Source: Chamaesiphon minutus PCC 6605 (lineage in GTDB: Bacteria > Cyanobacteriota > Cyanobacteriia > Cyanobacteriales > Chamaesiphonaceae). Taken from it: a stretch of 64,000 bases of DNA. The notes beneath the pieces were generated by a model. That model had not been told where the DNA came from, searched no databases, and worked only from the letters and a program-made list of their open reading frames with translations. Both the position numbers and the translations under genes were made by a program. The stretch is from contig NC_019697.1 in NCBI RefSeq assembly GCF_000317145.1, forward strand, positions 1,116,001 to 1,180,000. Reading direction: 5' to 3'. This document shows positions 1 to 64,000 of the stretch, one piece after another (within the stretch, counting starts at the first letter, position 1; each line of letters begins with the position of its first letter).

Positions 1-138
1 GGAACGGTATTTTTAATCGATGATATGGTAGATTCTCGTTGGACTTTTACTGTCATTGCTGCATTACTCAGACAAGCAGGTAGCGATCGAGTATTTCCCC
101 TAGCATTAGCCCTCAATTCTCTCAGTTCTGACGATTAA
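1..138 (+). CDS. C-terminal end of a RecQ-family helicase with phosphoribosyltransferase domain (partial)
   Basis: Only the last 45 codons are in the window; frame 1 is open from base 1 to a TAA. The peptide contains FLIDDMVDSRWT, which fits the PRPP-binding loop of type I phosphoribosyltransferases (VLLxDDxxxTGxT), followed by a helical tail. From memory this ending is typical of long cyanobacterial RecQ-type ATP-dependent helicases that carry a C-terminal PRTase (ComF-like) domain; the helicase part lies outside the window, so that is inference. It ends 7 nt before the DprA-like gene on the same strand, so the two are probably co-transcribed. Confidence 0.6.
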   Translation, partial: GTVFLIDDMVDSRWTFTVIAALLRQAGSDRVFPLALALNSLSSDD

Positions 139-145
139 ATAAATC

Positions 146-1399
146 ATGTCTAGCCACCATCTTACTCCAGATACTCAGGCTATCTTGCTACTTTGTGCTA
201 GTTTGGGTAATAGTCGCGATACTTACCCCCAACCTTTAAATTTAGGAGAGTATCATTCATTAGCAAAATGGTTAGTTACTCAGAAACTACGCCCCGCAGA
301 TCTGCTAGAATCGAGCGGACAAAATTTACTCCAAACCTGCGATCTATTCAATCTCGATCGGTTAGAATCTCTTTTAGCAAGAGGAATGATGTTAGCTCTG
401 GCGGTGGAGAAATGGACTAGTAAAGGTTTATGGATTGTTGGTAGAGGAGATCCAGATTATCCAGACAGATTAAGACAAAAATTAGGATCTCACGCGCCCG
501 CATTTCTGTATGGAGTTGGAGATATCAGATTACTGTCTCAAGGTGGATTGGCGATCGTCGGCTCCCGCAATATAGACGAGGAAGGAATTGAATATACCAG
601 CGGAGTTGCCGACAACTGTGCCAGACAGGGTATTCAAATCGTATCGGGTGGTGCTAGAGGTGTCGATACCACTGCCATGCTAGCTGCAATCGCTGCTGGT
701 GGAAATGCCGTAGGAATATTAGCCGATAGTTTAGCAAAAGCTGCTGTCTCAGGTAAATATCGCTCGGCAATTCAAGAACAAAGGCTCACTTTAGTCTCTG
801 CTGTAGATCCGCAAGCAGGATTTAATGTCGGGAATGCAATGGGTAGAAATAAATATATTTATGCTCTATCTAATTACGGCTTGGTTGTTAACGCTGATTA
901 TAATAAGGGCGGTACTTGGGCTGGTGCTGTTGAACTCTTAAAATCAGAAAAGAGTATTCCCTTATTTGTCAAAACAGATGGGAAAATCTCGCCAGGAAAT
1001 AAGCAGTTAATTCAACTAGGAGCAAATGAGTTCCCTCCAGCACCTTGGCATCATAATTTAGAGCAAAGACTGCAAGCAACAATCGACGCAAAAACTGTAA
1101 AAACAGAAGCAATTCAATGTTCTTTGTCTTTTGATGGTATCGATTCTCCAAAAAATTCAGCCGATGTCGAACCAATCGATAGCAAGGTTGCGAAAACCAC
1201 ATCGCCAACTAATATATATGAAGCAGTGTTGCCGTTGATATTATCATCCTTGCAGCAACCAGCAGACGTAAAATCACTGGCAGCGCAACTTGATGTTAAT
1301 CACACTCAATTACAGAATTGGTTAAAAAAAGCAGTTGATGATGGTCGGGTCACAAAAACAACCAAACCTGTTAAATATGTTTCAAAAGTTCGATCTTGA
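146..1399 (+). CDS. DprA/Smf-family DNA-processing protein
   Basis: 417 aa. Residues 101-124 (GDPDYPDRL, then FLYGVGD) and 134-174 (LAIVGSR, SGGARGVD) are the Rossmann-fold signature of the DprA/Smf family, which binds single-stranded DNA and loads RecA during transformation. GGTWAGA stands where canonical DprA has a serine-rich SGxLxTA loop. Residues ~355-412 form a predicted winged helix like the DprA C-terminal domain. The strand position next to a RecQ-PRTase gene suggests a specialised paralog, possibly for defence, instead of the housekeeping DprA. ATG start; 7 nt after the upstream stop. Confidence 0.8.
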   Translation: MSSHHLTPDTQAILLLCASLGNSRDTYPQPLNLGEYHSLAKWLVTQKLRPADLLESSGQNLLQTCDLFNLDRLESLLARGMMLALAVEKWTSKGLWIVGRGDPDYPDRLRQKLGSHAPAFLYGVGDIRLLSQGGLAIVGSRNIDEEGIEYTSGVADNCARQGIQIVSGGARGVDTTAMLAAIAAGGNAVGILADSLAKAAVSGKYRSAIQEQRLTLVSAVDPQAGFNVGNAMGRNKYIYALSNYGLVVNADYNKGGTWAGAVELLKSEKSIPLFVKTDGKISPGNKQLIQLGANEFPPAPWHHNLEQRLQATIDAKTVKTEAIQCSLSFDGIDSPKNSADVEPIDSKVAKTTSPTNIYEAVLPLILSSLQQPADVKSLAAQLDVNHTQLQNWLKKAVDDGRVTKTTKPVKYVSKVRS

Positions 1400-1735
1400 G
1401 GATGAGAGAGTTAAAATATAGTTTTTACAGAAGATACGATTGGTGTTGACGTAATGGATGGTAGAACAATATTTGTTCCGTTAGTCTGGTATCCTCGACT
1501 ATTAAACGCGACTTCAGAGCAACGTTTAGGCTGAGAAATTTGCTGTGGTTATAGGATTCATTGGGAATCGCTCAATGAGGATCTCAGTACTGAAGGAATG
1601 CTCAAAGGCGCACCCTCTCCAACTACTTCGCGTAATTTAGATCGGTAGATCGATCGGGAAATCGGGAAAAAGCAGATGTCATAGTTATAATCGGGAAAAT
1701 GAAGCCTCAAAGTGGTTGAAACCACTCCTCAGAAT

Positions 1736-1790
1736 GCAAAGTCCACCTACGTGGACTAGGTTTAATTTAGTCCGCGTAGGCGGACTTTGC
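1736..1790. repeat. Long hairpin of a dispersed palindromic repeat
   Basis: Two 23-nt arms (1736-1758 and 1768-1790) beginning GCAAAGTCC are inverted copies with two differences, both of which would be G-U pairs in RNA. The flanks (1690-1715, 'gtggttgaaaccactcc', and 1792-1822) carry further small palindromes. Related pieces occur near 6771, 38689, 42330 and 47670. The rest of the 1400-1863 gap shows no gene I can support. Confidence 0.7.
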
Positions 1791-1863
1791 AACACAAGTC
1801 ACGATTTCAATCGTTGGCATTTCGAAAAATTGATATCAGAGAGCTAAATAGACGAGGTGAGAA

Positions 1864-2430
1864 ATGGTTACTCAGCAGGAAAAAGTTGGAATTTTTAGAT
1901 TTTATGAATCTTGGCTAAAGCGGGTATGTAATGAAGGACATGACTCTGAGGATCTTTCTTTTTCAAGTAAATCATGTCTTGGTTACTTAGCACCAGGAGG
2001 CATAGAAGGAAAAGCATTAAAGCTCGGTGATGATAGTAGGTTTTCACCAATTAATGGCGTTCCACAAATTTACTTAAAAAAGTTGATTTCGGACTCCGCA
2101 CCTCAGTCAGTAGTTGATTCCTTCGATCGACACATCTGGTATGCCCGATATAATATAAGTACGGTCAGTGTATTTAAGCTTAATGTCAATGGACTAGATA
2201 CCTTTGCCGTTTGTATCGAAGGTTATGTTGATGATGCGTGGGATAATAGTTGTCTACTATTAGAAATCTATGATGTTCTGGGAGAATTGATTATGTCAAT
2301 GGGGGGGACTTCCTTACCGTGGGAAGATCGACTCCTCGACCACAAAGATTCTGGCTATCCTTTAACCCCTCCTTACAATCAACCTAATGGACGACATGGT
2401 TGGTCTGAAGAAGACATAGCACTAGTATAA
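1864..2430 (+). CDS. Hypothetical protein, 188 aa
   Basis: Not recognised. ATG preceded by a strong Shine-Dalgarno-like GAGGTGAG a few bases upstream (1855-1862), which supports both the gene and the start. Soluble composition, no signal peptide or membrane segment. It opens with a charged helix (residues 1-25) and ends with an aromatic/proline-rich stretch (residues 160-185). It lies between the DprA-like gene and a convergent HigBA-type module, so it may belong to the same accessory island. Confidence 0.6.
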   Translation: MVTQQEKVGIFRFYESWLKRVCNEGHDSEDLSFSSKSCLGYLAPGGIEGKALKLGDDSRFSPINGVPQIYLKKLISDSAPQSVVDSFDRHIWYARYNISTVSVFKLNVNGLDTFAVCIEGYVDDAWDNSCLLLEIYDVLGELIMSMGGTSLPWEDRLLDHKDSGYPLTPPYNQPNGRHGWSEEDIALV

Positions 2431-2464
2431 ATCATCATCGATCGAGTTATCTTCATCCTCAACC

Positions 2465-2758
2465 TTATCGATCGATTAGCGGTGTTACCAAGACTCGAAC
2501 ATCCATACCTGCTTGTGAAAGCATTTGGACGAGCTTATCGATCGCAAATCGTTCGATATCGCCATTCATCAGATTACTAATCCGTGGCTGTGTCTCTCCA
2601 AAAAATATCGCGGCTTCTGCTTGTGTCCAGTTTTTAGATTGAATAAATTTCCGCAGGTCTAACATTAGATCTGCCCGTATTTTGAGATTTGTAGCTTCCT
2701 CCTTCTCAAAGCCTAAATCTTCAAAAACATTACTATTGCCTTTAACGATATTAGTCAT
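2465..2758 (-). CDS. XRE-family HTH antitoxin (HigA-like)
   Basis: 97 aa. Residues ~35-75 form a helix-turn-helix (NWTQAEAAIFFGETQPRISN) of the small XRE/COG5606 type that pairs with RelE/HigB-like toxins. The start codon overlaps the end of the upstream toxin gene by 8 nt, the usual toxin-first arrangement of HigBA-type modules. Expected role: binds and neutralises the toxin and represses its own promoter. Confidence 0.85.
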   Translation of the reverse strand: MTNIVKGNSNVFEDLGFEKEEATNLKIRADLMLDLRKFIQSKNWTQAEAAIFFGETQPRISNLMNGDIERFAIDKLVQMLSQAGMDVRVLVTPLIDR

Positions 2759-3113
2759 TATACTTATCCTCTTGAGTTTGAGATTCTCGATCGAGTATCA
2801 TTTGCTGATAACGTTGCTGACCTATTTGAATATCTTTTTTTGCAGTTTTTTGAGTCTTCTTCTGAAATGCGTGAAGAACATAAACTGCCTCCTCAAACCT
2901 GGCTACGTAAAATATACGGTAGGCATCTTCTGTGCGAATTCGGATTTCTTGAACACCTTTACCTACCTCAGACATCGGCTTAAAATCTACGGGCATCTCA
3001 CCGCGCTGCACAGCACGTAGTTGGAAACCAGCCTTCCGCCGTGCGTCTTCAGGAAAAGAGCAGAGATCGTCTCTAGAGGTACCAACCCAATTAATTGGCT
3101 TATCATCTTCCAT
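2751..3113 (-). CDS. RelE/HigB-type toxin (phage Gp49-like family)
   Basis: 120 aa. The body (DDLCSFPEDARRKAGFQLRA, then VQEIRIR, YRIFYVA, VYVLHAFQKKTQKT) matches the Gp49/HigB-like branch of the RelE superfamily (mRNA interferases cutting ribosome-bound mRNA). The C-terminal 20 residues are charged and probably disordered. It precedes and overlaps the XRE antitoxin gene by 8 nt. Divergent from the gene at 3229; the shared 115-nt gap should hold the promoters of both. Confidence 0.85.
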   Translation of the reverse strand: MEDDKPINWVGTSRDDLCSFPEDARRKAGFQLRAVQRGEMPVDFKPMSEVGKGVQEIRIRTEDAYRIFYVARFEEAVYVLHAFQKKTQKTAKKDIQIGQQRYQQMILDRESQTQEDKYND

Positions 3114-3228
3114 ATACCGATTATACCTGATTTGGCATCAACTCGGTTATTTGTCTACTCCTCTCGATCGCGGTTAAAATCGATTAAATTCAGTATCAGC
3201 TCCTAACTTAATTGGAGATTAAGATCGA

Positions 3229-4104
3229 ATGTCATCACCAACTCAGTTACCCATTGATGCGGCTCCCGTAGGATATCGTCCTCAATCGATCGATACAAAC
3301 ATCAATGCCGATCTGGTACGTTTTCATCTGTATCGCCAGAGAACAGCCGTAGAAAGGCTAATATTAGGTGCTAAATACAAACAGAGTGCCAGACAATTAT
3401 CGATCGAATGTCTGCGTCAAAGTTTTCCCGAACTGTCAGAGGGAGCCTTCTCAAAAAAGATTGCTCAGGCTTGGTTGCAAGAGAAATGTCCGATCGATTA
3501 TATCCCCAAGCTAAACCCAATGAGTTGGAGTCAAGATCCTACTGCGATCGCATCCTTACTAGCCCAAATCTTAAATACTGCTAATATTCCCTACTATATT
3601 ACTGGTGGAGTAGCAGCGATCGCTCATGGTGAGCCGAGAGCCACGATCGATCTGGATGTTGTTATCTCCATCGATTTAGCCGATTTACCAGCCTTAGCAG
3701 CCAATTTTGAAGCTAATGGGTTCTATGTTGCTGGTTTGGTAGATGTGATGGCAGGGAGTTTGCAGTGTCTGAATATTACCCATTTGGAAACAATTGAAAA
3801 TGTCGATTTGATGATTTCGGGTAGGGAGGAGTACGATCTGATTAAATTCGATCGCTGTCGATCGTATACTTTACTTGGAAGTGGTGAAGTCTCGATCGCA
3901 TCACCAGAGGATGTAATTATTAGTAAGTTAATCTGGCGGCGAGAAACTCAGTCAGATAAGCAATGGCGGGATATTTTAGGAATTCTCAAGGTGCAGCAGG
4001 AAAAGTTAGATTTTGTTTATCTGCAAGGTTGGGTGGAAAAATTTGAGATAGATGAGGATTGGCAACGGGTAAAGATTGAGGCTGGATTAAGTCATTTGGG
4101 TTAG
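3229..4104 (+). CDS. Nucleotidyltransferase-fold protein (AbiEii/MNT-like)
   Basis: 291 aa. Residues 124-146 (YITGGVAAIAHGEPRATIDLDVVI) carry the nucleotidyltransferase signature: a GG helix start followed by DLD at 141-143 as the metal-binding acidic pair. The C-terminal half contains ASPEDVIISKLIWRRE, common in AbiEii-like and DUF6036-like NTases. Residues 1-100 are an additional helical domain I do not recognise. Proteins of this class are often TA or abortive-infection components; no obvious partner overlaps it here, so the role is open. Confidence 0.65.
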   Translation: MSSPTQLPIDAAPVGYRPQSIDTNINADLVRFHLYRQRTAVERLILGAKYKQSARQLSIECLRQSFPELSEGAFSKKIAQAWLQEKCPIDYIPKLNPMSWSQDPTAIASLLAQILNTANIPYYITGGVAAIAHGEPRATIDLDVVISIDLADLPALAANFEANGFYVAGLVDVMAGSLQCLNITHLETIENVDLMISGREEYDLIKFDRCRSYTLLGSGEVSIASPEDVIISKLIWRRETQSDKQWRDILGILKVQQEKLDFVYLQGWVEKFEIDEDWQRVKIEAGLSHLG

Positions 4105-4277
4105 GTTGGTATTAAACTCTCATTGCTACTAAGTCAAGTATCGTAATAATAATATTAGGCTTATCGTTCTTCAATATTAAGTCTGCGGTTGAATTACTCT
4201 TTGTAGCCTAACTTCGTTAATATCGATCGAGTATATTATCTTACTCAGCTTCAATATACTCGCAAATAGTAGTCGCT

Positions 4278-4658
4278 CTAACTGATACTTCTGCTAAGTA
4301 CCGAGCTAATGTATTGATTCAGACTTACCGCTTCTAATTCAGCTTTTTGTGCCAAGTCTCGATGTAGAGATTTTGGCATTCTAAGTAAAAATTTGCCACT
4401 ATATTCAATAGCATTATTTGGTAAAGGTATCGCATCGCCCATTTCGTAAGCTGTCTCGATCCACAGTTCTCTAGCTTCTTGAATATTCGCCATCGTCTCT
4501 TCCAATGTTTCACCTTGGGTAAAACAACCAGGGAGATCTCTGATCTGAGCGACATATCCGCCTTCTGGATCTGGATCTAAGGTAACGGAGTAAGCGAGAG
4601 ATAGATAGTATTCGAGCGGTTCTCTACTCATCATCTGCTGTTGTGTCTTGGGTTTCAT
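4278..4658 (-). CDS. HicB-family antitoxin, orphan
   Basis: 126 aa. Residues ~15-75 (YSVTLDPDPEGGYVAQIRDLPGC...GETLEETMANIQEA) are the partially degraded RNase-H-like HicB domain. Residues ~90-125 form a ribbon-helix-helix/Arc-like DNA-binding segment (LLRMPKSLHRDLAQKAELE). A ~60-80 codon hicA toxin gene would be expected next to it, but neither the 44-nt upstream gap nor the downstream gap (4105-4277) codes for one. It may act as a solitary regulator or be a relic. Confidence 0.8.
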   Translation of the reverse strand: MKPKTQQQMMSREPLEYYLSLAYSVTLDPDPEGGYVAQIRDLPGCFTQGETLEETMANIQEARELWIETAYEMGDAIPLPNNAIEYSGKFLLRMPKSLHRDLAQKAELEAVSLNQYISSVLSRSIS

Positions 4659-4702
4659 CGTCTATTGCAGGTACTATTTCATATGTACCGCTGATAGGTT
4701 GT

Positions 4703-6022
4703 CTAAAACGTCACGGCATATTGTTCTGCGTCGCTTGATTCTGGTTCAAAATAGGGCAAACCGTCACGAATTCTGATTTCCTCTGCACTGAGTTCTACTA
4801 AATCGTAACCGCCATCTCGCATCGGATCGAAATCTGGTTCGGTGGCAGCTAAATCTAAAATATTTACCAATTGACGTAAGAATTGACGCGGTACTATTCC
4901 CACATCGCCACCAAAACCTTGAGTCACTTTATCTACTAGTAAATCGATAAATTCGGGCGTGACTTTGTTAGTTAATTGTTTGCGGTTTTCCGTGGGATAT
5001 ATTTCTCGCAATTTGAGTGCGACATCTTTCAATCGTGCTGCATCGAATGGTGTCAGGACTAGTTGGGGTTGGCGAGGATTGGCAAAGTTACCCGTTTTAA
5101 TTAGTTTCAACCTGTCGTGTAAGGGCGATAAACCTGCTACTCCCCGATTGGTATCGAAGAATTCCGGCGTCCCGGTAAAGATCCAGAATAAACCTGGATA
5201 GCGATCGGCTGCGTCGCAAATTTGCCTAATTCCATTCAAAGATTTGGCGCGAATATCGGTTTTCATCCGTAACATGGTTTCGGCTTCGTCGATGACGATA
5301 ACTAAGCCTTTATAGCCCGATGCTTTAGTAATGGCTAAAATGCCCTGAAGGTAGTCCATCGCCTCTTTGGAGCCAATATCGCCCTTAATCCCAGCGATCC
5401 GCTTGGAGGATGCTGCGACGTTTTCGCTACCCGATAGCCAGGAGAGGAGCGCGCTGGCTTCGGGGAATTTATTCTGCTGTTTGAGGGCGAAGATCGATCG
5501 TAATACCCGCGTCATATCTTCAGGAGCTTTACCACCCGTAAGCGAGGCGAGATCTGATTCGATCCGTTGCTGCACTTGGGCATCGAAATCTTCAGCGTCA
5601 GGATTTGCACCACCATCGATCGCGGCATCTTCCATCCGCGCGATCCAGCGATCGAGTATAAATCCTAATGCCCCGCGATCGCATCGATCGGTTGCCAATT
5701 CCTGAACGACTTTGCGATAGACATCATCGAAGCGGTGGAAGTGCAAATCGTTATCCGACACCACCACAAAGCTGGTAGCAAAGCCATTGGCTTGCGCGTC
5801 GAGGAGTGCCAACCGCGCCATGAAGGTTTTTCCGCAACCATAACCGCCGCGCAGGAATTTGAACACGCCTTCGTTATTGGCGGCTAAGTCTAATTGTCGC
5901 TGCATCTCGCCTCTAGCTCGATCGATCCCGACGGCAAATGCTTCTAGTCCCCGCTCTGGCACTACACCCGATCGCAGTCGTTCAAATATATGTTCGATAT
6001 CTCGTTGGCTCAAGTTAGTCAT
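4703..6022 (-). CDS. BrxD-like P-loop ATPase (DUF2791 family)
   Basis: 439 aa, the usual length for BREX ATP-binding protein BrxD. Walker A GGYGCGKT at residues 59-66; Walker B VIVIDEAE at 242-248; FRTG-like sensor region FWIFTGTPEFF near 280. The N-terminus (IFERLRSGVVPERGLEAFAVG) is typical of the family. BrxD belongs to type 2-like BREX and related helicase-linked modules, yet no pglX, pglZ, brxHI or terB gene is near in this window. It is encoded opposite to its neighbour at 6154, with promoters likely in 6023-6153. Confidence 0.8.
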   Translation of the reverse strand: MTNLSQRDIEHIFERLRSGVVPERGLEAFAVGIDRARGEMQRQLDLAANNEGVFKFLRGGYGCGKTFMARLALLDAQANGFATSFVVVSDNDLHFHRFDDVYRKVVQELATDRCDRGALGFILDRWIARMEDAAIDGGANPDAEDFDAQVQQRIESDLASLTGGKAPEDMTRVLRSIFALKQQNKFPEASALLSWLSGSENVAASSKRIAGIKGDIGSKEAMDYLQGILAITKASGYKGLVIVIDEAETMLRMKTDIRAKSLNGIRQICDAADRYPGLFWIFTGTPEFFDTNRGVAGLSPLHDRLKLIKTGNFANPRQPQLVLTPFDAARLKDVALKLREIYPTENRKQLTNKVTPEFIDLLVDKVTQGFGGDVGIVPRQFLRQLVNILDLAATEPDFDPMRDGGYDLVELSAEEIRIRDGLPYFEPESSDAEQYAVTF

Positions 6023-6153
6023 CGGGGTTATGAATCATAAATTTGGAGTGTGTGACGATTATATATTATCGATCGACATCAATCGTGCAGACGCTAGCTG
6101 TGGGAAAGAAGATAAGATGTATAAATCTTTAAATTTGAGATATATCATTAAAC

Positions 6154-6723
6154 ATGTCTGCACTCACAGATGCTCTCAATTATGTACTCGATCGACATAC
6201 AGCAATCAATCCTGATTTCGCATCAAATCTGTTACCAGGATTGCCACGCGAAAAAATTATAGAAATGATGAAGCCTATTGTCGATCGAGCTCCCGAAGAA
6301 TTAATAGACCTATACGAGTGGCACAATGGCAGTAGTTTTTATTATTGTTTTCTTCCTTGTTTTGAGTTCAAGCCTCTAGAACATGCCATTGAAATGGGAA
6401 TCAATGGGTATCATAGAAACAATGATAATTGGTTGCCAATTATGGATTGTAATGGAGATGCACAGCTGATTATGATGTTTGGTGAAAATCCCGATACAAT
6501 TCCTATTTATTGTAGAGACTTGGAATGTGGCATTTACGAACAGTGCTTTAATTCACTTACTACTATGATTCAAACTATTGCAGCATGTTTTGACGAAAAT
6601 TTATATTGGTGTGACGAAGCACAAAGACGTATTCAAGGACGAAATTACGATAGATATTGTCAAATACACAAGCAATATAATCCTAACTCCGATCTACTTC
6701 ACAAGATGTTTTTTGAAGATTAG
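6154..6723 (+). CDS. SMI1/KNR4 (SUKH) family protein
   Basis: 189 aa. LPREKIIEMMKP, then PEELIDLYEWHNGS at residues ~48-60 is the SUKH/SMI1-KNR4 hallmark (helix followed by the YxWxNG loop), with a beta-rich core after it (WLPIMDCNGD). SUKH proteins often act as immunity proteins in contact-dependent toxin systems or as peptide-binding modules. No toxin gene is adjacent, so here the function is unknown. Confidence 0.7.
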   Translation: MSALTDALNYVLDRHTAINPDFASNLLPGLPREKIIEMMKPIVDRAPEELIDLYEWHNGSSFYYCFLPCFEFKPLEHAIEMGINGYHRNNDNWLPIMDCNGDAQLIMMFGENPDTIPIYCRDLECGIYEQCFNSLTTMIQTIAACFDENLYWCDEAQRRIQGRNYDRYCQIHKQYNPNSDLLHKMFFED

Positions 6724-6731
6724 CTATGTAG

Positions 6732-6864
6732 CAATACTGTTCGGCTAAGTAAGTATTTGCTCTAGTGTTGGTCCGCGTTCGCGTAGCGTCTCGTAGAGAA
6801 CGCGGACTTTGCAACATTAGCGGCGGTTTGAACCGTTGTCTAACTGTCTAACCGAACAGTATTG
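6732..6864. repeat. 133-bp MITE-like nested palindrome
   Basis: Outer 13-bp perfect inverted repeats CAATACTGTTCGG (6732-6744) and its complement (6852-6864) enclose a 10-bp stem GTCCGCGTTC/GAACGCGGAC (6771-6780/6798-6807) and a 'gcggcggtttgaaccg' hairpin. The inner part is shared with the repeats at 1736, 38689, 42330 and 47670; the end sequence ACAGTTCGG recurs near 42327. Nothing else of note is seen in the 6724-7064 gap. Confidence 0.65.
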
Positions 6865-7064
6865 AGATCTATTGGTTGGATTAGGCGATATCTAAGCAAG
6901 AAGGTACCTTCGTTAACGAGTTTTGGCTTCGCTCAATTCTCGATCCATCAGTTGATTGAGCGTAGTCGAAATCAACGGCGCGGGTACTTTTATCCATAGA
7001 GATCTCCTTAAAGAGTCAAACCCAACTGCCCTAAAAATCGAGCCAATCGATCGCGATCGCAATG

Positions 7065-7520
7065 CTAGATATCGCTCAGTTCAAAGTCGGCAAAGTCAAA
7101 TCCAGGCACTACTACACAAGCCACCAGTGCATATCCGGCTTCACCAGCGATCGGTGTAGCTCTTTGCCAATAATGAGGTGGGACGACGGCTTGCCAGCAG
7201 TTATCGCTACCGAGGAAGATGGTTTGCGCTTCGCCGTCTAAAGTCTTTGCGATCGTCAATTCCAGCGGATCTCCCGCCTGGTGAAACCATAACTCTGCCG
7301 ATCGCACTCGATGCCACCGCGAGCAATGACTGGTAGGTAATAGAAATAAAATCGCGGTGCCTGCGGCTCGATCGCCTGTATACTCACTGGGTAAAGCCGA
7401 TTGGGGCAAACAGAGATCCGATCGCCAGGTTTCACGATAAAAGCCGCCTTCGGGATGAGGCTGCAATTGCAATTTATCGATAAGCTGGACGATCTCGGTA
7501 GGGAGTGGAGTGGGAGCCAT
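7065..7520 (-). CDS. Cupin-fold protein of the DUF985 family
   Basis: 151 aa. PHPEGGFYRETWRS (residues ~21-35), then the cupin strands TAILFLLP, SRWHRV, ELWFHQAGDPLEL and a second motif region VPPHYWQRA identify the DUF985/COG3542 single-domain cupins. The fold is that of sugar epimerase/isomerase-like or dioxygenase-like cupins; substrate unknown. Typical full length, so the gene appears intact. Divergent from a repeat-rich gap. Confidence 0.85.
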   Translation of the reverse strand: MAPTPLPTEIVQLIDKLQLQPHPEGGFYRETWRSDLCLPQSALPSEYTGDRAAGTAILFLLPTSHCSRWHRVRSAELWFHQAGDPLELTIAKTLDGEAQTIFLGSDNCWQAVVPPHYWQRATPIAGEAGYALVACVVVPGFDFADFELSDI

Positions 7521-7732
7521 AAATAGTTAGTAGGTTCTATCAAGCGGTGATTACCTACCCAATTGTCTCCACTCTAACCCAAGAATTTCAAGGTCAATTG
7601 CCAGATCTCTCCCAAATAGCCCTACTCCTCGCTGGGATCGATTTTAAGCTAGGCGTTGCTGATTTCAGGTATGATTTCTTACTTTGGCAATCTCTTCTCA
7701 CCGCTGTCTTGTCTTGTCTTGTCTCGCATAAT

Positions 7733-7859
7733 CCGGGAGGAAACCTCCCGGCTGCGAGCCGCTGACGCACACAACCTGGAGGGAACCTCCAGGTCGTTGG
7801 CGGAGCCTTCCCGAAGGGATCTGCGTCGCTGATGCGCTAACCCGTCGGGAAACCCGACG
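7733..7859. repeat. Cluster of three GAA/AAA-loop hairpins
   Basis: Three perfect stem-loops in 127 nt: 7733-7751 (8-bp CCGGGAGG stem, AAA loop), 7774-7794 (9-bp ACCTGGAGG stem, GAA loop) and 7843-7859 (7-bp CGTCGGG stem, AAA loop). Between and after them lie common cyanobacterial repeat words (ggcgttggcgttcgcgaag, gtaggagttacgcgcatcgc). They fill the 7521-8027 gap, where I see no gene. Confidence 0.7.
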
Positions 7860-8027
7860 TTGGCGTTGGCGTTCGCGAAGCGTTCTCGAAGAGTAGCCTG
7901 CCGTAGGCACAGCCACTCCGTAGGAGTTACGCGCATCGCTCCCCGCTCCCCGCTTTCCTGCCTAGCCTTTCATACATCAATCCAGCAACGCCTTAAGCTA
8001 ATCATCGATCGAATCCACCCAATTCAA

Positions 8028-10685
8028 TCATTCATCTTCATCCAGATCCAGATCGATGCCCTCAATTAGAGGCTCCGCCATAGCATCCACATCTAAAGGC
8101 GGCGATTCAACTGCTGCAACTTGACGCACGAATTCTGGACATTTTGCAGTCGGATCGACATCGCGTTTGTACAGTGGACTATCCTCGCCGCGACAGAGAT
8201 AGCCGTCAAAAAATTCGCATACCGCACAACAATCTAAACCGCTGGCAATAGCTGATTCCACCGCCATTGACTTATGACTGGCGGGTTTGAGCATCAAGCC
8301 GCCTTTCGTCCACTTGGCTGATAATAACCCCGTCGCGGCTAAATGTTGCCACCGGGGATCTTCTAGCACGCTATCGGCGATACGCAGCCACGCACCATCG
8401 AATTCGGCTTCGATTTCGATTTCAAATTCTTGTCCGGCATCGACTCTGGCTACCTGAGCTTTGGAAAGGTGATCGGGTGCTTGTCCGAAGGTAATTGTAT
8501 CGCCAACATCGGGAATATGAATCCAGTATTTATCCCGCAAATCGCCAGCGCGGGAGAGTTCGTGGAGAGCAGATTGGGAGCCGTGGATTAGGATTAAATG
8601 TTGGGGATTGACGCGATGGATGACTTGAGTAATTCCCACTCGATCGGCATGGGCGGAGAGGTTGAAGCGTTGAATCTTGGCGCGGACTGTCAGCGCAGTA
8701 CCATCGAGTTCGATTTCACTCCCTGGTTCTAGGCTTTGGAGGAAGCGTCCTGGGGATTCTTCGTCGGTATAGCCAGAGATAAAAACAGCCGCATTTTCCC
8801 GTTCTAAGAGGATTTTAGCGTAGCCGATACTCGCGCCGCCTGTCAACATACCGGAACTGGCAATAATTACCGACGGGTGAGCGATCGCCAGGGGGCGTTC
8901 TTTAGGGGAGGCGATCGAGATGATGCGCGGTGAGGATTTCTCGCTAAAGAAGGGAGACTGGGTTTTGGCGAAATTCTGGACGGATGTAGGGAGTAATTCT
9001 AATTGTGTCTGGAATAAGTCGGTGACTTCGCGGACTAATCCATCGACGTAGACGGGGACATTGATGCTATGGAATAATGCACTGGTGCGGATGGCGAGGA
9101 TGATTTCCTGGGCGCGTCCGAGCGCAAAGGCGGGAATCAATACATTACCACCTGCTTGGACGACTTCGACGATCGCTTTAATCAGATCGCTCTCTTGGGT
9201 GCGGCGGGATGGGTGGGTATCCGAGCCGTAGGTAGATTCGGTGATTAAAATGTCCGCCTGGGGTAAATCGGCCAGTTTTAAGCCTTCTGCGGTGCGGCTG
9301 CTGGTGGTATTGTAGTCGCCTGTATAAAGGATCGATCGATTGCCGTATTTCATATATATACAGGCTGCACCGACGATGTGTCCAGCATGAATGAACCGCA
9401 CGGTTAATCCTGGCAAGGGCGAGAAGTCCACGCCGACGGGTTGAGTTTGAAGGGTGAACAGGGTTCGATCGAGATCGTTGGCTGTAAATACTTGTCCAAA
9501 ATCTTCATTCCCCTGTCGTTGTTGCGCCGCCTGTACTTTCAAGCCATCGGTGAGCATCACATGGGCAATTTCTCGCGTCCCATGGGTACAAATCATCGGC
9601 ACCTCTGGAAAATCGCGATGGAAGATTGGCAATGCACCAATATGATCTAGGTGAGCATGAGTAATTAGGATCAGATTAGGACGATCTAATAACTCAAATG
9701 CGGGGAGCGGATCGCTGCCTTTGGGACGAGTCCCAGCATCCATGACGATCTCATACGGTCCAATTTGGACGCGAAAACAAGACGCACCAATCCCCCTCGC
9801 TGCGCCTAATGGAGTGACAATCAACCTGTCTGGATCGCGATTGCTCTCTGGGGTGACTGAGGCTTCCCCATCTACAGGAATGCTAGATCGATCTAGGCTA
9901 GACTTACTTTGATGCGGATAAACATACACTCTCGCCACATTAGTACGGGCATTTACTTGTACTCTCGCTCTTAGCTCCGAGGGCAATAAACTTTGAGCTT
10001 CCCATTCCCATGTTGGCTCTTTGACTCTGGTGAGGGATAGCTCCCAGTCTCTTTCCTTCAGCTCCCGATTTAGGGCTGCTCGCGCGATCTCGGTAATTTC
10101 TGGTGTTTTCTGACGATTGCTGGCGCAGACAGCAAGCTGTTCGAGATTTCGAGGCTCATGGACAGTCTTAGGATCTGCACTGGCAAGAGCTTTCGGTTGC
10201 GCACCACTTACTTCTTGCCCGTCGAGCTGTGCCGCTTCGACAATATCTAATGTCATCCCCACGCGCTGGGCGACAAGCTGCCATAATTGCCCAGATTGAA
10301 CTTGGCTGGGAGGATTGAAAAGTGTCGGACGAATCGTTGGTTCGCCAAGACGCTCGATTTTCAGGGAGACGCTATTATGCTTGCGACTGACTTGATTGGT
10401 TCTGCCCACACAGACGAATCGATCTCCTTCAGGCGTGCGGGGGGATTGTTCTGCCACGATTTGCAACCGTGTAATATTGCCATCGGTTTGCATAATCGGG
10501 ATGACACGCCACTGTCTGCTCCCCGCACCAATGCTAACCTCTCCCAGTGGTGCAGCGCGAAACTGACAACCATCAGCGGTAGTTAATACTAGTTTATTCG
10601 GATCGCGATCGTCGGGGGCGATCATGCCACTAACGGTCATTTCACAGTATGGTTCGAGTGAAATTTCGATGGTGTTAGTGGACAT
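8028..10685 (-). CDS. Metallo-beta-lactamase / beta-CASP nuclease-like protein with extended N- and C-termini
   Basis: 885 aa. The MBL motif ITHAHLDHIG and downstream H/D ligands are followed by a beta-CASP domain and an RMMBL-type end (RFNLSAHADRVGI ... LILIHGS), as in the CPSF-73-like RNase family. Residues 1-~290 are an extra N-terminal region; its first ~100 residues look OB-like. The C-terminal ~170 residues include a cysteine cluster (LDCCAVCEFFDGYLCRGED, then KCPEF) that could bind zinc. The very end is acidic. Probably a cytosolic RNA-processing nuclease; substrate unknown. Confidence 0.8.
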   Translation of the reverse strand: MSTNTIEISLEPYCEMTVSGMIAPDDRDPNKLVLTTADGCQFRAAPLGEVSIGAGSRQWRVIPIMQTDGNITRLQIVAEQSPRTPEGDRFVCVGRTNQVSRKHNSVSLKIERLGEPTIRPTLFNPPSQVQSGQLWQLVAQRVGMTLDIVEAAQLDGQEVSGAQPKALASADPKTVHEPRNLEQLAVCASNRQKTPEITEIARAALNRELKERDWELSLTRVKEPTWEWEAQSLLPSELRARVQVNARTNVARVYVYPHQSKSSLDRSSIPVDGEASVTPESNRDPDRLIVTPLGAARGIGASCFRVQIGPYEIVMDAGTRPKGSDPLPAFELLDRPNLILITHAHLDHIGALPIFHRDFPEVPMICTHGTREIAHVMLTDGLKVQAAQQRQGNEDFGQVFTANDLDRTLFTLQTQPVGVDFSPLPGLTVRFIHAGHIVGAACIYMKYGNRSILYTGDYNTTSSRTAEGLKLADLPQADILITESTYGSDTHPSRRTQESDLIKAIVEVVQAGGNVLIPAFALGRAQEIILAIRTSALFHSINVPVYVDGLVREVTDLFQTQLELLPTSVQNFAKTQSPFFSEKSSPRIISIASPKERPLAIAHPSVIIASSGMLTGGASIGYAKILLERENAAVFISGYTDEESPGRFLQSLEPGSEIELDGTALTVRAKIQRFNLSAHADRVGITQVIHRVNPQHLILIHGSQSALHELSRAGDLRDKYWIHIPDVGDTITFGQAPDHLSKAQVARVDAGQEFEIEIEAEFDGAWLRIADSVLEDPRWQHLAATGLLSAKWTKGGLMLKPASHKSMAVESAIASGLDCCAVCEFFDGYLCRGEDSPLYKRDVDPTAKCPEFVRQVAAVESPPLDVDAMAEPLIEGIDLDLDEDE

Positions 10686-10856
10686 AAGAGTGTCAGGAGT
10701 GGGAAAGTGTTGTGTTGGTGCGAATGTCCAAACTTATGACTTATTGTATACCTCGCAGCGATTTGTCTAACCAATCTGTCAAATCGTCGATCGGATTGAA
10801 GTCTAACAACGCATCACCTAAAGATTCGATTCTCCATAAAGAGGCTACGCCAACGA

Positions 10857-11591
10857 CTAGGACTTGCCAAAAAACAACAAATGCTGCTGAGGTAAAATAC
10901 TCTCATTTTTCAAAAACTTCAGTCCCACAGCTTTCATTTCCCGCTGGATCTGTTTTTGAGTAGTTTTATGACGCGGCTTGATAAATACTAACGGATCTTC
11001 ACCACGATATTCTGCCAATACAACTCGTCCGCCTGGTTTCAGTGCCGACACAATCCCTGTCATCATTTCTTGAGGATAACCGAACTCATGATAGGCATCG
11101 ACCATAATTGCCAAATCGATACTTGCTGGCGGTAATTCTGGACTTTTTTCGGTGCCCAATTGTGGTTGAATATTCGCGATCTTATCTTTATTAATCCGCT
11201 GTTTCAACAGTTCTACCATTTCTGGTTGTACGTCAACAGCTAATACTTTACCCTCTGGTACCTGTCGCGCGATGAGCTGCGAAATATAACCCGTACCCGC
11301 CCCAATATCGGCTACAACGTCTGTAGATTTTAATTTTAATGCTGCGACCATTTTCTGGGGTTGCTCCTCTGTAGCGCGATCTGGACGCTCTAGCCAGCCT
11401 GCACCTTGATGTCCCATGACTTGGGCGACTTCTCTACCCATATAGACTTTACCCGTACCGTCAAAGCTGGGCTGTCGATAGCTGTAATATTTAGATTGAA
11501 TGAGTGCGCTGCTGGGTTGGGTGGCAATTTGCCAACAGATCAGACAAGTAATTAGCAGTTTGAATGGGTTTTTAGTCAGGAGCGATCGCAT
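10857..11591 (-). CDS. Exported class I SAM-dependent methyltransferase
   Basis: The ATG at 11591 (MRSLLTKNPFKLLI...) gives a clean signal peptide with cleavage near QPSSA; an upstream ATG at 11621 would only prepend 10 residues. The catalytic core has motif I VADIGAGTGYIS, an acidic strand end VLAVDVQPEM and post-I AIMVDAYHEF. Homologous periplasmic-looking methyltransferases are common in cyanobacteria; substrate unknown. Ends 171 nt downstream of the beta-CASP gene's start on the same strand. Confidence 0.8.
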   Translation of the reverse strand: MRSLLTKNPFKLLITCLICWQIATQPSSALIQSKYYSYRQPSFDGTGKVYMGREVAQVMGHQGAGWLERPDRATEEQPQKMVAALKLKSTDVVADIGAGTGYISQLIARQVPEGKVLAVDVQPEMVELLKQRINKDKIANIQPQLGTEKSPELPPASIDLAIMVDAYHEFGYPQEMMTGIVSALKPGGRVVLAEYRGEDPLVFIKPRHKTTQKQIQREMKAVGLKFLKNESILPQQHLLFFGKS

Positions 11592-11714
11592 TAAAATTAT
11601 GGAGATAGAATCTAAAATCAAACTTTATTATAGAATCGATCTACTAAAAGATGTATTGCTGAAGCTGCTGGCGATCGCCAAGCCAATTCCTGGATCTTTG
11701 ATAACGATCGTTAG

Positions 11715-12071
11715 TTACTTACTAGATCGAGCGCAGATCTGACGTTCTTCGCCTTCTTCCCATGCTTCCCAACCTAAGAATTCGGCAATCTGAGTTGCTA
11801 TATTTTCGTACCATTCACGATGTTCGTAAGCCGAACAAACTAACTCAACAATGTCGATCGTGGGAATATATTCATGATAAGAACTATAACCGCCACGATC
11901 GTTACATTTTGCTAGAATAATATCCACCCATGGCGATCCGATCGCATTACCAAATGTCACAGGACTAGTTTGTTGGAGTACGGGAATGCTAGAGAGAAAT
12001 GTGACTAGTGATGTTGTCTCGATCGAGAGTGAATGTTTATCATCCGATGTAATTGTAATATACCAAGTCAT
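11715..12071 (-). CDS. Hypothetical protein, 118 aa
   Basis: Not recognised. I take the ATG at 12071 (MTWYITITSDD) instead of 12107, because the extra 12 residues look like non-coding DNA. Soluble, with WYENIATQIAEFLGWEAWEE near the C-terminus and a beta-rich N-terminal half. Its layout (small, acidic, W-rich helix) is reminiscent of small cyanobacterial immunity-like proteins, but no family can be named. Confidence 0.5.
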   Translation of the reverse strand: MTWYITITSDDKHSLSIETTSLVTFLSSIPVLQQTSPVTFGNAIGSPWVDIILAKCNDRGGYSSYHEYIPTIDIVELVCSAYEHREWYENIATQIAEFLGWEAWEEGEERQICARSSK

Positions 12072-12142
12072 GATAATTGAATATAAATTTAACTCTAGGG
12101 CTGGCACTGTCTACCCTACAATAATAGGATCTGACGATCGCT

Positions 12143-12175
12143 AAATCCCCGACTTCTTAAAGAAGTCGGGGATTT
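12143..12175. terminator. Perfect 15-bp hairpin downstream of the RNA ligase gene
   Basis: AAATCCCCGACTTCT (12143-12157) pairs perfectly with 12161-12175 around a TAA loop. It lies directly downstream of the minus-strand ligase gene (stop at 12241). This hairpin family ('cccgacttcttaaagaagtcggg') is frequent in cyanobacterial intergenic DNA, so it may be both a dispersed repeat and a terminator. Confidence 0.6.
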
Positions 12176-12177
12176 GT

Positions 12178-12225
12178 TAAATTTAGGGTAGGAGCAATTC
12201 ATAAATTGCCCCTACCCTAAATTTA
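12178..12225. repeat. 22-bp inverted repeat
   Basis: Arms 12178-12199 and 12204-12225 (TAAATTTAGGGTAGG...) are complementary with one mismatch and a 4-nt loop. With the previous hairpin it forms a double stem-loop between two minus-strand genes, and the A/T-rich ends allow termination in either direction. Confidence 0.6.
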
Positions 12226-12240
12226 ATAAAGATTGAAAAG

Positions 12241-13305
12241 CTAGACATCGGTAGTATCTTGCTCGGCAACTTTACCAAATAAGTATCGATCGCCAATATA
12301 CTTAAGAATCACCCTGCCAGTCTTCGGATCTTCCCTTTCTACCATCGGTTTGACAACCACTCCTTCCCTACCGTGAGTACCACCAATGAGCGAATCACCA
12401 TCAGAAAATTCGCGAATAACTTCCAGTGAAAAAGCACCTTCATATACTAATGGTACTTGCTCTACTTGATGTCGATCGCATAGAGATTTAAATACCGGAT
12501 AATCTACATATTTACCATCCAACATCAGATCGAAAGCACGGAAACTCAGTCTTTTGGTACCATAAGTATAAGCTTGAATGCCTTGTCCGTAAACTTCGCC
12601 ATATAAGATCGCTTGTTTGTGTCCTCGCTCTTGCAAATCTGCTAACAGATTTTTGACACCAAGTAAGGTGTGGGGAAACCAATAAGTATTTGCTACCATT
12701 AGTGTCGGATCTTCTGGTTCTTTGCGGCGCAAAGCTCTAGAACCAGCCATCATTGTCGGCTGTTCTTCATCAGTATGCCACACAAAACCCACGCGACAAT
12801 TAGTACCGTGAATTTTTTCAGTAGCGACGACTGGTTCGCCGACTGATAATAAATTGGGGTAACTCCGCATGTTTTCCAGGTTAGTATATTTCGGAAAATA
12901 GGGATCGTCAACGGCACTATCGCCAGCTTGTGCTTTAACTGGCGGAAAGTATTTAGTCGCACCATAAAACTCTGCCACATCGTCACCCAATTGCATTCCC
13001 GCTTCGGGATGAACTACTAATCCAAATGAGGGTTCGCCGCGTAATTTAATTCGGTAAACTACTAAAACTCGATCGCCATTAATATCAGTTTTTTCGGATA
13101 GGTATGTTGCCACGTTCAATCTTTCGGCAATTTCTTTTGTCAACACAGTGCCTTGCTCGAAATAAACGACCAAATCGCCAGGTTGATGCACGCCTTTTTT
13201 GACACACATTTGCCAACCTTGGACGGTGGCTAATTCTAAGGCATCGGCATTAGTGTGAGGTTTTAGCTCCAGAATTTCGCAGACTTCTACTTTAATCGTG
13301 CTCAT
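12241..13305 (-). CDS. ATP-dependent RNA ligase (Rnl5/DraRnl-like)
   Basis: 354 aa. Nucleotidyltransferase motif I KIHGTN puts the adenylated lysine at residue 164. Further motifs: GEVYGQGIQ (III), REGVVVKP (IV), ILKYIGDRYLF (V). Residues 1-~115 form an OB-fold-like N-terminal domain (ELATVQGWQMCVKKG...GDLVVYFEQ), the architecture of the Deinococcus DRB0094 (Rnl5) family, which seals nicked RNA. Likely role: RNA repair. No dedicated RNA-damaging toxin or PNKP gene is adjacent. Followed by two strong hairpins. Confidence 0.85.
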   Translation of the reverse strand: MSTIKVEVCEILELKPHTNADALELATVQGWQMCVKKGVHQPGDLVVYFEQGTVLTKEIAERLNVATYLSEKTDINGDRVLVVYRIKLRGEPSFGLVVHPEAGMQLGDDVAEFYGATKYFPPVKAQAGDSAVDDPYFPKYTNLENMRSYPNLLSVGEPVVATEKIHGTNCRVGFVWHTDEEQPTMMAGSRALRRKEPEDPTLMVANTYWFPHTLLGVKNLLADLQERGHKQAILYGEVYGQGIQAYTYGTKRLSFRAFDLMLDGKYVDYPVFKSLCDRHQVEQVPLVYEGAFSLEVIREFSDGDSLIGGTHGREGVVVKPMVEREDPKTGRVILKYIGDRYLFGKVAEQDTTDV

Positions 13306-13482
13306 ATTTAATTTTCCAGGTACATTACATCATGGTAGCCTAATTTTCGCTAAGAGCTAGCCAACTAGCTACCGTTACAGCACTGGTGCTGTGAGGAGAT
13401 TAATTTTTTAACGGCTATTTCCGATCGATTTCTCAGCAAACCATCGAGCTACCTTCTGCCTTTGTTATAATAAATTGCGAAC

Positions 13483-13941
13483 ATGATTATAATTTGCCAT
13501 CTATGCCGATGGTTGTCGCTCGGAATTATCCTCATTAGTTTAATGTCTGCTATGGACCCAAATGCAAGTCAAAATAGTGTGCCATTACCGGATATTCGAG
13601 CGACGATCGAGCTGGCTAAAAATGCCTGGATCGCTCGCGATGCCGATGCTCTGGCGCAGTTATTTACAGAAGATGGTACACTCATCGTCCCCGGTCAAAA
13701 ATGGCAAGGACAGGCCAAAATTCGCTCGCAAATTGCCAAATTTGCACGAGATTATACAGATGTCAGGATTACCATTAATCAAATGATTATCGATGGCGAC
13801 CGAGCTGCTGTAGAATGGCATTATGAGGATACTGAAAAAGCTACAGGCAAACGCAATCAATCGGATGATGCGATCGTCGTGGAGGTTAAAAACGGTCGGA
13901 TTAGCTATTGGCGAGAGTATTTCGATACTGGGGGTAAATAA
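13483..13941 (+). CDS. NTF2-like / SnoaL-type domain protein with signal peptide
   Basis: 152 aa. Residues 1-~28 are a hydrophobic export signal. The remainder (IELAKNAWIARDADALAQLFTEDGTLIVPG...VEWHYED...ISYWREYFD) is a single NTF2-like cone fold of the SgcJ/DUF4440 kind. Such small proteins bind hydrophobic ligands or act as isomerases; nothing here fixes a substrate. Upstream 13378-13393 contains a perfect palindrome (ACAGCACTGGTGCTGT) of unknown role. Confidence 0.75.
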   Translation: MIIICHLCRWLSLGIILISLMSAMDPNASQNSVPLPDIRATIELAKNAWIARDADALAQLFTEDGTLIVPGQKWQGQAKIRSQIAKFARDYTDVRITINQMIIDGDRAAVEWHYEDTEKATGKRNQSDDAIVVEVKNGRISYWREYFDTGGK

Positions 13942-14108
13942 CTAAATAATCTCCAGATTGGCGATCTGCTCGATCGAGTGGCTCAAATTCAATTCCCTCC
14001 TACTCCTGATTGGCGATCGAAAACCGATTGCGTGCTAAGAGTCAGAGCGTTCGTATTGCGGAGCTTTGGCATACAGTTAATATTAATTCTTTAAACTTCG
14101 ACTACATA

Positions 14109-14225
14109 TCTCTTCTACCATCTGTCTCGCAGCTTGCGCGCCGCCTAAGCGGCGGTCGCTCGTAGCCGTCGGCAAACAAAGGCGTGCGCGCATCGCTACC
14201 CTCTACTCTCTCTTCTGCCATCTGT
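14109..14225. repeat. Short direct repeats around a GC-rich segment
   Basis: The 17-mer TCTCTTCT(A/G)CCATCTGT occurs at 14109-14125 and 14209-14225. Between them is a GC-rich, hairpin-forming stretch (ccgcctaagcgg) and HIP1-like words. This makes up most of what can be said of the 13942-14316 gap; I see no gene there. Confidence 0.45.
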
Positions 14226-14316
14226 AGCCCTACTAAAGCGGATTGGTATCAGAATAGCGATCTCGAAGAAATCAGTTACAGAGAAAGCACCACCAGATTT
14301 TTTGGCATTATTTTCA

Positions 14317-14571
14317 CTATCCATATTTAAGTTTAAACCGCAGAATTACTAAATTCAGTACCAACGTCACGGCATTTGCGACAATTATGGGCGCACTTTG
14401 AACTAATAAGCCATAAATCAGCCAGATCGAAATGCCAGCAATAAATGATAGTAAGGTTGGCAAAGATAGATCTTTGGTAGACTTAGACTGCCACACCTGA
14501 AATACTTGAGGCAAAAAAGCTGCGGTTGTCAGCGTTGCTGCTAAATATCCGACTAGATCGATCGCTGCCAT
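14317..14571 (-). CDS. SemiSWEET-type sugar transporter (PQ-loop protein)
   Basis: 84 aa from the ATG at 14571 (MAAIDLVGYLAATL); the upstream ATG at 14610 would add 13 polar residues in front of the first membrane helix. Three transmembrane helices with the PQ motif FLPQVFQVWQSKSTKDLSLPT in helix 1/loop and a helix 3 rich in N/V/L are diagnostic for SemiSWEETs, which dimerise to form a sugar uniporter. Intact by length. Confidence 0.85.
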   Translation of the reverse strand: MAAIDLVGYLAATLTTAAFLPQVFQVWQSKSTKDLSLPTLLSFIAGISIWLIYGLLVQSAPIIVANAVTLVLNLVILRFKLKYG

Positions 14572-14625
14572 GTTAAAGTTGCTCCTGTCAGCAAGTAGAT
14601 CTAAGTTCATTCTATCTTGCGATCG

Positions 14626-14955
14626 TCACTTGAAAGTTGGCAACAATAACCATAAATTGAGTACCGCGATCGTGACTGTTATCGTCCAAACTAAACCCTG
14701 AATCCAGCGAGAATTGACAAAATCGCCCATCAGTTTGGCATTGCTAGTCAACAAAATTAACGGCACGATCGCCAACGGTAATTGCAGACTCAGCACCACC
14801 TGACTCAATACCAATAACTTGCCAACTCCCCCATCGCCCAAGACAGCCAGACCGATTAATGCTGGCGCGATCGCGAGGCACCTAGTCAGCAGTCGGCGCA
14901 GCCAACAGGGACAAAACGGCGCAGTAGGAACTTGAGGTAAATACGATTGGCTCAT
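14626..14955 (-). pseudogene. 3' fragment of an Nramp/MntH metal transporter gene
   Basis: 109 codons. From about residue 20 on (RLLTRCLAIAPALIGLAVLGDGG..., LLVLSQVVLSLQLPLAIVPLILLTSNAKLMGDF) the peptide matches the last three helices of Nramp-family Mn2+/Fe2+ transporters, which are normally ~400-450 aa. The first ~18 residues are unrelated. No upstream portion is present: the divergent GNAT gene starts only 63 nt away. A truncated remnant, unlikely to transport. Confidence 0.75.
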
Positions 14956-15018
14956 AAGCTTGCTTGTGCTGTTATGGGACTTGTTGTTACTGTTAATATT
15001 TGGCAGTAAGATCTGTTC

Positions 15019-15564
15019 ATGCTCGATCGATCCATCCTCGAAACAACCAGATTGATTTTGCGTCCCCTATCGCTGGCAGATGTGCCATCGCTTCAAAGCG
15101 TGTCAGGCGTTCGGAAGATTGCGGATACAATGATTTCTATTCCTCATCCTTATCCCGATGGTGAAGCAGAGCGATATATCCAGCGACAAATTTCAGAGCT
15201 TGAGGCAGGACACGCTTTTACATTTGCGATCGATCGCCAACCCGATCGAGAATTTAGTGGCATTATTGAGATTCGAGATATCGATCGAGAACACGCTCAA
15301 GCAGAATTAAGTTTTTGGTTGGCAACTGAGTTGTGGGGACGAGGATATATGAGCGAAGCTATACAACCGATAATTCGCTTTGGATTTGAAACTTTAGATC
15401 TCAACCGTCTCTACGCCTACCACATGGTTAGAAATCCAGGTTCGGGTAAAGTATTAGCAAAAAATGGATTTACACAAGAAGGCGTATTACGGCAGCGAGT
15501 TTACAAGTGGGGAGTATTTGAAGATGTAAAAATCTGGGCGATGCTTCGACAAGACTGGCATTGA
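15019..15564 (+). CDS. GNAT N-acetyltransferase, RimJ/RimL type
   Basis: 181 aa. TTRLILRPLSLADVPSL at the start, a central AELSFWLATELWGRGYMSEAI (acetyl-CoA pyrophosphate-binding loop) and NRLYAYHMVRNPGSGKVLAKNGFTQEGVLR near the end are typical of the RimJ/RimL/ribosomal-protein acetyltransferase branch. Substrate unknown: could be a protein N-terminus, an antibiotic or a small molecule. Confidence 0.9.
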   Translation: MLDRSILETTRLILRPLSLADVPSLQSVSGVRKIADTMISIPHPYPDGEAERYIQRQISELEAGHAFTFAIDRQPDREFSGIIEIRDIDREHAQAELSFWLATELWGRGYMSEAIQPIIRFGFETLDLNRLYAYHMVRNPGSGKVLAKNGFTQEGVLRQRVYKWGVFEDVKIWAMLRQDWH

Positions 15565-15578
15565 TTAATTAGTTTCTC

Positions 15579-16451
15579 CTAAACAGTTGCCATCCAATTA
15601 ACACACAAATCCATCTGCTCGTGCATCGTCGCGACATCTGCATGATAGCGTCTACCATGACCTGGTAACACCCATTCAAAATCATACTCAGCCAATGCTT
15701 TCATCGACTTAATTTGTTCCGACCAGGAATACCAACAAGCATCGCGAAATCCACCTAGATGTCCAATTTGACGGCGGAAAGCGAGACGATCGCCGCTGAA
15801 TAAGAACTTGTTTTTATATAGTAGAACTGTGTGTCCTTTAGTATGTCCGGGGACGGGAATGATTACTAGTTCGGGTGCGAACGTAATCGCAGCTACGCCC
15901 TGAAGTTTGTGTTCGACAGCTCGCGTGTCGGCATTAATTTCATCTTGATGCAGAATGCGATCGCAACCAAAATGTTCGTGAAATTTTTGATGGTCGGCAA
16001 CATCATCGCGATGGGTGAGATAGAGATATTTAATGCCACCCATTGCTTCGATTTGTTTGACCAAAGGCGGTGTAAATCGCGGCGAATCTACCAGAATATT
16101 GCCATCTGGATGCTGAATCAAATAACTAGCTGCGCCATAAGAATTCTCGGAATGATAACCGCAATGGTAAACATTCTCAGTCACTAATAGTGGGAGCGAT
16201 GCTTGGGCTGTTTTTATATCTTCGGGCTTAGTAATAGTCCCGATCGAGGCCGTCGGGCAGGATAATAGTGCTTGCATCGCTTGCAATCTTTCTTGCCGAT
16301 CGATCGGTTGATGATAAACTGCCGACATCTCGTTTTGTCGATCGAATACCGTCGGAGCCATCCACCGACAAGTATCGCAATCGATACAACTATTATCGAC
16401 ATATAGGTCGCCGTCGATATTTTCAGAACGTCTATTTGCTACATGTGCCAT
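15579..16451 (-). CDS. Ferredoxin-like domain fused to metallo-beta-lactamase-fold hydrolase
   Basis: I use the ATG at 16451 (MAHVANRRSENIDG). Residues ~15-75 are a small ferredoxin-like module with CIDCDTC and a later LLSCPTASIG, enough for one Fe-S cluster. Residues ~95-290 are an MBL fold, but the first metal motif reads THRDDVADH (HxxDxxDH) instead of the canonical HxHxDH; VPGHTKGHT and FSGDRL, then VLPGHG follow. The combination is common in cyanobacteria and plants. A redox or glyoxalase/sulfur role is plausible, unproven. Confidence 0.8.
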   Translation of the reverse strand: MAHVANRRSENIDGDLYVDNSCIDCDTCRWMAPTVFDRQNEMSAVYHQPIDRQERLQAMQALLSCPTASIGTITKPEDIKTAQASLPLLVTENVYHCGYHSENSYGAASYLIQHPDGNILVDSPRFTPPLVKQIEAMGGIKYLYLTHRDDVADHQKFHEHFGCDRILHQDEINADTRAVEHKLQGVAAITFAPELVIIPVPGHTKGHTVLLYKNKFLFSGDRLAFRRQIGHLGGFRDACWYSWSEQIKSMKALAEYDFEWVLPGHGRRYHADVATMHEQMDLCVNWMATV

Positions 16452-16482
16452 GATATTGTTGCCTGCCAGCAATTAACGATAT

Positions 16483-16511
16483 TGTTGGGTTTGGCTTTGC
16501 TCTACCCAACC
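16483..16511. repeat. 29-bp dispersed palindromic repeat, copy A
   Basis: GTTGGGTTTGGCTTTGCTC followed by TACCCAACC. The inverted copy at 24426-24454 differs in one base. Its ends (TTGGGT/ACCCAA) can pair, giving a hairpin. A well-known type of cyanobacterial intergenic repeat. Confidence 0.6.
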
Positions 16512-16619
16512 TCCAAAACTACTCATAAATTAGCTTCGTTTGAGATATTTACCCGCGTCAAGACAGGGGTCCCGTAAGGCGGGGTGGGTAGATCTACAAT
16601 CGCACCTCACTTCACGCCC

Positions 16620-17513
16620 TTACTCCACCGCCGCCAACCACTCCAAAATTGCCGGATTCACCACCTCTGGATACTCATCATGCGGACAATGCCCCGCATT
16701 TGGGATCGAAACCACCTCTACAGGCTTCCCGGCTGCGGCGAGTTCCTGATAGACCTTCGCACCTTTTATCGGTGTCCAAGGGTCATTTTCTCCCCATAAT
16801 ACCAGCAACGGCTTAGTAACTTCGGGCAATAACGACTCCGGTGTCGGCCCTGGTGGTGCGGTGAGAATTGAGGCGAAAACTTGCTGTGCGCCGGGATCGC
16901 AAGCTGGTTGATAGATAATGTCGATTAGCTCGTCGGTGACGGCTTCACGGCGCGGATAGACCTGATACAGACTGCTCCGAATGCGTGCTTTTTGGCGGAC
17001 TCGATCGAATAGAAATTTACCAAAGGCTGGAGATGCGACAATATTAGTAAATATGCCCATCACATTCCGCAGCAGGAAGTTTAGTTCGTCGGGGCGATGG
17101 TTCAATCCACCCGCACAATTAATCAATACTCCACCCGCACTAATTTCGGGATGATGCGCTACCAACATTAGACTGAGCAACGCCCCGATCGAGTTACCGA
17201 CAAATACCGTCGGCTTGTTAATATACTCGTGCCAGAAGTCTACGACTAATTCTTCCCACAGTTCCATGCTGTAGTCGATTTGAGCTTTGTCAGAGCCACC
17301 AAATCCGAGCAGATCGATCGCGTATACCTGATATCCAGCCTCAGCTAATCCGGGGATATTCTTGCGCCAATGATCGATCGAGGCACCGAAACCATGAATC
17401 AATAATAGCGGTTGACCTGCGCCAGTAACTGAATATTTAATCTGATGTCCGCGCCAGTTCCAGGTAAGCTTTTCGGCAATGCGGAGCGGTGTTAGGGATG
17501 GAGTTGCGGTCAT
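16620..17513 (-). CDS. Alpha/beta-fold hydrolase
   Basis: 297 aa. LLLIHGFGASIDHW (oxyanion loop), VGNSIGALLS (nucleophile elbow, Ser), WGENDPWTP (Asp) and NAGHCPHDE (His) form a complete catalytic triad. The cap domain is of the type found in cyanobacterial and chloroplast hydrolases related to pheophytinase/haloalkane-dehalogenase-like enzymes. Substrate not deducible. Cytosolic. Confidence 0.85.
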   Translation of the reverse strand: MTATPSLTPLRIAEKLTWNWRGHQIKYSVTGAGQPLLLIHGFGASIDHWRKNIPGLAEAGYQVYAIDLLGFGGSDKAQIDYSMELWEELVVDFWHEYINKPTVFVGNSIGALLSLMLVAHHPEISAGGVLINCAGGLNHRPDELNFLLRNVMGIFTNIVASPAFGKFLFDRVRQKARIRSSLYQVYPRREAVTDELIDIIYQPACDPGAQQVFASILTAPPGPTPESLLPEVTKPLLVLWGENDPWTPIKGAKVYQELAAAGKPVEVVSIPNAGHCPHDEYPEVVNPAILEWLAAVE

Positions 17514-17601
17514 GAATGATATGGAACTATGCGGATACCTTCGATCTTAATCAAAAATCTCGATCGAGGAAAGGTACGGTTTCTCACATCTGGCACTCAT
17601 C

Positions 17602-17802
17602 TCAATCCCACCAGTAAGAAATGATAACTGCATCTCGATCGCGTTTGAAGTTTCGCCCCAGTTGAGAATGAGCCGCCAGATCGGTAATTACTTCTTCACC
17701 ATTAAATTCATTAAACTTTCGTTAGCAACCTAAGACGGCGATTACTTCTTGTGGCGTATAATCGCGCGCAATTGTTTGAATTTTGTCTAGGTTTAACATC
17801 AT
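17602..17802 (-). pseudogene. Small hypothetical gene interrupted by an in-frame stop
   Basis: A 67-codon frame starting MMLNLDKIQTIARDYTPQEV and ending AVIISYWWD is broken by a single TAA at codon 27. The two halves keep the same frame and look coding (helical first half, then EEVITDLAAHSQ). Family not recognised. The remaining 17514-18103 gap shows nothing else I can support. Confidence 0.35.
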
Positions 17803-18103
17803 CTTGCTAGAGAGATATCTGACAATTCGAGCGCACCAATCGATCGACAATATCGATCGGGGATTATTTGTTGAAATTACCAGCAATTTCATCACAATAT
17901 TTTACTCGATCGATTGATACTCTAGTGTTTCTTTGCTCTGAGTCTAAGTAGAAACTATGTATCTACATCATAGCCGCTGTCGAGTATCCACTCGATCGAT
18001 CGCCAGATCGCCGATCTCAGCATGAGATTTGACGCTCCTAGCATTTAAATGGCTAAATAATTAGTTAATGTAAGATCGCCAAAGTAGCAAGGAAAATTAA
18101 CTG

Positions 18104-18964
18104 ATGCGTGCCAGGATAAGGGATACAGAGATTTACTTCGATATTGAAGGATTAGGATTAGTCAAACAGGGAGCGCGGTTACGATCGCAGCCAGCCGTAT
18201 TTCTGATTCATGGTGGGCCAGGTGCCGACCATACATCCTACAAGCCCAGCTTCTCACCGTTGAGCCAGAAGATGCAACTGATTTATTTCGACCATCGGGG
18301 GCAAGGACGCTCGGCACGAGGCGATCGGGAAACCTACACGCTAGAAAATAATGTCGAGGATTTAGAAGCACTCCGGCAATATCTAGGCTTAGATCGAATT
18401 GTCGTCCTTGGCTCCTCCTATGGCGGGATGGTTGCGCTCTCTTATGCGGTTCGCTATCCCCAGCATGTTTCGCATCTGATTGTCATTGCCACGGTAGCGA
18501 GTTACCGCTTTCTGAAGCGAGCGCAGGAGAATTTGGCCGCATGGGGCACTCCAGCACAACAGCAGATCGCCCAACGACTCTGGGACGGTACATTTGAGAA
18601 TGAAGAACAATTGCGCGAGTACTTCCAGGTAATGGCACCGATGTATTCACTTACCTACGATCCCAACTCCGATCGATCGGCATGGGATGAAACCATTCTT
18701 TCGCCCGATGCGATTAATGTGGCCTTTGGTGGCTTTTTGCGATCGTATGACGTACTCGATCGGTTACACACAATTCAGGCACCTACATTAGTCATTGGCG
18801 GACGGCATGACTGGATTTGTCCGCCAGAATTCTCTGAGGAAATAGCTAAAGCAATCCCCAATGCCGATCTGCGCATCTTTGAAAATAGCGGTCATTCGAT
18901 TAGAGCTGACGAGCCAGAAGCACTACGAGATGCGATCGCGGGTTTCTTGGTGTACAAGTCTTAG
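18104..18964 (+). CDS. Alpha/beta hydrolase of the proline iminopeptidase-like family
   Basis: 286 aa. FLIHGGPGADHTSY is the HGGPG oxyanion motif of the prolyl aminopeptidase/S33 group; VVLGSSYGGMVALS holds the nucleophile Ser; GRHDWICPPE the Asp; NSGHSIRADEPE the His. Cytosolic, no signal. Could cleave N-terminal proline or hydrolyse an ester or lactone. It ends 163 nt before the first tagged gene of the cluster and may or may not be transcribed with it. Confidence 0.85.
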   Translation: MRARIRDTEIYFDIEGLGLVKQGARLRSQPAVFLIHGGPGADHTSYKPSFSPLSQKMQLIYFDHRGQGRSARGDRETYTLENNVEDLEALRQYLGLDRIVVLGSSYGGMVALSYAVRYPQHVSHLIVIATVASYRFLKRAQENLAAWGTPAQQQIAQRLWDGTFENEEQLREYFQVMAPMYSLTYDPNSDRSAWDETILSPDAINVAFGGFLRSYDVLDRLHTIQAPTLVIGGRHDWICPPEFSEEIAKAIPNADLRIFENSGHSIRADEPEALRDAIAGFLVYKS

Positions 18965-19090
18965 CGAGCGAGAGCGTAATCTCACATCTGTTTGGGGTCA
19001 TTAGGTTGCGCCTAGTGGTTACTGTCAATCCAGAAACAGGTAAAGTCGATCGACTCAACCTCAAATGATGCCGAGGAGATCGAGCTATCT

Positions 19091-19100
19091 GGGTACAATA
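19091..19100 (+). promoter_or_regulatory. Conserved upstream decamer (GGGTACAATA)
   Basis: GGGTACAATA sits 37 nt before the ATG at 19128. The same element (GGGCATAATA) is 36 nt before the tagged gene at 26910 and 37 nt before that at 30928. The internal TACAAT/CATAAT resembles a -10 box; no clear -35 partner is visible. Confidence 0.4.
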
Positions 19101-19127
19101 TCGTTAACTCGATCGATCTCCATCAGC

Positions 19128-20183
19128 ATGTCAAAACTTCAACCCGATAACACCGATGCCATTTTAGGCGGACAAACTCCACCACCGCTTGATGCTGCTG
19201 TTTTGGGTGGCATTGCCGGAACGAAGCTAAAAATAGTGAATGAGTGGGGACTGAGAGAAGAATTAGTCGATCGATTTAGTTTTGAAACTGTTACGGTAAA
19301 CGATAGTGCAGAAATTATCGATCGCAAACAGAAAGAAGCTTTTTGTTATACCGTCGATATTAATGGCGTTCCGCTTGAAATAGTTTATATTCCTGCTGGA
19401 AGTTTCATGATGGGTGGTTTTGATGAAGCTCAAATAAGCCATAGATTACCAGAGCCTCTTCATCTAGTTACGCTTCAATCATTTTTTATGGGCAAGTATC
19501 CTGTTACTCAAAAGCAATATTTATCATTAATGGGTATGAATCCTTCTCGCTTCCATGCAGACGATCGACATCCTGTGGAGGAGGTGTCATGGAGAGATGC
19601 AATGGAATTTTGTCGTCGATTATCAGCATTGACAAATAAAAATTTCACTTTGCCTAGTGAATCTCAGTGGGAGTATACTTGTCGAGCGGGCACTGATACA
19701 AATTTTTATTTTGGTCAAAAAATCAATACCGATCTAGCAAATTTTGCAGATTTTAAACCTTTTGAAGATTCAACAGAGACAATTGCTAAATACTATGAAA
19801 CTCACAAAACTACTTCCGTAGGTATTTATCCACCCAATTCTTGGGGTTTATACGATATGCACGGTAATGTATATGAATGGTGCTTGGATATACACCATTC
19901 TAATTACACAGGTGCGCCCTCTGATGGTAGTGCTTGGATCGATTTTGATGAAGACAATCATAATCGTATGGGTAACAGCCATCCCTGTCGAGGTGGTTCG
20001 TGGAGAGATTTATGGGATTTTTCTACTAGTTACAAACGTGGTTTTGGTAGTAGTGATGGTCGAATCGACCAGATCGGTTTTCGCGTTTGCATGGTACTAA
20101 ACTCGGACGCTCGATATGGAATTTTACCGTACAGAGAAATTAATGAAAACTATGAAGACTATGAGGAATATGAAGAAGAATAG
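19128..20183 (+). CDS. Tagged SUMF1/FGE-sulfatase-domain protein, copy 1
   Basis: 351 aa from the ATG at 19128, chosen over 19065 because the tag then lies right at the N-terminus as in its paralogs. Residues ~7-36 are the shared tag (TDAILGGQ...DAAVLGGIAGTKLKI). Residues ~85-345 are a complete SUMF1/FGE-like fold: YIPAGSFMMGG, PVTQKQYLSLMGMNPSRF, HPVEEVSWRDAMEFC, TLPSESQWEY, WGLYDMHGNVYEWC, IGFRVC. The cysteines that make formylglycine in true FGE (in RGGSWxC...C) are absent: CRGGSWRDLWDFS. Probably a binding module, not a catalyst. The C-terminus is very acidic (ENYEDYEEYEEE). Confidence 0.85.
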   Translation: MSKLQPDNTDAILGGQTPPPLDAAVLGGIAGTKLKIVNEWGLREELVDRFSFETVTVNDSAEIIDRKQKEAFCYTVDINGVPLEIVYIPAGSFMMGGFDEAQISHRLPEPLHLVTLQSFFMGKYPVTQKQYLSLMGMNPSRFHADDRHPVEEVSWRDAMEFCRRLSALTNKNFTLPSESQWEYTCRAGTDTNFYFGQKINTDLANFADFKPFEDSTETIAKYYETHKTTSVGIYPPNSWGLYDMHGNVYEWCLDIHHSNYTGAPSDGSAWIDFDEDNHNRMGNSHPCRGGSWRDLWDFSTSYKRGFGSSDGRIDQIGFRVCMVLNSDARYGILPYREINENYEDYEEYEEE

Positions 20184-20254
20184 ATTCGACCTCTGAACTT
20201 TTCCTATCACAACCTGTAAATGAATTTGCACTAAAAAACACCCCAAAATCCAAA

Positions 20255-20374
20255 ATGTCTACCCTCCCCCGCAGCCATCAAGAAATCGTCGAACAACTAG
20301 ATCTAATGCTGCGGGCGCGGTATCCGCTGATTTACATCGTTGGAGCCGAAGAAGAACCGATCGATTTTTTCTAG
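20255..20374 (+). pseudogene. Truncated duplicate of the 5' end of the Ycf46-like gene
   Basis: ATG plus 38 codons encode [20 protein letters not shown] and on to EEEPID, nearly identical to the first 36 residues of the intact gene at 21322. The frame then runs into repeat R1 (CTAGTGCAAT) and a TAG. The two copies differ at several silent sites, so this is an old duplication or an abandoned original 5' end, not a fresh target duplication. Confidence 0.8.
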
Positions 20375-20525
20375 TGCAATCGACATCCGCGCTGAAATGG
20401 AATTTCGCGCTCATAGCCAAAGTTATCTGAAGATAACTACACAGAGATCTTAGTTCGTGTCAACGAACTTACGCTCTGAGCAAGGAATTCATTCGAGGGC
20501 TTAGATCTACACTGAATTCTAGATA
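20371..20525. repeat. Structured intergenic repeat R1 (upstream of RAYT)
   Basis: ~150 nt with three stem-loops: GCGCTGAAAT...ATTTCGCGC, AGTTATCtgaaGATAACT and AGTTCGtgtcaaCGAACT. Homologous to R2 (21071-21216) and R3 (30731-30860). R3 keeps the third stem as AGTCCG...CGGACT, a compensatory pair change. R1 and R2 flank a RAYT transposase relic. Confidence 0.75.
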
Positions 20526-20648
20526 TCTTCAACGGCTTACGTCCTTTCAGTACCAACGATCGCCTCATCCAAATCCAATTTCAACCAACTTGTTAACATT
20601 CGATCGAATCCAGGGCATATTAACAAACAAAATGCCAATATTTGCGAC

Positions 20649-21061
20649 ATGCCACTTTGGAGATTATTTTATCATCTGGTTTGGGCGACTAAAGATCGAC
20701 AACCACTAATTAGCCCAGATCGCGAAAAATTCTATATCCACATATTCAAGGAAAAGCCGATTTTCTCGGATGTCAACTACATGCGCTCGGTGGTGTCGAA
20801 GACCATATTCATCTGATTGTTTCAATCCCACCAAAGCTATCGATTTCAGACTTTGCCAAACGAATTCAAGGTAGTAGCTGTCGTTATTTAAACCAAGAAT
20901 TTGGAGAAGCTAGTTATCAGTTCTCTTGGCAACATGAATATGCGGTGTTTTCTTTAGGAGAACAGAAGTTAGAATGGGCGATCTCGTATGTTGAAAATCA
21001 AAAACAACATCATGCAACCGGAAAGCTCGTCAAAGTACTCGAACAAACGGAGCCAAGTTGA
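20649..21061 (+). pseudogene. Frameshifted REP-associated tyrosine transposase (RAYT, IS200-like)
   Basis: The frame starting MPLWRLFYHLVWATKDRQPL switches near 20735 into another frame that continues GKADFLGCQLHALGG, then VEDHIHLIVSIPPKLSIS and ends with AISYVENQKQHHATG. HIH is the HUH metal motif and the Tyr in SYVENQ the likely nucleophile. Full family length (~135 aa) if the shift is repaired. RAYTs mobilise palindromic repeats; R1 and R2 on either side are candidates for its substrates. Confidence 0.8.
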
Positions 21062-21070
21062 GGGCTATTG

Positions 21071-21216
21071 GTGCAATCGAGATCCGCGCTGAAATAGAAT
21101 TGCGCGCTCATAGCACAAGTTATTCTCAGATAACTACATGGAGATTTAGTTCGTGTCAACGAACTTACGCTCTTAGCCCCAAATTCATTTGAGGGCGATC
21201 TCCACTAAATTCTAGA
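21071..21216. repeat. Structured intergenic repeat R2 (downstream of RAYT)
   Basis: ~146 nt, same order of stem-loops as R1: a GCGC-based stem, AGTTAT...ATAACT and AGTTCGtgtcaaCGAACT, then GCCCcAAATtcATTTgaGGGC. It is followed by the word GTAGGCTACGCCAACG common to cyanobacterial repeats and then the upstream region of the Ycf46-like gene, which includes GGGCAAAATA at 21267. Confidence 0.7.
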
Positions 21217-21321
21217 AGCTATTAACACGATTACCTACGGTAGGCTACGCCAACGCCAACCCAATCGGGCAAAATAACTACAGCATCTAAAATAGTAACT
21301 AGCCTCAACCCAAAATCCCAA

Positions 21322-22920
21322 ATGTCCACCCTCCCCCGCAGCCACCAAGAAATCGTCGAAAACCTAGACCTCATGCTGCGGGCGCGGTATCCGCTGATTT
21401 ATATCGTCGGTGCCGAAGAAGAACCGATCGAAACCGTACTATTACAAGTAGCCGATAAATCCCAACCAGCGCGAGAACTCCGATTTTGGGATATCGTCAG
21501 GGGTTGGAACGATAACGGAGCCGATAAAGGTTCGCCCATCGCGGCATTAGGGCAGATTGCCAAAGCACCTGCGGATAAACCCGCGATCTTTGTCTTGCAA
21601 GATATCCACCCAATCCTCAAATCGCCCCTGCAACCCGCCAACATCCCCATTATCCGCGAGATCAAAAATCTCACCCGCGAACTCAAACGCAGTCGTAAGA
21701 CATTAATTCTCACCAGTTATTCCCTCGACGTACCGTCAGAATTTATCGAAGAGACAACCACCATCGATTTTCCCCTTCCCGATGCCAATGAAATCGATTA
21801 TCTAATCTCTCAATTAGTCGTCCCCGACAAACTCAAACTTTCCCCCCTCGGTAGAGAACAACTCGTCAAAGCCTGTCAGGGATTGAGTCGAGCGCGGATT
21901 CAACGAGTACTAGCCATTTCCCTCGCCACAAACCAACAAGTCAGCGAGCAAGATATCGACAGAGTTTTAGCCGCCAAGCAGCAAGCTATTCGCCAGACGG
22001 GAATTTTGGAATTCTACACCACCCACGAATCGCTCAAAAGCGTCGGCGGTTTGGATAACCTCAAACAGTGGGTGAGGATGCGCCAGGACAGCTTTACCGA
22101 GGAAGCGCGGCGGTATGGCATTCCCAATCCCAAGGGAGTATTACTGGCGGGAATTCAGGGTACTGGTAAATCGCTCTCGGCAAAAACGATCGCGCATGAG
22201 TGGAGGTTACCCCTATTGCGGTTGGATGCGGGGCGGTTATTTGGCGGGTTAGTGGGGGAGAGTGAGAGTAAGGTACGCCAGATGATTAAAATCGTCGAAG
22301 CGGTGGCTCCTTGCGTGTTGTGGATGGATGAAATCGATAAAGCGTTTGGAAATATCAGCAGTGGTTTCGATGGCGATTCGGGGACGAGTCGGCGGGTATT
22401 TGGGAGTTTGATTACCTGGATGCAAGAAAAAACTAGTCCGGTATTTGTAGTAGCGACAGCGAATAATATTCAGATTTTGCCTGCGGAATTATTACGGAAA
22501 GGGCGATTCGATGAGATATTTTTCTTGAATTTACCCAATGAAGCCGAACGTCAAGAAATCTTTCGGGTACATTTACAAAAACTTCGTCCCAGTCGGTTGC
22601 GAGAATTCGATTTAGCATTACTCGCACGGCATTCTCCCGAATATAGCGGTGCCGAAATCGAACAAGCGATCGTTGAAGGAATGCAACAGGCTTTTAGTAG
22701 CGGTACGACAGGCAATCGATCGGATTTTAATACCGAACATATCATCCGCGCTCTGGAAGAGACGGTACCTTTAGCGACTATTGCAAAGCCCCAAATTGAA
22801 GCTCTCAAACAATGGGCATCTAATGCAGGCGCGCGCCCAGCTTCGATCGATACTAAGTTAGTAGAAGAACTCCGCCAAATCTCGCAACGGCGGGGGATCG
22901 ATCCGTTAGAAGTCGATTGA
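21322..22920 (+). CDS. Ycf46-like AAA ATPase
   Basis: 532 aa. The N-terminal ~230 residues begin with [20 protein letters not shown], the hallmark of Ycf46. The AAA module has Walker A GIQGTGKS at 277-284, Walker B LWMDEID at 333-339 and sensor/arginine regions FVVATANN and [12 protein letters not shown]. Ycf46 proteins are conserved in cyanobacteria and plastids; function is poorly known (links to CO2/photosynthesis regulation have been suggested). Here it lies inside the tagged-gene cluster, 60 nt before the second SUMF1-like gene, so this copy is likely dedicated to that system. Confidence 0.85.
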
Positions 22921-22979
22921 GCGGAATATAATAAAAGGAAGCACGTCACTCATAACAATCGCTCGTTCTCTCTTCTCCA

Positions 22980-23939
22980 ATGAGTATTCCTCCCAATCCG
23001 AACAATACTGATGCAATCTTAGGCGGACAAAATCCACTTCCTGTAAATGCAGGCATTCTGGGAGGTATTGCTGGAGCTAAGAAAAAATTAGTTCACGATC
23101 TAGAGTTGAGTATAGAGGCAGCTCATGAGTTGATTGACAATCACGACTTATTGGAGTTTGAAACTATTACAGTTAATAGCTTTGGCAAAGTTATTACAAG
23201 TACGAAGAAATATGCTTTTTATTATACTGAGAAGTTAGAGAATGATGTTGCAATAGACATGATGTACATTCCCTCTGGAAATTGGAATCTAGAATGCACG
23301 GAAGGAAATAAAAAATGGCTGCATCAAATTTCAATAAAGCAATTTTATCTTTCAAAATCCCCTATCACAAAGGCTCAATATCAGGCGGTTATGGGAAATA
23401 ATCCATCATTTTTCAAGGGTGAAGATCGCTGCCCAGTAGAATCAGTGACATGGAAAGATGCGATTGATTTCTGTGAGAGATTGTCAAACCTCACTGGAAA
23501 AAACTACACCCTTCCAAGTGAAAGTCAGTGGCAATATGCTTTTGTGAGTGGTACTAATACACCAATTTATTGCGGTGATACCATAACAACAGACTTATCA
23601 AACTACAATGGAAAACAGTATAAATTTCGTAACGAACCAACAGGAGTATATTTAGGGAAAACTACGCCAGTAGGAAAATATCCTCCAACACCTTGGGGGC
23701 TATATGATATGCACGGAAATGTTATGGAGTGGTGCTTGGACGAATGGCATGAGAATCTTATAGATAAACCTATTGACGGCACAGCATGGAAATGGAGAGA
23801 TGACAATGATGGTCAGTATCATATTTTTTGTGGCTGTTCTTATAAGTTCTTTCCGCTGGATCTTCGAGGTTCTAACTGTACATATATAACTGCTGGAGAT
23901 CGCTATAGCGATATTGGCTTTCGGGTGTGTCGTATTTAG
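22980..23939 (+). CDS. Tagged SUMF1/FGE-sulfatase-domain protein, copy 2
   Basis: 319 aa. Tag at residues ~9-38 (TDAILGGQ...NAGILGGIAGAKKKL). SUMF1-like domain at ~95-318: MMYIPSGNWNLE, SPITKAQYQAVMGNNPSFFK, CPVESVTWKDAIDFC, TLPSESQWQY, WGLYDMHGNVMEWC, IGFRVC. The site equivalent to the FGE active-site cysteines reads FCGCSYKFFPLDLRG, not the RGGSWxC pattern, so formylglycine chemistry is unlikely. Paralog of 19128; both probably arose by duplication within the cluster. Confidence 0.85.
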   Translation: MSIPPNPNNTDAILGGQNPLPVNAGILGGIAGAKKKLVHDLELSIEAAHELIDNHDLLEFETITVNSFGKVITSTKKYAFYYTEKLENDVAIDMMYIPSGNWNLECTEGNKKWLHQISIKQFYLSKSPITKAQYQAVMGNNPSFFKGEDRCPVESVTWKDAIDFCERLSNLTGKNYTLPSESQWQYAFVSGTNTPIYCGDTITTDLSNYNGKQYKFRNEPTGVYLGKTTPVGKYPPTPWGLYDMHGNVMEWCLDEWHENLIDKPIDGTAWKWRDDNDGQYHIFCGCSYKFFPLDLRGSNCTYITAGDRYSDIGFRVCRI

Positions 23940-23996
23940 TAATTATCGATTCCAGCAGCTTAACAATAAAATTGCAAATCTAACTCAAAGATTCCT

Positions 23997-24374
23997 ATGT
24001 CTCACTTTACTACTATTAAGGTTCAAATCAAAAACGGTGAAGTTCTCGCTAATGTTCTGGCAGAACTGGGGCATAAGGTAGAAACTAACGCTCAAGTTCG
24101 CGGTTATCAAGGCGATCGAATTAATGCAGAATACGTCATCCGCCGTCAAAATGGTTACGATATCGGATTTCGGAAAGATAGTGATGATAATTACGAACTT
24201 ATTGCTGACTTCTGGGGTACAGGGATAAACCAAGTTCAATTTGTTAATGAAATTCAACAAAAATACGCTCACAAAATGCTGTTAACTACTGCGGAAACTC
24301 AAGGTTATACCATTGAAGCGGAAGAAGTATTAAACGATGGCACAGTGCGTGTAGTCGTCGGACGGTGGGTTTAG
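23997..24374 (+). CDS. Ycf35-like DUF1257 protein
   Basis: 125 aa. MSHFTTIKVQIKNGEVLANVLAELGHKV and IGFRKDSDDNYELIADFWG are the DUF1257/Ycf35 pattern. In cyanobacteria ycf35 commonly neighbours a DUF2997 gene and a ferredoxin; here the DUF2997 gene is 3.9 kb downstream in the same cluster (28273). Soluble, intact. Molecular function unknown; co-occurrence with Ycf46 supports a shared complex. Confidence 0.85.
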   Translation: MSHFTTIKVQIKNGEVLANVLAELGHKVETNAQVRGYQGDRINAEYVIRRQNGYDIGFRKDSDDNYELIADFWGTGINQVQFVNEIQQKYAHKMLLTTAETQGYTIEAEEVLNDGTVRVVVGRWV

Positions 24375-24410
24375 ATTAATTGATAATTGATAATTGATAA
24401 TTGATAATTG
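24375..24410. repeat. TTGATAA heptamer tandem repeat
   Basis: About four to five head-to-tail copies of the heptamer TTGATAA directly after the Ycf35-like stop codon. A related AATTATC series lies at 38751-38770. Short tandem heptamers are a known cyanobacterial repeat class. Confidence 0.75.
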
Positions 24411-24425
24411 GGTTGTTAGAGCGTA

Positions 24426-24454
24426 GGTTGGGTAGAGCAAAGCGAAACCCAACA
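24426..24454. repeat. 29-bp dispersed palindromic repeat, copy B
   Basis: GGTTGGGTAGAGCAAAGC followed by GAAACCCAACA; reverse complement of 16483-16511 with one mismatch. It sits in the 140-nt gap between the Ycf35-like gene and the first HEAT-like tagged gene. Confidence 0.6.
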
Positions 24455-24514
24455 TTTCCAGTGTGTTAGAGCATAGGTTATCGATTCATACAAATCTGTC
24501 AAGGATAACCGATT

Positions 24515-25009
24515 ATGTCCAATCGCGATTTTCGTTTTGAAGGGCTGCACCAACGACCGCAAAATTCCGATGCCGTACTGGGAAATCAAACATCGATCGC
24601 TAATGGTAGCGTCATCTTAGGTGGAATTGAAGGTGTCAAAACCCGATTGAATAGCGAAAGCATTCACCTCAGAATTTTAGCATTGAAAGATGCGATAAAT
24701 TATGGCGATGCTGGTTTGCATCTGGTTGTTCGATACTTGGAAAATCCAGAATCCCAAATTGTCGATGCAGCTTATGAATTATTAAAAGATCGATCGGAAC
24801 CGTTCGTGCGCGATCGAATCGAGCGTTTTTTGGACGATCGAGAGTTAGAAATTGAAGACATGAAATATTCATGGCTAGAATCGAGTCCCGAAGCTGCCAT
24901 TGGGAAGCAATTTAAAACAAATAAAGTATCTAAATCGATCGCGGATTCTAAAACCAATTCGAGACGGGTGAATAAAACCAGTAAGAAACGATGGAGTAGT
25001 GCAACTTAG
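24515..25009 (+). CDS. Tagged short HEAT-like repeat protein, copy 1
   Basis: 164 aa. Tag at residues ~17-45 (SDAVLGNQ...SVILGGIEGVKTRL, with N for the second G of the first motif). Then one or two HEAT/phycobilin-lyase-like repeats (HLRILALKDAINYGDAGLHLVVRYLENP, IVDAAYELLKDRSEP). The last ~45 residues are basic, Ser/Lys-rich and probably disordered (KTNSRRVNKTSKKRWSS). 22 nt upstream of the next tagged gene. Confidence 0.75.
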   Translation: MSNRDFRFEGLHQRPQNSDAVLGNQTSIANGSVILGGIEGVKTRLNSESIHLRILALKDAINYGDAGLHLVVRYLENPESQIVDAAYELLKDRSEPFVRDRIERFLDDRELEIEDMKYSWLESSPEAAIGKQFKTNKVSKSIADSKTNSRRVNKTSKKRWSSAT

Positions 25010-25030
25010 CTCGACACAAAGTAACTAAAT

Positions 25031-25645
25031 ATGTTAAAGCACGAGCGACCGAATGAATTTGATGCTGTCTTGGGAAATCAAGGTGTTGTGACCCAAGGCA
25101 GCATGATTTTAGGCGGAGTTGAAGGACTCAAACAAAGATTGAATAGTCATAGCTTGCAAGTCAAAATAGCCGCATTAGAAGAGGCAGTTAATTATGGCAC
25201 GGCGGGTTTGCAGGTACTACTCGCATATTTAGACGATCGAGATTTACAAATCCAAAATCGGGTTTATGAATTATTAGAATCGAGATCGGAACCTTTCGTT
25301 ATCGAACATTTAGCTAACAATGGGATTAGGCGATATACCAGACATAAAAATCGATTCGATCTATTCGAGCAGATGGGCAAACGAGGAACGACAGCGGATG
25401 TCGATATTATGATGGAAAGTCTCGAATGCGATCCTCACAGTTCGCCATATAAACTAATCGATTATACGCTGGGATTGGTAAACAGAAGTACTGGGAAAGA
25501 GAGAATCGAATATTACTTATTTAACGGCACGCAAGTTCAACGAAATTATGCGGCACTTTATTTTAAAAGACTGGGTGAAATGGGTATTTTAACCGAAGCT
25601 GTAAGAATGGGATGTATCGATCGAGTTCAAGCGTTTTCCAAGTAA
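25031..25645 (+). CDS. Tagged HEAT-like repeat protein, copy 2
   Basis: 204 aa. Tag at residues ~9-38 (FDAVLGNQ...SMILGGVEGLKQRL), followed by two HEAT-like repeats closely matching the previous protein (VKIAALEEAVNYGTAGLQVLLAYLDD, VYELLESRSEPFV) and a longer helical C-terminal half with another repeat pair (MGKRGTTADVDIMMESLE, RNYAALYFKRLGEMG). Tandem duplicate of 24515 with a different C-terminus. Adaptor-like; no catalytic motif. Confidence 0.8.
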   Translation: MLKHERPNEFDAVLGNQGVVTQGSMILGGVEGLKQRLNSHSLQVKIAALEEAVNYGTAGLQVLLAYLDDRDLQIQNRVYELLESRSEPFVIEHLANNGIRRYTRHKNRFDLFEQMGKRGTTADVDIMMESLECDPHSSPYKLIDYTLGLVNRSTGKERIEYYLFNGTQVQRNYAALYFKRLGEMGILTEAVRMGCIDRVQAFSK

Positions 25646-25681
25646 CTATTAAAATGGCCCAAAATTAAATTTTCGATCGAA

Positions 25682-26254
25682 CTAGATATTATTATGAAGA
25701 TCGCGGAGCATCGCAACGCAACTTATCAATCCCTGATTTGCTAGCGTTTCTAAATGATTGTCGAAAGTCTGGGGTGGATTCTTCAGGCGAGATAAAATGG
25801 TATCGACAGATTGGAGAACTTGCTGAGGATATCGCTCGATGAGATTGCCAACAAATACATCTGGATGTTGGGCGACTATTCCATGTCTGGCAAGAATTAC
25901 ATCTGGAAAATCCTTTAAATTAAAAGTGACAATAATCTTGGCATTTGTGGCAATTGCAGCAGCAAGAACGTGTCGATCTTCAGGATCTGGTAACTCCAGA
26001 GTGGGAATTAATTGCTCGAAATCTGTAACCAGTGAATCGGGCACATTTTCATTCATTAAAACTCTGAGCCTTGCGAGTCTGTTAGCGTTCAAATCGGGAC
26101 GTTTGATTAACAGATTTCGCGTCCATTCATCGTGAATTAGCTCCGTCCATTTGGCTCGAAAAATTCTGGTTGTCGCCAGTTGAACTAATAAATCGCGTAA
26201 AGGTGCAGGATAGAGAACGCAGGCATCATAAACTACGGCAATATTGGCAGCCAT
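25682..26254 (-). CDS. PIN-domain toxin-like nuclease
   Basis: 190 aa. The acidic PIN residues are visible in VVYDACVLYPAPLRD, DEWTRNL and DPEDRHVLAAAI, with a final VTFNLKDFP. The long form (~190 aa) occurs in cyanobacterial PIN/HTH pairs. The start codon overlaps the stop of the upstream HTH gene by one base, the usual antitoxin-toxin coupling. The module lies antisense to the surrounding cluster and may have inserted there. Confidence 0.85.
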   Translation of the reverse strand: MAANIAVVYDACVLYPAPLRDLLVQLATTRIFRAKWTELIHDEWTRNLLIKRPDLNANRLARLRVLMNENVPDSLVTDFEQLIPTLELPDPEDRHVLAAAIATNAKIIVTFNLKDFPDVILARHGIVAQHPDVFVGNLIERYPQQVLQSVDTILSRLKNPPQTFDNHLETLANQGLISCVAMLRDLHNNI

Positions 26255-26709
26255 CAGTCATACAGTCCCAGTTCCTGAGAAATTGCCACCATTTCATCTA
26301 GTCCTTGCGCTGTTGCCAAATCGATTCGTTCTTTGTAAGCCATCAAATCATTAAAGTGAATCCGGCGGTGTTTGCCGACTTTATGATGGGGAATTACGCC
26401 TAATTCAATTTGTTCGATTAAAAATGGTTGGGAGACATTTAGTAAATCCGCAGCCTCCTGGGTTGTAAGTTCGGCATGAATGGGGATGAGGCTGACAGCA
26501 TTGCCCTGCGCCATTTGAGTGAGAGCATCGACGAGCAGACGGTAGGCGGCTGCGGGAATAGTGGCTTGATGTTTATTACCATCTGCCTCAATAATCTCGA
26601 TTTGATGGACATTGGGGCTGAGGTATGTGGTGAGGATGCGGCTACTCTCTTGGGAGATTTTGGTGTCATCTTCACTGGGAATGTAAGCAGGATAATTTAG
26701 GCTACCCAT
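26254..26709 (-). CDS. HTH (excisionase/MerR-like) antitoxin of the PIN module
   Basis: 151 aa from the ATG at 26709 (MGSLNYPAYIPSED); the ATG at 26904 would add 65 residues of poor coding character that run through the divergent promoter region. Residues ~85-135 (LTTQEAADLLNVSQPFLIEQIELGVIPHHKVGKHRRI) are an excisionase-type helix-turn-helix. Expected to bind the PIN toxin and autoregulate. Confidence 0.85.
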   Translation of the reverse strand: MGSLNYPAYIPSEDDTKISQESSRILTTYLSPNVHQIEIIEADGNKHQATIPAAAYRLLVDALTQMAQGNAVSLIPIHAELTTQEAADLLNVSQPFLIEQIELGVIPHHKVGKHRRIHFNDLMAYKERIDLATAQGLDEMVAISQELGLYD

Positions 26710-26873
26710 AGTCGATCGGTTACAATCCGGTATGTTGGGTGATAGGTTCAATTTTAACGGACTATTTGCAACAATCGCAAAAGAGGTAGAGAATCTGACG
26801 ATCGTGCCGATCTTTTTGCCGAAAACAAACCCGCCCACCCCACCAATATCGATCGAATTGTTAGATCGATCGT

Positions 26874-26883
26874 GGGCATAATA
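26874..26883 (+). promoter_or_regulatory. Conserved upstream decamer (GGGCATAATA)
   Basis: 36 nt before the ATG at 26910; same element as at 19091 and 30891. It sits in the divergent gap between the antitoxin gene and the tagged LRR gene. Confidence 0.4.
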
Positions 26884-26909
26884 GAAATAATCTCGCACTG
26901 TCAATAACC

Positions 26910-28226
26910 ATGTCAGAAACCAATCCCCGCGAATCAGATCTAATTTTAGGCGGACAAATTCTACCTCCTGTAAATGCTGCGATATTAGGTGGATTGGCTG
27001 GTGTCAAACAACGGTTGGAAAGTGAATCGATCGCCGAACGACTTCAGGCTCTAAATAATGCAGTTGCCTATGGTGATGATGGGATAGATTTAGCCCTGCG
27101 ATCGCTATCGGATAATGATGATAAGGTACGGCGGTTAGCAAAGAGATTATTACGCGATCGATTTGGGGAAGCAGGAAAGAAAGCATTTATAAACCATGAT
27201 GTTGCTAGTTATTTTCTTAAGATCGATGATTGGAATAAGGAGGAGTATTATTCTGGTATTGGCATTGCCGACCCAGATAATAATGCTTATTATCGTGAAG
27301 TATATCTGCCTGGAATGTGGAAGAAAGATGAAGACTACCAGACAAAACAGTTTAAGTCTCTACTACAAAGTTCTAGTGCCAATCGAATGCAGGCATTGAT
27401 TTTAGAAGCAGTTGAGAACAAATTAGATTTTTTTAGATTTATCTTTGAAAGTATTCAGTCAAATAATACTCCCTTAAGTAATCTCAAAGCATTACAGATA
27501 GGCGATAGAAAGATAGATTGGGAGGAAGTGGATCTTGAGAATGATGAGTTTGACCGAGACTTGCTTGTCAAGCCTAAAAATGATCGTTTGTATCAGACCG
27601 ATATCAGCTCCTTACTTATATTGTTTCCCAATTTAGAGTATTTAAATGTTTATGGAAATTATCATGAATATTTAAGTCCTAATAATCTTGCTCTCAAACA
27701 ATTTTGCGCTGGCAAGTCCATCAAAAATAAATTAAAAACCTTAGTAATTGGAGATGCCGATGTCGATAGAACGATATCCAATATATCTCCAACTAGTTTC
27801 CCTGAATTAGAGCATTTTGAGATCTGGTTCAATGATACGAAGGATATTATGCCAACGATTCAAGCTATTAGCCCAATATTGTCGAAGAAAGCTACACCTA
27901 AATTAAAGTATTTAGCCCTATGCAATTGTCAAGTATCTGAGGCTTTAATTAGAGCAGTAATAAGAACTCCTGTTATTGAAAAACTTGACGTTTTAGATTT
28001 CAGAAGTGGCTCTATGATGGATGGTATTATACAATATATTTTAGATTGTCAAAAAATTAGAAATCTCAAGCTTTTGAATATCTCAGATAATTATTTGACC
28101 GAGCGAGGGATAGAGCGGCTGAGACAGCTTCCCTGTAAAATTGAGGCAGCTAATCAATTTCAATCCAAGCACGCAAAAGATGAAAGAGATCTCAGATTCT
28201 CGCGGTATTCGGTATCCGCTGAATAA
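26910..28226 (+). CDS. Tagged HEAT-LRR protein
   Basis: 438 aa. Tag at residues ~8-37 (SDLILGGQ...NAAILGGLAGVKQRL). Residues ~38-95 are a HEAT-like repeat resembling the 24515/25031 proteins (ERLQALNNAVAYGDDGIDLALRSL). Residues ~190-415 are leucine-rich repeats of the STM4015 kind (NLKALQIGD, NLEYLNVYGNYHEYL, LKTLVIGDAD, ELEHFEIWF, LKYLALCNC, EKLDVLDFRSG, LKLLNISDN). The C-terminus RYSVSAE matches the tails of the other two LRR proteins (RYCVVAE, RYIAVSE). Domain order makes it a bridge between the HEAT and LRR members. Confidence 0.85.
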   Translation: MSETNPRESDLILGGQILPPVNAAILGGLAGVKQRLESESIAERLQALNNAVAYGDDGIDLALRSLSDNDDKVRRLAKRLLRDRFGEAGKKAFINHDVASYFLKIDDWNKEEYYSGIGIADPDNNAYYREVYLPGMWKKDEDYQTKQFKSLLQSSSANRMQALILEAVENKLDFFRFIFESIQSNNTPLSNLKALQIGDRKIDWEEVDLENDEFDRDLLVKPKNDRLYQTDISSLLILFPNLEYLNVYGNYHEYLSPNNLALKQFCAGKSIKNKLKTLVIGDADVDRTISNISPTSFPELEHFEIWFNDTKDIMPTIQAISPILSKKATPKLKYLALCNCQVSEALIRAVIRTPVIEKLDVLDFRSGSMMDGIIQYILDCQKIRNLKLLNISDNYLTERGIERLRQLPCKIEAANQFQSKHAKDERDLRFSRYSVSAE

Positions 28227-28245
28227 CTATTAATCATTGAGCGTC

Positions 28246-28269
28246 AATCCAAAATCCAAAATCCAAAAT
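28246..28269. repeat. ATCCAAA heptamer tandem repeat
   Basis: Three head-to-tail copies of AATCCAA(A) just before the DUF2997 start. The same heptamer family appears at 20243-20253, 21309-21318, 33240-33270, 34425-34455 and, inside reading frames, at 32511-32543 and 37707-37732. Confidence 0.75.
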
Positions 28270-28272
28270 AAG

Positions 28273-28491
28273 ATGGCTGAATATCAAAAGATCGAATACC
28301 GCATCGGCAAAGACGGCAAAGTCACCGAAACCGTCATCAATGGTAACGGCGAAACCTGTACCCTCGCTACCCAGGATCTCGAAGCATCCTTGGGTAAAGT
28401 CGAATCGCGAGAACTATTACCCGAATACCACGATGGTGCAGATAACTACCTCGTCAACGAACAGTCTCAATCTAACGAAACTCAAGGATAG
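28273..28491 (+). CDS. DUF2997 protein
   Basis: 72 aa from the ATG at 28273; the longer frame from 28237 is just the heptamer repeat translated. YQKIEYRIGKDGKVTETVINGNGETCTLATQDLEASLG is the DUF2997 signature; in cyanobacteria this small protein accompanies Ycf35/DUF1257. 5 nt before the GrpE-like gene, so clearly one transcript. Function unknown. Confidence 0.85.
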   Translation: MAEYQKIEYRIGKDGKVTETVINGNGETCTLATQDLEASLGKVESRELLPEYHDGADNYLVNEQSQSNETQG

Positions 28492-28496
28492 AAACG

Positions 28497-29150
28497 ATGG
28501 AGCCAGAAATAATCGGTGGGTTGGTAGGGACTTTCACGAGTATTGCGACATTAGGATTCTTTTATTGGCGATTGCTTAAAATTGCGAAAGCTAGTCGAGT
28601 AGCATTAGAGTCGCGCTTAACTCAGGAAATTAACACCTTAAAAGATCGATCGCAAGCAACTGAATCAGCCTTACAGTCTCAATTAATAGAGGTAAAATCT
28701 CAACTTCAAACTAGCGAAGTCAAAAGAGCCAAGTTAGAAGCAGAAATCGCCGCGCTGACACAACAATGTCAGCGATTGCGAGAGGAATTGAAAACTCAAG
28801 CAGCGCAAGTTCGATCGGATGCGATCGATGGTGGATTCGAGCAAATTCAAACGCTATTAACTCAATATCCTAGCGTGCGAAGGATGGTAGAAAGTCAGCC
28901 AGATTTACCCGCACGCAATATCGTTGCTTTATTAACATCTCTGGAAAATATCGTTAAATTCTGGGAGTGTCAATCGATCGGCAAACCCTGGGAAATGGTG
29001 CCATATGACCCGCAGATCCATCAAAGCGATGTAGATGATATCCAAGTTGGCGAATCCGTTTATGTGCGGTTTATCGGCTATCAGAAAGGAGATCGGATTT
29101 TGATTCCTGCTAAGGTTAGCCGCACATTACCAGCAGGAGCGAAAACATGA
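28497..29150 (+). CDS. Membrane-anchored GrpE-like nucleotide exchange factor
   Basis: 217 aa. Residues ~5-27 form one transmembrane helix (IIGGLVGTFTSIATLGFFYW). Residues ~35-110 are a long coiled coil. The C-terminal ~70 residues (ENIVKFWECQSIGKPWEMVP...YDPQIHQSD, then a small beta domain) resemble the GrpE C-terminal head (G-x-P-F-D-P-x-x-H-x-A). It overlaps the Hsp70-like gene by 4 nt (ATGA). Inference: a dedicated exchange factor that may tether its Hsp70 to a membrane. Confidence 0.7.
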   Translation: MEPEIIGGLVGTFTSIATLGFFYWRLLKIAKASRVALESRLTQEINTLKDRSQATESALQSQLIEVKSQLQTSEVKRAKLEAEIAALTQQCQRLREELKTQAAQVRSDAIDGGFEQIQTLLTQYPSVRRMVESQPDLPARNIVALLTSLENIVKFWECQSIGKPWEMVPYDPQIHQSDVDDIQVGESVYVRFIGYQKGDRILIPAKVSRTLPAGAKT

Positions 29151-30724
29151 CGGCAATCGCGATCGATTTTGGCACCAGTAACACCGTAGTTAGCATCTTA
29201 GAACCCGATACCCAAACGCCGAAGACGCTGCGGTTTCCCAGTTTGTCGCGGGTATTTAATTTGGGCGATACGATCGCTACAGGTGGAGATATTGCGGTAA
29301 TTCCAAGCTTGGTATACGTCGCCACAGGGCGCGAGATTATCGTCGGGGAGCGGGTGCGATCGCAGCGATTAGGACTATCGCAACCCCAGCGGTTTTTTCG
29401 AGCATTCAAACGCGATTTGGCAGCAGATTTTCAGATTCCACCGCGCACGATCGAGGAAAAGGTATTCGATTCTCATGCGGTGGCGATCGAATTTCTGACG
29501 CAGATTTGGCAGGAAATTTTAGCAGCAAATATCGAACCATCTTTAGTAATTTTTACGGTTCCCGTCGGTACGTTCGAGCGGTATTTAGACTGGTTTAAAG
29601 ATGTCGCCACCGAGTTAAAATTACCGACGGTTAAATTCGTCGATGAATCGACAGCAGCGGCTTTGGGTTATGCCGTACAACGTCCGGGTTCGATCGTGTT
29701 AGTTGCTGATTTTGGTGGGGGAACGCTGGATTTGAGTTTAGTGAGAACTTCGCCCCTGGGTACGGATGATGTCAAATTGCAAGCAGAGGTATTAGCCAAG
29801 ACGGATGTATATGTCGGTGGAGAAGATATCGACAGGTGGATTATTGAAGATTATTTAGTTAAGTTAAATAGCGACAGAGAAACCATCGGTGAAGTTGGCT
29901 GGCAAAATTTACTCGCGATCGCCGAGCGGTTGAAAATTCGATTGACTAAAGATACCGACGCGCGAGAAAGTTGGTTAGATGAGGATACATTTATGTCCTA
30001 CGATCTGACTTTAGCTCGATCGCAATTAGAAGATTTATTAGAACAGCGACAATTACTCGAACAATTTCGCGATGCGATCGATGAAATCCTCACTCTCGGC
30101 TTGCGAAAAGGTGTCCAAAAACCCGACATCGAACAGATATTATTAGTCGGTGGTAGCTGTCAAATTCAAGCGATTCAACACCTATTTACATCCTACTTTG
30201 GCAGACAACGCGTCAAGCTCCACAAACCCTTTGAAGCCGTCGCACATGGAGCCTTAGCTCTTACCCAAATTGCGGGATTAGAAGACTATCTCCGACATGG
30301 ATATTGCATCCGTCTCTGGGAACCATATACTCGGACTTACAATTATTTTCCCCTGTTTGAAGCTGGGATTAAATATCCCTGCAAACGCGACGAACCATTA
30401 ACCCTCCAAGTCGCCTTGGAAGGACAAACGGAACTGCGCTTAGATATCGGTGAAATCGCCCAAATTAGCACCGCAGAAGTCACTTATGACGCCCAAGGGA
30501 GAATGAATAGTGTTCCGGTAAATAAACAATCTCAATATCGATCGTTAGAACGCGATCGCAATTCGGTTTGTTTGGCGAGATTGGAACCACCAGGGGAATT
30601 AGGAATCGATCTGATTGCGGTAGAATTTGCGGTGACGGAGCATCGAATTTTAGTTGTTACGGTGACGGATTTATTGACTAATCGAGTGTTGGTGGAACGA
30701 GGATCGATCGCTAAATTGAATTGA
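29147..30724 (+). CDS. Hsp70/DnaK-like ATPase
   Basis: 525 aa. Actin-fold phosphate loops AIDFGTSNTVVSI (start) and LVADFGGGTLDLSLVR (~residue 185), adenosine motif ILLVGGSCQIQAIQHL (~residue 328). Shorter than DnaK (~640 aa): the beta-sandwich is reduced and the helical lid is absent. Start overlaps the GrpE-like stop. Probably recognises clients within this cluster; the tag is a candidate ligand (inference). Confidence 0.85.
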   Translation: MTAIAIDFGTSNTVVSILEPDTQTPKTLRFPSLSRVFNLGDTIATGGDIAVIPSLVYVATGREIIVGERVRSQRLGLSQPQRFFRAFKRDLAADFQIPPRTIEEKVFDSHAVAIEFLTQIWQEILAANIEPSLVIFTVPVGTFERYLDWFKDVATELKLPTVKFVDESTAAALGYAVQRPGSIVLVADFGGGTLDLSLVRTSPLGTDDVKLQAEVLAKTDVYVGGEDIDRWIIEDYLVKLNSDRETIGEVGWQNLLAIAERLKIRLTKDTDARESWLDEDTFMSYDLTLARSQLEDLLEQRQLLEQFRDAIDEILTLGLRKGVQKPDIEQILLVGGSCQIQAIQHLFTSYFGRQRVKLHKPFEAVAHGALALTQIAGLEDYLRHGYCIRLWEPYTRTYNYFPLFEAGIKYPCKRDEPLTLQVALEGQTELRLDIGEIAQISTAEVTYDAQGRMNSVPVNKQSQYRSLERDRNSVCLARLEPPGELGIDLIAVEFAVTEHRILVVTVTDLLTNRVLVERGSIAKLN

Positions 30725-30730
30725 TTATGA

Positions 30731-30860
30731 CTAGTACAATCGAGATCCGCGCTGAAATGGAATTTCGCGCTCATGGCAAAAGTTATCTGAAGATAACTGA
30801 AATTCGGTTTTAGTCCGTTTCAACGGACTTTTGCTCTTAGCCCCAAATTCATTTGAGGGC
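30731..30860. repeat. Structured intergenic repeat R3
   Basis: Third copy of the R1/R2 family, without a RAYT gene beside it. Stem AGTCCGTttcaACGGACT replaces AGTTCGtgtcaaCGAACT while pairing is kept. It starts CTAGTACAAT 7 nt after the Hsp70-like stop (R1 starts CTAGTGCAAT) and lies just before the next tagged gene. Confidence 0.75.
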
Positions 30861-30890
30861 TGCATCGATGTCGCACTATTCAGCTCGATC

Positions 30891-30900
30891 GGGCATAATA
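30891..30900 (+). promoter_or_regulatory. Conserved upstream decamer (GGGCATAATA)
   Basis: 37 nt before the ATG at 30928; identical to the element at 26874 and close to GGGTACAATA at 19091. The following ~30 nt also share the word ATCGATCGAT(C/CC) with the 19128 leader. Confidence 0.4.
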
Positions 30901-30927
30901 ACTATAACCTTATATCGATCGATCCCC

Positions 30928-32016
30928 ATGTCAGAACTCAATCCCCAAGAATCCGATGCTGTCTTTGGCGGACAAAATCTACCGCCGATAAATGCTGCCG
31001 TATTAGGTGGTGAAGTAGGTATAAAAAAACGATTACAATATGAAAAGTCTATTGCTAGAGAAAACAAATTTTGGCATAACTTCAAGTATTTGCATGGGTT
31101 CTCACAATATATAGTTTTCGAGCCGCATGTAAAAATAATTAATCCTCAAGAAACTGCTTATTTTTTAAGAGATTATCGATATAATCCTCCTCCCAACAAC
31201 ATCTCTTTTGAAGACAAATTTGATGCTCTTGTTAAACAAACTAGAGCTAGTGAAGTTGAAGGTTTATTTTTTGGATGTTTGAGCAATGAAAAGCTTATCA
31301 ATATTTTGGTCGATAATTGCAAAAAATTGAAAAAATTGAAGGCATTATGCCTCGGAGCTATTTCTGAAGATGAGCAAATGATTTCTGAGATATATCATGG
31401 TGATATTAGCAGAATTTTATTAGCCTACGATAAATTGGAAATTTTACAGATCAGGGGGCGATATTTACGGTTTTGTACGAAATTGCATCATCAAAACCTC
31501 AAATCTTTGACAATTATAAGTGGAGGGTTAAATCGCGAATCATTGTTAGATATCAATGAGCTAGATTTACCTGCTTTAGAATATTTAGAAATTTGGCTTG
31601 GGAGCAAGGAGTATGGATCTAATTCTTCCATTACCGATCTGATGCCAATTATTTCTGGAGATAAGTTTCCAAAATTAAAATATTTAGGGTTTAAGAATTG
31701 CGAATATACGGATGATATTGCTTTTGAATTAGCTAGATCTCCAATTATAGAGAAATTACTAGAATTAGATTTGTCAATGGGAGCATTGGGTGATGATGCT
31801 TTGTCAGCAGTACTTTCCTGTCCAATGATTAACGAATTAGATAAATTAGATGTGTCTCAAAACTTTATTTCAGATGGATTTATCGCAGAGAAACTACCTC
31901 AGTTTAAGCTAAACTGCGAATTAATTACTGAAGGTCAACGTCAAGTATATCCTTATGATGATTATGGAAATGAAATAAATGAGAGAGAATATCGATATTG
32001 CGTAGTTGCAGAGTAA
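30928..32016 (+). CDS. Tagged leucine-rich repeat protein (STM4015-like body)
   Basis: 362 aa from the ATG at 30928, which puts the tag at residues ~8-37 (SDAVFGGQ...NAAVLGGEVGIKKRL). LRR array at ~140-340 (LKALCLGAIS, LEILQIRGRYLRF, LKSLTIISGGL, ALEYLEIWLGS, LKYLGFKNC, LLELDLSMGALGD, LDKLDVSQNF) corresponds repeat by repeat with the STM4015 protein at 33277. C-terminus EYRYCVVAE matches EYRYIAVSE there. 6 nt before the ATP-grasp gene. Confidence 0.85.
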   Translation: MSELNPQESDAVFGGQNLPPINAAVLGGEVGIKKRLQYEKSIARENKFWHNFKYLHGFSQYIVFEPHVKIINPQETAYFLRDYRYNPPPNNISFEDKFDALVKQTRASEVEGLFFGCLSNEKLINILVDNCKKLKKLKALCLGAISEDEQMISEIYHGDISRILLAYDKLEILQIRGRYLRFCTKLHHQNLKSLTIISGGLNRESLLDINELDLPALEYLEIWLGSKEYGSNSSITDLMPIISGDKFPKLKYLGFKNCEYTDDIAFELARSPIIEKLLELDLSMGALGDDALSAVLSCPMINELDKLDVSQNFISDGFIAEKLPQFKLNCELITEGQRQVYPYDDYGNEINEREYRYCVVAE

Positions 32017-32022
32017 ACTTGA

Positions 32023-33213
32023 ATGCTGAATTTCGTCCTAATTGCTAACCCCGAAACCCGACGCGTGCAACTATTCCAGCAAGCACTAGCACGTTACGGA
32101 TTACCGCCAGCCAGACTAATCGCCTACGCCGATTTGCTCGCCAATAGGTGCGATTTAGCTCAATTTGACTCCCCAGATACTATCTTCCGATTTGACGCGC
32201 CAGAGCGCAGTTTTGACGTCGATCGAGGGTTTATTGCCGCAGGTGCCGAACTGGAGCCAGATGGACGACATCAACGTATTAGTACCAGTGCAGCGGCGCA
32301 GTTACCAGAAGATTTGGGGCGGATTTGGTATCAACGTCAATGGTATCTCGGCTGGTGCGATCGATTGCGATCGTGGACGGCTAATTTGCAAGGGCGAATC
32401 TTAAATCATCCCGATGATATTATCATCATGTTTGATAAAGTCCGGTGTCAGCAAATATTAGCAGCAGCAGGTATTCCCGTACCACCAATGTTATCGATCG
32501 ATCTCAATCTCCAATCCAAAATCCAAAATCCAAAATCCAAAATCGACAAATTGATGGACGAGCGAAACATCAATCGAGTATTTATTAAACTGGCGCATGG
32601 CTCCTCCGCTTCGGGAGTGGTTGCTTACGAACGTCGGCATGGATACGAACGGGCAATTACGACTGTAGAAAGAGTTGTCGAAGCAGGAGAATTACGGTTT
32701 TATAATTCGCGATTGATTCGGCAATATCGCGATCCAGACGCGATGGCGGATATTATCAATTTTCTGGCTGCTGAATCAGTTCAAGCCGAAACATGGCTTC
32801 CCAAAGCACGATTGGAAGGAAGAGAATTTGACGTGCGGGTGGTAGTCGTTGGTGGTAAAGCGCGTCAAGCAGTAATTCGAGTGGGCAATAGCCCCATGAC
32901 TAATTTACACTTAGGAAACGATCGCCGAGAAGTTACCGATTTACCTACGGGTTTATCGCCTGCGGCTTGGGCGGAAATGTTAGCTACCTGCGAACGCGCT
33001 GCTGCTTGTTTTCCCAATACTTTCTATTGTGGCATCGATTTATTAATCGCGCCCAATTTGAGGGAACACTATATTCTAGAAATGAATGCATTTGGTGACT
33101 TGCTTCAAGGGATTACTTGGCAAGGTGAAGATACTTATACAACGGAGGTAAGGATGTTGATAGAAGAGGAGGAGACTAGGAGACTAGGAGACTGGGAAAT
33201 AAGTAGGAACTAG
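32023..33213 (+). CDS. STM4014-family ATP-grasp protein
   Basis: 396 aa. ATP-grasp core from ~140 to 370: FDKVRCQQILAAAGIPVPP, VFIKLAHGSSASGVVAYE, EGREFDVRVVVVGGKARQAV, FYCGIDLLIA...YILEMNAFGD (metal ligands E and N). The N-terminal ~120 residues are a pre-ATP-grasp domain. The family is carboxylate-amine/thiol ligase-like and may ligate or phosphorylate a peptide. Bases 32508-32546 encode an in-frame insertion of the heptamer repeat (SKIQNPKSKI). The last ~15 residues come from a GGAGACTA tandem repeat, so the native C-terminus is probably slightly shorter. Confidence 0.85.
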   Translation: MLNFVLIANPETRRVQLFQQALARYGLPPARLIAYADLLANRCDLAQFDSPDTIFRFDAPERSFDVDRGFIAAGAELEPDGRHQRISTSAAAQLPEDLGRIWYQRQWYLGWCDRLRSWTANLQGRILNHPDDIIIMFDKVRCQQILAAAGIPVPPMLSIDLNLQSKIQNPKSKIDKLMDERNINRVFIKLAHGSSASGVVAYERRHGYERAITTVERVVEAGELRFYNSRLIRQYRDPDAMADIINFLAAESVQAETWLPKARLEGREFDVRVVVVGGKARQAVIRVGNSPMTNLHLGNDRREVTDLPTGLSPAAWAEMLATCERAAACFPNTFYCGIDLLIAPNLREHYILEMNAFGDLLQGITWQGEDTYTTEVRMLIEEEETRRLGDWEISRN

Positions 33214-33276
33214 ATCGAGTAATATTTATACAGCCTTTCAATCCGCAATCCGCAATCCACAATCCACAATAAAAAA

Positions 33277-34197
33277 ATGGGCATCTATCAACACGTAGAA
33301 AAATTCATCGGCAAGCCAATTGTCGAATATACAACCGATACTGGAATTGCCTACCCGATCGAGATAATTTATCGAATGAGTGTAGAGTATGACTCAGAGC
33401 ATAGCATTCTCGATTTACTTGCGCATTTTACAGAACATCCCAATGCCAGCAGAGTTCCTGGCTTAATTATCGGGATGTGGGATTGTGAGGAAAGCAGTCA
33501 GAATGTTGTCGATTTTCTCGTCAATGCTAGTCAAAAACTGCCCAGCCTGTCGGCACTTTTTTTAGGTGATATTACGGGTGATGAAAATGAAATATCTTGG
33601 ATCGAACAAAGCGATCTCTCACCACTCTTAACGGCTTATCCGCAGCTAGAACATTTACAGATACGCGGTAATGATGGATTGGTACTTGGAGAGCTAAAAC
33701 ACGATCGATTAAAAACATTAATCGTCGAAACTGGTGGGTTGAGCGTCGAAAGAGTTCGGGAAGTATGTCAGGCGCAGTTGCCACAATTAGAACATTTAGA
33801 ATTATGGTTGGGTGACGATAATTATGGCGGCGATACAACGGTAGAAGATCTAGCTCCGATTTTAAGTGGAAAATTATTTCCCAATTTAAAGTATTTAGGT
33901 TTGAGAGATAGTTGTATAGCAGACTCGATCGCCACTGCGGTAGCAAAGGCACCCGTGCTGCAACAAATCAAAGTCCTCGATCTATCTTTGGGTAACTTAG
34001 GTGATGTCGGTGCTGCTGCTTTATTAGCAAGCCCATTGATAAAACACTTAGCAAAACTCGATCTCAATCACCACTATATTCCTGAAGAATTCAGATCTAA
34101 ATTTGAAGAATTGGGTATTGATGTCGATCTAAGTGACGAGCAAGAGGTAGACGAAGATGATGACGAAGAATATCGATACATTGCCGTCTCTGAATAA
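33277..34197 (+). CDS. STM4015-family leucine-rich repeat protein
   Basis: 306 aa without the N-terminal tag (begins MGIYQHVEKFIGKPIVEY). Repeats: LSALFLGDI, LEHLQIRGNDGL, LKTLIVETGGL, LEHLELWLGDDNYGG, LKYLGLRDS, IKVLDLSLGNLGD, LAKLDLNHHYI. C-terminus is acidic, ending EYRYIAVSE. It is the untagged paralog of the 30928 and 26910 proteins. In Salmonella and other bacteria STM4015 is encoded beside STM4011-4014, suggesting it is substrate or scaffold of those enzymes. Confidence 0.85.
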   Translation: MGIYQHVEKFIGKPIVEYTTDTGIAYPIEIIYRMSVEYDSEHSILDLLAHFTEHPNASRVPGLIIGMWDCEESSQNVVDFLVNASQKLPSLSALFLGDITGDENEISWIEQSDLSPLLTAYPQLEHLQIRGNDGLVLGELKHDRLKTLIVETGGLSVERVREVCQAQLPQLEHLELWLGDDNYGGDTTVEDLAPILSGKLFPNLKYLGLRDSCIADSIATAVAKAPVLQQIKVLDLSLGNLGDVGAAALLASPLIKHLAKLDLNHHYIPEEFRSKFEELGIDVDLSDEQEVDEDDDEEYRYIAVSE

Positions 34198-34211
34198 TGA
34201 AAACACACAGA

Positions 34212-34420
34212 TCTGTAGGGGCGGGTTTATGCAAGCAAGCATCGATAAATTCCTAAAATGTAAACCAAACCCGCCTAACCATACCAGCAGATATCGATCG
34301 ATTATTTCCGGTACGCGATCGAGATGTATGATGATAATTTTCGATCTTATTGGGGAGGGCGGGTTTGATTTAGATTTTTAGAATTATCCGTAGGTTATCT
34401 CATAAACCCGCCCCTACAGA
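34212..34420. repeat. 209-bp nested inverted repeat (MITE-like)
   Basis: A perfect 20-bp terminal inverted repeat TCTGTAGGGGCGGGTTTATG (34212-34231) with complement at 34401-34420. A second inner pair (aaacccgcct near 34265 and aggcgggttt-like near 34356) allows a long cruciform. Heptamer-like AATCCRCA copies follow to the next start codon. No coding potential. Confidence 0.7.
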
Positions 34421-34456
34421 TCCGTAATCCGCAATCCACAATCTACAATCCACAGG

Positions 34457-35281
34457 ATGAACGTCGATCGATTAATTGGTACCCATGATTTCCTATTTAT
34501 TACCCTCGACACCCTCCGGTACGATGTCGCGCAAGAATGCCTAACAAATGGATATACACCCAACTTAGCGCGATTATTACCTGGAGGTAAGTGGGAGCGC
34601 AGACACACGCCTGCAAGCTTCACCTATGCCGCTCACCAGGCATTTTTTGCAGGCTTTTTACCCACCCCAGATTTACCAGGCAAACATCCTCGGTTATTCG
34701 CCCTCAGTTTTGCAGGGAGCGAGACAACGGGCGAAAATACTTGTGTCTTTGAAACGGCAGATATTATCTCTGGATTTGCCCAGCGGGAATATCATACAAT
34801 TTGTATCGGTGGGGTGGGCTTTTTTAATAAGCAAAATGCGTTAGGTAATGTGTTACCAGGGATGTTTGCCGAGAGTCACTGGGATATTAGTTTGGGTGTA
34901 ACCGATCCTAATTCTACGGAAAATCAGGTCAGGTTGGCGATCGAATGTTTAGCCAAATTACCTCGATCGCAACGGGTATTTCTATTTATCAATATTTCCG
35001 CTTTACATCAGCCAAATTGTATCTTTCTGCCTGGAGAAACGATCGATTCACCGATTACTCAAGCAGCCGCATTAGCTTATGTCGATCGACATCTTCCCCC
35101 ATTATTTGAGGCAATGCAACAACGCGCTCCGATAATGGGGATTATCTGCTCGGATCATGGGACTGCTTATGGGGAGGATGATTATCATGGGCATCGATTG
35201 AGTCATCCAGTGGTGTGGCATGTGCCTTATGCTGAGTTTATCTTGCCTCGGCTCGATCGATCTGAAGCTAACGCGCTTTGA
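34457..35281 (+). CDS. STM4013-family sulfatase/phosphatase-fold hydrolase
   Basis: 274 aa. DFLFITLDTLRYDVAQ (metal-binding Asp) and ICSDHGTAYGEDDYHGH (metal-binding DHG and His) place it in the alkaline phosphatase/sulfatase superfamily. The nucleophile region reads PASFTYAAHQAFFAGF, without the CxPxR motif used to make formylglycine, so Thr or Ser is the likely nucleophile and no FGE is required. Second enzyme of the STM40xx set; followed by a terminator hairpin. Confidence 0.85.
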   Translation: MNVDRLIGTHDFLFITLDTLRYDVAQECLTNGYTPNLARLLPGGKWERRHTPASFTYAAHQAFFAGFLPTPDLPGKHPRLFALSFAGSETTGENTCVFETADIISGFAQREYHTICIGGVGFFNKQNALGNVLPGMFAESHWDISLGVTDPNSTENQVRLAIECLAKLPRSQRVFLFINISALHQPNCIFLPGETIDSPITQAAALAYVDRHLPPLFEAMQQRAPIMGIICSDHGTAYGEDDYHGHRLSHPVVWHVPYAEFILPRLDRSEANAL

Positions 35282-35455
35282 ATTAGAGGAATTATCTGGG
35301 CGGATTGGGGGTACTGTTTATTTATGGATCGACGCGGTTGTCTGTAATGTGCTTTAAACAGGTTTTTGGTTGTTTCGATCGTTTTATCGATCGAGGGTAT
35401 GTTATACGCTGCGCTCGATCGATTTCCTTATCTGTTCTTTGCTCTAGTCTCCACA

Positions 35456-35486
35456 AAAATGTTCATCAAAGAACATTTTATTTTTG
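35456..35486 (+). terminator. Rho-independent-like terminator after the STM4013 gene
   Basis: 9-bp stem AAAATGTTC/GAACATTTT around loop ATCAAA, followed by ATTTTTG. It closes the 30.9-35.3 kb block and implies that STM4012/STM4011 are transcribed separately. Confidence 0.6.
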
Positions 35487-35549
35487 AATAGGTACACCCC
35501 AAGGGAAGAGAGATTGAGATTAGATTATTAGCATGAAAGGGAGAAATCT

Positions 35550-35882
35550 ATGTTTGATATTTGGAAACATGCAAATGAAATAACAAATAACCTCGCTCAA
35601 GGTTTGTACATTTTAGAATTCCAATATGGAGGAACCAGCTTTTCAGAAATTCCAGAAACTATCGTCAAAACAGCAATCTCAGATGCTTGGCAGCTTGTTA
35701 TCGAACAGGCGCAAAAAGGAAATGTTAATTTAACGGAAGAATATCTGTCATCATTCATTCGTGACAAGTTAAGGCGCGATCGCAATTGTCAAGCACGTTT
35801 GGCGATCCTTCGATCGACCGTTACATCAGATATTCAGAGATCGAATACATTAGCACTATCAATCGAGTTTTTTGATATATAG
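35550..35882 (+). CDS. Hypothetical protein, 110 aa
   Basis: Not recognised. Good Shine-Dalgarno-like GGGAGAAA before the ATG. Predicted alpha/beta: EFQYGGTSFSEIPETIVKTAISDAWQLVIEQAQKGNV, then a basic segment IRDKLRRDRNCQAR. Lies between STM4013 and the radical SAM pair and precedes another unknown gene on the same strand. Confidence 0.55.
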   Translation: MFDIWKHANEITNNLAQGLYILEFQYGGTSFSEIPETIVKTAISDAWQLVIEQAQKGNVNLTEEYLSSFIRDKLRRDRNCQARLAILRSTVTSDIQRSNTLALSIEFFDI

Positions 35883-35910
35883 TGAGACCGAACCAACAGC
35901 CACGCTATAT

Positions 35911-36342
35911 ATGGGTGTTGACATTCGATCGAAAACCTTAACTTGTCACAGATGGTCATCATTACACAAGCTGCTTGCAAAGACGATCGGTGCGGCATCA
36001 CCAGGCGTTTTTGATAATGATGGCGGTCGTGGTGAATGGACATTACTTGTAGACGTGTGTTATCAATGTTTAGAAGACGGTTTGAATAATATTTCTGGCT
36101 GCGATGCTTGGATTTTAGCGCAGCTATTTGGGGGCAATCATGTCAGAAGTATGGCGATGTCATTAGCTTGGTTGTGTATCAATGGGTTAAGGCTGCAAGA
36201 CGGTTTATTCGCGATCTATCCAAGTGCAGATAGAAATGAAAGATTATCAATTGCTTTAGAAGATGCTTGGTTGGATGCAGAAGATTTGAGAGGATTCTTT
36301 GGCTATTATGAGCACGACCAAAAGCCAGAAGGTTATCGATAA
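35911..36342 (+). CDS. Hypothetical protein, 143 aa
   Basis: Not recognised. I prefer the ATG at 35911 (MGVDIRSKTLTC) over 35872, which would overlap the previous gene by 11 nt; either is possible. Mostly helical with CDAWILAQLFGGNHVRSMAMSLAWLCINGLR; acidic C-terminus. 26 nt upstream of the STM4012 gene, so probably co-expressed with it. Confidence 0.5.
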   Translation: MGVDIRSKTLTCHRWSSLHKLLAKTIGAASPGVFDNDGGRGEWTLLVDVCYQCLEDGLNNISGCDAWILAQLFGGNHVRSMAMSLAWLCINGLRLQDGLFAIYPSADRNERLSIALEDAWLDAEDLRGFFGYYEHDQKPEGYR

Positions 36343-36368
36343 CCATATTTTAAACATCTAAAATATAA

Positions 36369-37829
36369 ATGACAACACTCCAAACCCTCCTCGCTAATTC
36401 CACTTACACATCCTATTCCTACGCCTACCCCCACAAAACCGCCTATCGCCCCTTAAATCCACCAGCACATTTATCAACAGTTTGGGCGCAGGAAAATAAG
36501 TCCGCATTATTCCTCTACCTGCATATTCCCTTTTGCGAAATGCGATGTGGATTTTGCAACTTATTTACCCAAACAAATGCAGGCAAAGATTTAGTCAGCG
36601 AGTATTTAAAAACCCTCACCAGAGAAGCCACACAAGTAAAAGCCGCCTTGGGTGACTCCCAATTTGCACGGATGGCGATCGGCGGTGGCACGCCAACGTT
36701 TCTAAATGTGCCAGAATTAGAACGGGTATTCGATCTGGCGGCGGATATTATGGGTGCAAATCTCCACCAGATCCCGATCTCGGTAGAAGTATCGCCCCAA
36801 ACAGCTACTACTGAGAAGTTAACATTATTAAAGCAGCGCGGTGTCGATCGAGTTAGTATCGGCATTCAGAGTTTTATCCCCGCCGAAACCGCCGCAGCAG
36901 GCAGACCTCAAACGCTGGATAATGTCTATGCTGCCCTAGATCGGATTCATTCTGTCGGTTTTCCCACCCTGAATTTAGATCTAATTTACGGCTTACCTGG
37001 ACAATCGATCGACAGTTGGTTAAAATCGCTCCAGATTGCCCTCAAATTCGCCCCAGAGGAACTCTATCTCTATCCGCTCTACATTCGACCTTTGACGGGT
37101 TTAGAACGCTCTCGCCGCGAATGGAACGACGAACGCCGCGATTATTATCGTCACGCTCGCGATTTCTTATTAGCCTCCGGTTACGAGCAAGTCTCCATGC
37201 GCATGTTTCGCTCTCGTCATGCGCCAAACCTCGATGCTCCGGTTTATTGCTGTCAGGCAGATGGCATGGTAGGTTTAGGCTGTGGCGCGCGATCGTACAC
37301 ATCATCTTTGCACTATTCGAGTGAATATGCCGTCGGAATGACGGGAATTCAAGAAATTATCGCCAATTATACCAAGCAAGAAGACGATTCTCCAGGTGAG
37401 ACGCTCCGCGAACGGTTTAACTGGGTTAATTATGGTTATCAACTTGACTTAGACGATCGCCAACGCCGATTTCTGATTCAATCTTTATTGCAGTCGGAAG
37501 GCTTGGATCTCAATGATTATCAACAAACCTTCCACACCGATGCGCTAACAGATTTCCCACAGCTCAACGATTTATTAACCCTAGAACTAGCAACGTGGGA
37601 AGTGGGAGAGGGGGAGACGGGAAGCAATCCAAAATCATCTATCAATCCGCCACCCAAAATCCCGCTTGGTGCGCTTCCATGGTCGGGGAACCCGACCGGA
37701 GCGCATCCGCAAAATCCAAAATCCAAAATCATCCTCACCCCCGCAGGCGTAGAAGTATCCGACACCTTGGGAGTTTGGTTATATTCACCGCAAGTCAAAT
37801 CATTGATGGAGGATTATCAATGGCGTTAG
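36369..37829 (+). CDS. STM4012-family radical SAM protein (HemN-like)
   Basis: 486 aa. The SAM-binding cluster motif is CEMRCGFC (CxxxCxxC) in LYLHIPFCEMRCGFCNLFTQ; then GGGTPTFLNVPEL and VSIGIQSF are HemN/HemW-like. C-terminal HemN-like winged region near 365-470. The family is usually ~430-440 aa; the surplus is an in-frame insertion of repeat DNA at 37602-37735 (GEGETGSNPKS...GAHPQNPKSKI). The stop overlaps the STM4011 start by 10 nt. Likely chemistry: radical modification of a peptide or cofactor. Confidence 0.88.
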   Translation: MTTLQTLLANSTYTSYSYAYPHKTAYRPLNPPAHLSTVWAQENKSALFLYLHIPFCEMRCGFCNLFTQTNAGKDLVSEYLKTLTREATQVKAALGDSQFARMAIGGGTPTFLNVPELERVFDLAADIMGANLHQIPISVEVSPQTATTEKLTLLKQRGVDRVSIGIQSFIPAETAAAGRPQTLDNVYAALDRIHSVGFPTLNLDLIYGLPGQSIDSWLKSLQIALKFAPEELYLYPLYIRPLTGLERSRREWNDERRDYYRHARDFLLASGYEQVSMRMFRSRHAPNLDAPVYCCQADGMVGLGCGARSYTSSLHYSSEYAVGMTGIQEIIANYTKQEDDSPGETLRERFNWVNYGYQLDLDDRQRRFLIQSLLQSEGLDLNDYQQTFHTDALTDFPQLNDLLTLELATWEVGEGETGSNPKSSINPPPKIPLGALPWSGNPTGAHPQNPKSKIILTPAGVEVSDTLGVWLYSPQVKSLMEDYQWR

Positions 37830-38704
37830 AATTATCAATTTTGTATCGAGGTTCGCTCTCTAGTTGTAACTATGGCTGTGAATATTGCCCCTTCGCCAAA
37901 CGTACTAATACAGCCGCAGAATTAGCAACAGATAAAGCCGAACTCGATCGATTCTTTAATTGGGTAGAAGCTCGCGATCCAACCGACAAAATCGGGATAT
38001 TATTTACACCATGGGGTGAAGCTCTGATTCATCGCTATTATCAATCCGCGATCGCCAGACTTTCCGATCTTCCTCAAGTCACTAAAGTCGCCATTCAAAC
38101 CAATCTTGCTTGCGAGCTAGATTGGGTAAAAGATTGCAATTTAGATACCCTAGCCCTGTGGACTACTTTTCATCCCACCGAAGTCTCGATCGAGCGATTC
38201 TTACAACAATGTCAGCAACTCGATTTAGCCAAAGTTAAATATAGCGTCGGGATTGTGGGACTCAAAGAACACCAACAATCCGCACGATTATTACGTCAAG
38301 AATTAGCTCCAGATGTCTATCTCTGGGTAAATGCCTACAAACGTCAGCCGGACTATTATCACCCCGAAGATCTCGATTTATTCACCCAAATCGATCCACT
38401 ATTTCCCATCAATAACCAAGTTTACGATACCTTTGGCAAACCCTGCCGCACGGGACATCAAGTAATTACGGTAGATGGAGCAGGTACGATGCGTCGCTGT
38501 CATTTTATCCCCGATTCGATCGGCAATATTTACGATCCAAATTTTGCAGCATCTTTACTCGCCAGAAATTGTCAAAACCAAGTTTGTCGTTGTCATATCG
38601 GGTACGTACATTTACCAGAATTAAATTTAGATCGAGTCTATGGCGATGGTATTTTAGAAAGAATTCCCCATCCTGAGAGTAATAGTCACTTAGTCAGCGG
38701 TTAA
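37820..38704 (+). CDS. STM4011-family radical SAM protein with SPASM-like cysteines
   Basis: 294 aa from the ATG at 37820; a longer frame from 37595 merely reads the repeat inside STM4012. SAM cluster CNYGCEYC near residue 16-23. C-terminal cysteines in GKPCRTGHQVITVDGAG, TMRRCHF and NCQNQVCRCHIGYVH look like an auxiliary Fe-S (SPASM-type) cluster, typical of enzymes that modify ribosomal peptides. Overlaps STM4012 by 10 nt: strict co-translation. Confidence 0.88.
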   Translation: MALELSILYRGSLSSCNYGCEYCPFAKRTNTAAELATDKAELDRFFNWVEARDPTDKIGILFTPWGEALIHRYYQSAIARLSDLPQVTKVAIQTNLACELDWVKDCNLDTLALWTTFHPTEVSIERFLQQCQQLDLAKVKYSVGIVGLKEHQQSARLLRQELAPDVYLWVNAYKRQPDYYHPEDLDLFTQIDPLFPINNQVYDTFGKPCRTGHQVITVDGAGTMRRCHFIPDSIGNIYDPNFAASLLARNCQNQVCRCHIGYVHLPELNLDRVYGDGILERIPHPESNSHLVSG

Positions 38705-38745
38705 AACCGCCGCTGGTGATGAAAAGTCCGCCTACGCGGACTGAA
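38689..38745. repeat. Dispersed repeat with GCGGTT/AACCGC and GTCCGC/GCGGAC hairpins
   Basis: Overlaps the last codons of STM4011 and continues 'aaccgccgctggtgatgaaaagtccgcctacgcggac'. Same family as 1736, 6771, 42330 and 47670. The STM4011 end (HLVSG) may therefore be repeat-derived. A short AATTATC tandem follows at 38751-38770. Confidence 0.6.
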
Positions 38746-38766
38746 TATCTTATCAATTATCAATTA

Positions 38767-39819
38767 TTAAAAAGCTCTAATTGCACCTGTACCGTTAAAA
38801 TCACAGACCGCCGGACGAAGCGGACAAACCTTATTCTTCACTTTGTTTTTGGAGACGACTAAAGTCTCTAGCTTTTGTAATTTAGCTAATGGTTTAATAT
38901 TAGTAATCTTATTATTATTTAGATTCAACCCTACTAACTGAGTCAGCGCGGCTATTGGTTGGATATCGACAATTTGATTATCGCTAAGATTGATTCCAGT
39001 TAGGCTTGTCAATCCAGCTAAAGGAGTCAGGTTGCTAATACGATTGAAATTGAGATTCAGGCTCTTTAAATTGGTCAAGCGAGCCAGTGGCTGGATATTA
39101 GAAATTTGATTATTATTAAGGACAATTCTCTTTAAATTGGTTAAGCCAGATAAAGCTCGAATATCGGTCACTTTACTGTTGGTAACTTCCAGTGTCGTCA
39201 AGGATTTTAGGTTAGCCAAGGGACTGAGATCGGCAATTTTGGTGTCGATAAAACTGACTTCGGTTAATTGAGTCAAATTTTTTACAGCTTTAATATCTTG
39301 AATAGAACTATACCAGAGTGTCAGCTTTTTCAAATTGGTCAGTTTCGCGATCGGTTTAATATTGACGATATTCCTACCCAGCAGTCCCAAATCATTCAAA
39401 TTATTCAAACTGCCAAGGGGTTTGAGATCGGTTAGTTTATTGCTATTAATAACTAAAGCATCGAGTTGTTTCAGGTTGGCAAGGGGAGTAAGATCGGTAA
39501 TATTATGACTGTATAAGCTAAGTTTGCGTAAATTGGTCAGACTGGCGATCGGTCGGAGGTCGCTAATATCGGCGGGAGTAGGACTAGAAGTCAGCAGTTC
39601 GGTACGTTGGCTGAGTTCGAGAGCGGCTGCTCGACAGTCTGGAATCTGAATTCCTTGCAATAAATAATCTACAGTTTTGCGCGTTTCTGGCGATAAAGAA
39701 TTTCTTTGCTCGCACCATTGCAAAAAACTCTTCCCTGTTGGCACGTCTGCTGCCACAATTGTCGCTGTATTAGGAACTAACGCGATCGACAACAAACTCG
39801 TCAAAACTACCAATTTCAT
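38767..39819 (-). CDS. Exported LRR protein (internalin-like repeats)
   Basis: 350 aa from the ATG at 39819 (MKLVVLTSLLSIALVP), which gives a proper signal peptide. About eleven 22-residue repeats of the form LTNLKxLxLxxNxIxDIxPLAxL from ~75 to 325, the SDS22/internalin type. A Cys pair in the cap (WCEQ, IPDC) and CPLRPAVC at the end may be disulfides. Unrelated in repeat type to the STM4015-like LRRs next door. Periplasmic or surface binding protein. Confidence 0.85.
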   Translation of the reverse strand: MKLVVLTSLLSIALVPNTATIVAADVPTGKSFLQWCEQRNSLSPETRKTVDYLLQGIQIPDCRAAALELSQRTELLTSSPTPADISDLRPIASLTNLRKLSLYSHNITDLTPLANLKQLDALVINSNKLTDLKPLGSLNNLNDLGLLGRNIVNIKPIAKLTNLKKLTLWYSSIQDIKAVKNLTQLTEVSFIDTKIADLSPLANLKSLTTLEVTNSKVTDIRALSGLTNLKRIVLNNNQISNIQPLARLTNLKSLNLNFNRISNLTPLAGLTSLTGINLSDNQIVDIQPIAALTQLVGLNLNNNKITNIKPLAKLQKLETLVVSKNKVKNKVCPLRPAVCDFNGTGAIRAF

Positions 39820-39900
39820 AATCAAAAAGTATCTTGTCAACCAAAATACTACCATCGATCGCTACTTTTACAATTGCAATCGTTTAAGATGTGGGATAAT

Positions 39901-39922
39901 AGAACGAACTATTAGTACGTTT
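39901..39922 (+). promoter_or_regulatory. Imperfect dyad 1 (AACGAACT-ATT-AGTACGTT)
   Basis: 22 bp ending 3 nt before the methyltransferase ATG. Contains ACT-N3-AGT as in C-boxes of restriction-modification controller proteins. A second copy differing only in the spacer (CAA) is at 40211-40232. Confidence 0.45.
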
Positions 39923-39925
39923 ATA

Positions 39926-40237
39926 ATGACTCTTCCGAATCCTCTGTACACCACAGACTATGGCACAGCGTATGTTGGTGATTCACTGTTACTACTCGAT
40001 CGACTCGAACCTGATTCGATTGACTTGGTATTAACTTCGCCACCTTTTGCGCTGCAACGCAAAAAGACATACGGTAATGTCGAACAAGAGGATTATGTTG
40101 AATGGCTGCTGGAGTTTTGCCAAAAGGTTTATAGAGTTCTCTCTCCAACTGGTAGCTTTGTGCTCGATCTTAAAGTACGTCTTGAATCCTATCTAACGTG
40201 TATTGCCAACAGAACGAACTCAAAGTACGTTTTTTAG
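39926..40237 (+). pseudogene. 5' fragment of an N4/N6 DNA methyltransferase gene
   Basis: 103 codons from the ATG at 39926. MTLPNPLYTTDYGTAYVGDSL, then VLTSPPFALQRKKTYGN shows catalytic motif IV (TSPPF) of beta-class amino-methyltransferases, followed by WLLEFCQKVYRVLSPTGSFVLD. Homology stops at about residue 85, where the sequence runs into a second copy of the upstream dyad. The SAM-binding FxGxG motif is absent, so it is inactive. Confidence 0.75.
40211..40232 (+). repeat. Imperfect dyad 2 (AACGAACT-CAA-AGTACGTT)
   Basis: Copy of dyad 1 located 310 bp downstream, inside the degenerate end of the methyltransferase fragment. The pair suggests recombination or an operator duplication. Confidence 0.45.
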
Positions 40238-40370
40238 ATAGCTAGATCGATCGAGTAGCATCGCCAATGGCGTTGTTGGCTCTTACTCAGATGGGTTATT
40301 TATTGGATTAGTTGGATGGCAAAGAGTAATAAAATATCTGCTGCGTATGAGTTTGAGTGATGGGCAATAG

Positions 40371-40520
40371 CAACCCTGGCTAGTTGAAGTTAACGATGGC
40401 TATGCAACGGGTAATTATGGATTGCCACCCTTATATTACGCTCAATTTTTAGCATTTCGCTGGGCAGAAATAACCGCTGCGGATGATTATAGTATCTCTA
40501 TTTCGCAGGTTTTTAGTTAA
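40371..40520 (+). pseudogene. 3' remnant of an unidentified gene
   Basis: 49 codons (PWLVEVNDGYATGNYGLPPL, then YYAQFLAFRWAEI) ending in TAA, preceded by a TAG in frame. Upstream sequence 40280-40370 in the same frame also looks degraded-coding (LVGWQRVIKYLLRMSLSDGQ). Family not recognised. It may be part of the same decayed R-M locus as the methyltransferase fragment; that is a guess. Confidence 0.35.
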
Positions 40521-40606
40521 GATCGAACTTAGCAGAGTTGCAATCTCCTATTTTTGTGTGACTCAGATCTGCAAATCGACTAGCTGAGGACAAAAGGATC
40601 GATCGC

Positions 40607-41314
40607 ATGACAACTTTTTTGGTTACTGGTGCTGCTGGTGGAATCGGTTGCGAACTGTGTCGTCAAATCCAAACCGCAGGTGCAAAGGCGATCGCGGTGT
40701 GTCGCAAATCTTCGGTAGATCTCGATCGCGTTGGCGAAGCCTTTGCCTCCGCAAAAGCGTCCCCTGTGGGGAATCGATTGGGAGTGCAAGTCGAAGCTGG
40801 CATTGACATTACAGCGGATGATTCGGTTGCCGATTTAGCACGACGGTTGCAAGGCATCACCATCGACGTGCTGATTAATAATGCGGGGATGATGGAGCGA
40901 AATACGCTGGCTCGGCTCAATTTCGATAGTATCCGCCACCAGTTTGAAGTTAATGCGCTCGGCGCATTGCGGGTAACTGCGGCTTTATTGCCCAATCTCC
41001 AGGCAGGGAGTAAGATCGCACTGATTACCAGTCGGATGGGATCGATCGATGACAATACTTCAGGTGGTTCCTATGGTTATCGGATGTCCAAAGTCGCGCT
41101 CTCAATGGCTGGCAAGTCACTAGCGATCGATTTGCGATCGCGTCAGATTCCTGTCGCCATTATCCATCCAGGGCTGGTGAGTACCGCTATGACTGGCTAT
41201 AATGGCATTCCCGCAGCAGAGTCTGTCCGAGGCATTTTACAGCGAATCTCCGACCTCAATCTGGCAAATTCAGGCACTTTTTGGCACGCTAATGGTGAGA
41301 TTTTACCCTGGTAA
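40607..41314 (+). CDS. Short-chain dehydrogenase/reductase
   Basis: 235 aa. TFLVTGAAGGIGCELC (NAD(P)-binding TGxxxGIG), DVLINNAGMM (NNAG), catalytic Ser in ITSRMG..., YGYRMSKVALSM (YxxxK), PGLVSTAMTG. Classic SDR similar to short carbonyl reductase-like enzymes. Residues ~42-56 (VGEAFASAKASP) derive from a 34-bp repeat (40728-40761) inserted in frame in a surface loop between beta-3-like and beta-4-like strands. Strand-matched to no neighbour. Confidence 0.88.
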   Translation: MTTFLVTGAAGGIGCELCRQIQTAGAKAIAVCRKSSVDLDRVGEAFASAKASPVGNRLGVQVEAGIDITADDSVADLARRLQGITIDVLINNAGMMERNTLARLNFDSIRHQFEVNALGALRVTAALLPNLQAGSKIALITSRMGSIDDNTSGGSYGYRMSKVALSMAGKSLAIDLRSRQIPVAIIHPGLVSTAMTGYNGIPAAESVRGILQRISDLNLANSGTFWHANGEILPW

Positions 41315-41377
41315 GTCGATCGAAAACGACCTAGATCCGATCGAGAATCGGCACCAGTTTATGGGTGCTGTTACCTG

Positions 41378-41589
41378 AGAGGATGTCTGAGAACTCAATT
41401 CTGTTAAGCTCAAACTCTAGAGAATCCCCCCTAGCCCCCCTTAAAAAGGGGGGAACCAGATTCAAAGTCCCCCTTTTTAAGGGGGATTTAGCGGCGCATC
41501 GAACGGGAGCTTCCCTCCCGTTTGTGTGCGACAAGACAGGGGGATTTACCCACTGGAAACGAAGCAATTAGACTTTTCAGACATCCTCT
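41378..41589. repeat. 212-bp MITE-like element with 13-bp terminal inverted repeats
   Basis: AGAGGATGTCTGA at 41378-41390 and its complement at 41577-41589. Inside are two strong hairpins (ccccccttaaaaagggggg near 41436 and tccccctttttaaggggga near 41479) and GGGAGcttcCCTCCC-type palindromes. Apparent ORFs on both strands are by-products. The rest of 41315-41815 has no recognisable gene. Confidence 0.65.
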
Positions 41590-41815
41590 GAATCGATCGG
41601 AGAACTTGCGATCGTCTTACTGGCGATCGAGATAATAAAGGGGGCAAATTTCTCGATCGAATGTTAGGGTTTCCCATCAACTATCTTGCCCTTTTTGTCA
41701 CATTGAAAGAGCTGGCATTGTCCACCCTACTGGCGGGACTGCATCTTTACCCAATCAGGATAAAGCGCGGATAACACGATCGCCTGGGCGATCTTTTGAG
41801 TATTCTGGAATACCT

Positions 41816-42142
41816 TTAAGTATTCGTAGCAGTTAACCAGTTGTGTTTATGAAGATGGTTCCAAGCAGTACGAAGGTGGCTAACTTTGAAGATATTCCGT
41901 TTGCGTTCGCTCCACTCTTGAACTAACTCGATCGCTCGATCGCAGTCAATTGCCGCTTGCGGATCTTCTTTTGCGACCCAGTGGACTGTTGCCAGCATTT
42001 CCATTCCGTAGGGCGTTTCAAAGCCAACAATCAGGTTACTAACACGCTCTAAATGTGAATGAGATTCTTCACAATCCAAGAGAAATGCCTGCGCTTCTTC
42101 ATCTAAAACATTCAGATCGTTGTAAAAAGAGGAGTATCCCAT
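41816..42142 (-). pseudogene. 3' fragment of a DarG-like ADP-ribosylglycohydrolase antitoxin gene
   Basis: 108 codons. GFETPYGMEMLATVHWVAKED, then WSERKRNIFKVSHLRTAWNHL matches the conserved C-terminal region of DarG antitoxins (macrodomain plus C-terminal domain). The frame remains similar for ~15 codons upstream (YIEFAFTDGHAIMGYSS) to a TAG. The macrodomain itself and a darT toxin gene are missing, so this is a relic of a DarTG system. Confidence 0.7.
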
Positions 42143-42329
42143 AATGGCATGACCATCGGTAAATGCAAACTCGATGTAACTCCTCTAGCTCTGGGCTGAG
42201 TAGGATGACTAATCGATCGCTCATAACTAGATCCAAGGCTCCGAAACATAGAATGGAGGTATGTGCGATATACCCCAACCTAGTATGCCCAAAATCTAGA
42301 GTCAAAAAACTACAATGATATTAAATACA

Positions 42330-42383
42330 GTTCGGTTTGCTAGCGGACTTTGCATCACTAGCGGCGGTTTCAACCGCTGATTT
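42330..42383. repeat. Dispersed repeat, half copy
   Basis: Contains 'gcggactttgcatcactagcggcggtttcaaccgc' and the ACAGTTCGG end word seen at 6732. Together with a gene remnant and a 34-bp repeat it fills the 42143-42564 gap. Confidence 0.6.
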
Positions 42384-42450
42384 ATTTGAAGTGCGGAATG
42401 TGGGCTAGAACATTCATCAAAACATTGGCTGCCTCACCGATAACCCGATC
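42382..42450 (-). pseudogene. Remnant of a paralog of the 79-aa protein at 44671
   Basis: Encodes IGEAANVLMNVLAHIPHFK before a TAA, matching SEAANVLMNLLA in the protein at 44671-44910. The upstream half is replaced by a repeat (42469-42502). Confidence 0.5.
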
Positions 42451-42468
42451 GTCGGCTCTGCCGAATCG

Positions 42469-42502
42469 ACGCTTTTGCGGAGGCAAAGGCTTCGCCAACG
42501 CG
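42469..42502. repeat. 34-bp repeat, intergenic copy
   Basis: Exact reverse complement of 40728-40761, the segment inserted in frame in the SDR gene. Core CTTTTGCGGAGGCAAAGGC is itself palindromic. Confidence 0.8.
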
Positions 42503-42564
42503 AACGAATCGGGAGTTATTTGTGGGGTAACGGTTTGAAAATTACTCGATCGCGATCGTCTAGT

Positions 42565-43293
42565 TTAGGGTACTTCTGGCTCGATGCCTAGAGCGCGTAA
42601 TTGAGCCGCCAATCGGTCAGCACGCTGACTTTCGGTATCGGCGCGTTGACTTTCGATCGTGGCTCGATCGCGATCGAGTTTGGCGCGTTCGTAAGGGGTG
42701 AGATAACGTTGGCTCCGTTCGTCGTACCAATACAACCATTCTCGTGTCAACCCATCATAACTAGCACGTTCGCTACCGATGCCTAAGCCAATTTCCGGCA
42801 TCCAGAGAGGATTTGCAGTTTGCAGATCGTATTTGCCATTAATGAGTTTATAAATCTCTAGCCGCGCTTTGCGGCGGCGTTTGGGATTGTAGATAACATA
42901 ATATAAAACGCCCATGCGGGCATATTCATCGAGTTTAGTCGTGTATTCCCCACCTGGACTAGTGGAGACTACCTCTAATACTAGGATCGGTGGTACTTCC
43001 TCTTCCCAGAGCGTATAGCAAGAGCGTAAATCTTCGTCAAACACGCGCTCGACATTCAGGCTCAAGAAACCATCAGGGACGATTGGCGGTCGATCGGGAG
43101 CGGTATAGATACCCATGTCGATGCCAAAGAACCAATCCATGCGCTCGTCCCACAGCATTCGTAAGATCGATTTGAGCAGGCTGGGAATGAGTTCTTGAAG
43201 TTCGTTATCCACGGGGGTATCGTCGGAGCAAGGCAGTTCGTCAGCGGTGGGTAGGTATCGCGGTAGCTCGTACTGGTACATGACAGAAGACAC
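42565..43293 (-). CDS. Uma2-family (DUF820) PD-(D/E)XK-like nuclease
   Basis: 242 aa. PDGFLSLNVERV, PPILVLEVVSTSPGGEYTTKLDEYARMGVLYYVIYNP is the DUF820/Uma2 core with the acidic and (E)V..K residues of a PD-(D/E)XK fold. The last ~60 residues are a heptad-like coiled coil (RATIESQRADTESQRADRLAAQLRAL cut into repeats). Uma2 genes are hugely expanded in cyanobacteria; function is poorly known. Confidence 0.9.
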   Translation of the reverse strand: MSSVMYQYELPRYLPTADELPCSDDTPVDNELQELIPSLLKSILRMLWDERMDWFFGIDMGIYTAPDRPPIVPDGFLSLNVERVFDEDLRSCYTLWEEEVPPILVLEVVSTSPGGEYTTKLDEYARMGVLYYVIYNPKRRRKARLEIYKLINGKYDLQTANPLWMPEIGLGIGSERASYDGLTREWLYWYDERSQRYLTPYERAKLDRDRATIESQRADTESQRADRLAAQLRALGIEPEVP

Positions 43294-43335
43294 TCAAACA
43301 AGTGACATAGATCTATTGTATCATCCATTCTGGAT

Positions 43336-43485
43336 TTATCTTTCTGCCTCTGGGAGGGCGATCGCTTTTTCTACGCCTTGTTTGAGACTCATTTCGATCG
43401 CGTCGTTGATTAGCAAACACGATCGATAACTAACTATCGACAAATCATCGATCGTCACCATTTGCCCATCCGTAAACTGAATCAC
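43336..43485 (-). CDS. Possible small protein, 49 aa (GTG start)
   Basis: Frame IQFTDGQMVTIDDLSIVSYR ... NDAIEMSLKQGVEKAIALP looks coding but has no ATG; GTG at 43485 is the first usable start, and the open frame runs upstream into the next gene's stop. Could be a degraded or coupled small gene. Not recognised. Confidence 0.3.
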   Translation of the reverse strand: MIQFTDGQMVTIDDLSIVSYRSCLLINDAIEMSLKQGVEKAIALPEAER

Positions 43486-43499
43486 AAGTTCTCGATCCT

Positions 43500-44105
43500 C
43501 TAGTAACGCTGTTTGTTCATAGCATTAAACAAAAACTTCAATAAATCAATTGCAAAACAAATTAAGCTGACTAATAATAGCCCTCCTCCAAATAATTCCA
43601 TCAACGCTTTATCCATGAATAGGTAATGCAATCCAATGCCATCTGTATGTTGAATTGTAACACGAGTGTTGATATTTTCTCTATTCTGAATTTCATTTGC
43701 TGTTGACAAATGAAAGTAATAATTTGTATGTGGTTTAAATGATGGAGCTGAAAAATCGAGCCTAGTAAAACTATCGCGATCGTTACACGAATAATCTGTG
43801 CTTTCTAAAGTATTCCATGCCTTCACTGTCTCACTAGTTGATATCGTCCATCGAACGCCAAGTAATTTAATATCTTCACAATTTAGTGACGATTCTCCCG
43901 TCTTGCCAAAATATAATCTAACATTATAGTCTCTCTCTGAAGCTGATTGATTTGGTGTGAATGCTAAAGAGTAAGTTTTTCTATTTGAAATTAGAATTTC
44001 CTTACTTAAAGGTAACATTATATTTTCAGTATTTAACCATGATGCTCCGGCAATACCCGCACCGCCCAAACAGAGCAGTCCAATTATTCGTAGAATCATA
44101 GACAT
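43500..44105 (-). CDS. Hypothetical membrane protein
   Basis: 201 aa from 44105 (MSMILRIIGLLCLGGAGIAG); a start at 44135 would add 10 polar residues. One N-terminal and one C-terminal membrane helix (LMELFGGGLLLVSLICFAID) flank an extracytoplasmic beta-rich domain with two cysteines (NCEDIK, YSCNDRD) that could form a disulfide. No family recognised. Confidence 0.6.
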   Translation of the reverse strand: MSMILRIIGLLCLGGAGIAGASWLNTENIMLPLSKEILISNRKTYSLAFTPNQSASERDYNVRLYFGKTGESSLNCEDIKLLGVRWTISTSETVKAWNTLESTDYSCNDRDSFTRLDFSAPSFKPHTNYYFHLSTANEIQNRENINTRVTIQHTDGIGLHYLFMDKALMELFGGGLLLVSLICFAIDLLKFLFNAMNKQRY

Positions 44106-44123
44106 TGAATCATCATACTTACA

Positions 44124-44190
44124 GACTAGCCTCAACCTGAGCGATTTCCAAGCGGGTTTTAATTATCGAATCGATGCCTTGCTCTACTAG
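44124..44190 (-). repeat. Duplicated 3' end of ppsA
   Basis: About 67 nt matching 45100-45187 (the last ~27 codons of the PEP synthase gene) with a ~21-nt internal deletion and a few substitutions, in the same orientation. It lies 0.9 kb downstream of the intact gene and covers the end of no other gene. Confidence 0.7.
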
Positions 44191-44255
44191 AAACATTTCA
44201 GACTCACGAAACAACTCGATCCAGTCGATGTGCAACGGGATTATTAGATATTACC

Positions 44256-44648
44256 TTATCGATCGTCGCTGCCAACTGACCCAACCTGTTTGGGACGAAC
44301 TTCAAATTCAGAACGCGCACGAAAGAAACAAACATCAAACTCAAATAAGAAATTAGCTTGCCCCAAGATTAAAGGTACATTGGGTGCTTGTGTCCAAGCA
44401 AATGCAAGATTAACGGTGGGGAATGAACTGACTTGAGCGTCAATAACGACTGCGCGAGCTTCAAATCGAGCTAAGTTCCCTGCCAACAGAACTGAGAGCG
44501 TTTCATTCTCCCAAATTAAGCCCAGTTGTAACCCTAGCTCATAGGGCAAAACATTGACGCTTGCGCCTGTATCCAATAAACCTTCTGCGTTTAGGGAGCG
44601 ATCGCCAAGGCTGAGTATTAAGGGCAGGTATGGCATTCTATCGACCAT
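44256..44648 (-). CDS. Retropepsin-like aspartyl protease family protein
   Basis: 130 aa. GLLDTGASVNVLPYELG is the single DTGA active-site loop of retroviral-type (one-domain) aspartic proteases; the flap region and LILGQANFLFEFDV near the end fit the homodimeric fold. Common in cyanobacteria next to a small protein like that at 44671, from which it is separated by 22 nt. Target unknown. Confidence 0.8.
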   Translation of the reverse strand: MVDRMPYLPLILSLGDRSLNAEGLLDTGASVNVLPYELGLQLGLIWENETLSVLLAGNLARFEARAVVIDAQVSSFPTVNLAFAWTQAPNVPLILGQANFLFEFDVCFFRARSEFEVRPKQVGSVGSDDR

Positions 44649-44670
44649 ACCCAGGCTACTGTCAATGATT

Positions 44671-44910
44671 TTATAGGGAAATCTTTGAGGTTAAACCATT
44701 CTTCTCTTCTTGCTTTGTCGCTAGCAGATTCATCAAGACATTGGCAGCCTCCGAACAATTGTACGGCGACCAGACTGGATACTCTCGATCGGCAATAAAG
44801 AAGTTTGCATCTTCTTCTTTGACTAGTTCTGTTGCCAGAAACTGCATTAGCCGAAGCTTGTCAATTTTTGGGAGTTCCTGGATTTGTGACATGAGGTTAG
44901 CTAATGGCAT
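44671..44910 (-). CDS. Small protein partner of the aspartyl protease, 79 aa
   Basis: Helical N-terminus (LANLMSQIQELPKIDKLRLMQFLATEL) typical of small cyanobacterial proteins encoded upstream of DTGA proteases, then a WSPYNCSEAANVLMNLLA motif. Possibly a substrate, inhibitor or antitoxin-like partner. A decayed paralog is at 42382. Confidence 0.65.
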   Translation of the reverse strand: MPLANLMSQIQELPKIDKLRLMQFLATELVKEEDANFFIADREYPVWSPYNCSEAANVLMNLLATKQEEKNGLTSKISL

Positions 44911-45091
44911 TTGAAAATCTCCTTAGCTGAGAGTTTGTGAAAAGAAATGACCGCCCGCTCATTTTAACGTTGAAATCGCATCCACTGCTACTGGAACGCT
45001 TTTATCCGATCGCTACCATCTTGCCGCGATTACCTGACTCAAATTGCAATCGCACCTGAGTTTCATCATCTCGATAGATATTAATTGGCGT

Positions 45092-47587
45092 TTAGGAAAG
45101 ACTAGCCTCGACCTGAGCAATTTCCAAGCGGGTTTTAATTACCGAATCGGGATTGAGACTAATTGAATCGATGCCTTGCTCGACTAAAAATCTCGCGAAT
45201 TCTGGATAGTCGCTGGGGGCTTGTCCGCAGATGCCGATTTTGCGTCCGTTGGCTTTGACAGTTGAGATTGCCATTTTCACCATTGCCATGACTGCGGGAT
45301 TGCGTTCGTCGAAGATGTGGGATACTAGAGCCGAATCTCGATCGAGTCCCAAGGTTAACTGCGTCAGATCGTTAGATCCGATCGAGAAACCGTCGAAGAT
45401 TTGGCAAAATTCGGCGGCGAGAATGACGTTGCTGGGCACTTCGCACATCACATAGACTTCTAAGCCTTTATCCCCCTGTTGTAAGCCGTTGGCGGCCATT
45501 TCGGCCAAGACGCGGCGACCTTCATCGGGGGTGCGACAGAAGGGAATCATCGGAATGATATTCGTCAATCCCATCTCTTCGCGTACCCGTTTGAGGGCTT
45601 GGCATTCGAGGGCAAAAGCGTCGCGATAGATCGGATCGTAGTAGCGCGATGCGCCCCGCCAGCCCAGCATGGGGTTCTCTTCTTTTGGCTCGAATTGACG
45701 TCCGCCTAAGAGGTTGGCGTATTCATTGCTCTTGAAGTCCGACATCCGCACGATGACGGGGTGGGGATGGAAGGCGGCGGCGAGGGTAGCGACGCCGTGG
45801 GCGAGTTTATCGACGAAGAAGTCGGCTTTGTGAGGGTAGGAGACGGTTAGTTTGGCGATTTGGCGTTTGACATCGGCATCGATGAGGAGGTCGAAGTTGA
45901 GGAGTGCTAATGGGTGTACCTTAATCTGGTTGGCAATGATAAACTCTAACCTTGCCAAACCCACGCCATCGCAGGGAATCGCGGCTAATCCTAGAGCTTC
46001 GTCGGGGTTGCCGACATTCATCAGGATTTTGGTATGGGTGGGGGTTAACTGACTCAATTCTGTTTCGATGATTTCAAAGGGCAATAATCCCTCATAAACC
46101 TTGCCGATATCGCCTTCGGCACAGGAGATGGTAACAGCTTGTCCGGTGGCGATCGCCGTGGTAGCATCGCTACAACCGACGATCGCGGGAATGCCCATTT
46201 CTCTGGCAATAATGGCGGCGTGACAGGTACGCCCGCCTTGGTTGGTGACGATCGCGCCTGCTTTTTTCATAATCGGCTCCCAGTCTGGATCGGTGCGATT
46301 GGTGACCAATACTTCTCCCGGCTGGAATTCGGTAATTTGATGTACGTCAAAAATTACCCGTGCGGCACCTTGCCCGATTCGTTCGCCGACTGCGCTACCG
46401 ATGGTGAGAGCGGGGGTAGATGGTTCGGATCCTGCTGTGAAGCGATAGCTGCGGAGAATATTGCCAGATTTTTGCGACTGGACGGTTTCGGGACGCGCTT
46501 GGACGATAAATAATTGTCCGGTTTCGCCATCCTTCGCCCACTCGATATCCATCGGCGTATATGTGCCCCGCACTGCCGAGTAATGATCCTCAATTACTAC
46601 CGCCCACCGCGCTAGGGTGAGGATTTCATCATCCTCGATCGCAAATTTCGCGCGCTCGGAGTCAGGAACGCGGACGTTTTTAGTCAGTTTCGAGCCGCCC
46701 AGATCGTAAACCATTTTAATCGCTTTACTGCCCAACCGTTTGGACAGAATCGGGCGAAAACCATCGGTAAGTGTGGGTTTAAAAACGACGAATTCATCGG
46801 GATTCACGGCTCCCTGCACGACATTTTCACCCAAGCCATAGGCAGCCGAAATCGAGGCAGCATTTCTAAATCCGGTTTCTGGATCGATCGAGAACATTAC
46901 TCCCGAAGCAGCTAAATCCGAGCGCACCATCTTCTGCACCCCCACGGAAAGATACACGTTTAGATGGTCGAATCCCCGCGTCGTGCGGTAAGAAATCGCT
47001 CGATCGGTAAAAATCGAGGCAAAGCATTTATGACAGGCTTCTAAGACCTGTTTGACCCCGTGGACGTTCAAATAAGTCTCTTGTTGTCCGGCAAAACTAG
47101 CATCGGGCAAGTCTTCAGCCGTCGCACTCGATCGCACGGCGACATCGGTATTGTGCTGAATGTCGGCAACTAGCTCTGGATTCCCATCTGCACTAGTGCC
47201 AGGATATCGATCGCACAGTTGAGTATATGCAGTCGCGATCGCCTGTTCTAGATCTTGCGGGAACGGCGTATTTAACATCAACGATCGTGCCTGTTCGCCT
47301 CTTTGCCGCAGGTTTTGCAAATCGTTGACGTCTAAATCGGCAAAAATTCGCTGGAGTTTGGGTTCCAATCCTGCTCGATCGATAAAATAACGATAGGCAG
47401 CAGCGGTAGTCGCAAACCCATTGGGCACATTCACCCCTTTGGAGGCGAGTTGTTGAATCATTTCGCCGAGGGAGGCATTTTTCCCGCCGACCAGATGGAT
47501 ATCGTCAATACCGACTTCTTCATACCACAAAATTAAGGCTTGGGTGCGATCTGTGTCTGGAACCATTTTGGCAGCGGTGTCGAGCAT
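45092..47587 (-). CDS. ppsA: Phosphoenolpyruvate synthase
   Basis: 831 aa. N-terminal ATP-grasp-type domain (GGKNASLGEMIQQL, VRSSATAEDLPDASFAGQQETYLN), swivelling phosphohistidine domain GGRTCHAAIIAREMGIPAIVG (catalytic His) and C-terminal PEP/pyruvate TIM barrel (CEVPSNVI, FSIGSNDLTQLTLG). Converts pyruvate + ATP to PEP + AMP + Pi for gluconeogenesis. Normal length, so intact. A copy of its 3' tail lies at 44124. Confidence 0.95.
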   Translation of the reverse strand: MLDTAAKMVPDTDRTQALILWYEEVGIDDIHLVGGKNASLGEMIQQLASKGVNVPNGFATTAAAYRYFIDRAGLEPKLQRIFADLDVNDLQNLRQRGEQARSLMLNTPFPQDLEQAIATAYTQLCDRYPGTSADGNPELVADIQHNTDVAVRSSATAEDLPDASFAGQQETYLNVHGVKQVLEACHKCFASIFTDRAISYRTTRGFDHLNVYLSVGVQKMVRSDLAASGVMFSIDPETGFRNAASISAAYGLGENVVQGAVNPDEFVVFKPTLTDGFRPILSKRLGSKAIKMVYDLGGSKLTKNVRVPDSERAKFAIEDDEILTLARWAVVIEDHYSAVRGTYTPMDIEWAKDGETGQLFIVQARPETVQSQKSGNILRSYRFTAGSEPSTPALTIGSAVGERIGQGAARVIFDVHQITEFQPGEVLVTNRTDPDWEPIMKKAGAIVTNQGGRTCHAAIIAREMGIPAIVGCSDATTAIATGQAVTISCAEGDIGKVYEGLLPFEIIETELSQLTPTHTKILMNVGNPDEALGLAAIPCDGVGLARLEFIIANQIKVHPLALLNFDLLIDADVKRQIAKLTVSYPHKADFFVDKLAHGVATLAAAFHPHPVIVRMSDFKSNEYANLLGGRQFEPKEENPMLGWRGASRYYDPIYRDAFALECQALKRVREEMGLTNIIPMIPFCRTPDEGRRVLAEMAANGLQQGDKGLEVYVMCEVPSNVILAAEFCQIFDGFSIGSNDLTQLTLGLDRDSALVSHIFDERNPAVMAMVKMAISTVKANGRKIGICGQAPSDYPEFARFLVEQGIDSISLNPDSVIKTRLEIAQVEASLS

Positions 47588-47669
47588 ACTCTAGTCCTCC
47601 GATCGAGATATTCGATATATTACATTCTAGATCGCTAAGTTGAGGAACTGGTGAGATCGATCGGGACGC

Positions 47670-47712
47670 GGACTGACTTTGCATCACCAGCCACGACTTC
47701 CAGTCGTTGGCT
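47670..47712. repeat. Dispersed palindromic repeat
   Basis: 'cggactgactttgcatcaccagccacgacttccagtcgttggc': same wording as 1780-1822 (ggcggactttgcaacacaagtcacgatttcaatcgttggc). The remainder of 47588-47901 contains no recognisable gene and should hold the divergent promoters of ppsA and the gene at 47902. Confidence 0.6.
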
Positions 47713-47901
47713 CCAGCAACTTGATATATTGGCGCAAGATGTGAGGATACATTTACAGCCATAGCAGCGAACGGTCGATCGAGCTACCATGTAGATGGAT
47801 AGCAAAGAATTAGTAAGTAACGCAAGCGATCGAGTGAGTAGAACGATCCGGCTGTGATAATTAGGCACCTTTTACTGATATTCTCATAACTCCAAATATT
47901 T

Positions 47902-48516
47902 ATGGCAGAATTCATCAACAGAGGATTTGGTCGCAAACGTGAATCCTCCCGCAGCGAACGGATTCCCCCTGGGCAATACGAGACATCGGACTTTCCAGTA
48001 TTGACCGCAGGCCCCACGCCGCGCATTCCGCTCTCAGATTGGACATTTGCCCTGAATGGACTGGTAGAATCCCCCATCCAGTGGACGTGGGAACAGTTCG
48101 AGGCATTGCCGCATCAGTCGTTTAAACAAGATATCCACTGTGTCACCAAGTGGTCGAAACTGGATACCAACTGGGAAGGGGTCAGTATCGACACGCTGCT
48201 AGAACACGTCAAGATTCAGCCCGAAGCCCAGTATGTGATGGCCTATTCCTACGGCAATTACACGACTAATATTCCATTAGCAGACCTACGCGACGGCAAA
48301 GCCTTCATCGGAATGCGCTTCGAGGGGCAGCCATTGGCACCCGAACACGGTGGCCCCGCGCGGCTGGTAGTGCCGCACCTGTATTTTTGGAAAAGTGCCA
48401 AGTGGATTAAAGGTCTGCGCTTCATGGCCGCTGACGAGCCGGGATTTTGGGAAGAAAATGGCTACAGCATGTACGGCGACCCTTGGCAAGAACAACGGTA
48501 TCGATCGGACGATTAG
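47902..48516 (+). CDS. Sulfite oxidase-like molybdopterin oxidoreductase
   Basis: 204 aa. KQDIHCVTKWSKLDTNWEGV carries the molybdenum-ligating cysteine of the sulfite oxidase/MsrP fold; PPEHGGPARLVVPHLYFWKSAKW-like residues follow (PEHGGPARL, WKSAKW). No Tat signal, so unlike MsrP it should be cytosolic (YuiH/COG2041 small type). The next gene, 18 nt downstream, is a matching flavin reductase. Confidence 0.9.
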   Translation: MAEFINRGFGRKRESSRSERIPPGQYETSDFPVLTAGPTPRIPLSDWTFALNGLVESPIQWTWEQFEALPHQSFKQDIHCVTKWSKLDTNWEGVSIDTLLEHVKIQPEAQYVMAYSYGNYTTNIPLADLRDGKAFIGMRFEGQPLAPEHGGPARLVVPHLYFWKSAKWIKGLRFMAADEPGFWEENGYSMYGDPWQEQRYRSDD

Positions 48517-48534
48517 CACCTTTAGCACACCCTC

Positions 48535-49272
48535 ATGGCAAAGTTTCAGTGGCAGATTGCCCACGTAACCGAGATCGTTCAAGAGACGCCGAGCGTCAAG
48601 ACATTTACGCTGCAACTGCCCCAATGGCAGCCACATCTACCCGGACAGCACTACGATATCCGGTTGACGGCTGAAGATGGCTACCAGGCGCAGCGCAGCT
48701 ATTCGATCGCGTCACCGCCAGCACAGAGCGGCGAAATCGCCTTGACCGTGGAATCGATCGCGGATGGGGAAGTATCGAGTTATCTGCACGAAGGCGTGGC
48801 TGTGGGCGACTCCCTAGAGGTACGAGGGCCGATTGGTGGGTATTTCGTATGGGGACAGGAACTAGTCAAGCTCCCGCTGCTGCTCGTGGCTGGGGGTTCG
48901 GGGGTCGTGCCGCTGATGTCCATGCTGCGGCATCGCGCCGCCATCGGTGCGACCAATCCCACGACTTTACTATTTAGCGTCAGAACGGCAGCAGACGTCA
49001 TTTACCGTCAGGAATTGGAGCAGCTAGCATACCAACCGATCGCACCCTTAGACCTACAATTGACATTCACTCGACAACCACCCCCTGACTGGACGGGATA
49101 CCAGCGGCGAATTGACAAAGCCATGCTGACGGATGTCTTGAGCCGCTTTGCAATCCAACCGCAGTGCTTTGTCTGCGGCCCAACTCAACTGGTGGAGCAA
49201 GTTGCCAACACTCTAGTCGATCTCGGTTTGCCATCCAACATCATTCGGACAGAGCGATTTGGCCCATCGTAA
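48535..49272 (+). CDS. FAD/NAD(P)-binding ferredoxin-reductase-type oxidoreductase
   Basis: 245 aa. FAD-binding YDIRLTAEDG, then RSYSIAS; NAD(P)-binding VAGGSGVVPLMSML; C-terminal CFVCGPTQLVEQVANTL. No 2Fe-2S domain. Forms an operon with the molybdoenzyme 18 nt upstream, presumably feeding it electrons from NAD(P)H. Confidence 0.9.
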   Translation: MAKFQWQIAHVTEIVQETPSVKTFTLQLPQWQPHLPGQHYDIRLTAEDGYQAQRSYSIASPPAQSGEIALTVESIADGEVSSYLHEGVAVGDSLEVRGPIGGYFVWGQELVKLPLLLVAGGSGVVPLMSMLRHRAAIGATNPTTLLFSVRTAADVIYRQELEQLAYQPIAPLDLQLTFTRQPPPDWTGYQRRIDKAMLTDVLSRFAIQPQCFVCGPTQLVEQVANTLVDLGLPSNIIRTERFGPS

Positions 49273-49354
49273 ATCTTACTTGAGTAGATGGTGCAATATT
49301 CGATAAGTAGTGTCAATATTCGATATTTATTTAAAGAGATAAGCTTTTAAATAC

Positions 49355-49783
49355 ATGGCTAGTCAAGAAGAGTTAGAGATTTTAATACAAAGAACTAATA
49401 TAGACAAGGATTATTTTTTAGTCTTGTCTGGTTATATGATGACAAGCAAAGAAGTAGAAATTTTAATTGAAAAATCTGGTGATGATATAGCTTGTTTTCT
49501 AACCGAACTAGATATGGATGGAATTGGACTCGACTACTTGCCCTGCAATATTAACAAGTTAGCTGGTGTGATTTCGTTAGATCTCAACCGAAATGAATTA
49601 ATTTGCTTGCCAGATAGTAATAGTATAACAAAATTAACTTCGCTGGTAGAGCTAGATTTGTTTGGCAATCAATTAACAAGTTTGCCAGATGGTATTGGTA
49701 TTTTAAAACAATTAAAGCATCTGGATTTAGAATCGAATAATTTAAAAGAATTGCCAGACAGCTCGATCTATAGGTATGATTAA
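49355..49783 (+). CDS. Leucine-rich repeat protein, probably 3'-truncated
   Basis: 142 aa. Four plant-type LRRs (VISLDLNRNELICLP, LVELDLFGNQLTSLP, LKHLDLESNNLKELP) preceded by a helical region. The array has no C-terminal cap: after KELPDSS it runs into SIYRYD and stops inside the 3' end of the convergent PIN fragment. Larger cyanobacterial homologs carry many more repeats, often with a Roc/GTPase domain. Confidence 0.65.
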   Translation: MASQEELEILIQRTNIDKDYFLVLSGYMMTSKEVEILIEKSGDDIACFLTELDMDGIGLDYLPCNINKLAGVISLDLNRNELICLPDSNSITKLTSLVELDLFGNQLTSLPDGIGILKQLKHLDLESNNLKELPDSSIYRYD

Positions 49784-50008
49784 CAAATCGTTTAATAATG
49801 CTTCTGTCCGAAATAAAAGTTCTTGTGCTTTGAGTAAACTCTCGCCAGTTTCAGCTTTAATTAAATAATCGATCCTTCCGCGTAAAATCTCAACCTTAGT
49901 AATAATCGAGATTCCAACTTCTTCATCTGCTACCGATTTTAATCGTTCCACAACATTAGCATTACCAGCATGAAGATGTGTCAAGGTATCGGTATCGAAC
50001 AAATACAT
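49742..50008 (-). pseudogene. VapC-like PIN toxin, 3'-truncated
   Basis: 88 codons. MYLFDTDTLTHLHAGN is a standard PIN start with the first catalytic Asp; ISIITKVEILRG gives the second acidic residue. The frame stops at IPIDRAVWQFF, about 45 residues short of a usual VapC, so the C-terminal acidic motifs are lost. Overlaps the convergent LRR gene by 42 bp. Start overlaps the antitoxin stop by one base. Confidence 0.75.
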
Positions 50009-50310
50009 TAATTAGATCCTAAATTGTCATCGATTTCCGGGCGTTCTCTGGCTTGATAAATTGATGCTCTCAGTTGCGCGATCTCATCATCATCGGCTAA
50101 AGCACCTGCTTGAGAGAGCAAGATCGAACTACTGCTTTTGGAACGCAACCAATCATCGATCGCCGATTTCAGAAATCGCCAATCATTTTCAATCTTTCGA
50201 CCGGGGAGATTACCTTTTTGAGCTAGACTGGCAACTGTTTCAATCGATAAACGTAAGTAACCTGAAGCCTCTTCTAAAGTTAGGACATCAGGAATCGTAA
50301 CTCTGTCCAT
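50008..50310 (-). CDS. HTH (excisionase-type) antitoxin
   Basis: 100 aa. VLTLEEASGYLRLSIETVASLAQKGNLPGRKIENDWRFLKSAIDDWL is a full excisionase/MerR-like helix-turn-helix. The acidic C-terminus is the probable toxin-binding part. It remains intact beside a truncated toxin, so it may still repress its own promoter. Confidence 0.8.
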   Translation of the reverse strand: MDRVTIPDVLTLEEASGYLRLSIETVASLAQKGNLPGRKIENDWRFLKSAIDDWLRSKSSSSILLSQAGALADDDEIAQLRASIYQARERPEIDDNLGSN

Positions 50311-50482
50311 AATTTCGATCGACTATTAGATAGTTTGAATTTAAACTTAACATTGTCAATACTTACCAAATTATATAGCATACCGGAGATAACCGACAAC
50401 TCTGCGGCGATCAATGTTAATCGATCGCGATCCAAGAGCTGCAAAAAATTGTTAAGATCGCCGTAGTCTTCTTCTCAACCTT

Positions 50483-50866
50483 ATGCAACTCAATCTCACC
50501 ACAAATCGATTGACGATCGAATTAGAATGGTACGAGCAATTGTGGGCAGTAACTCTAGAGCGACAAATGCACATCCCACTCAGTCGGATCGATCGAGCTA
50601 CAACTGAAGAACCTCAAAGTAATTGGGCAGAAATTCGCGCTCCAGGGACATTTTTACCAGGAGTAATTAAAGCAGGAACTTATTACACCAAGCGAGGTAA
50701 GGAATTTTGGTACGTTACTTCAGATCGAGATTACTTGACCTTAGAATTGCACGATGAACCATATCGGCGGATCGTTATTACTATTCCCGATAATATCGTT
50801 TGGGCAGAACGAATAGATCGATCGCTAACAGAACTCAGAAGCGATCGACAAATCCCGATCGAGTAA
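50483..50866 (+). CDS. Conserved hypothetical protein, PH-like fold
   Basis: 127 aa. All-beta with a final helix; LERQMHIPLSRI, then APGTFLPGVIKAGTYYTKRGKEFWYVTSDRDYLTLEL is a pattern seen in small bacterial PH-like proteins of unknown role. Cytosolic. Convergent with the NadR-like gene, 5 nt apart. Confidence 0.65.
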   Translation: MQLNLTTNRLTIELEWYEQLWAVTLERQMHIPLSRIDRATTEEPQSNWAEIRAPGTFLPGVIKAGTYYTKRGKEFWYVTSDRDYLTLELHDEPYRRIVITIPDNIVWAERIDRSLTELRSDRQIPIE

Positions 50867-50871
50867 ACTAA

Positions 50872-51834
50872 TTACAGTCGATCGATAATCGCGATCGCTT
50901 TTTTGAGACGTTGTTGTGGCGAACCGGAGATAGATTGAAACGATCGATTGTGGGCGGTTAATTCGGCGATGAATGTTTCGTGCATCCAGTTACGAATTGC
51001 CTTGCCGTCGCGGGTGCCGTCCTGCACGAATGGCGTCTTGACATCGGTTAATAAATACAAATCGGGTGGCTTTTGTCGATCGACTATTGCGGCTACATCT
51101 TGAGAAGGAAACTGTAAATATCGTCGATGCCAGATTCCTGTCGCAAAGGCATCCGTATCGCAAATTAAGATTTTATTCGCATGACGCGCGGCGGCATTTT
51201 CGCGATCGCATTGTACTTTGGCGATCTGCTCGAACTCATCCGAAGTCCAATTATATCCCGCTGCCCCCGTATGTTTGCGCTCCGAATATTCGCGTCCGTA
51301 TTCCCTCACCCAACTCGTGAGATAATGTGCCGCCAGTGCCTTGGCTAAGGTCGTCTTACCTGTCGATTCTGCCCCGACTAAGCAAATGCGCTTGGCGTAC
51401 CAACCGCGCACTGGTGGCTCGATATACTGCCAATGCTGCAACGGTGCCGATCGAACTTTGGTGCCGGAGATCGGGAAAACAGTTCGGGATCGATCGATCG
51501 AGACATGCCCGCAACCGAGATAATGGGCAAACCTGTCGCCATAATCTTCCGAGCTAAAAACCACGTCTGGAGCGAATCCCAGCCAGCGAATGCAATTTTC
51601 CGCCCAGATTTGGGAATCATTTTCGTCATAGATATCATCGATGAGCAGCACGCGGACATCGGGATGAATTTCGCGCAACCACGCCGCTCGTAGCTCTCCA
51701 GCCGGACGTTCGTGCGGCTTTTGGCAGATGATGACGGTTAATTCATCTACTTGCGATCGTCCCGAATCGATTAGATATTTGTGTCCGCGATGCGGTGGAT
51801 AAAATTTGCCAACGATTAACCCTCGTTTAGTCAT
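50872..51834 (-). CDS. NadR-like bifunctional NMN adenylyltransferase / ribosylnicotinamide kinase
   Basis: 320 aa. N-terminal nucleotidyltransferase GLIVGKFYPPHRGHKYLI (HxGH variant RGH) and a C-terminal kinase with Walker A GAESTGKTTLAKAL. Reaction: nicotinamide riboside to NMN to NAD+. No HTH domain, so it is the enzyme-only form. The neighbouring PnuC gene (overlap 8 nt) normally supplies nicotinamide riboside. Confidence 0.88.
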   Translation of the reverse strand: MTKRGLIVGKFYPPHRGHKYLIDSGRSQVDELTVIICQKPHERPAGELRAAWLREIHPDVRVLLIDDIYDENDSQIWAENCIRWLGFAPDVVFSSEDYGDRFAHYLGCGHVSIDRSRTVFPISGTKVRSAPLQHWQYIEPPVRGWYAKRICLVGAESTGKTTLAKALAAHYLTSWVREYGREYSERKHTGAAGYNWTSDEFEQIAKVQCDRENAAARHANKILICDTDAFATGIWHRRYLQFPSQDVAAIVDRQKPPDLYLLTDVKTPFVQDGTRDGKAIRNWMHETFIAELTAHNRSFQSISGSPQQRLKKAIAIIDRL

Positions 51835-52405
51835 CTAATTGCCGTTCCTCCCCTGACAATGTGCGCTGCCAACTAATATAACCCGCAATACACAAGCCGA
51901 TAAACACTAGATATAACATGGCGGTGAGGTGCAATCCGCGCGTGATGTAGAGATATATATACAGCACATCTACCACAAACCACACCAACCAACTTTCGAT
52001 CGCTTTACGATTGAGTAAATATTGTGCGGCTAAACTCAAAGCGGTTGTAAATGCATCTAATAATGGTGCCGAACCATTAACCGCTGTTAATGCCAACATC
52101 AATAACCAAGTTGACATGACGATCGCCACACTCAACCATAATAACAATTGCCATGAAACTCGCACGATCTTCAGTGGCGCGCGATCTTTGCCACCATATA
52201 ACCAGTTGTACCAACCCTGCACCCCCAAACCGAGATACACGATCTGTAATCCCGCATCGCCATACAATCGCGACTGTCCAAATAAAATCAGAAAGCAAAT
52301 ATTATTGGCAATCCCGATCGGAAAATTCCAGATATTTTCCTTGACGACTAGATAAACACAAGCTGCACCCGTGACGAACTTCCAGTCTCCCCCTCTCCCC
52401 CTTTC
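51827..52405 (-). pseudogene. pnuC: PnuC nicotinamide riboside transporter lacking its start
   Basis: 192 sense codons open from 52405. VTGAACVYLVVKENIWNFPIGIANNICF and GLGVQGWYNWLYGGKDRAPL are core PnuC motifs, yet no ATG, GTG or TTG start precedes the first helix: upstream the frame reads a purine-rich repeat (AGGGGGAGAGGGGGAGACTGG) to a TGA. The first in-frame ATG is at 52267 and would drop the first two helices. Either a rare start is used or the gene lost its 5' end to the repeat. Confidence 0.65.
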
Positions 52406-52466
52406 TCAAAATAGTAACTAAATTTACGCCATAGACTACTGGCTCTGTGTCAGCATCGCGTCACAT

Positions 52467-52544
52467 TTACAGCAGCCAGTTACCGAGGAACCAAATTATT
52501 AAAATCGAACTGAAGGTAGCTAACCAAATCTTCCAAATTGCCAT
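52467..52544 (-). CDS. Candidate 25-aa single-membrane-helix microprotein
   Basis: ATG at 52544 preceded by a GAGAG Shine-Dalgarno-like word; the peptide (starting MAIWKIWLATFSSILIIWF) is almost entirely one hydrophobic helix with short ends and stops at TAA. Size and composition resemble cyanobacterial photosynthetic mini-subunits, but I do not recognise it. Only other content seen in 52406-52923 is scattered HIP1-like words. Confidence 0.35.
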   Translation of the reverse strand: MAIWKIWLATFSSILIIWFLGNWLL

Positions 52545-52923
52545 AATTTACTCTCGTCAGTTATATTTATGTCAAAATTTAGCGTTCCTACCGATAATTA
52601 GGCAAATAAATTTCGATTGTCTTCATAGTTAGATTATCTGCTCTAAAACAGAGCTATTTATCGCTCGATCGACATAGCTTGTCTTATCAATGATTGCACC
52701 TATATACTTATCGATCGTCGATAGGTGTTAGCTTTGATGCTTCATGGGCATTATGGTCACCACACAACACGATCGACTTGGTTGGCAAATGGCTACAATA
52801 GCAACATGGTAATGTCTGCAACCGATCGAACTACAGCAAGTTTGACAATAAGATGCTGTGGATTTTGGGGCATATTAGGAGCAGCCAGCACCGATTGCCA
52901 ATAGCGAAGATGAGGACAAGATA

Positions 52924-54780
52924 ATGCAACAGACGATCGATCTAAACTGTAATTTCGACCCCGCAGTCTTACCGACTGGTACGGGATTAACTACACAGAT
53001 CCTCATGCGGCTGCGCTCTGCTTTGCCAGAATTACCGCGTCGCAATCTAAATCTGTCACTGGCGATCGATCGATCTGGTTCGATGGCAGGTTCGGCACTA
53101 TTTCACGCCCTCAAAGCGGCTGAATCGATCGTAGACCAATTAGCAGCTAGCGATACCTTTTCGATCGTCACCTACGATGATAAAGTCGATACGGTCGTAC
53201 CGCCCCAATCCGTGAGCGATAAAGCCGCCCTCAAATCAGCAATCCGACGAGTGCGTGCTGGCGGACTGACAAATTTATCTGGCGGGTGGCTCAAAGGTTG
53301 CGAACATATCAAAACTCGCCTCGATCCGCAATGCATCAACCGAGTGTTATTACTCACCGACGGACATGCAAATGTCGGAATTACCTCACCCACGGTGCTG
53401 ACGACGACATCGGGACAAAAAGCCGAAGAAGGAATTACCACTACAACTCTAGGCTTCGGGCAAGGTTTCAACGAAGATTTATTGATTGGCATGGCCAGAG
53501 CCGCCAATGGTAACTTCTACTTTATCCAAAGTATCGACGAAGCCAGCGAAGTTTTTAGGATCGAATTGGACAGTTTGCGCGCCGTCGTCGGTCAAAATTT
53601 GACAGTGACGATCGAATTCGCTCCAGGCGTGAGCCTCGTCGATACCTTGAGCTTGGCTCAAGTCAGCCAGAATAATACCGGGGCGACAGTATTGACATTG
53701 GGCGATCTCTATGAGGGTGAGGATAAACTCTTAGGCTTGAGCCTGAATATCGCCAACGCCCCGATCGGGCGATTGGCAGTGATGAAAGTACACTATACTG
53801 CCGAGATCGTCCGAGATGGGGCGATCGAGCGCGTTGCTGGTACTACAGATATTTTTGCCACCGTCGGCTCGATCGAAGAATCGGCAAATTCGGCCTCTAG
53901 CGATGTCATGTTAGAGTTAAGCCATCTGACGATCGCTAAAGCCAAAGAAACTGCCCTCACCCTCGCCGAGCAAGGCCATCGTCAAGCCGCCGAACAGGCA
54001 CTAAGAAAGGTACTCAAAGATCTACACGATCGCGGACTCAACGAGAATTTTGAAATTGCCGAAGAAATCGAGCAACTAGAGTATTTCGCCACTCGGATCG
54101 CTCAAGGCGGCTTGGGCAATGCCGGACGTAAGGAACTATTGGATCAAAGCTACCAAGCCCTCAGCCGCAATCGTAGCGATCTATCGGGACGCGGTACCAC
54201 CGCAGGCGATGAAGTTGCTACCTTACCGACAACTAGTGAAGTCGGTAGCGGGATCGAGTTGCACTGCGTCCGCGAAGGCGGCAAACTGAAAATTAAGGTG
54301 ATTTCCGATGGTTACGATCGCACCAAAAATGTGCAATTTCCACGGGCAATTCGCGCCGAGGGCGCGCGTTATACTGTAGAAGAGTTAAAACTAGCCGAGG
54401 GCGGTTTCTATCGGGTACAGGGCAATATTTCGCGATTGACCAAACCAGGAGAAGTAGATATCTTCGCGGCTAGTAGCAATCGATCGCGCGCTATGCCGAC
54501 AGGTAAAGCATCCAAAGGTACGGCGACTGCTGCCGATCTGCCCACAACCGACACCGTAGGCGATGGCGTGTTGGTACAGTGTGTCAAAGAAGGCAGCAAA
54601 TTACGCGCCAGAGTAGTGGCGGATGGGTACGATCCAGATTGGAATATGCGATTTCCGCGATCGGTGCGGGAGGAAGGGATGCTATATGTAGTAGATGAGA
54701 TTAAAACTGGCCCCGATGGTAAGTCTTATATTGCTTGTGGTGAGGTGAAACGTTTCGTTCAGCCAGTTAGTGCTTCGTAA
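52924..54780 (+). CDS. VWA-domain protein
   Basis: 618 aa. MIDAS motif DRSGSMAG in LSLAIDRSGSMAGS, then the Thr in GLTNLSGG and the Asp in LLTDGHAN. Residues ~1-340 resemble YfbK-like VWA proteins; ~440-615 contain two similar ~70-residue beta units (GIELHCVREGGKLKIKVISDGYD and GVLVQCVKEGSKLRARVVADGYD) that look like an internal duplication. No signal peptide. Metal-dependent protein-binding scaffold. Confidence 0.85.
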   Translation: MQQTIDLNCNFDPAVLPTGTGLTTQILMRLRSALPELPRRNLNLSLAIDRSGSMAGSALFHALKAAESIVDQLAASDTFSIVTYDDKVDTVVPPQSVSDKAALKSAIRRVRAGGLTNLSGGWLKGCEHIKTRLDPQCINRVLLLTDGHANVGITSPTVLTTTSGQKAEEGITTTTLGFGQGFNEDLLIGMARAANGNFYFIQSIDEASEVFRIELDSLRAVVGQNLTVTIEFAPGVSLVDTLSLAQVSQNNTGATVLTLGDLYEGEDKLLGLSLNIANAPIGRLAVMKVHYTAEIVRDGAIERVAGTTDIFATVGSIEESANSASSDVMLELSHLTIAKAKETALTLAEQGHRQAAEQALRKVLKDLHDRGLNENFEIAEEIEQLEYFATRIAQGGLGNAGRKELLDQSYQALSRNRSDLSGRGTTAGDEVATLPTTSEVGSGIELHCVREGGKLKIKVISDGYDRTKNVQFPRAIRAEGARYTVEELKLAEGGFYRVQGNISRLTKPGEVDIFAASSNRSRAMPTGKASKGTATAADLPTTDTVGDGVLVQCVKEGSKLRARVVADGYDPDWNMRFPRSVREEGMLYVVDEIKTGPDGKSYIACGEVKRFVQPVSAS

Positions 54781-54923
54781 GTAAGTATGAAAAACTAGAG
54801 GAGAGAGCGGGGAACGGGGGAGAAGAATGTAAAAAATGACGATCGTACCTAAAACCAGCAACGCCCAGAAAGTGTATTTTGAAACCCGTCCGCACACAAA
54901 TTTATTGACAGGAGCGACGCTTG

Positions 54924-55772
54924 ATGGAGCTTTATAAAGATGTCGAAATTGTTCTTACCACCAAGCACGAGAAAGCCAAAGCGATCGAGCCTGCTTTTTC
55001 GGAGATTTTGGGTGCGCGGATTCGATCGCTAGATTTAGATACGGATACTCTTGGCACTTTTGCTGGGGAGGTAGAAAGAAAAGGTAATGCTCTGGAGTGC
55101 GTTAAACAGAAATGCGCGTGGGGGATGGAACAAGTTAGAGCTGACTACGGGCTGGCAAGTGAGGGGAGTTTTGGCCCGCATCCGGCTATTCCTTTCGTTC
55201 GAGTTGATACCGAACTTCTTTATTTTATAGATCGCCAGCGAGATATCGGCCTTCATCTCACCGAAATATCCACAGATACAAACTATCAGATGAAGACGAT
55301 TGCCTCGATCGAGGAATTGCAAAAATTTGCTCGGGACGCACGATTTCCATCACATGCCCTGGTCTTGCGACCGAATTCGGCCATCAGAGGCACACTACTA
55401 TTTAAGGGTATTCAGCAACTAGACGAACTAATTGACGCTTTTAAAGATTGCGTTCGACAATCCGCAGACCGCCTAGCCTGGGTAGAGACAGATATGCGCG
55501 CGCATCTCAATCCATCAAGAATGCAAGCGATCGCTAGATTAGCGCGTAAACTGGCTACCAGGCTGTCGAATGTCTGCCCAGAATGCCATGCCCCTGGCTG
55601 GGGGATGGTTGATGTGGAAGTGGGGCTTGAATGTTCTTGGTGTGCCTCAAAAACGGAGAATGTCAAGTTTGAGATTTATGGCTGTACGAAATGCGCGTAC
55701 CAAGAGAAATGTCTGCCCGCTCATGGTCTAAAAAAAGCCGATCCAGCTTATTGTTCGCGCTGTAATCCCTAA
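54924..55772 (+). CDS. DUF6671-like protein with C-terminal zinc ribbon
   Basis: 282 aa from the ATG at 54924; an in-frame TTG one codon earlier is less likely. Shine-Dalgarno AGGAG lies ~12 nt upstream. N-terminal part LTTKHEKAKAIEPAFSEILGA fits DUF6671; C-terminal ~75 residues contain four CxxC pairs (CPECH, CSWC, CTKC, CSRC) for two zinc sites. Function unknown. Confidence 0.7.
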   Translation: MELYKDVEIVLTTKHEKAKAIEPAFSEILGARIRSLDLDTDTLGTFAGEVERKGNALECVKQKCAWGMEQVRADYGLASEGSFGPHPAIPFVRVDTELLYFIDRQRDIGLHLTEISTDTNYQMKTIASIEELQKFARDARFPSHALVLRPNSAIRGTLLFKGIQQLDELIDAFKDCVRQSADRLAWVETDMRAHLNPSRMQAIARLARKLATRLSNVCPECHAPGWGMVDVEVGLECSWCASKTENVKFEIYGCTKCAYQEKCLPAHGLKKADPAYCSRCNP

Positions 55773-55944
55773 GTGTGGCGACCTCGATCGCTCGGCTCGA
55801 TACCAATTAGCGATCGCCGATATTTGTGGTGAGTCGAGGGTTACATCTGTTAATTTAATCGAACAGAAATTGAGTAAATAAGACTGTCGGAGCCGACAAA
55901 TGCTGAAACGATGGCTCGGTAGTCATAATCTAGCTTTAAAGATA

Positions 55945-56952
55945 CTAAAGCAGATCGATCCCAACTTTCAACGCTGGATTATTTTCCCATCTGTCCCCCA
56001 CATGAGCATAAATCGCCGTAGTACGCGGATCGGCATGACCCAACAAATCCTGTACCTGTCTCAATGTTGCCCCATTCCGCAGGGCTAATGTCCCCGCTGT
56101 ATGCCGCAAACTATGAGCTGAAAGCGTCCGTCCCTCCATATACTTGAGATTTGTCGCTTGGAGATATTTATCCACCACCTGCCGAATCCCCCGCCGCGAT
56201 AACCGCTCTCCGCGACCGAAATTACTGAGATTGACTAACAGCGGACTATCTACCATCGCATCAAATCCCGCAGCCCGCCGCGCGGTTAAATACGCCTCCA
56301 TTAACTGTGCTAACTGGGGAGTCAGGGGCACCACCCGCATGTGTCGCTTACTACTAACTTTCACCCCCACCCGTTCCCCTTGACGCACCACATCGCCAAT
56401 ATTCAGCCGATGCATCTCTACCGTGCGCGTCCCTTCGAGTGTCATCACACCCAGCAATAATTTATCCCGCAGGTTTTTCAATGGCGTGGGGGTATCGATG
56501 CCGCCTAACGGCTGCGCCACCGATTTGAGCAATACTGTAGCTTCATCCTGTTCGAGATAAGTAATCTTCGCTGCCGGATCGATCGATTCTGTGGGTGGTT
56601 TCACTCCCCATGCGGGATTACCCCCCATTAATCCATATTCTACCGCTGCATCGTACAACCGACTGACTGCTGTCAATTTCACCGCGATCGTGTTTGGCTT
56701 ATACCCTCGCTGTTCTGCCAACCACCACCGATAAATCTTAATCGTCTCCCGCGTTGCCGCACGCGGATCGAGCTGATTGTGACGACACCAATCTAGATAC
56801 TGTTTGACCTGTGTCCAGTACGTGACGATCGTATCACCACTGGCACCACCATTAGCTACATCAAATTGTAAGAAGTTGGTGAAGACGCTTATCAATTCAT
56901 CGCAATCTATTTCGACAACTGCTGGAGTCTGTTGCTCGGTGGTAGTGACCAT
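55945..56952 (-). CDS. Tyrosine recombinase (XerC/phage integrase type)
   Basis: 335 aa from 56952 (MVTTTEQQTP). N-terminal SAM-like core-binding domain (VFTNFLQFDV...TYWTQVKQYLDWCR) and catalytic residues in order: Arg in LEGTRTVEMHR, Lys in SSKRHMRVVPL, His and Arg in SAHSLRHTAG, His in LLGHADPRTT, Tyr in AIYAHVG. Complete catalytic set. At the border of the IS-rich end of the window; could belong to an integrated element, but no attachment sites were found. Confidence 0.9.
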   Translation of the reverse strand: MVTTTEQQTPAVVEIDCDELISVFTNFLQFDVANGGASGDTIVTYWTQVKQYLDWCRHNQLDPRAATRETIKIYRWWLAEQRGYKPNTIAVKLTAVSRLYDAAVEYGLMGGNPAWGVKPPTESIDPAAKITYLEQDEATVLLKSVAQPLGGIDTPTPLKNLRDKLLLGVMTLEGTRTVEMHRLNIGDVVRQGERVGVKVSSKRHMRVVPLTPQLAQLMEAYLTARRAAGFDAMVDSPLLVNLSNFGRGERLSRRGIRQVVDKYLQATNLKYMEGRTLSAHSLRHTAGTLALRNGATLRQVQDLLGHADPRTTAIYAHVGDRWENNPALKVGIDLL

Positions 56953-58259
56953 CTGCACGAGGATTAGTTATTTTTCTTATTGTATGAAATCTCTTCTACT
57001 TATGTCACGCCTTGCAACAAATAATCATCAAGAACGCGCGTTTTTGATGCTTCGCTTTACTGGCTCGCTCATTCCCCTGCCACACCCAATCCTCGATCGC
57101 TCGACACTCACCTATCGCTCTTCTCTTGCGACAACACCTACTCACACACCTGTGCCACTCAATTTCGCTCTAATCTCCCAGATTTGTAAAATTAACGTAT
57201 CAATCAAGTATAAACATAGTTGTTTTAAATATATGTATTTAATAAATATAAACACAGCAATCATTTAAACTCATGCTTGACTTTTAAAAATATTTGCTAG
57301 ATTACAAGCAAGGTATGATTCAATCTGACGATACCGCACCTCCAATCGGAAACACCAAACACCGATGTTGCAGACGATCTCGTGGCTGACGAGCGAACAT
57401 CGATGGAGCCACTGTTGCGAGCATTCATATAACTATGAATGTTGATGGATGTTAATAGGGAGTTGCTCTCAGACTCAATTTGGGTAGAAATGGGAGATTT
57501 AAGGATTGAGGTACCGATAAATACACTTATAGGAACCTCAATTACCACCCCTAGCCCACCCACATTCAATCGAATCCTCAATTTCATCTTCTAAATTAAT
57601 GAGCAATTGAGCCAGATCCCACTCAAATCTCACTCTTTACTGGACATCTGCTGTTTGAGAATTGGTATTTAACAATGATGTGCCAAGCTAGAGATTTCGT
57701 TCCACTTACGACAATCTAAGAATACCTGAATGTACGCGATCGCTCGGACATAAATTTTGGGCATTATAGACTTAGTAAATCTGCTCGATTTTTTACCTCT
57801 CGATCGGTCGAAAATACCTAGCCATGCTTTATTTAAGTAGCGACTGGTAATGAGTGTAGCCGATTGGGGATAAAGACTATTATCTGTTCTTTTGCCGTCT
57901 GGATAATTTTACGATCGATCTCATCGATTAGCAATGGCAAGATTTTAATTGAGATTTAGGCAATCTTCACAAAAGATTGCCAGCGATAAATGCGAACTAA
58001 CACGTCGATTTTACTGTGATATCGATCTGGTATTAGGACGACGTTTCTAGAGCGTTTGGCTAGTTATTAGTAATATTTTCGGTTCGATTTACGGTCGAGC
58101 GGGTGCGTACATCGGGATAATTGCCTGGAATTTGGAACGGAGGAAGATCGATCGTGCTGATGCGGGTAAATGTTGCTAGTATTGAGTTTTGCTTATTAAG
58201 GGTGTGATAATGCGTCTTTTCACATCCTTAATTTATCCATTCTCCCATCCCCCACCCAC
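56953..58259. other. Long gene-poor stretch with AT-rich block and a hairpin
   Basis: No convincing gene on either strand. 57170-57260 is AT-rich with repeated words (gtataaacatag, aaatataaacacag). 57959-57981 is a perfect 9-bp hairpin (GGCAATCTT/AAGATTGCC). A 96-codon minus-strand frame at 57297-57587 has poor composition. Possibly promoter DNA of the integrase plus decayed sequence. Confidence 0.4.
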
Positions 58260-58751
58260 TTAGTACAAACTCCAGGTAGTCCCTCCCTTCATCCACACAT
58301 AAATCTCTCCCAATATCCCTAAAATTCGATCGGATATTTTGTCAACTATTAGGTGATGCATGGCTTGGCGGGCAATAAAAATTCGCGTGGGTAAAGCTGC
58401 AAATTTCACATCTAAATCGTCGAGAATTTTAACATCTGGATCTGATAATTCCAGCGGGGTTAGTGATTCCATCTCATCATCTTCCTCATCTCCATCCATC
58501 AGATTGGTAAGGTATTCTCGGACGGTGAGACCCTTCTGCTTGGCGATCTTCTTAGCCCTATCTAGCAATACTTTCGGCAGCTTTTGGGATTGTTTCTCTG
58601 TCCAGTCTGGGTCGATTTCAGCATTGATTCGATGGGTGGTAATTTCGGTGGGAGCGTTCGCTGCGAGGATGTTTTTCCAGGCTTGTTCTAGTGCGGGTCC
58701 GTCTTCGTAATAGCCGACTGCTTGGTTGTAAATTTTGATAATGTGATTGCA
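58260..58751 (-). pseudogene. Unidentified gene lacking a start codon
   Basis: 163 sense codons open from 58751 with good coding character: IIKIYNQAVGYYEDGPALEQ, TEITTHRINAEIDPDWTEKQ, LLDRAKKIAKQKGLTVREYL, an acidic linker, and a C-terminal IYVWMKGGTTWSLY. A TAG precedes the frame and no ATG/GTG lies before it; a TTG at 58568 would halve the protein. Family not recognised; probably 5'-truncated. Confidence 0.4.
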
Positions 58752-59248
58752 CTAGCGAAGGCTCTGAATGTAAGTATTAAGACGGTATGCAGTTCGATGG
58801 GTATAGATGTAGCGGAGGTGCCCAATGACAACTAAAGTTGTGCGGCGAATGATTTGGATTCCTTCTGTCACTGATGTCTAGTCAGGAATAGCCCGAAATT
58901 GGCATTTAAGTAACGTAATTAGCGATCGATGTGGAAAATTAGTCTAATTCAATTAATATCGCTTTACAGGGCATTTAAAGGGCAAATCTAATCGATCGAG
59001 TCTACTTTCCCAGACCGATTGAATTTGTGGCATCGATGATTCGATCGATCTCCGCCGTTTTTGTGAGAAAAATCCCCAGATCTTCTGTTTTGACCTGAGC
59101 AGACTGGGGGTGAAAACAAAAAATCTGTTTTCTTTAAAGAAATAACGTCTTTATTAAAAATAAGTATATTTAAAAAGTATACACGGATATAAAATAAGTA
59201 AGCGTGAGTTTTTATTTGTGGCGAGAAGTCGATCGCGAGGAAAAATGA

Positions 59249-59365
59249 CTACTCGCCTTCAAAATAGTCGAGATCTAGGCGTTTGATTTGGTATTCGCAG
59301 ATCGCAGAGACACCGAGATTGACATCGATGGCATAACGGCTGTTTGCCAGAGGGAAGTAGTTCCA
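59249..59365 (-). pseudogene. Short coding remnant
   Basis: 38 codons (WNYFPLANSRYAIDVNLG, then VSAICEYQIKRLDLDYFEGE) ending in TAG. Looks like the C-terminus of a lost protein; not recognised. The rest of 58752-59421 shows only AT-rich and HIP1-like sequence. Confidence 0.3.
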
Positions 59366-59482
59366 CGATCGAGCGGTGTTTCATTTTCTCACTCTGCCAG
59401 CCCGTTGACTCGATCTAAACTCAGTAGATCGCAAAGAGCTGAAAAAAGGGTAGAGTCTGGCTAGACAAAAACAAAAACAGCC

Positions 59483-59585
59483 ATGACGACTACCCCAAAT
59501 TGATTATCCCCGACCCCAGCATTAACTGACGAAGGTACATTGGCATCAGCAATCGATTGTTTGACTAGCCACCTGGAAATCATTC
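59483..59585 (+). pseudogene. N-terminal fragment of ISH3-type transposase
   Basis: ATG at 59483; MTTTPN then a TGA, after which the same frame continues SPTPALTDEGTLASAIDCLT. It is cut by the nested IS at 59586 and so carries both a nonsense change and an insertion. Confidence 0.6.
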
Positions 59586-61059
59586 GTGACAAGTTAAGAA
59601 AATCAGAGATTTGTCAAAAAGGTAATAAAAAGATGCCAAACTGTTTCTAGTCAAGAGTTTGAGGGAATAGAGGCCTGATGACCAGCCGCCGAAGAAGTAA
59701 CCGCGACCACGCCAAAAAGAACCACCAACCAGGTGTGGAAGATGAGATCATCGCCGCTCAAGTAGAGGCTTTATTGACACCAGCAATTTTCAATCAAAGT
59801 CATTACTACCGACAATTAGGGCTGAGAAATCGGCTGTTAAATTTACCCTTGATGATGGCAGCAGTGCTGACGCTACTGTGGCGGAATGTGCCAGGAGTCA
59901 GAGAACTAAGCCGAATGTTAGGGCGAGAAGGATTTTTGTGGTGTGAGCCAACACAAGTAAGTCAACAGGCGATTGCACAAAGATTTCTGACCTTTCCATC
60001 TGAGTTATTTGAGAGAGTGTTTAAGGAATTACTGCCAGAATTTAGAGTGAAGTGGCACCAGAGAAAACAGCGATTGTTGCCACAAAGCATTGAATTTGCT
60101 CAAGCAAAATTTGAGCGGATTTGGGCATGTGATGGCTCCACATTGGAAGCGATATTCAAGAAATTAGATAGCTTATCTGATGTGCCAATCGGACAACTAG
60201 CGGGAAAAATGGGAGTAGTCATAGATTTGGTGACGAGATTGCCGATTGAAATCTGGTTTAGAGAAAATCCCAAAGCTTCAGATGTTAATTTTGAGAAAGA
60301 TATCCTGAATTTAGTAACATCGGGCACTTTATTGCTCTTGGATCGAGGCTTCTATCATTTCCAATTTTGGCAAGAATTAATTAACAGAGATATTCATTTT
60401 ATTACTCGATTAAAAAAAGGTGCATCGCTACAGATAGAGCGAGTATTTAGCAATAGTTATAGTATCCGTGACCGAATAGTGCGGATGGGGTCTGGCACCA
60501 AAAAGACTCCATATATAACTGTAAGATTAGTCGAAATTAAAGTGGGTAAAGTCTGGTATTCTTATCTAACTAGTGTACTCGACCCATTGAATCTTCCTCC
60601 CTATGTAGTCGCCGATTTGTACGGAAGACGGTGGCGAATTGAAGAGGCTTTTAATACTGTTAAACGATTGCTCGGGTTGAGTTATTTATGGACTGGTTCA
60701 GTTAATGGAATTAAATTACAGATGTGGGGGACTTGGCTGTTTTATGCAGTTCTAGTCGATTTAGGTGATGCTGTAGCTGATGAATTATCTCTCCCATTCG
60801 ACCGCATTTCTTTAGAGATGATTTATCGAGGTCTTTATCACTTTCATGTAGCTCATCATAAAGGTTTAGCTGCCAATCCAGTCACCTATTTTGCTGCCCC
60901 AGAGAATCAAGATTTAGGTATTGTTAAAACTGTTCGTAAACCTAATGTTAAGTTAATTATTGCACCTTTTCCTGATTCTATGAGTCGAACAGACAATTTT
61001 TTCTTCGACTCATCGCCTCAAGCCCGCTTGACAAGTGCGATCGCTTCTTAACTTGTCAC
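59586..61059 (+). mobile_element. IS4-type insertion sequence, 1474 bp, apparently intact
   Basis: Perfect 15-bp terminal inverted repeats GTGACAAGTTAAGAA at 59586-59600 and 61045-61059. One full-length transposase gene. The flanks show no matching target duplication, and the host transposase gene lacks its middle, so insertion was followed or accompanied by an adjacent deletion. Confidence 0.85.
59678..61051 (+). CDS. IS4-family transposase
   Basis: 457 aa. DDE residues in IWACDGSTLEA, TLLLLDRGFYHF and the Y-(2)-R-(3)-E-(6)-K-like motif YGRRWRIEEAFNTVKR. The TAA stop lies inside the right terminal repeat. Complete, so probably still active. Confidence 0.9.
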   Translation: MTSRRRSNRDHAKKNHQPGVEDEIIAAQVEALLTPAIFNQSHYYRQLGLRNRLLNLPLMMAAVLTLLWRNVPGVRELSRMLGREGFLWCEPTQVSQQAIAQRFLTFPSELFERVFKELLPEFRVKWHQRKQRLLPQSIEFAQAKFERIWACDGSTLEAIFKKLDSLSDVPIGQLAGKMGVVIDLVTRLPIEIWFRENPKASDVNFEKDILNLVTSGTLLLLDRGFYHFQFWQELINRDIHFITRLKKGASLQIERVFSNSYSIRDRIVRMGSGTKKTPYITVRLVEIKVGKVWYSYLTSVLDPLNLPPYVVADLYGRRWRIEEAFNTVKRLLGLSYLWTGSVNGIKLQMWGTWLFYAVLVDLGDAVADELSLPFDRISLEMIYRGLYHFHVAHHKGLAANPVTYFAAPENQDLGIVKTVRKPNVKLIIAPFPDSMSRTDNFFFDSSPQARLTSAIAS

Positions 61060-61648
61060 TAATGGTCTCGACCGAGGGTTTTACAGTGTACCAATTATTC
61101 GCTGGCTCAAAGCACTCAATTTTCCGTTCTTAATGCCTGCGGTGATTCGCGGTAAAACAGGTGGTACTCGTGCCTTGTTGAGGGGACGGAAGAGTTATGC
61201 CACTGATTACACCATCAACAGCCCTAAATACGGTAGCCTCACTTGTCAAATGCGAGTGGTTTGTGGCTATCACAAAGGCTTTAAGGGTCAACATGGGATT
61301 CGCTATCTGGTTTATGCTGTCCATCGGGTCAAGATTGCCTTAAATCAGCTTCACCATTACTATCGTCAACGATTTGGAATTGAGACTAGCTATCGCCTCA
61401 AGAATCATTGTCGGATTCGGACTACTACTAAAAATCCGGTACTGCGACTTTTATTTGTCGCTCTGGCTTTTGTTTTGGTCAATCTCTGGGTCTATTTACT
61501 TTGGCATTTCATCAGTCGCTCCAGACGGGGTGGACAGCTTGTTTACCATGCTTTGTTCCCCTTAAACATCATGTTGCAGTTCCTCTCTACTGCCGTTGAG
61601 CGACGTTTTCCCGTCGTTACAGCTATTTATTTGCCCATTTTAGATTGA
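61060..61648 (+). pseudogene. C-terminal fragment of ISH3-type transposase
   Basis: Frame from GLDRGFYSVPIIRWLKAL through YYRQRFGIETSYRLKNHCRI to PILD-TGA. Contains the second Asp (LDRGFY) and the catalytic Glu (GIETSYR) regions, about half of the usual ~380-400 aa. An apparent ATG at 61133 is internal. Confidence 0.8.
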
Positions 61649-61723
61649 CTTTGCGATCTACTGAAACTGAAACCTATTTGATGACTCATAATAGAATGAT
61701 GTGTTGAGGGAGAAAAAGTTTGT

Positions 61724-62311
61724 ATGGATTCTGGAAAATTTTTAGTTGTGCTGCTATCTTGTTGGCAAATAGGAGCTAGCTCTGCGGTACAGGCCGCTGG
61801 TGAAAATTCAGTCCCGCTAGCGCAAGGCACAATCGAAATAGTGGAGCGGAAGGTTCCTTGCTCTACAGCAGAATTTAGCTATTTTTTTCGTGTTTTTGTT
61901 CGCGGATTAAACGATCGCCTGCCCAAAACGGCTATTCGCAATGCCTATGTCTGGCCTCAGGTGGAAGTTCGGATCGATCGAAAACCAAGTCAACTATTAG
62001 TAACTGCCCCCAAGCAAGATTATATTGGTGATGGCTTCAAGATTGGATTGCAGCAAAACTTATGGGTCTATTTAGGCCCACAGGTGTTAAATGGTAACTA
62101 TCCAAGGCTAAAGGTTAAGTTCAAACCCCTCACCCGTCAAAAAATCAGGGTTGAATACAGCCAAGCTGAGTATGCACCAGTAGCCAATGCTAGGGCAAAT
62201 CAAGAGCGGCTGGTAAAAACTTTTGGCGAATCAGGAGCTTATATTTTCGAGCATCGTTTGGGCTGTTGGCGGTTGACTCAAGAACTAAGATCTGCTGTGA
62301 CTTTGCCATAG
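61724..62311 (+). CDS. Hypothetical exported protein, 195 aa
   Basis: Residues 1-~25 (GKFLVVLLSCWQIGASSAVQA) are a signal peptide with an AxA-like cleavage site. The mature part has two cysteines (KVPCSTAEF near the start, RLGCWRLTQ near the end), compatible with a disulfide, and a beta-rich middle. Not recognised. 55 nt after the IS target duplication, so the IS may influence its promoter. Confidence 0.6.
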   Translation: MDSGKFLVVLLSCWQIGASSAVQAAGENSVPLAQGTIEIVERKVPCSTAEFSYFFRVFVRGLNDRLPKTAIRNAYVWPQVEVRIDRKPSQLLVTAPKQDYIGDGFKIGLQQNLWVYLGPQVLNGNYPRLKVKFKPLTRQKIRVEYSQAEYAPVANARANQERLVKTFGESGAYIFEHRLGCWRLTQELRSAVTLP

Positions 62312-62356
62312 CAGCGGTACGACAGTATTCAGACAAAACTTCAAAATAAAAGAGAC

Positions 62357-62764
62357 TTATAGCAATCCCAGGTTTCTAAACCACAGCTTCTCAAAGCTAA
62401 ACCCAGGAATTGCAGCGGCGGCTATTGCTGCTTGTTGAAAGTCATCGGCGGCGAGTGCAAATCCGTTGCGGTTAGCTAGATCGATAGCGGCTGGTAGAGA
62501 TTGACATTGCTTCAGTTCTTGATTTAGTTCTTCCGATTGTTGCGCCAACTCGAAGAAACTCCGCATTGGCGGATCGAGGGTGATTACCCAGGCATGGTAA
62601 GCGGTTTGGGCGATTTCTCGCATGTCTTCCATTGTTAATTCGACACCTTCGGCTCTAGCGAGAGCGATTAATTCGATCGGCGATCGCATCTGTTCTATCT
62701 GCGATTGGAGTGCTGGGGAGTCTTTGACTAAGCGATCGAACGATCGAGCATTTGATAAGGACAT
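62357..62764 (-). CDS. Tandem Nif11-domain protein
   Basis: 135 aa with two Nif11-like domains: residues 1-~50 (MSLSNARSFDRLVKDSPALQ ... ALARAEGVELTMEDMRE) and ~65-115 (MRSFFELAQQSEELNQELKQ ... ANRNGFALAADDFQQA). Nif11-type domains serve as leader peptides of RiPP precursors or as small proteins of unknown role. The C-terminal tail (IPGFSFEKLWFRNLGLL) lacks a Cys/Ser/Thr-rich core, so a classical lanthipeptide precursor is unlikely. Confidence 0.75.
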   Translation of the reverse strand: MSLSNARSFDRLVKDSPALQSQIEQMRSPIELIALARAEGVELTMEDMREIAQTAYHAWVITLDPPMRSFFELAQQSEELNQELKQCQSLPAAIDLANRNGFALAADDFQQAAIAAAAIPGFSFEKLWFRNLGLL

Positions 62765-62928
62765 TAGATGAATTACCTGTTGTTTGTCTATAGTTAACTA
62801 GGGCTTGCTGCTTTGTCGATCGATTGACTAGCTTGCCGTAATCTTTCGGAGATCTCATCTAATACCAATTTAAATTTAAGGGATGACAGATCGGCTAAAA
62901 TGAGAAATGGAGGATAAGAGAGATAGAG

Positions 62929-63423
62929 ATGGCAGGAAAAACCTCAATTACGATCGCACAGAGCTTAGAAGAAATAACCGCAAGATTACATCAAGCCAGC
63001 CAGCCGATAGTCAAGGAAAGGCTCCAGGTACTCTACTGGCTCAAACAAGAGAAGGCACCCAGCATCAGCAAGATTGCTAAAGCAATTGGGAGACATCGAG
63101 GGACATTACAAGAATGGTTAAGAATCTATCGCACCGGAGGATTGGCAGCATTAGAAAGTGTCAAAAGTAGCCCAGGCGGGGGCAATCGGGTAATTCCGAC
63201 CTGGGCAGAAGAGTCGTTGTCAAAACGATTACAAGATCCAGAAAATGGATTTGATAGCTATGGAGCAGTCCAGGAATGGTTGTCCGAAACGTTAGGCGTC
63301 GAAGCAGAGTATCATGCGGTTTATCAAATGACCCGCTATCGGCTCAAAGCCAAGCTGAAAGTAGCACGACCACAACATTACAAGCAAGATCGGGACAGCC
63401 GTTTGGCTTTTAAAAAAACTTAG
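62929..63423 (+). CDS. IS630 transposase, N-terminal frame (HTH domain)
   Basis: 164 aa. KIAKAIGRHRGTLQEWLRIYRTGGLAAL is the paired-type helix-turn-helix of IS630/Tc1-mariner transposases; YHAVYQMTRYRLKAKLKVARP leads to the catalytic domain. The frame ends just after A7 (63412-63418); a -1 shift there continues into the second frame. Confidence 0.85.
   Translation: MAGKTSITIAQSLEEITARLHQASQPIVKERLQVLYWLKQEKAPSISKIAKAIGRHRGTLQEWLRIYRTGGLAALESVKSSPGGGNRVIPTWAEESLSKRLQDPENGFDSYGAVQEWLSETLGVEAEYHAVYQMTRYRLKAKLKVARPQHYKQDRDSRLAFKKT
63408..63419 (+). promoter_or_regulatory. Probable programmed -1 frameshift site (TTTTAAAAAAAC)
   Basis: TTTTAAAAAAAC reads TTT AAA AAA in the upstream frame. Shifting -1 joins it to the open frame that contains TTG 63432. 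Slippery A6-A7 runs at this position are typical of frameshift-expressed IS transposases. Confidence 0.65.
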
Positions 63424-63431
63424 CTTCGGAC

Positions 63432-63998
63432 TTGGAACTGTTAAGTTTATTCGATCGCCAGAATGAGCGACCTTTAAGGTATTTTGTTCAAGATGAAAGT
63501 CGGTTTGGACTCAAAACGTTAATTGGTAGATTGCTGACGGCTTGCGGCATTAAACCGATTGGAGAATGGCAATGGCTATTTAAGGCATTTTGGCTATATG
63601 GGGCGGTTGAACCAGCCACAGGAGAGTCTTTTTTTCTGCAATTCTCTCATGTCGATACCGAGTGCTTTCAACGGTTTTTGGATGAATTTGCCAAGATTTA
63701 TCCAGATAGTCTCAATGTTATTCAAGTTGACAATGGTCGTTTTCATACCAGCAAGAAATTGGTGATACCAGAAAATATTATCCTGATATTTCAACCACCT
63801 TATTGCCCAGAACTAAATCCAATTGAGCACTTGTGGCAATATCTCAAAGCTGATCTACGATGGGCTTCAGTCAAAACTCTGGAAGAACTTCAAATCAAGG
63901 TAGGGCAACTTTTGGCAGAACTAACTCCTGAAATCATTGCGAGTATTACCGGATATCCATTCATTTTAGATGCACTATCTGTCGTCAACACCATTTAA
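63432..63998 (+). CDS. IS630 transposase, C-terminal frame (DDE domain)
   Basis: 188 aa as counted from TTG 63432, but likely expressed as a fusion through the A7 site. RYFVQDESRFGLKTLIGRL (first Asp), VIQVDNGRFHTSKKL (second Asp) and IFQPPYCPELNPIEHLWQYLK (Glu) form the DDE triad of IS630. The TAA at 63996-63998 is within the expected right end. Confidence 0.85.
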   Translation: MELLSLFDRQNERPLRYFVQDESRFGLKTLIGRLLTACGIKPIGEWQWLFKAFWLYGAVEPATGESFFLQFSHVDTECFQRFLDEFAKIYPDSLNVIQVDNGRFHTSKKLVIPENIILIFQPPYCPELNPIEHLWQYLKADLRWASVKTLEELQIKVGQLLAELTPEIIASITGYPFILDALSVVNTI

Positions 63999-64000
63999 AT

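Follow-up and report, generated by a model that had tools for sequence, protein, structure and literature searches.

A conserved C-terminal tail ending in glutamate on STM4015-family LRR proteins and its possible role beside the ATP-grasp protein STM4014

LRR proteins of the STM4015 family end in a conserved tail, R-Y-x-x-V-[SAG]-E, and are encoded beside an ATP-grasp protein, STM4014, in clusters with two radical SAM enzymes and a hydrolase. Three such proteins are encoded in the window, the 64,000-nucleotide stretch of the Chamaesiphon minutus PCC 6605 genome analyzed here (contig NC_019697.1, positions 1,116,001 to 1,180,000). Our tentative explanation, which we consider just short of probable, is that STM4015 is a carrier or substrate whose terminal glutamate would be loaded by STM4014 before the radical SAM enzymes act.

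Conservation of the tail in the window and in the family

All three proteins lie on the + strand. Protein 1 (26910..28226; 438 amino acids) ends in RYSVSAE, encoded by the last seven codons before the stop (28203..28223); protein 2 (30928..32016; 362 amino acids), directly upstream of STM4014, ends in RYCVVAE (31993..32013); and protein 3 (33277..34197; 306 amino acids) ends in RYIAVSE (34174..34194). An earlier note on this DNA had pointed out these shared ends, and they were recovered when the open reading frames (ORFs) were re-read, as was the restriction of an N-terminal tag (D[AL][VI][LF]GGQ...LGG) to proteins 1 and 2. The NCBIfam model NF038076 (fam_STM4015) matches proteins 1, 2 and 3 with 117.8, 211.7 and 356.8 bits, respectively; with a curated cut-off of 275 bits, this makes protein 3 a member and leaves proteins 1 and 2 as relatives of STM4015 that fall outside the family by the cut-off rule. 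The match takes in the tail, reaching model position 290 of 290 in proteins 2 and 3 and position 287 in protein 1. An acidic linker before the tail, which had been ascribed to all three proteins, is present in protein 3, where it is strongly acidic (D+E 11, K+R 0), and in protein 2 (7 versus 3) but not in protein 1 (4 versus 4); as a family trend it stands, being net negative in 171 of 179 STM4015 proteins. Similarly, the shared end was correctly noted, but its proposed form, V-(S/A)-(A/S)E, describes the family less well than R-Y-x-x-V-[SAG]-E, from which protein 1 itself deviates by V at -4 and S at -3. A DNA-pattern search of the host genome for the tail gave 38 matches, versus 19 with a reversed control, and among the 30 of these 38 that were fetched as loci the strict motif ([YF]xx[VLI][SAGTN]E) ended an ORF only in proteins 2 and 3, the tail of protein 1 being unable to match the pattern.

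Conservation elsewhere in the family had been named beforehand as the point on which the proposal could fall, and the proposal withstood this test. Among 189 unique full-length STM4015 proteins, the sequence [YF]-x4-E is terminal in 179 and a glutamate in 182. The strict form ends 159 of these 189 ORFs and occurs at the end of none of 6465 other closed ORFs of at least 100 amino acids and none of 329 STM4011-4014 ORFs. (The set of 189 was obtained from 223 by dropping partial matches, with fewer than 180 profile columns or short of column 230, and repeats of the last 120 amino acids.) A search profile built from 11 seeds, with the last 22 residues removed before building, retrieved 126 ORFs from 96 sources, of which 109 carry a loose form of the tail as compared to 4 of 12155 other closed ORFs of at least 60 amino acids; dropping hits with E > 1e-20 reduced the 126 to 122, and dropping those with more than 70% body identity reduced the 122 to 90. 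The tail is thus commoner in STM4015 than expected by chance. A dependence of the tail on the N-terminal tag was considered and rejected, as the two are independent; the tag is present in 15 of the 126 profile hits and was seen in cyanobacterial loci only.

The tail also persists while the repeat body diverges. Across three classes of rising LRR-body divergence it is kept in 94 of 99, 55 of 57 and 30 of 33 proteins. In the most divergent class, conservation of E-1 (0.91), Y-6 (0.94) and R-7 (0.88) lies inside or close to the span of the best body columns (0.91-1.00), although V-3 has fallen to 0.58. Tailed relatives were read in 11 phyla from organism titles and taxonomies. A sample of Gammaproteobacteria had the tail in 4 of 4 full-length STM4015 ORFs read and in 0 of 11 other LRR ORFs. 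We therefore reject the view that the tail is an accident of one lineage and, as generic LRR partial matches also end without it, the view that it is a general property of LRR proteins. Two Fimbriiglobus proteins that adjoin STM4014 and match the LRR profile in part have kept only Y-6 and E-1. The contig scan confirmed 572 stretches, of which the 80 best were retained, and is therefore biased to relatives of the window's STM4013.

STM4014 and the other enzymes of the cluster

Of 77 loci with both genes, 72 have STM4015 as the immediate upstream neighbor of STM4014, and a same-strand upstream ORF ending in [YF]-x4-E was found at 67 of 78 STM4014 genes. The other 11 do not have a tailed ORF at this position, and one of them (locus L095) has a tail-less LRR protein there. 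This ending is absent from ORFs other than STM4015 that precede STM4011 (0 of 217) or STM4012 (0 of 338). In 246 Actinomycetes genomes, STM4015 and STM4012 exceeded their cut-offs in one and the same set of 31, and STM4014 did so in 30 of those 31 and nowhere else; in genome G701 STM4015 is present and a match to STM4014 was not found. One Bacteroides plasmid locus has the tail without STM4012 and with STM4013 only as a fragment.

The STM4014 family ATP-grasp protein of the window (32023..33213, + strand; 415.6 bits, cut-off 175) is the proposed tail ligase. A structure model built on an alignment of 49 sequences had ArgX with LysW as its best Foldseek match, with the graspetide ligase PsnB ranked fourth. 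A second structural comparison gave Z scores of 23.4 for ArgX, 22.7 for RimK and 22.5 for both LysX/ArgX and LysX, as well as 21.9 for D-cycloserine synthetase and 21.5 for glutathione synthetase, where scores within 1 of each other count as tied. The predicted fold is, by a small margin, nearest to ArgX/LysX and RimK. Residues K139, K189, D339, E353 and N355 are invariant in the 49 sequences and, by analogy, would be the Mg/ATP residues of the ATP-grasp fold. In Pfam, ATPgrasp_ST is the commonest match of the family (39 of 49 members; RimK, only 6 of 49), and the window protein likewise scores higher with ATPgrasp_ST (35.5 bits, cut-off 31.4) than with RimK (25.5 bits, cut-off 21); against the NCBIfam model rimK_fam it reaches 35.9 bits, below the cut-off of 143.4. 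The single STM4014 sequence gave only chance-like matches when searched against the PDB.

The other enzyme genes follow on the + strand. They encode an STM4013/SEN3800 family hydrolase (34457..35281; 419.7 bits, cut-off 250), a HemN-like STM4012 family radical SAM protein (36369..37829; 582.7 bits, cut-off 380), whose Cys triad is invariant in 40 sequences, and a radical SAM protein of the STM4011 family (37820..38704; 402.9 bits, cut-off 200), the C-terminal part of which is rich in Cys and SPASM-like. The start at 37820 is a chosen one within a longer frame that runs from 37595. Cysteines C209, C227, C251, C256 and C258 are conserved in STM4011; weak SPASM matches (E up to 0.1) were obtained for 18 of 45 members, and the STM4011 protein of the window gave none. 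Searches of the PDB with the single STM4011 sequence and with an STM4011 profile gave only chance-like matches. The genes of the window belong to, or come close to, the NCBIfam families STM4011-STM4015, whose names give no function, and our literature search on these names found no paper on function. DUF6745 proteins and their small partner were considered as additional tailed substrates: the former mostly end in Y-x-P-x-x-[EQ]-T and the latter ends in D, but as Pfam PF20530 extends to its own last position in DUF6745, this ending may be just the end of the domain.

Possible roles of the tail

The earlier note suggested that the tail is the modification or recognition site for the neighboring enzymes. 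This interpretation is partly supported: conservation, adjacency to STM4014, co-occurrence in genomes and, by a small margin, the nearest folds of STM4014 speak for it, and the predicted order of the tail in the unmodified protein speaks against a free tail. In an AlphaFold2 model of protein 3, built on a 60-sequence alignment, the last residues have a pLDDT of about 91 and the whole chain has one of 97.2. In a structural alignment (Z 33.2, rmsd 1.8, 276 residues), PDB entry 2ra8, a solved Bacteroides homologue of STM4015, is paired with this model as far as residue 306 and spans chain residues 7-357. The sequence proper of 2ra8 stops at residue 354 with YSYPMITE, and its tail seems to be resolved. 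As the tail is predicted to be ordered before any modification, a structural or docking role is a conceivable alternative.

We infer the action of STM4014 on the tail, the type of bond, the order of steps and the product as follows. STM4015 would be an LRR scaffold acting as carrier; its last seven residues, R-Y-x-x-V-[SAG]-E-COOH, preceded in most cases by an acidic linker, would form the working end. STM4014 would activate a carboxylate of the terminal glutamate and couple it to an amine, in the manner of LysX/ArgX on LysW or of RimK on ribosomal protein S6. The SPASM-like STM4011, the HemN-like STM4012 and the hydrolase STM4013 would then process the attached group or the tail, resulting either in a permanently modified protein end or in a small molecule freed from a reusable carrier.

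There are precedents for parts of this scheme. RimK adds glutamate to the C-terminus of ribosomal protein S6. By its model, STM4014 belongs to the same ATP-grasp fold group but differs in forming its own family, with an LRR protein as constant partner and four more genes in the cluster. According to excerpts of PMC10433800, LysW carriers hold their substrate on a C-terminal glutamate within EDWGE, and excerpts of PMC9303977 indicate that enzymes exploit the negative charges on LysW-type carriers. In the same excerpts, LysW/ArgW and Vzb22 with LysX/ArgX combine a C-terminal glutamate in a conserved acidic or aromatic motif, a RimK/LysX-type ATP-grasp partner and enzymes acting on the tethered substrate, and the conserved terminal glutamate of STM4015 resembles that of LysW. 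STM4015 differs in being an LRR protein with RYxxVxE in place of EDWGE, and a small zinc domain was not found with NCBIfam or Pfam; hence, it is not a member of the LysW family and at most works alike. The cluster also differs in its other enzymes, which are radical SAM proteins together with a hydrolase resembling alkaline phosphatase. The pearlins (carrier peptides TglA and TmoA, with PEARL) are small molecules made on a carrier C-terminus, in one case with a radical SAM enzyme; as described in excerpts of PMC9303977, however, the loader is an aminoacyl-tRNA-dependent ligase rather than an ATP-grasp protein and the carrier is a short peptide.

That the cluster encodes radical SAM enzymes of two families can also be read in another way. 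Tyr -6 and other tail residues may be the targets of STM4011 and STM4012, with the LRR protein as an outsized leader in a RiPP-like system; the ATP-grasp protein may form a side-chain amide or cap the end, and the tail may be cleaved off as the product. The SPASM scores and conserved cysteines of STM4011, the Y or F at -6 in 181 of 189 proteins, the presence of at least two tailed copies in 24 of 96 loci and the rank of PsnB among the matches of STM4014 are consistent with this proposal. We nevertheless consider it unlikely, as the precursor would be a folded protein of 300 to 500 residues rather than the short peptide expected of a precursor, and F stands in place of Y in 12 of 189 proteins and Y is absent in 8. 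Furthermore, no recurrent releasing peptidase or protease was noticed among the 12 most shared neighbor families (54 loci), few of which were annotated; this result also counts against the carrier scheme.

It is also conceivable, but rather improbable in our view, that the tail packs against its own LRR body, as an aid to folding or stability, while the enzymes act on something else. The high pLDDT of the tail in protein 3 and the pairing of 2ra8 with the whole C-terminal end of the model, as far as residue 306, would be expected of such a cap. However, the tail outlasts divergence of the body, even if V-3 does so less, the distance from the end of the LRR profile to the C-terminus varies from 15 to 38 residues, generic LRR proteins do without the tail, and packing leaves the terminal glutamate and the pairing with STM4014 unexplained. 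Conservation and the tie to STM4014 would also be expected of a docking tag, a peptide with a free C-terminal carboxylate that binds the pocket of a cluster enzyme unchanged and so brings in the LRR protein and its cargo; a constant free C-terminus would fit a carboxylate-binding pocket. We regard this as quite improbable, since docking alone does not account for the finding that STM4014 has ligases acting on a protein C-terminal glutamate as its nearest folds.

If STM4015 is instead loaded at its terminal glutamate, it may represent a new class of LRR-based carrier, in which a dedicated RimK/LysX-like STM4014 would load the free C-terminal glutamate and two radical SAM enzymes would modify the tethered group, making a small molecule or a protein modification in at least 11 bacterial phyla; this broader proposal is possible but still doubtful. 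STM4011-STM4015 form a cluster of five genes that is widespread and tightly linked, and for which the tail offers a short, testable site (the terminal glutamate and Tyr -6) and a named partner enzyme. Were the carrier interpretation true, an LRR-based carrier would join the few known routes to small molecules built on a protein C-terminus.

Tail conservation in the STM4015 family

The three LRR ORFs of the window (LRR1, 26910-28226; LRR2, 30928-32016; LRR3, 33277-34197) lie where the earlier note had placed them and have the C-terminal ends that it had read (RYSVSAE, RYCVVAE and RYIAVSE), with an N-terminal tag confined to LRR1 and LRR2. The acidic linker claimed before each tail is present in LRR2 and LRR3 but not in LRR1. 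All three match NCBIfam fam_STM4015, LRR3 above and LRR1 and LRR2 below its cut-off, and STM4014 (ATP-grasp), STM4013 (hydrolase), STM4012 and STM4011 (both radical SAM) of the window each exceed their own curated NCBIfam cut-offs. LRR1 is followed by two short ORFs, a gene for a DnaK-like protein, LRR2, STM4014, LRR3, STM4013, two ORFs of no assigned family, STM4012 and STM4011. Between LRR1 and LRR2 (28237-30724) lie a short ORF, a 217-aa ORF and the DnaK-like protein, the last two with relatives in loci L056 and L071. Two ORFs of 110 and 156 aa between STM4013 and STM4012 (35550-36342) gave no match of weight in a family search; several cyanobacterial loci likewise have a gap at this place. 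The N-terminal tag, D-A-[VI]-L-G-[GN]-Q ... [LI]-L-G-G-x-x-G-x-K, is common to six window proteins of different kinds (at 19065, 22980, 24515, 25031, 26910 and 30928), of which two are SUMF1-like in sequence and one has a GUN4_N-like domain; among the loci here, only cyanobacterial ones have it.

A profile blind to the tail, built from 11 STM4015 seeds minus their last 22 residues, was used to search ORFs from 96 sources, comprising the window, STM4013-homology loci (the 80 best-ranked of 572 confirmed stretches), plasmid records and related genomes. It returned 126 ORFs, seeds included, of which 109 matched a loose tail expression, versus 4 of 12155 other closed ORFs. Among the 90 left after removal of near-duplicates, relative entropy ranged from 1.56 to 4.23 bits across the seven C-terminal positions, was 1.23 at -8 and did not exceed 0.93 further upstream (shuffles, maximum 0.38); counted from the C-terminus, R-7 occurred in 82, Y-6 in 77 (F in 9), V-3 in 67 and E-1 in 85. 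With later loci added there were 189 unique full-length STM4015 proteins (E-1 in 182, [YF]-6 in 181, [VLI]-3 in 178, R-7 in 160). The prediction that the tail is conserved in STM4015 proteins elsewhere thus holds, [YF]-x4-E being present in 179 and absent from ten. This pattern ended 10 of 6465 other closed ORFs of at least 100 aa, and the strict form [YF]xx[VLI][SAGTN]E, found in 159 of the 189, ended none; neither occurred in the 329 ORFs of the four cluster enzymes. A sample of 369 gammaproteobacterial genomes contained 23 with a match, 2 above the cut-off; in the new loci read, all four full-length STM4015 ORFs and none of 11 other LRR ORFs were tailed.

The tail persists as the body changes. 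When the proteins were grouped into three classes by increasing divergence of the body, 94/99, 55/57 and 30/33 had [YF]-x4-E; in the most divergent class, E-1 stood at 0.91, Y-6 at 0.94, R-7 at 0.88 and V-3 at only 0.58, and the 15 best body columns at 0.91-1.00. The LRR3 motif ENEISWI is absent from LRR1 and LRR2, although both retain the tail. Two Fimbriiglobus proteins adjoining STM4014, with partial LRR-profile matches, end QYLYEGDYE and QYLYMGDME, retaining Y-6 and E-1. The linker carries a net negative charge in 171/179, and the C-terminus lies 15 to 38 residues beyond the point where the LRR profile ends.

Association with STM4014 and the cluster

All five families occurred together in 65/96 sources, some of the remainder being cut by contig ends. 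In 72 of the 77 loci with both, STM4015 immediately preceded STM4014, an adjacency kept even in many Myxococcota loci where the pair is split from STM4013-4012-4011 and inverted. When the LRR profile was not used, 67 of 78 STM4014 genes still had a same-strand upstream ORF ending [YF]-x4-E; the other 11 include cut contigs, single-residue variants, LRRs elsewhere and a tail-less LRR in L095, whose genome encodes a tailed STM4015 on a different contig. Yinghuangia seranimata (L099) has six consecutive tailed STM4015 genes before STM4014, and seven family members genome-wide. A Bacteroides finegoldii plasmid (L025, 7683-11880) carries STM4015, STM4014, STM4011 and only a fragment of STM4013, with no STM4012 in the locus; its tail, WYYPMITE, is retained despite this.

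Among 246 evenly drawn Actinomycetes genomes, centred on one picked for having the cluster and with lists compared by eye, 31 had STM4015 above the family cut-off, the same 31 had STM4012 and 30 of them STM4014; no other genome had any of these above cut-off. We rechecked 17 genomes whose locus lacked STM4015 or STM4014 or had an odd one. STM4015 matched at E 1e-50 or better in 12, only weakly and partially in 2 and not at all in 3, where STM4014 was missing too; STM4014 exceeded its cut-off in 13, and in G701, which has STM4015, no STM4014 match was found. The family is rare in cyanobacteria (6/386 with a match, 5 above cut-off).

Two further families usually adjoin the cluster, both with conserved C-termini: a DUF6745 protein, often with LRRs (35/96 sources), and a small partner ending QREYxPxxIRxVxD (34/96); examples lie at L029:12961-14103 and 14104-14505, L019:4801-5829 and L090:8844-9971. 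Another neighbour family recurs in L036, L044, L046, L053 and L076, the L036 member being a HAD-type hydrolase.

Candidate roles of the tail

In NCBIfam, STM4014 matches rimK_fam next after its own family (5.1e-9); among 49 members, Pfam ATPgrasp_ST was commonest (39), with RimK in 6. A profile of these 49 gave uniformly weak matches to PDB sequences (LysX, 6e-4; biotin carboxylase, 1.3e-3; RimK, 4e-3). Foldseek with the AlphaFold2 model (pLDDT 94.0) gave ArgX with LysW as the top match (3vpb, 3.9e-13), while RimK came third and PsnB, a graspetide ligase, fourth. A second-look aligner gave ArgX 23.4, RimK 22.7, LysX/ArgX 22.5 and LysX 22.5, with D-cycloserine synthetase next at 21.9 and glutathione synthetase at 21.5. 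Since ArgX, RimK and LysX top this ranking, the structures nearest to STM4014 are, by a small margin, those of enzymes acting on a protein C-terminal Glu. Invariant K139, K189, D339, E353 and N355 speak for a catalytically active STM4014.

On LysW-type carriers, LysX or ArgX is described as placing the substrate on the gamma-carboxyl of the C-terminal Glu (excerpts of PMC10433800 and PMC9303977). STM4015 resembles them in its constant terminal Glu and mostly acidic linker, and the cluster in its adjacent ligase of that fold and in enzymes possibly acting on a tethered group. By this analogy, STM4014 would join a substrate to the terminal Glu and the remaining enzymes would then act on the tethered group, a reading to which we give close to an even chance. 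It is unlikely, though conceivable, that the tail is instead RiPP-like, with the radical SAM enzymes targeting Tyr or other residues in it; STM4012 retains its Cys triad, and STM4011 has the radical SAM Cys triad and five further conserved Cys, with weak SPASM scores in 18/45 members and none in the window's own protein.

That the tail is a structural cap, part of the folded LRR protein, seems distinctly unlikely; it keeps this share of our belief because AlphaFold2 orders the tail and 2ra8, the solved Bacteroides homologue, appears to show it (residues after 354 there are presumably a purification tag). Order before loading would be compatible with loading, yet it weighs against a free arm. 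That the tail serves simply for docking is less likely still.

The STM4011-STM4015 families were already known by name. Among open-licence papers, no functional study was found for STM4011-STM4015, SEN3800, SEN3801, 2RA8, Q64V53, PRK08208 or NF038076, nor any on the function of LRR proteins with radical SAM, ATP-grasp or RiPP; in two papers, the excerpts name STM4013 or STM4015 only as table entries. STM4015 is not a member of LysW and is therefore counted as a putative new variation on C-terminal carrier or substrate logic.
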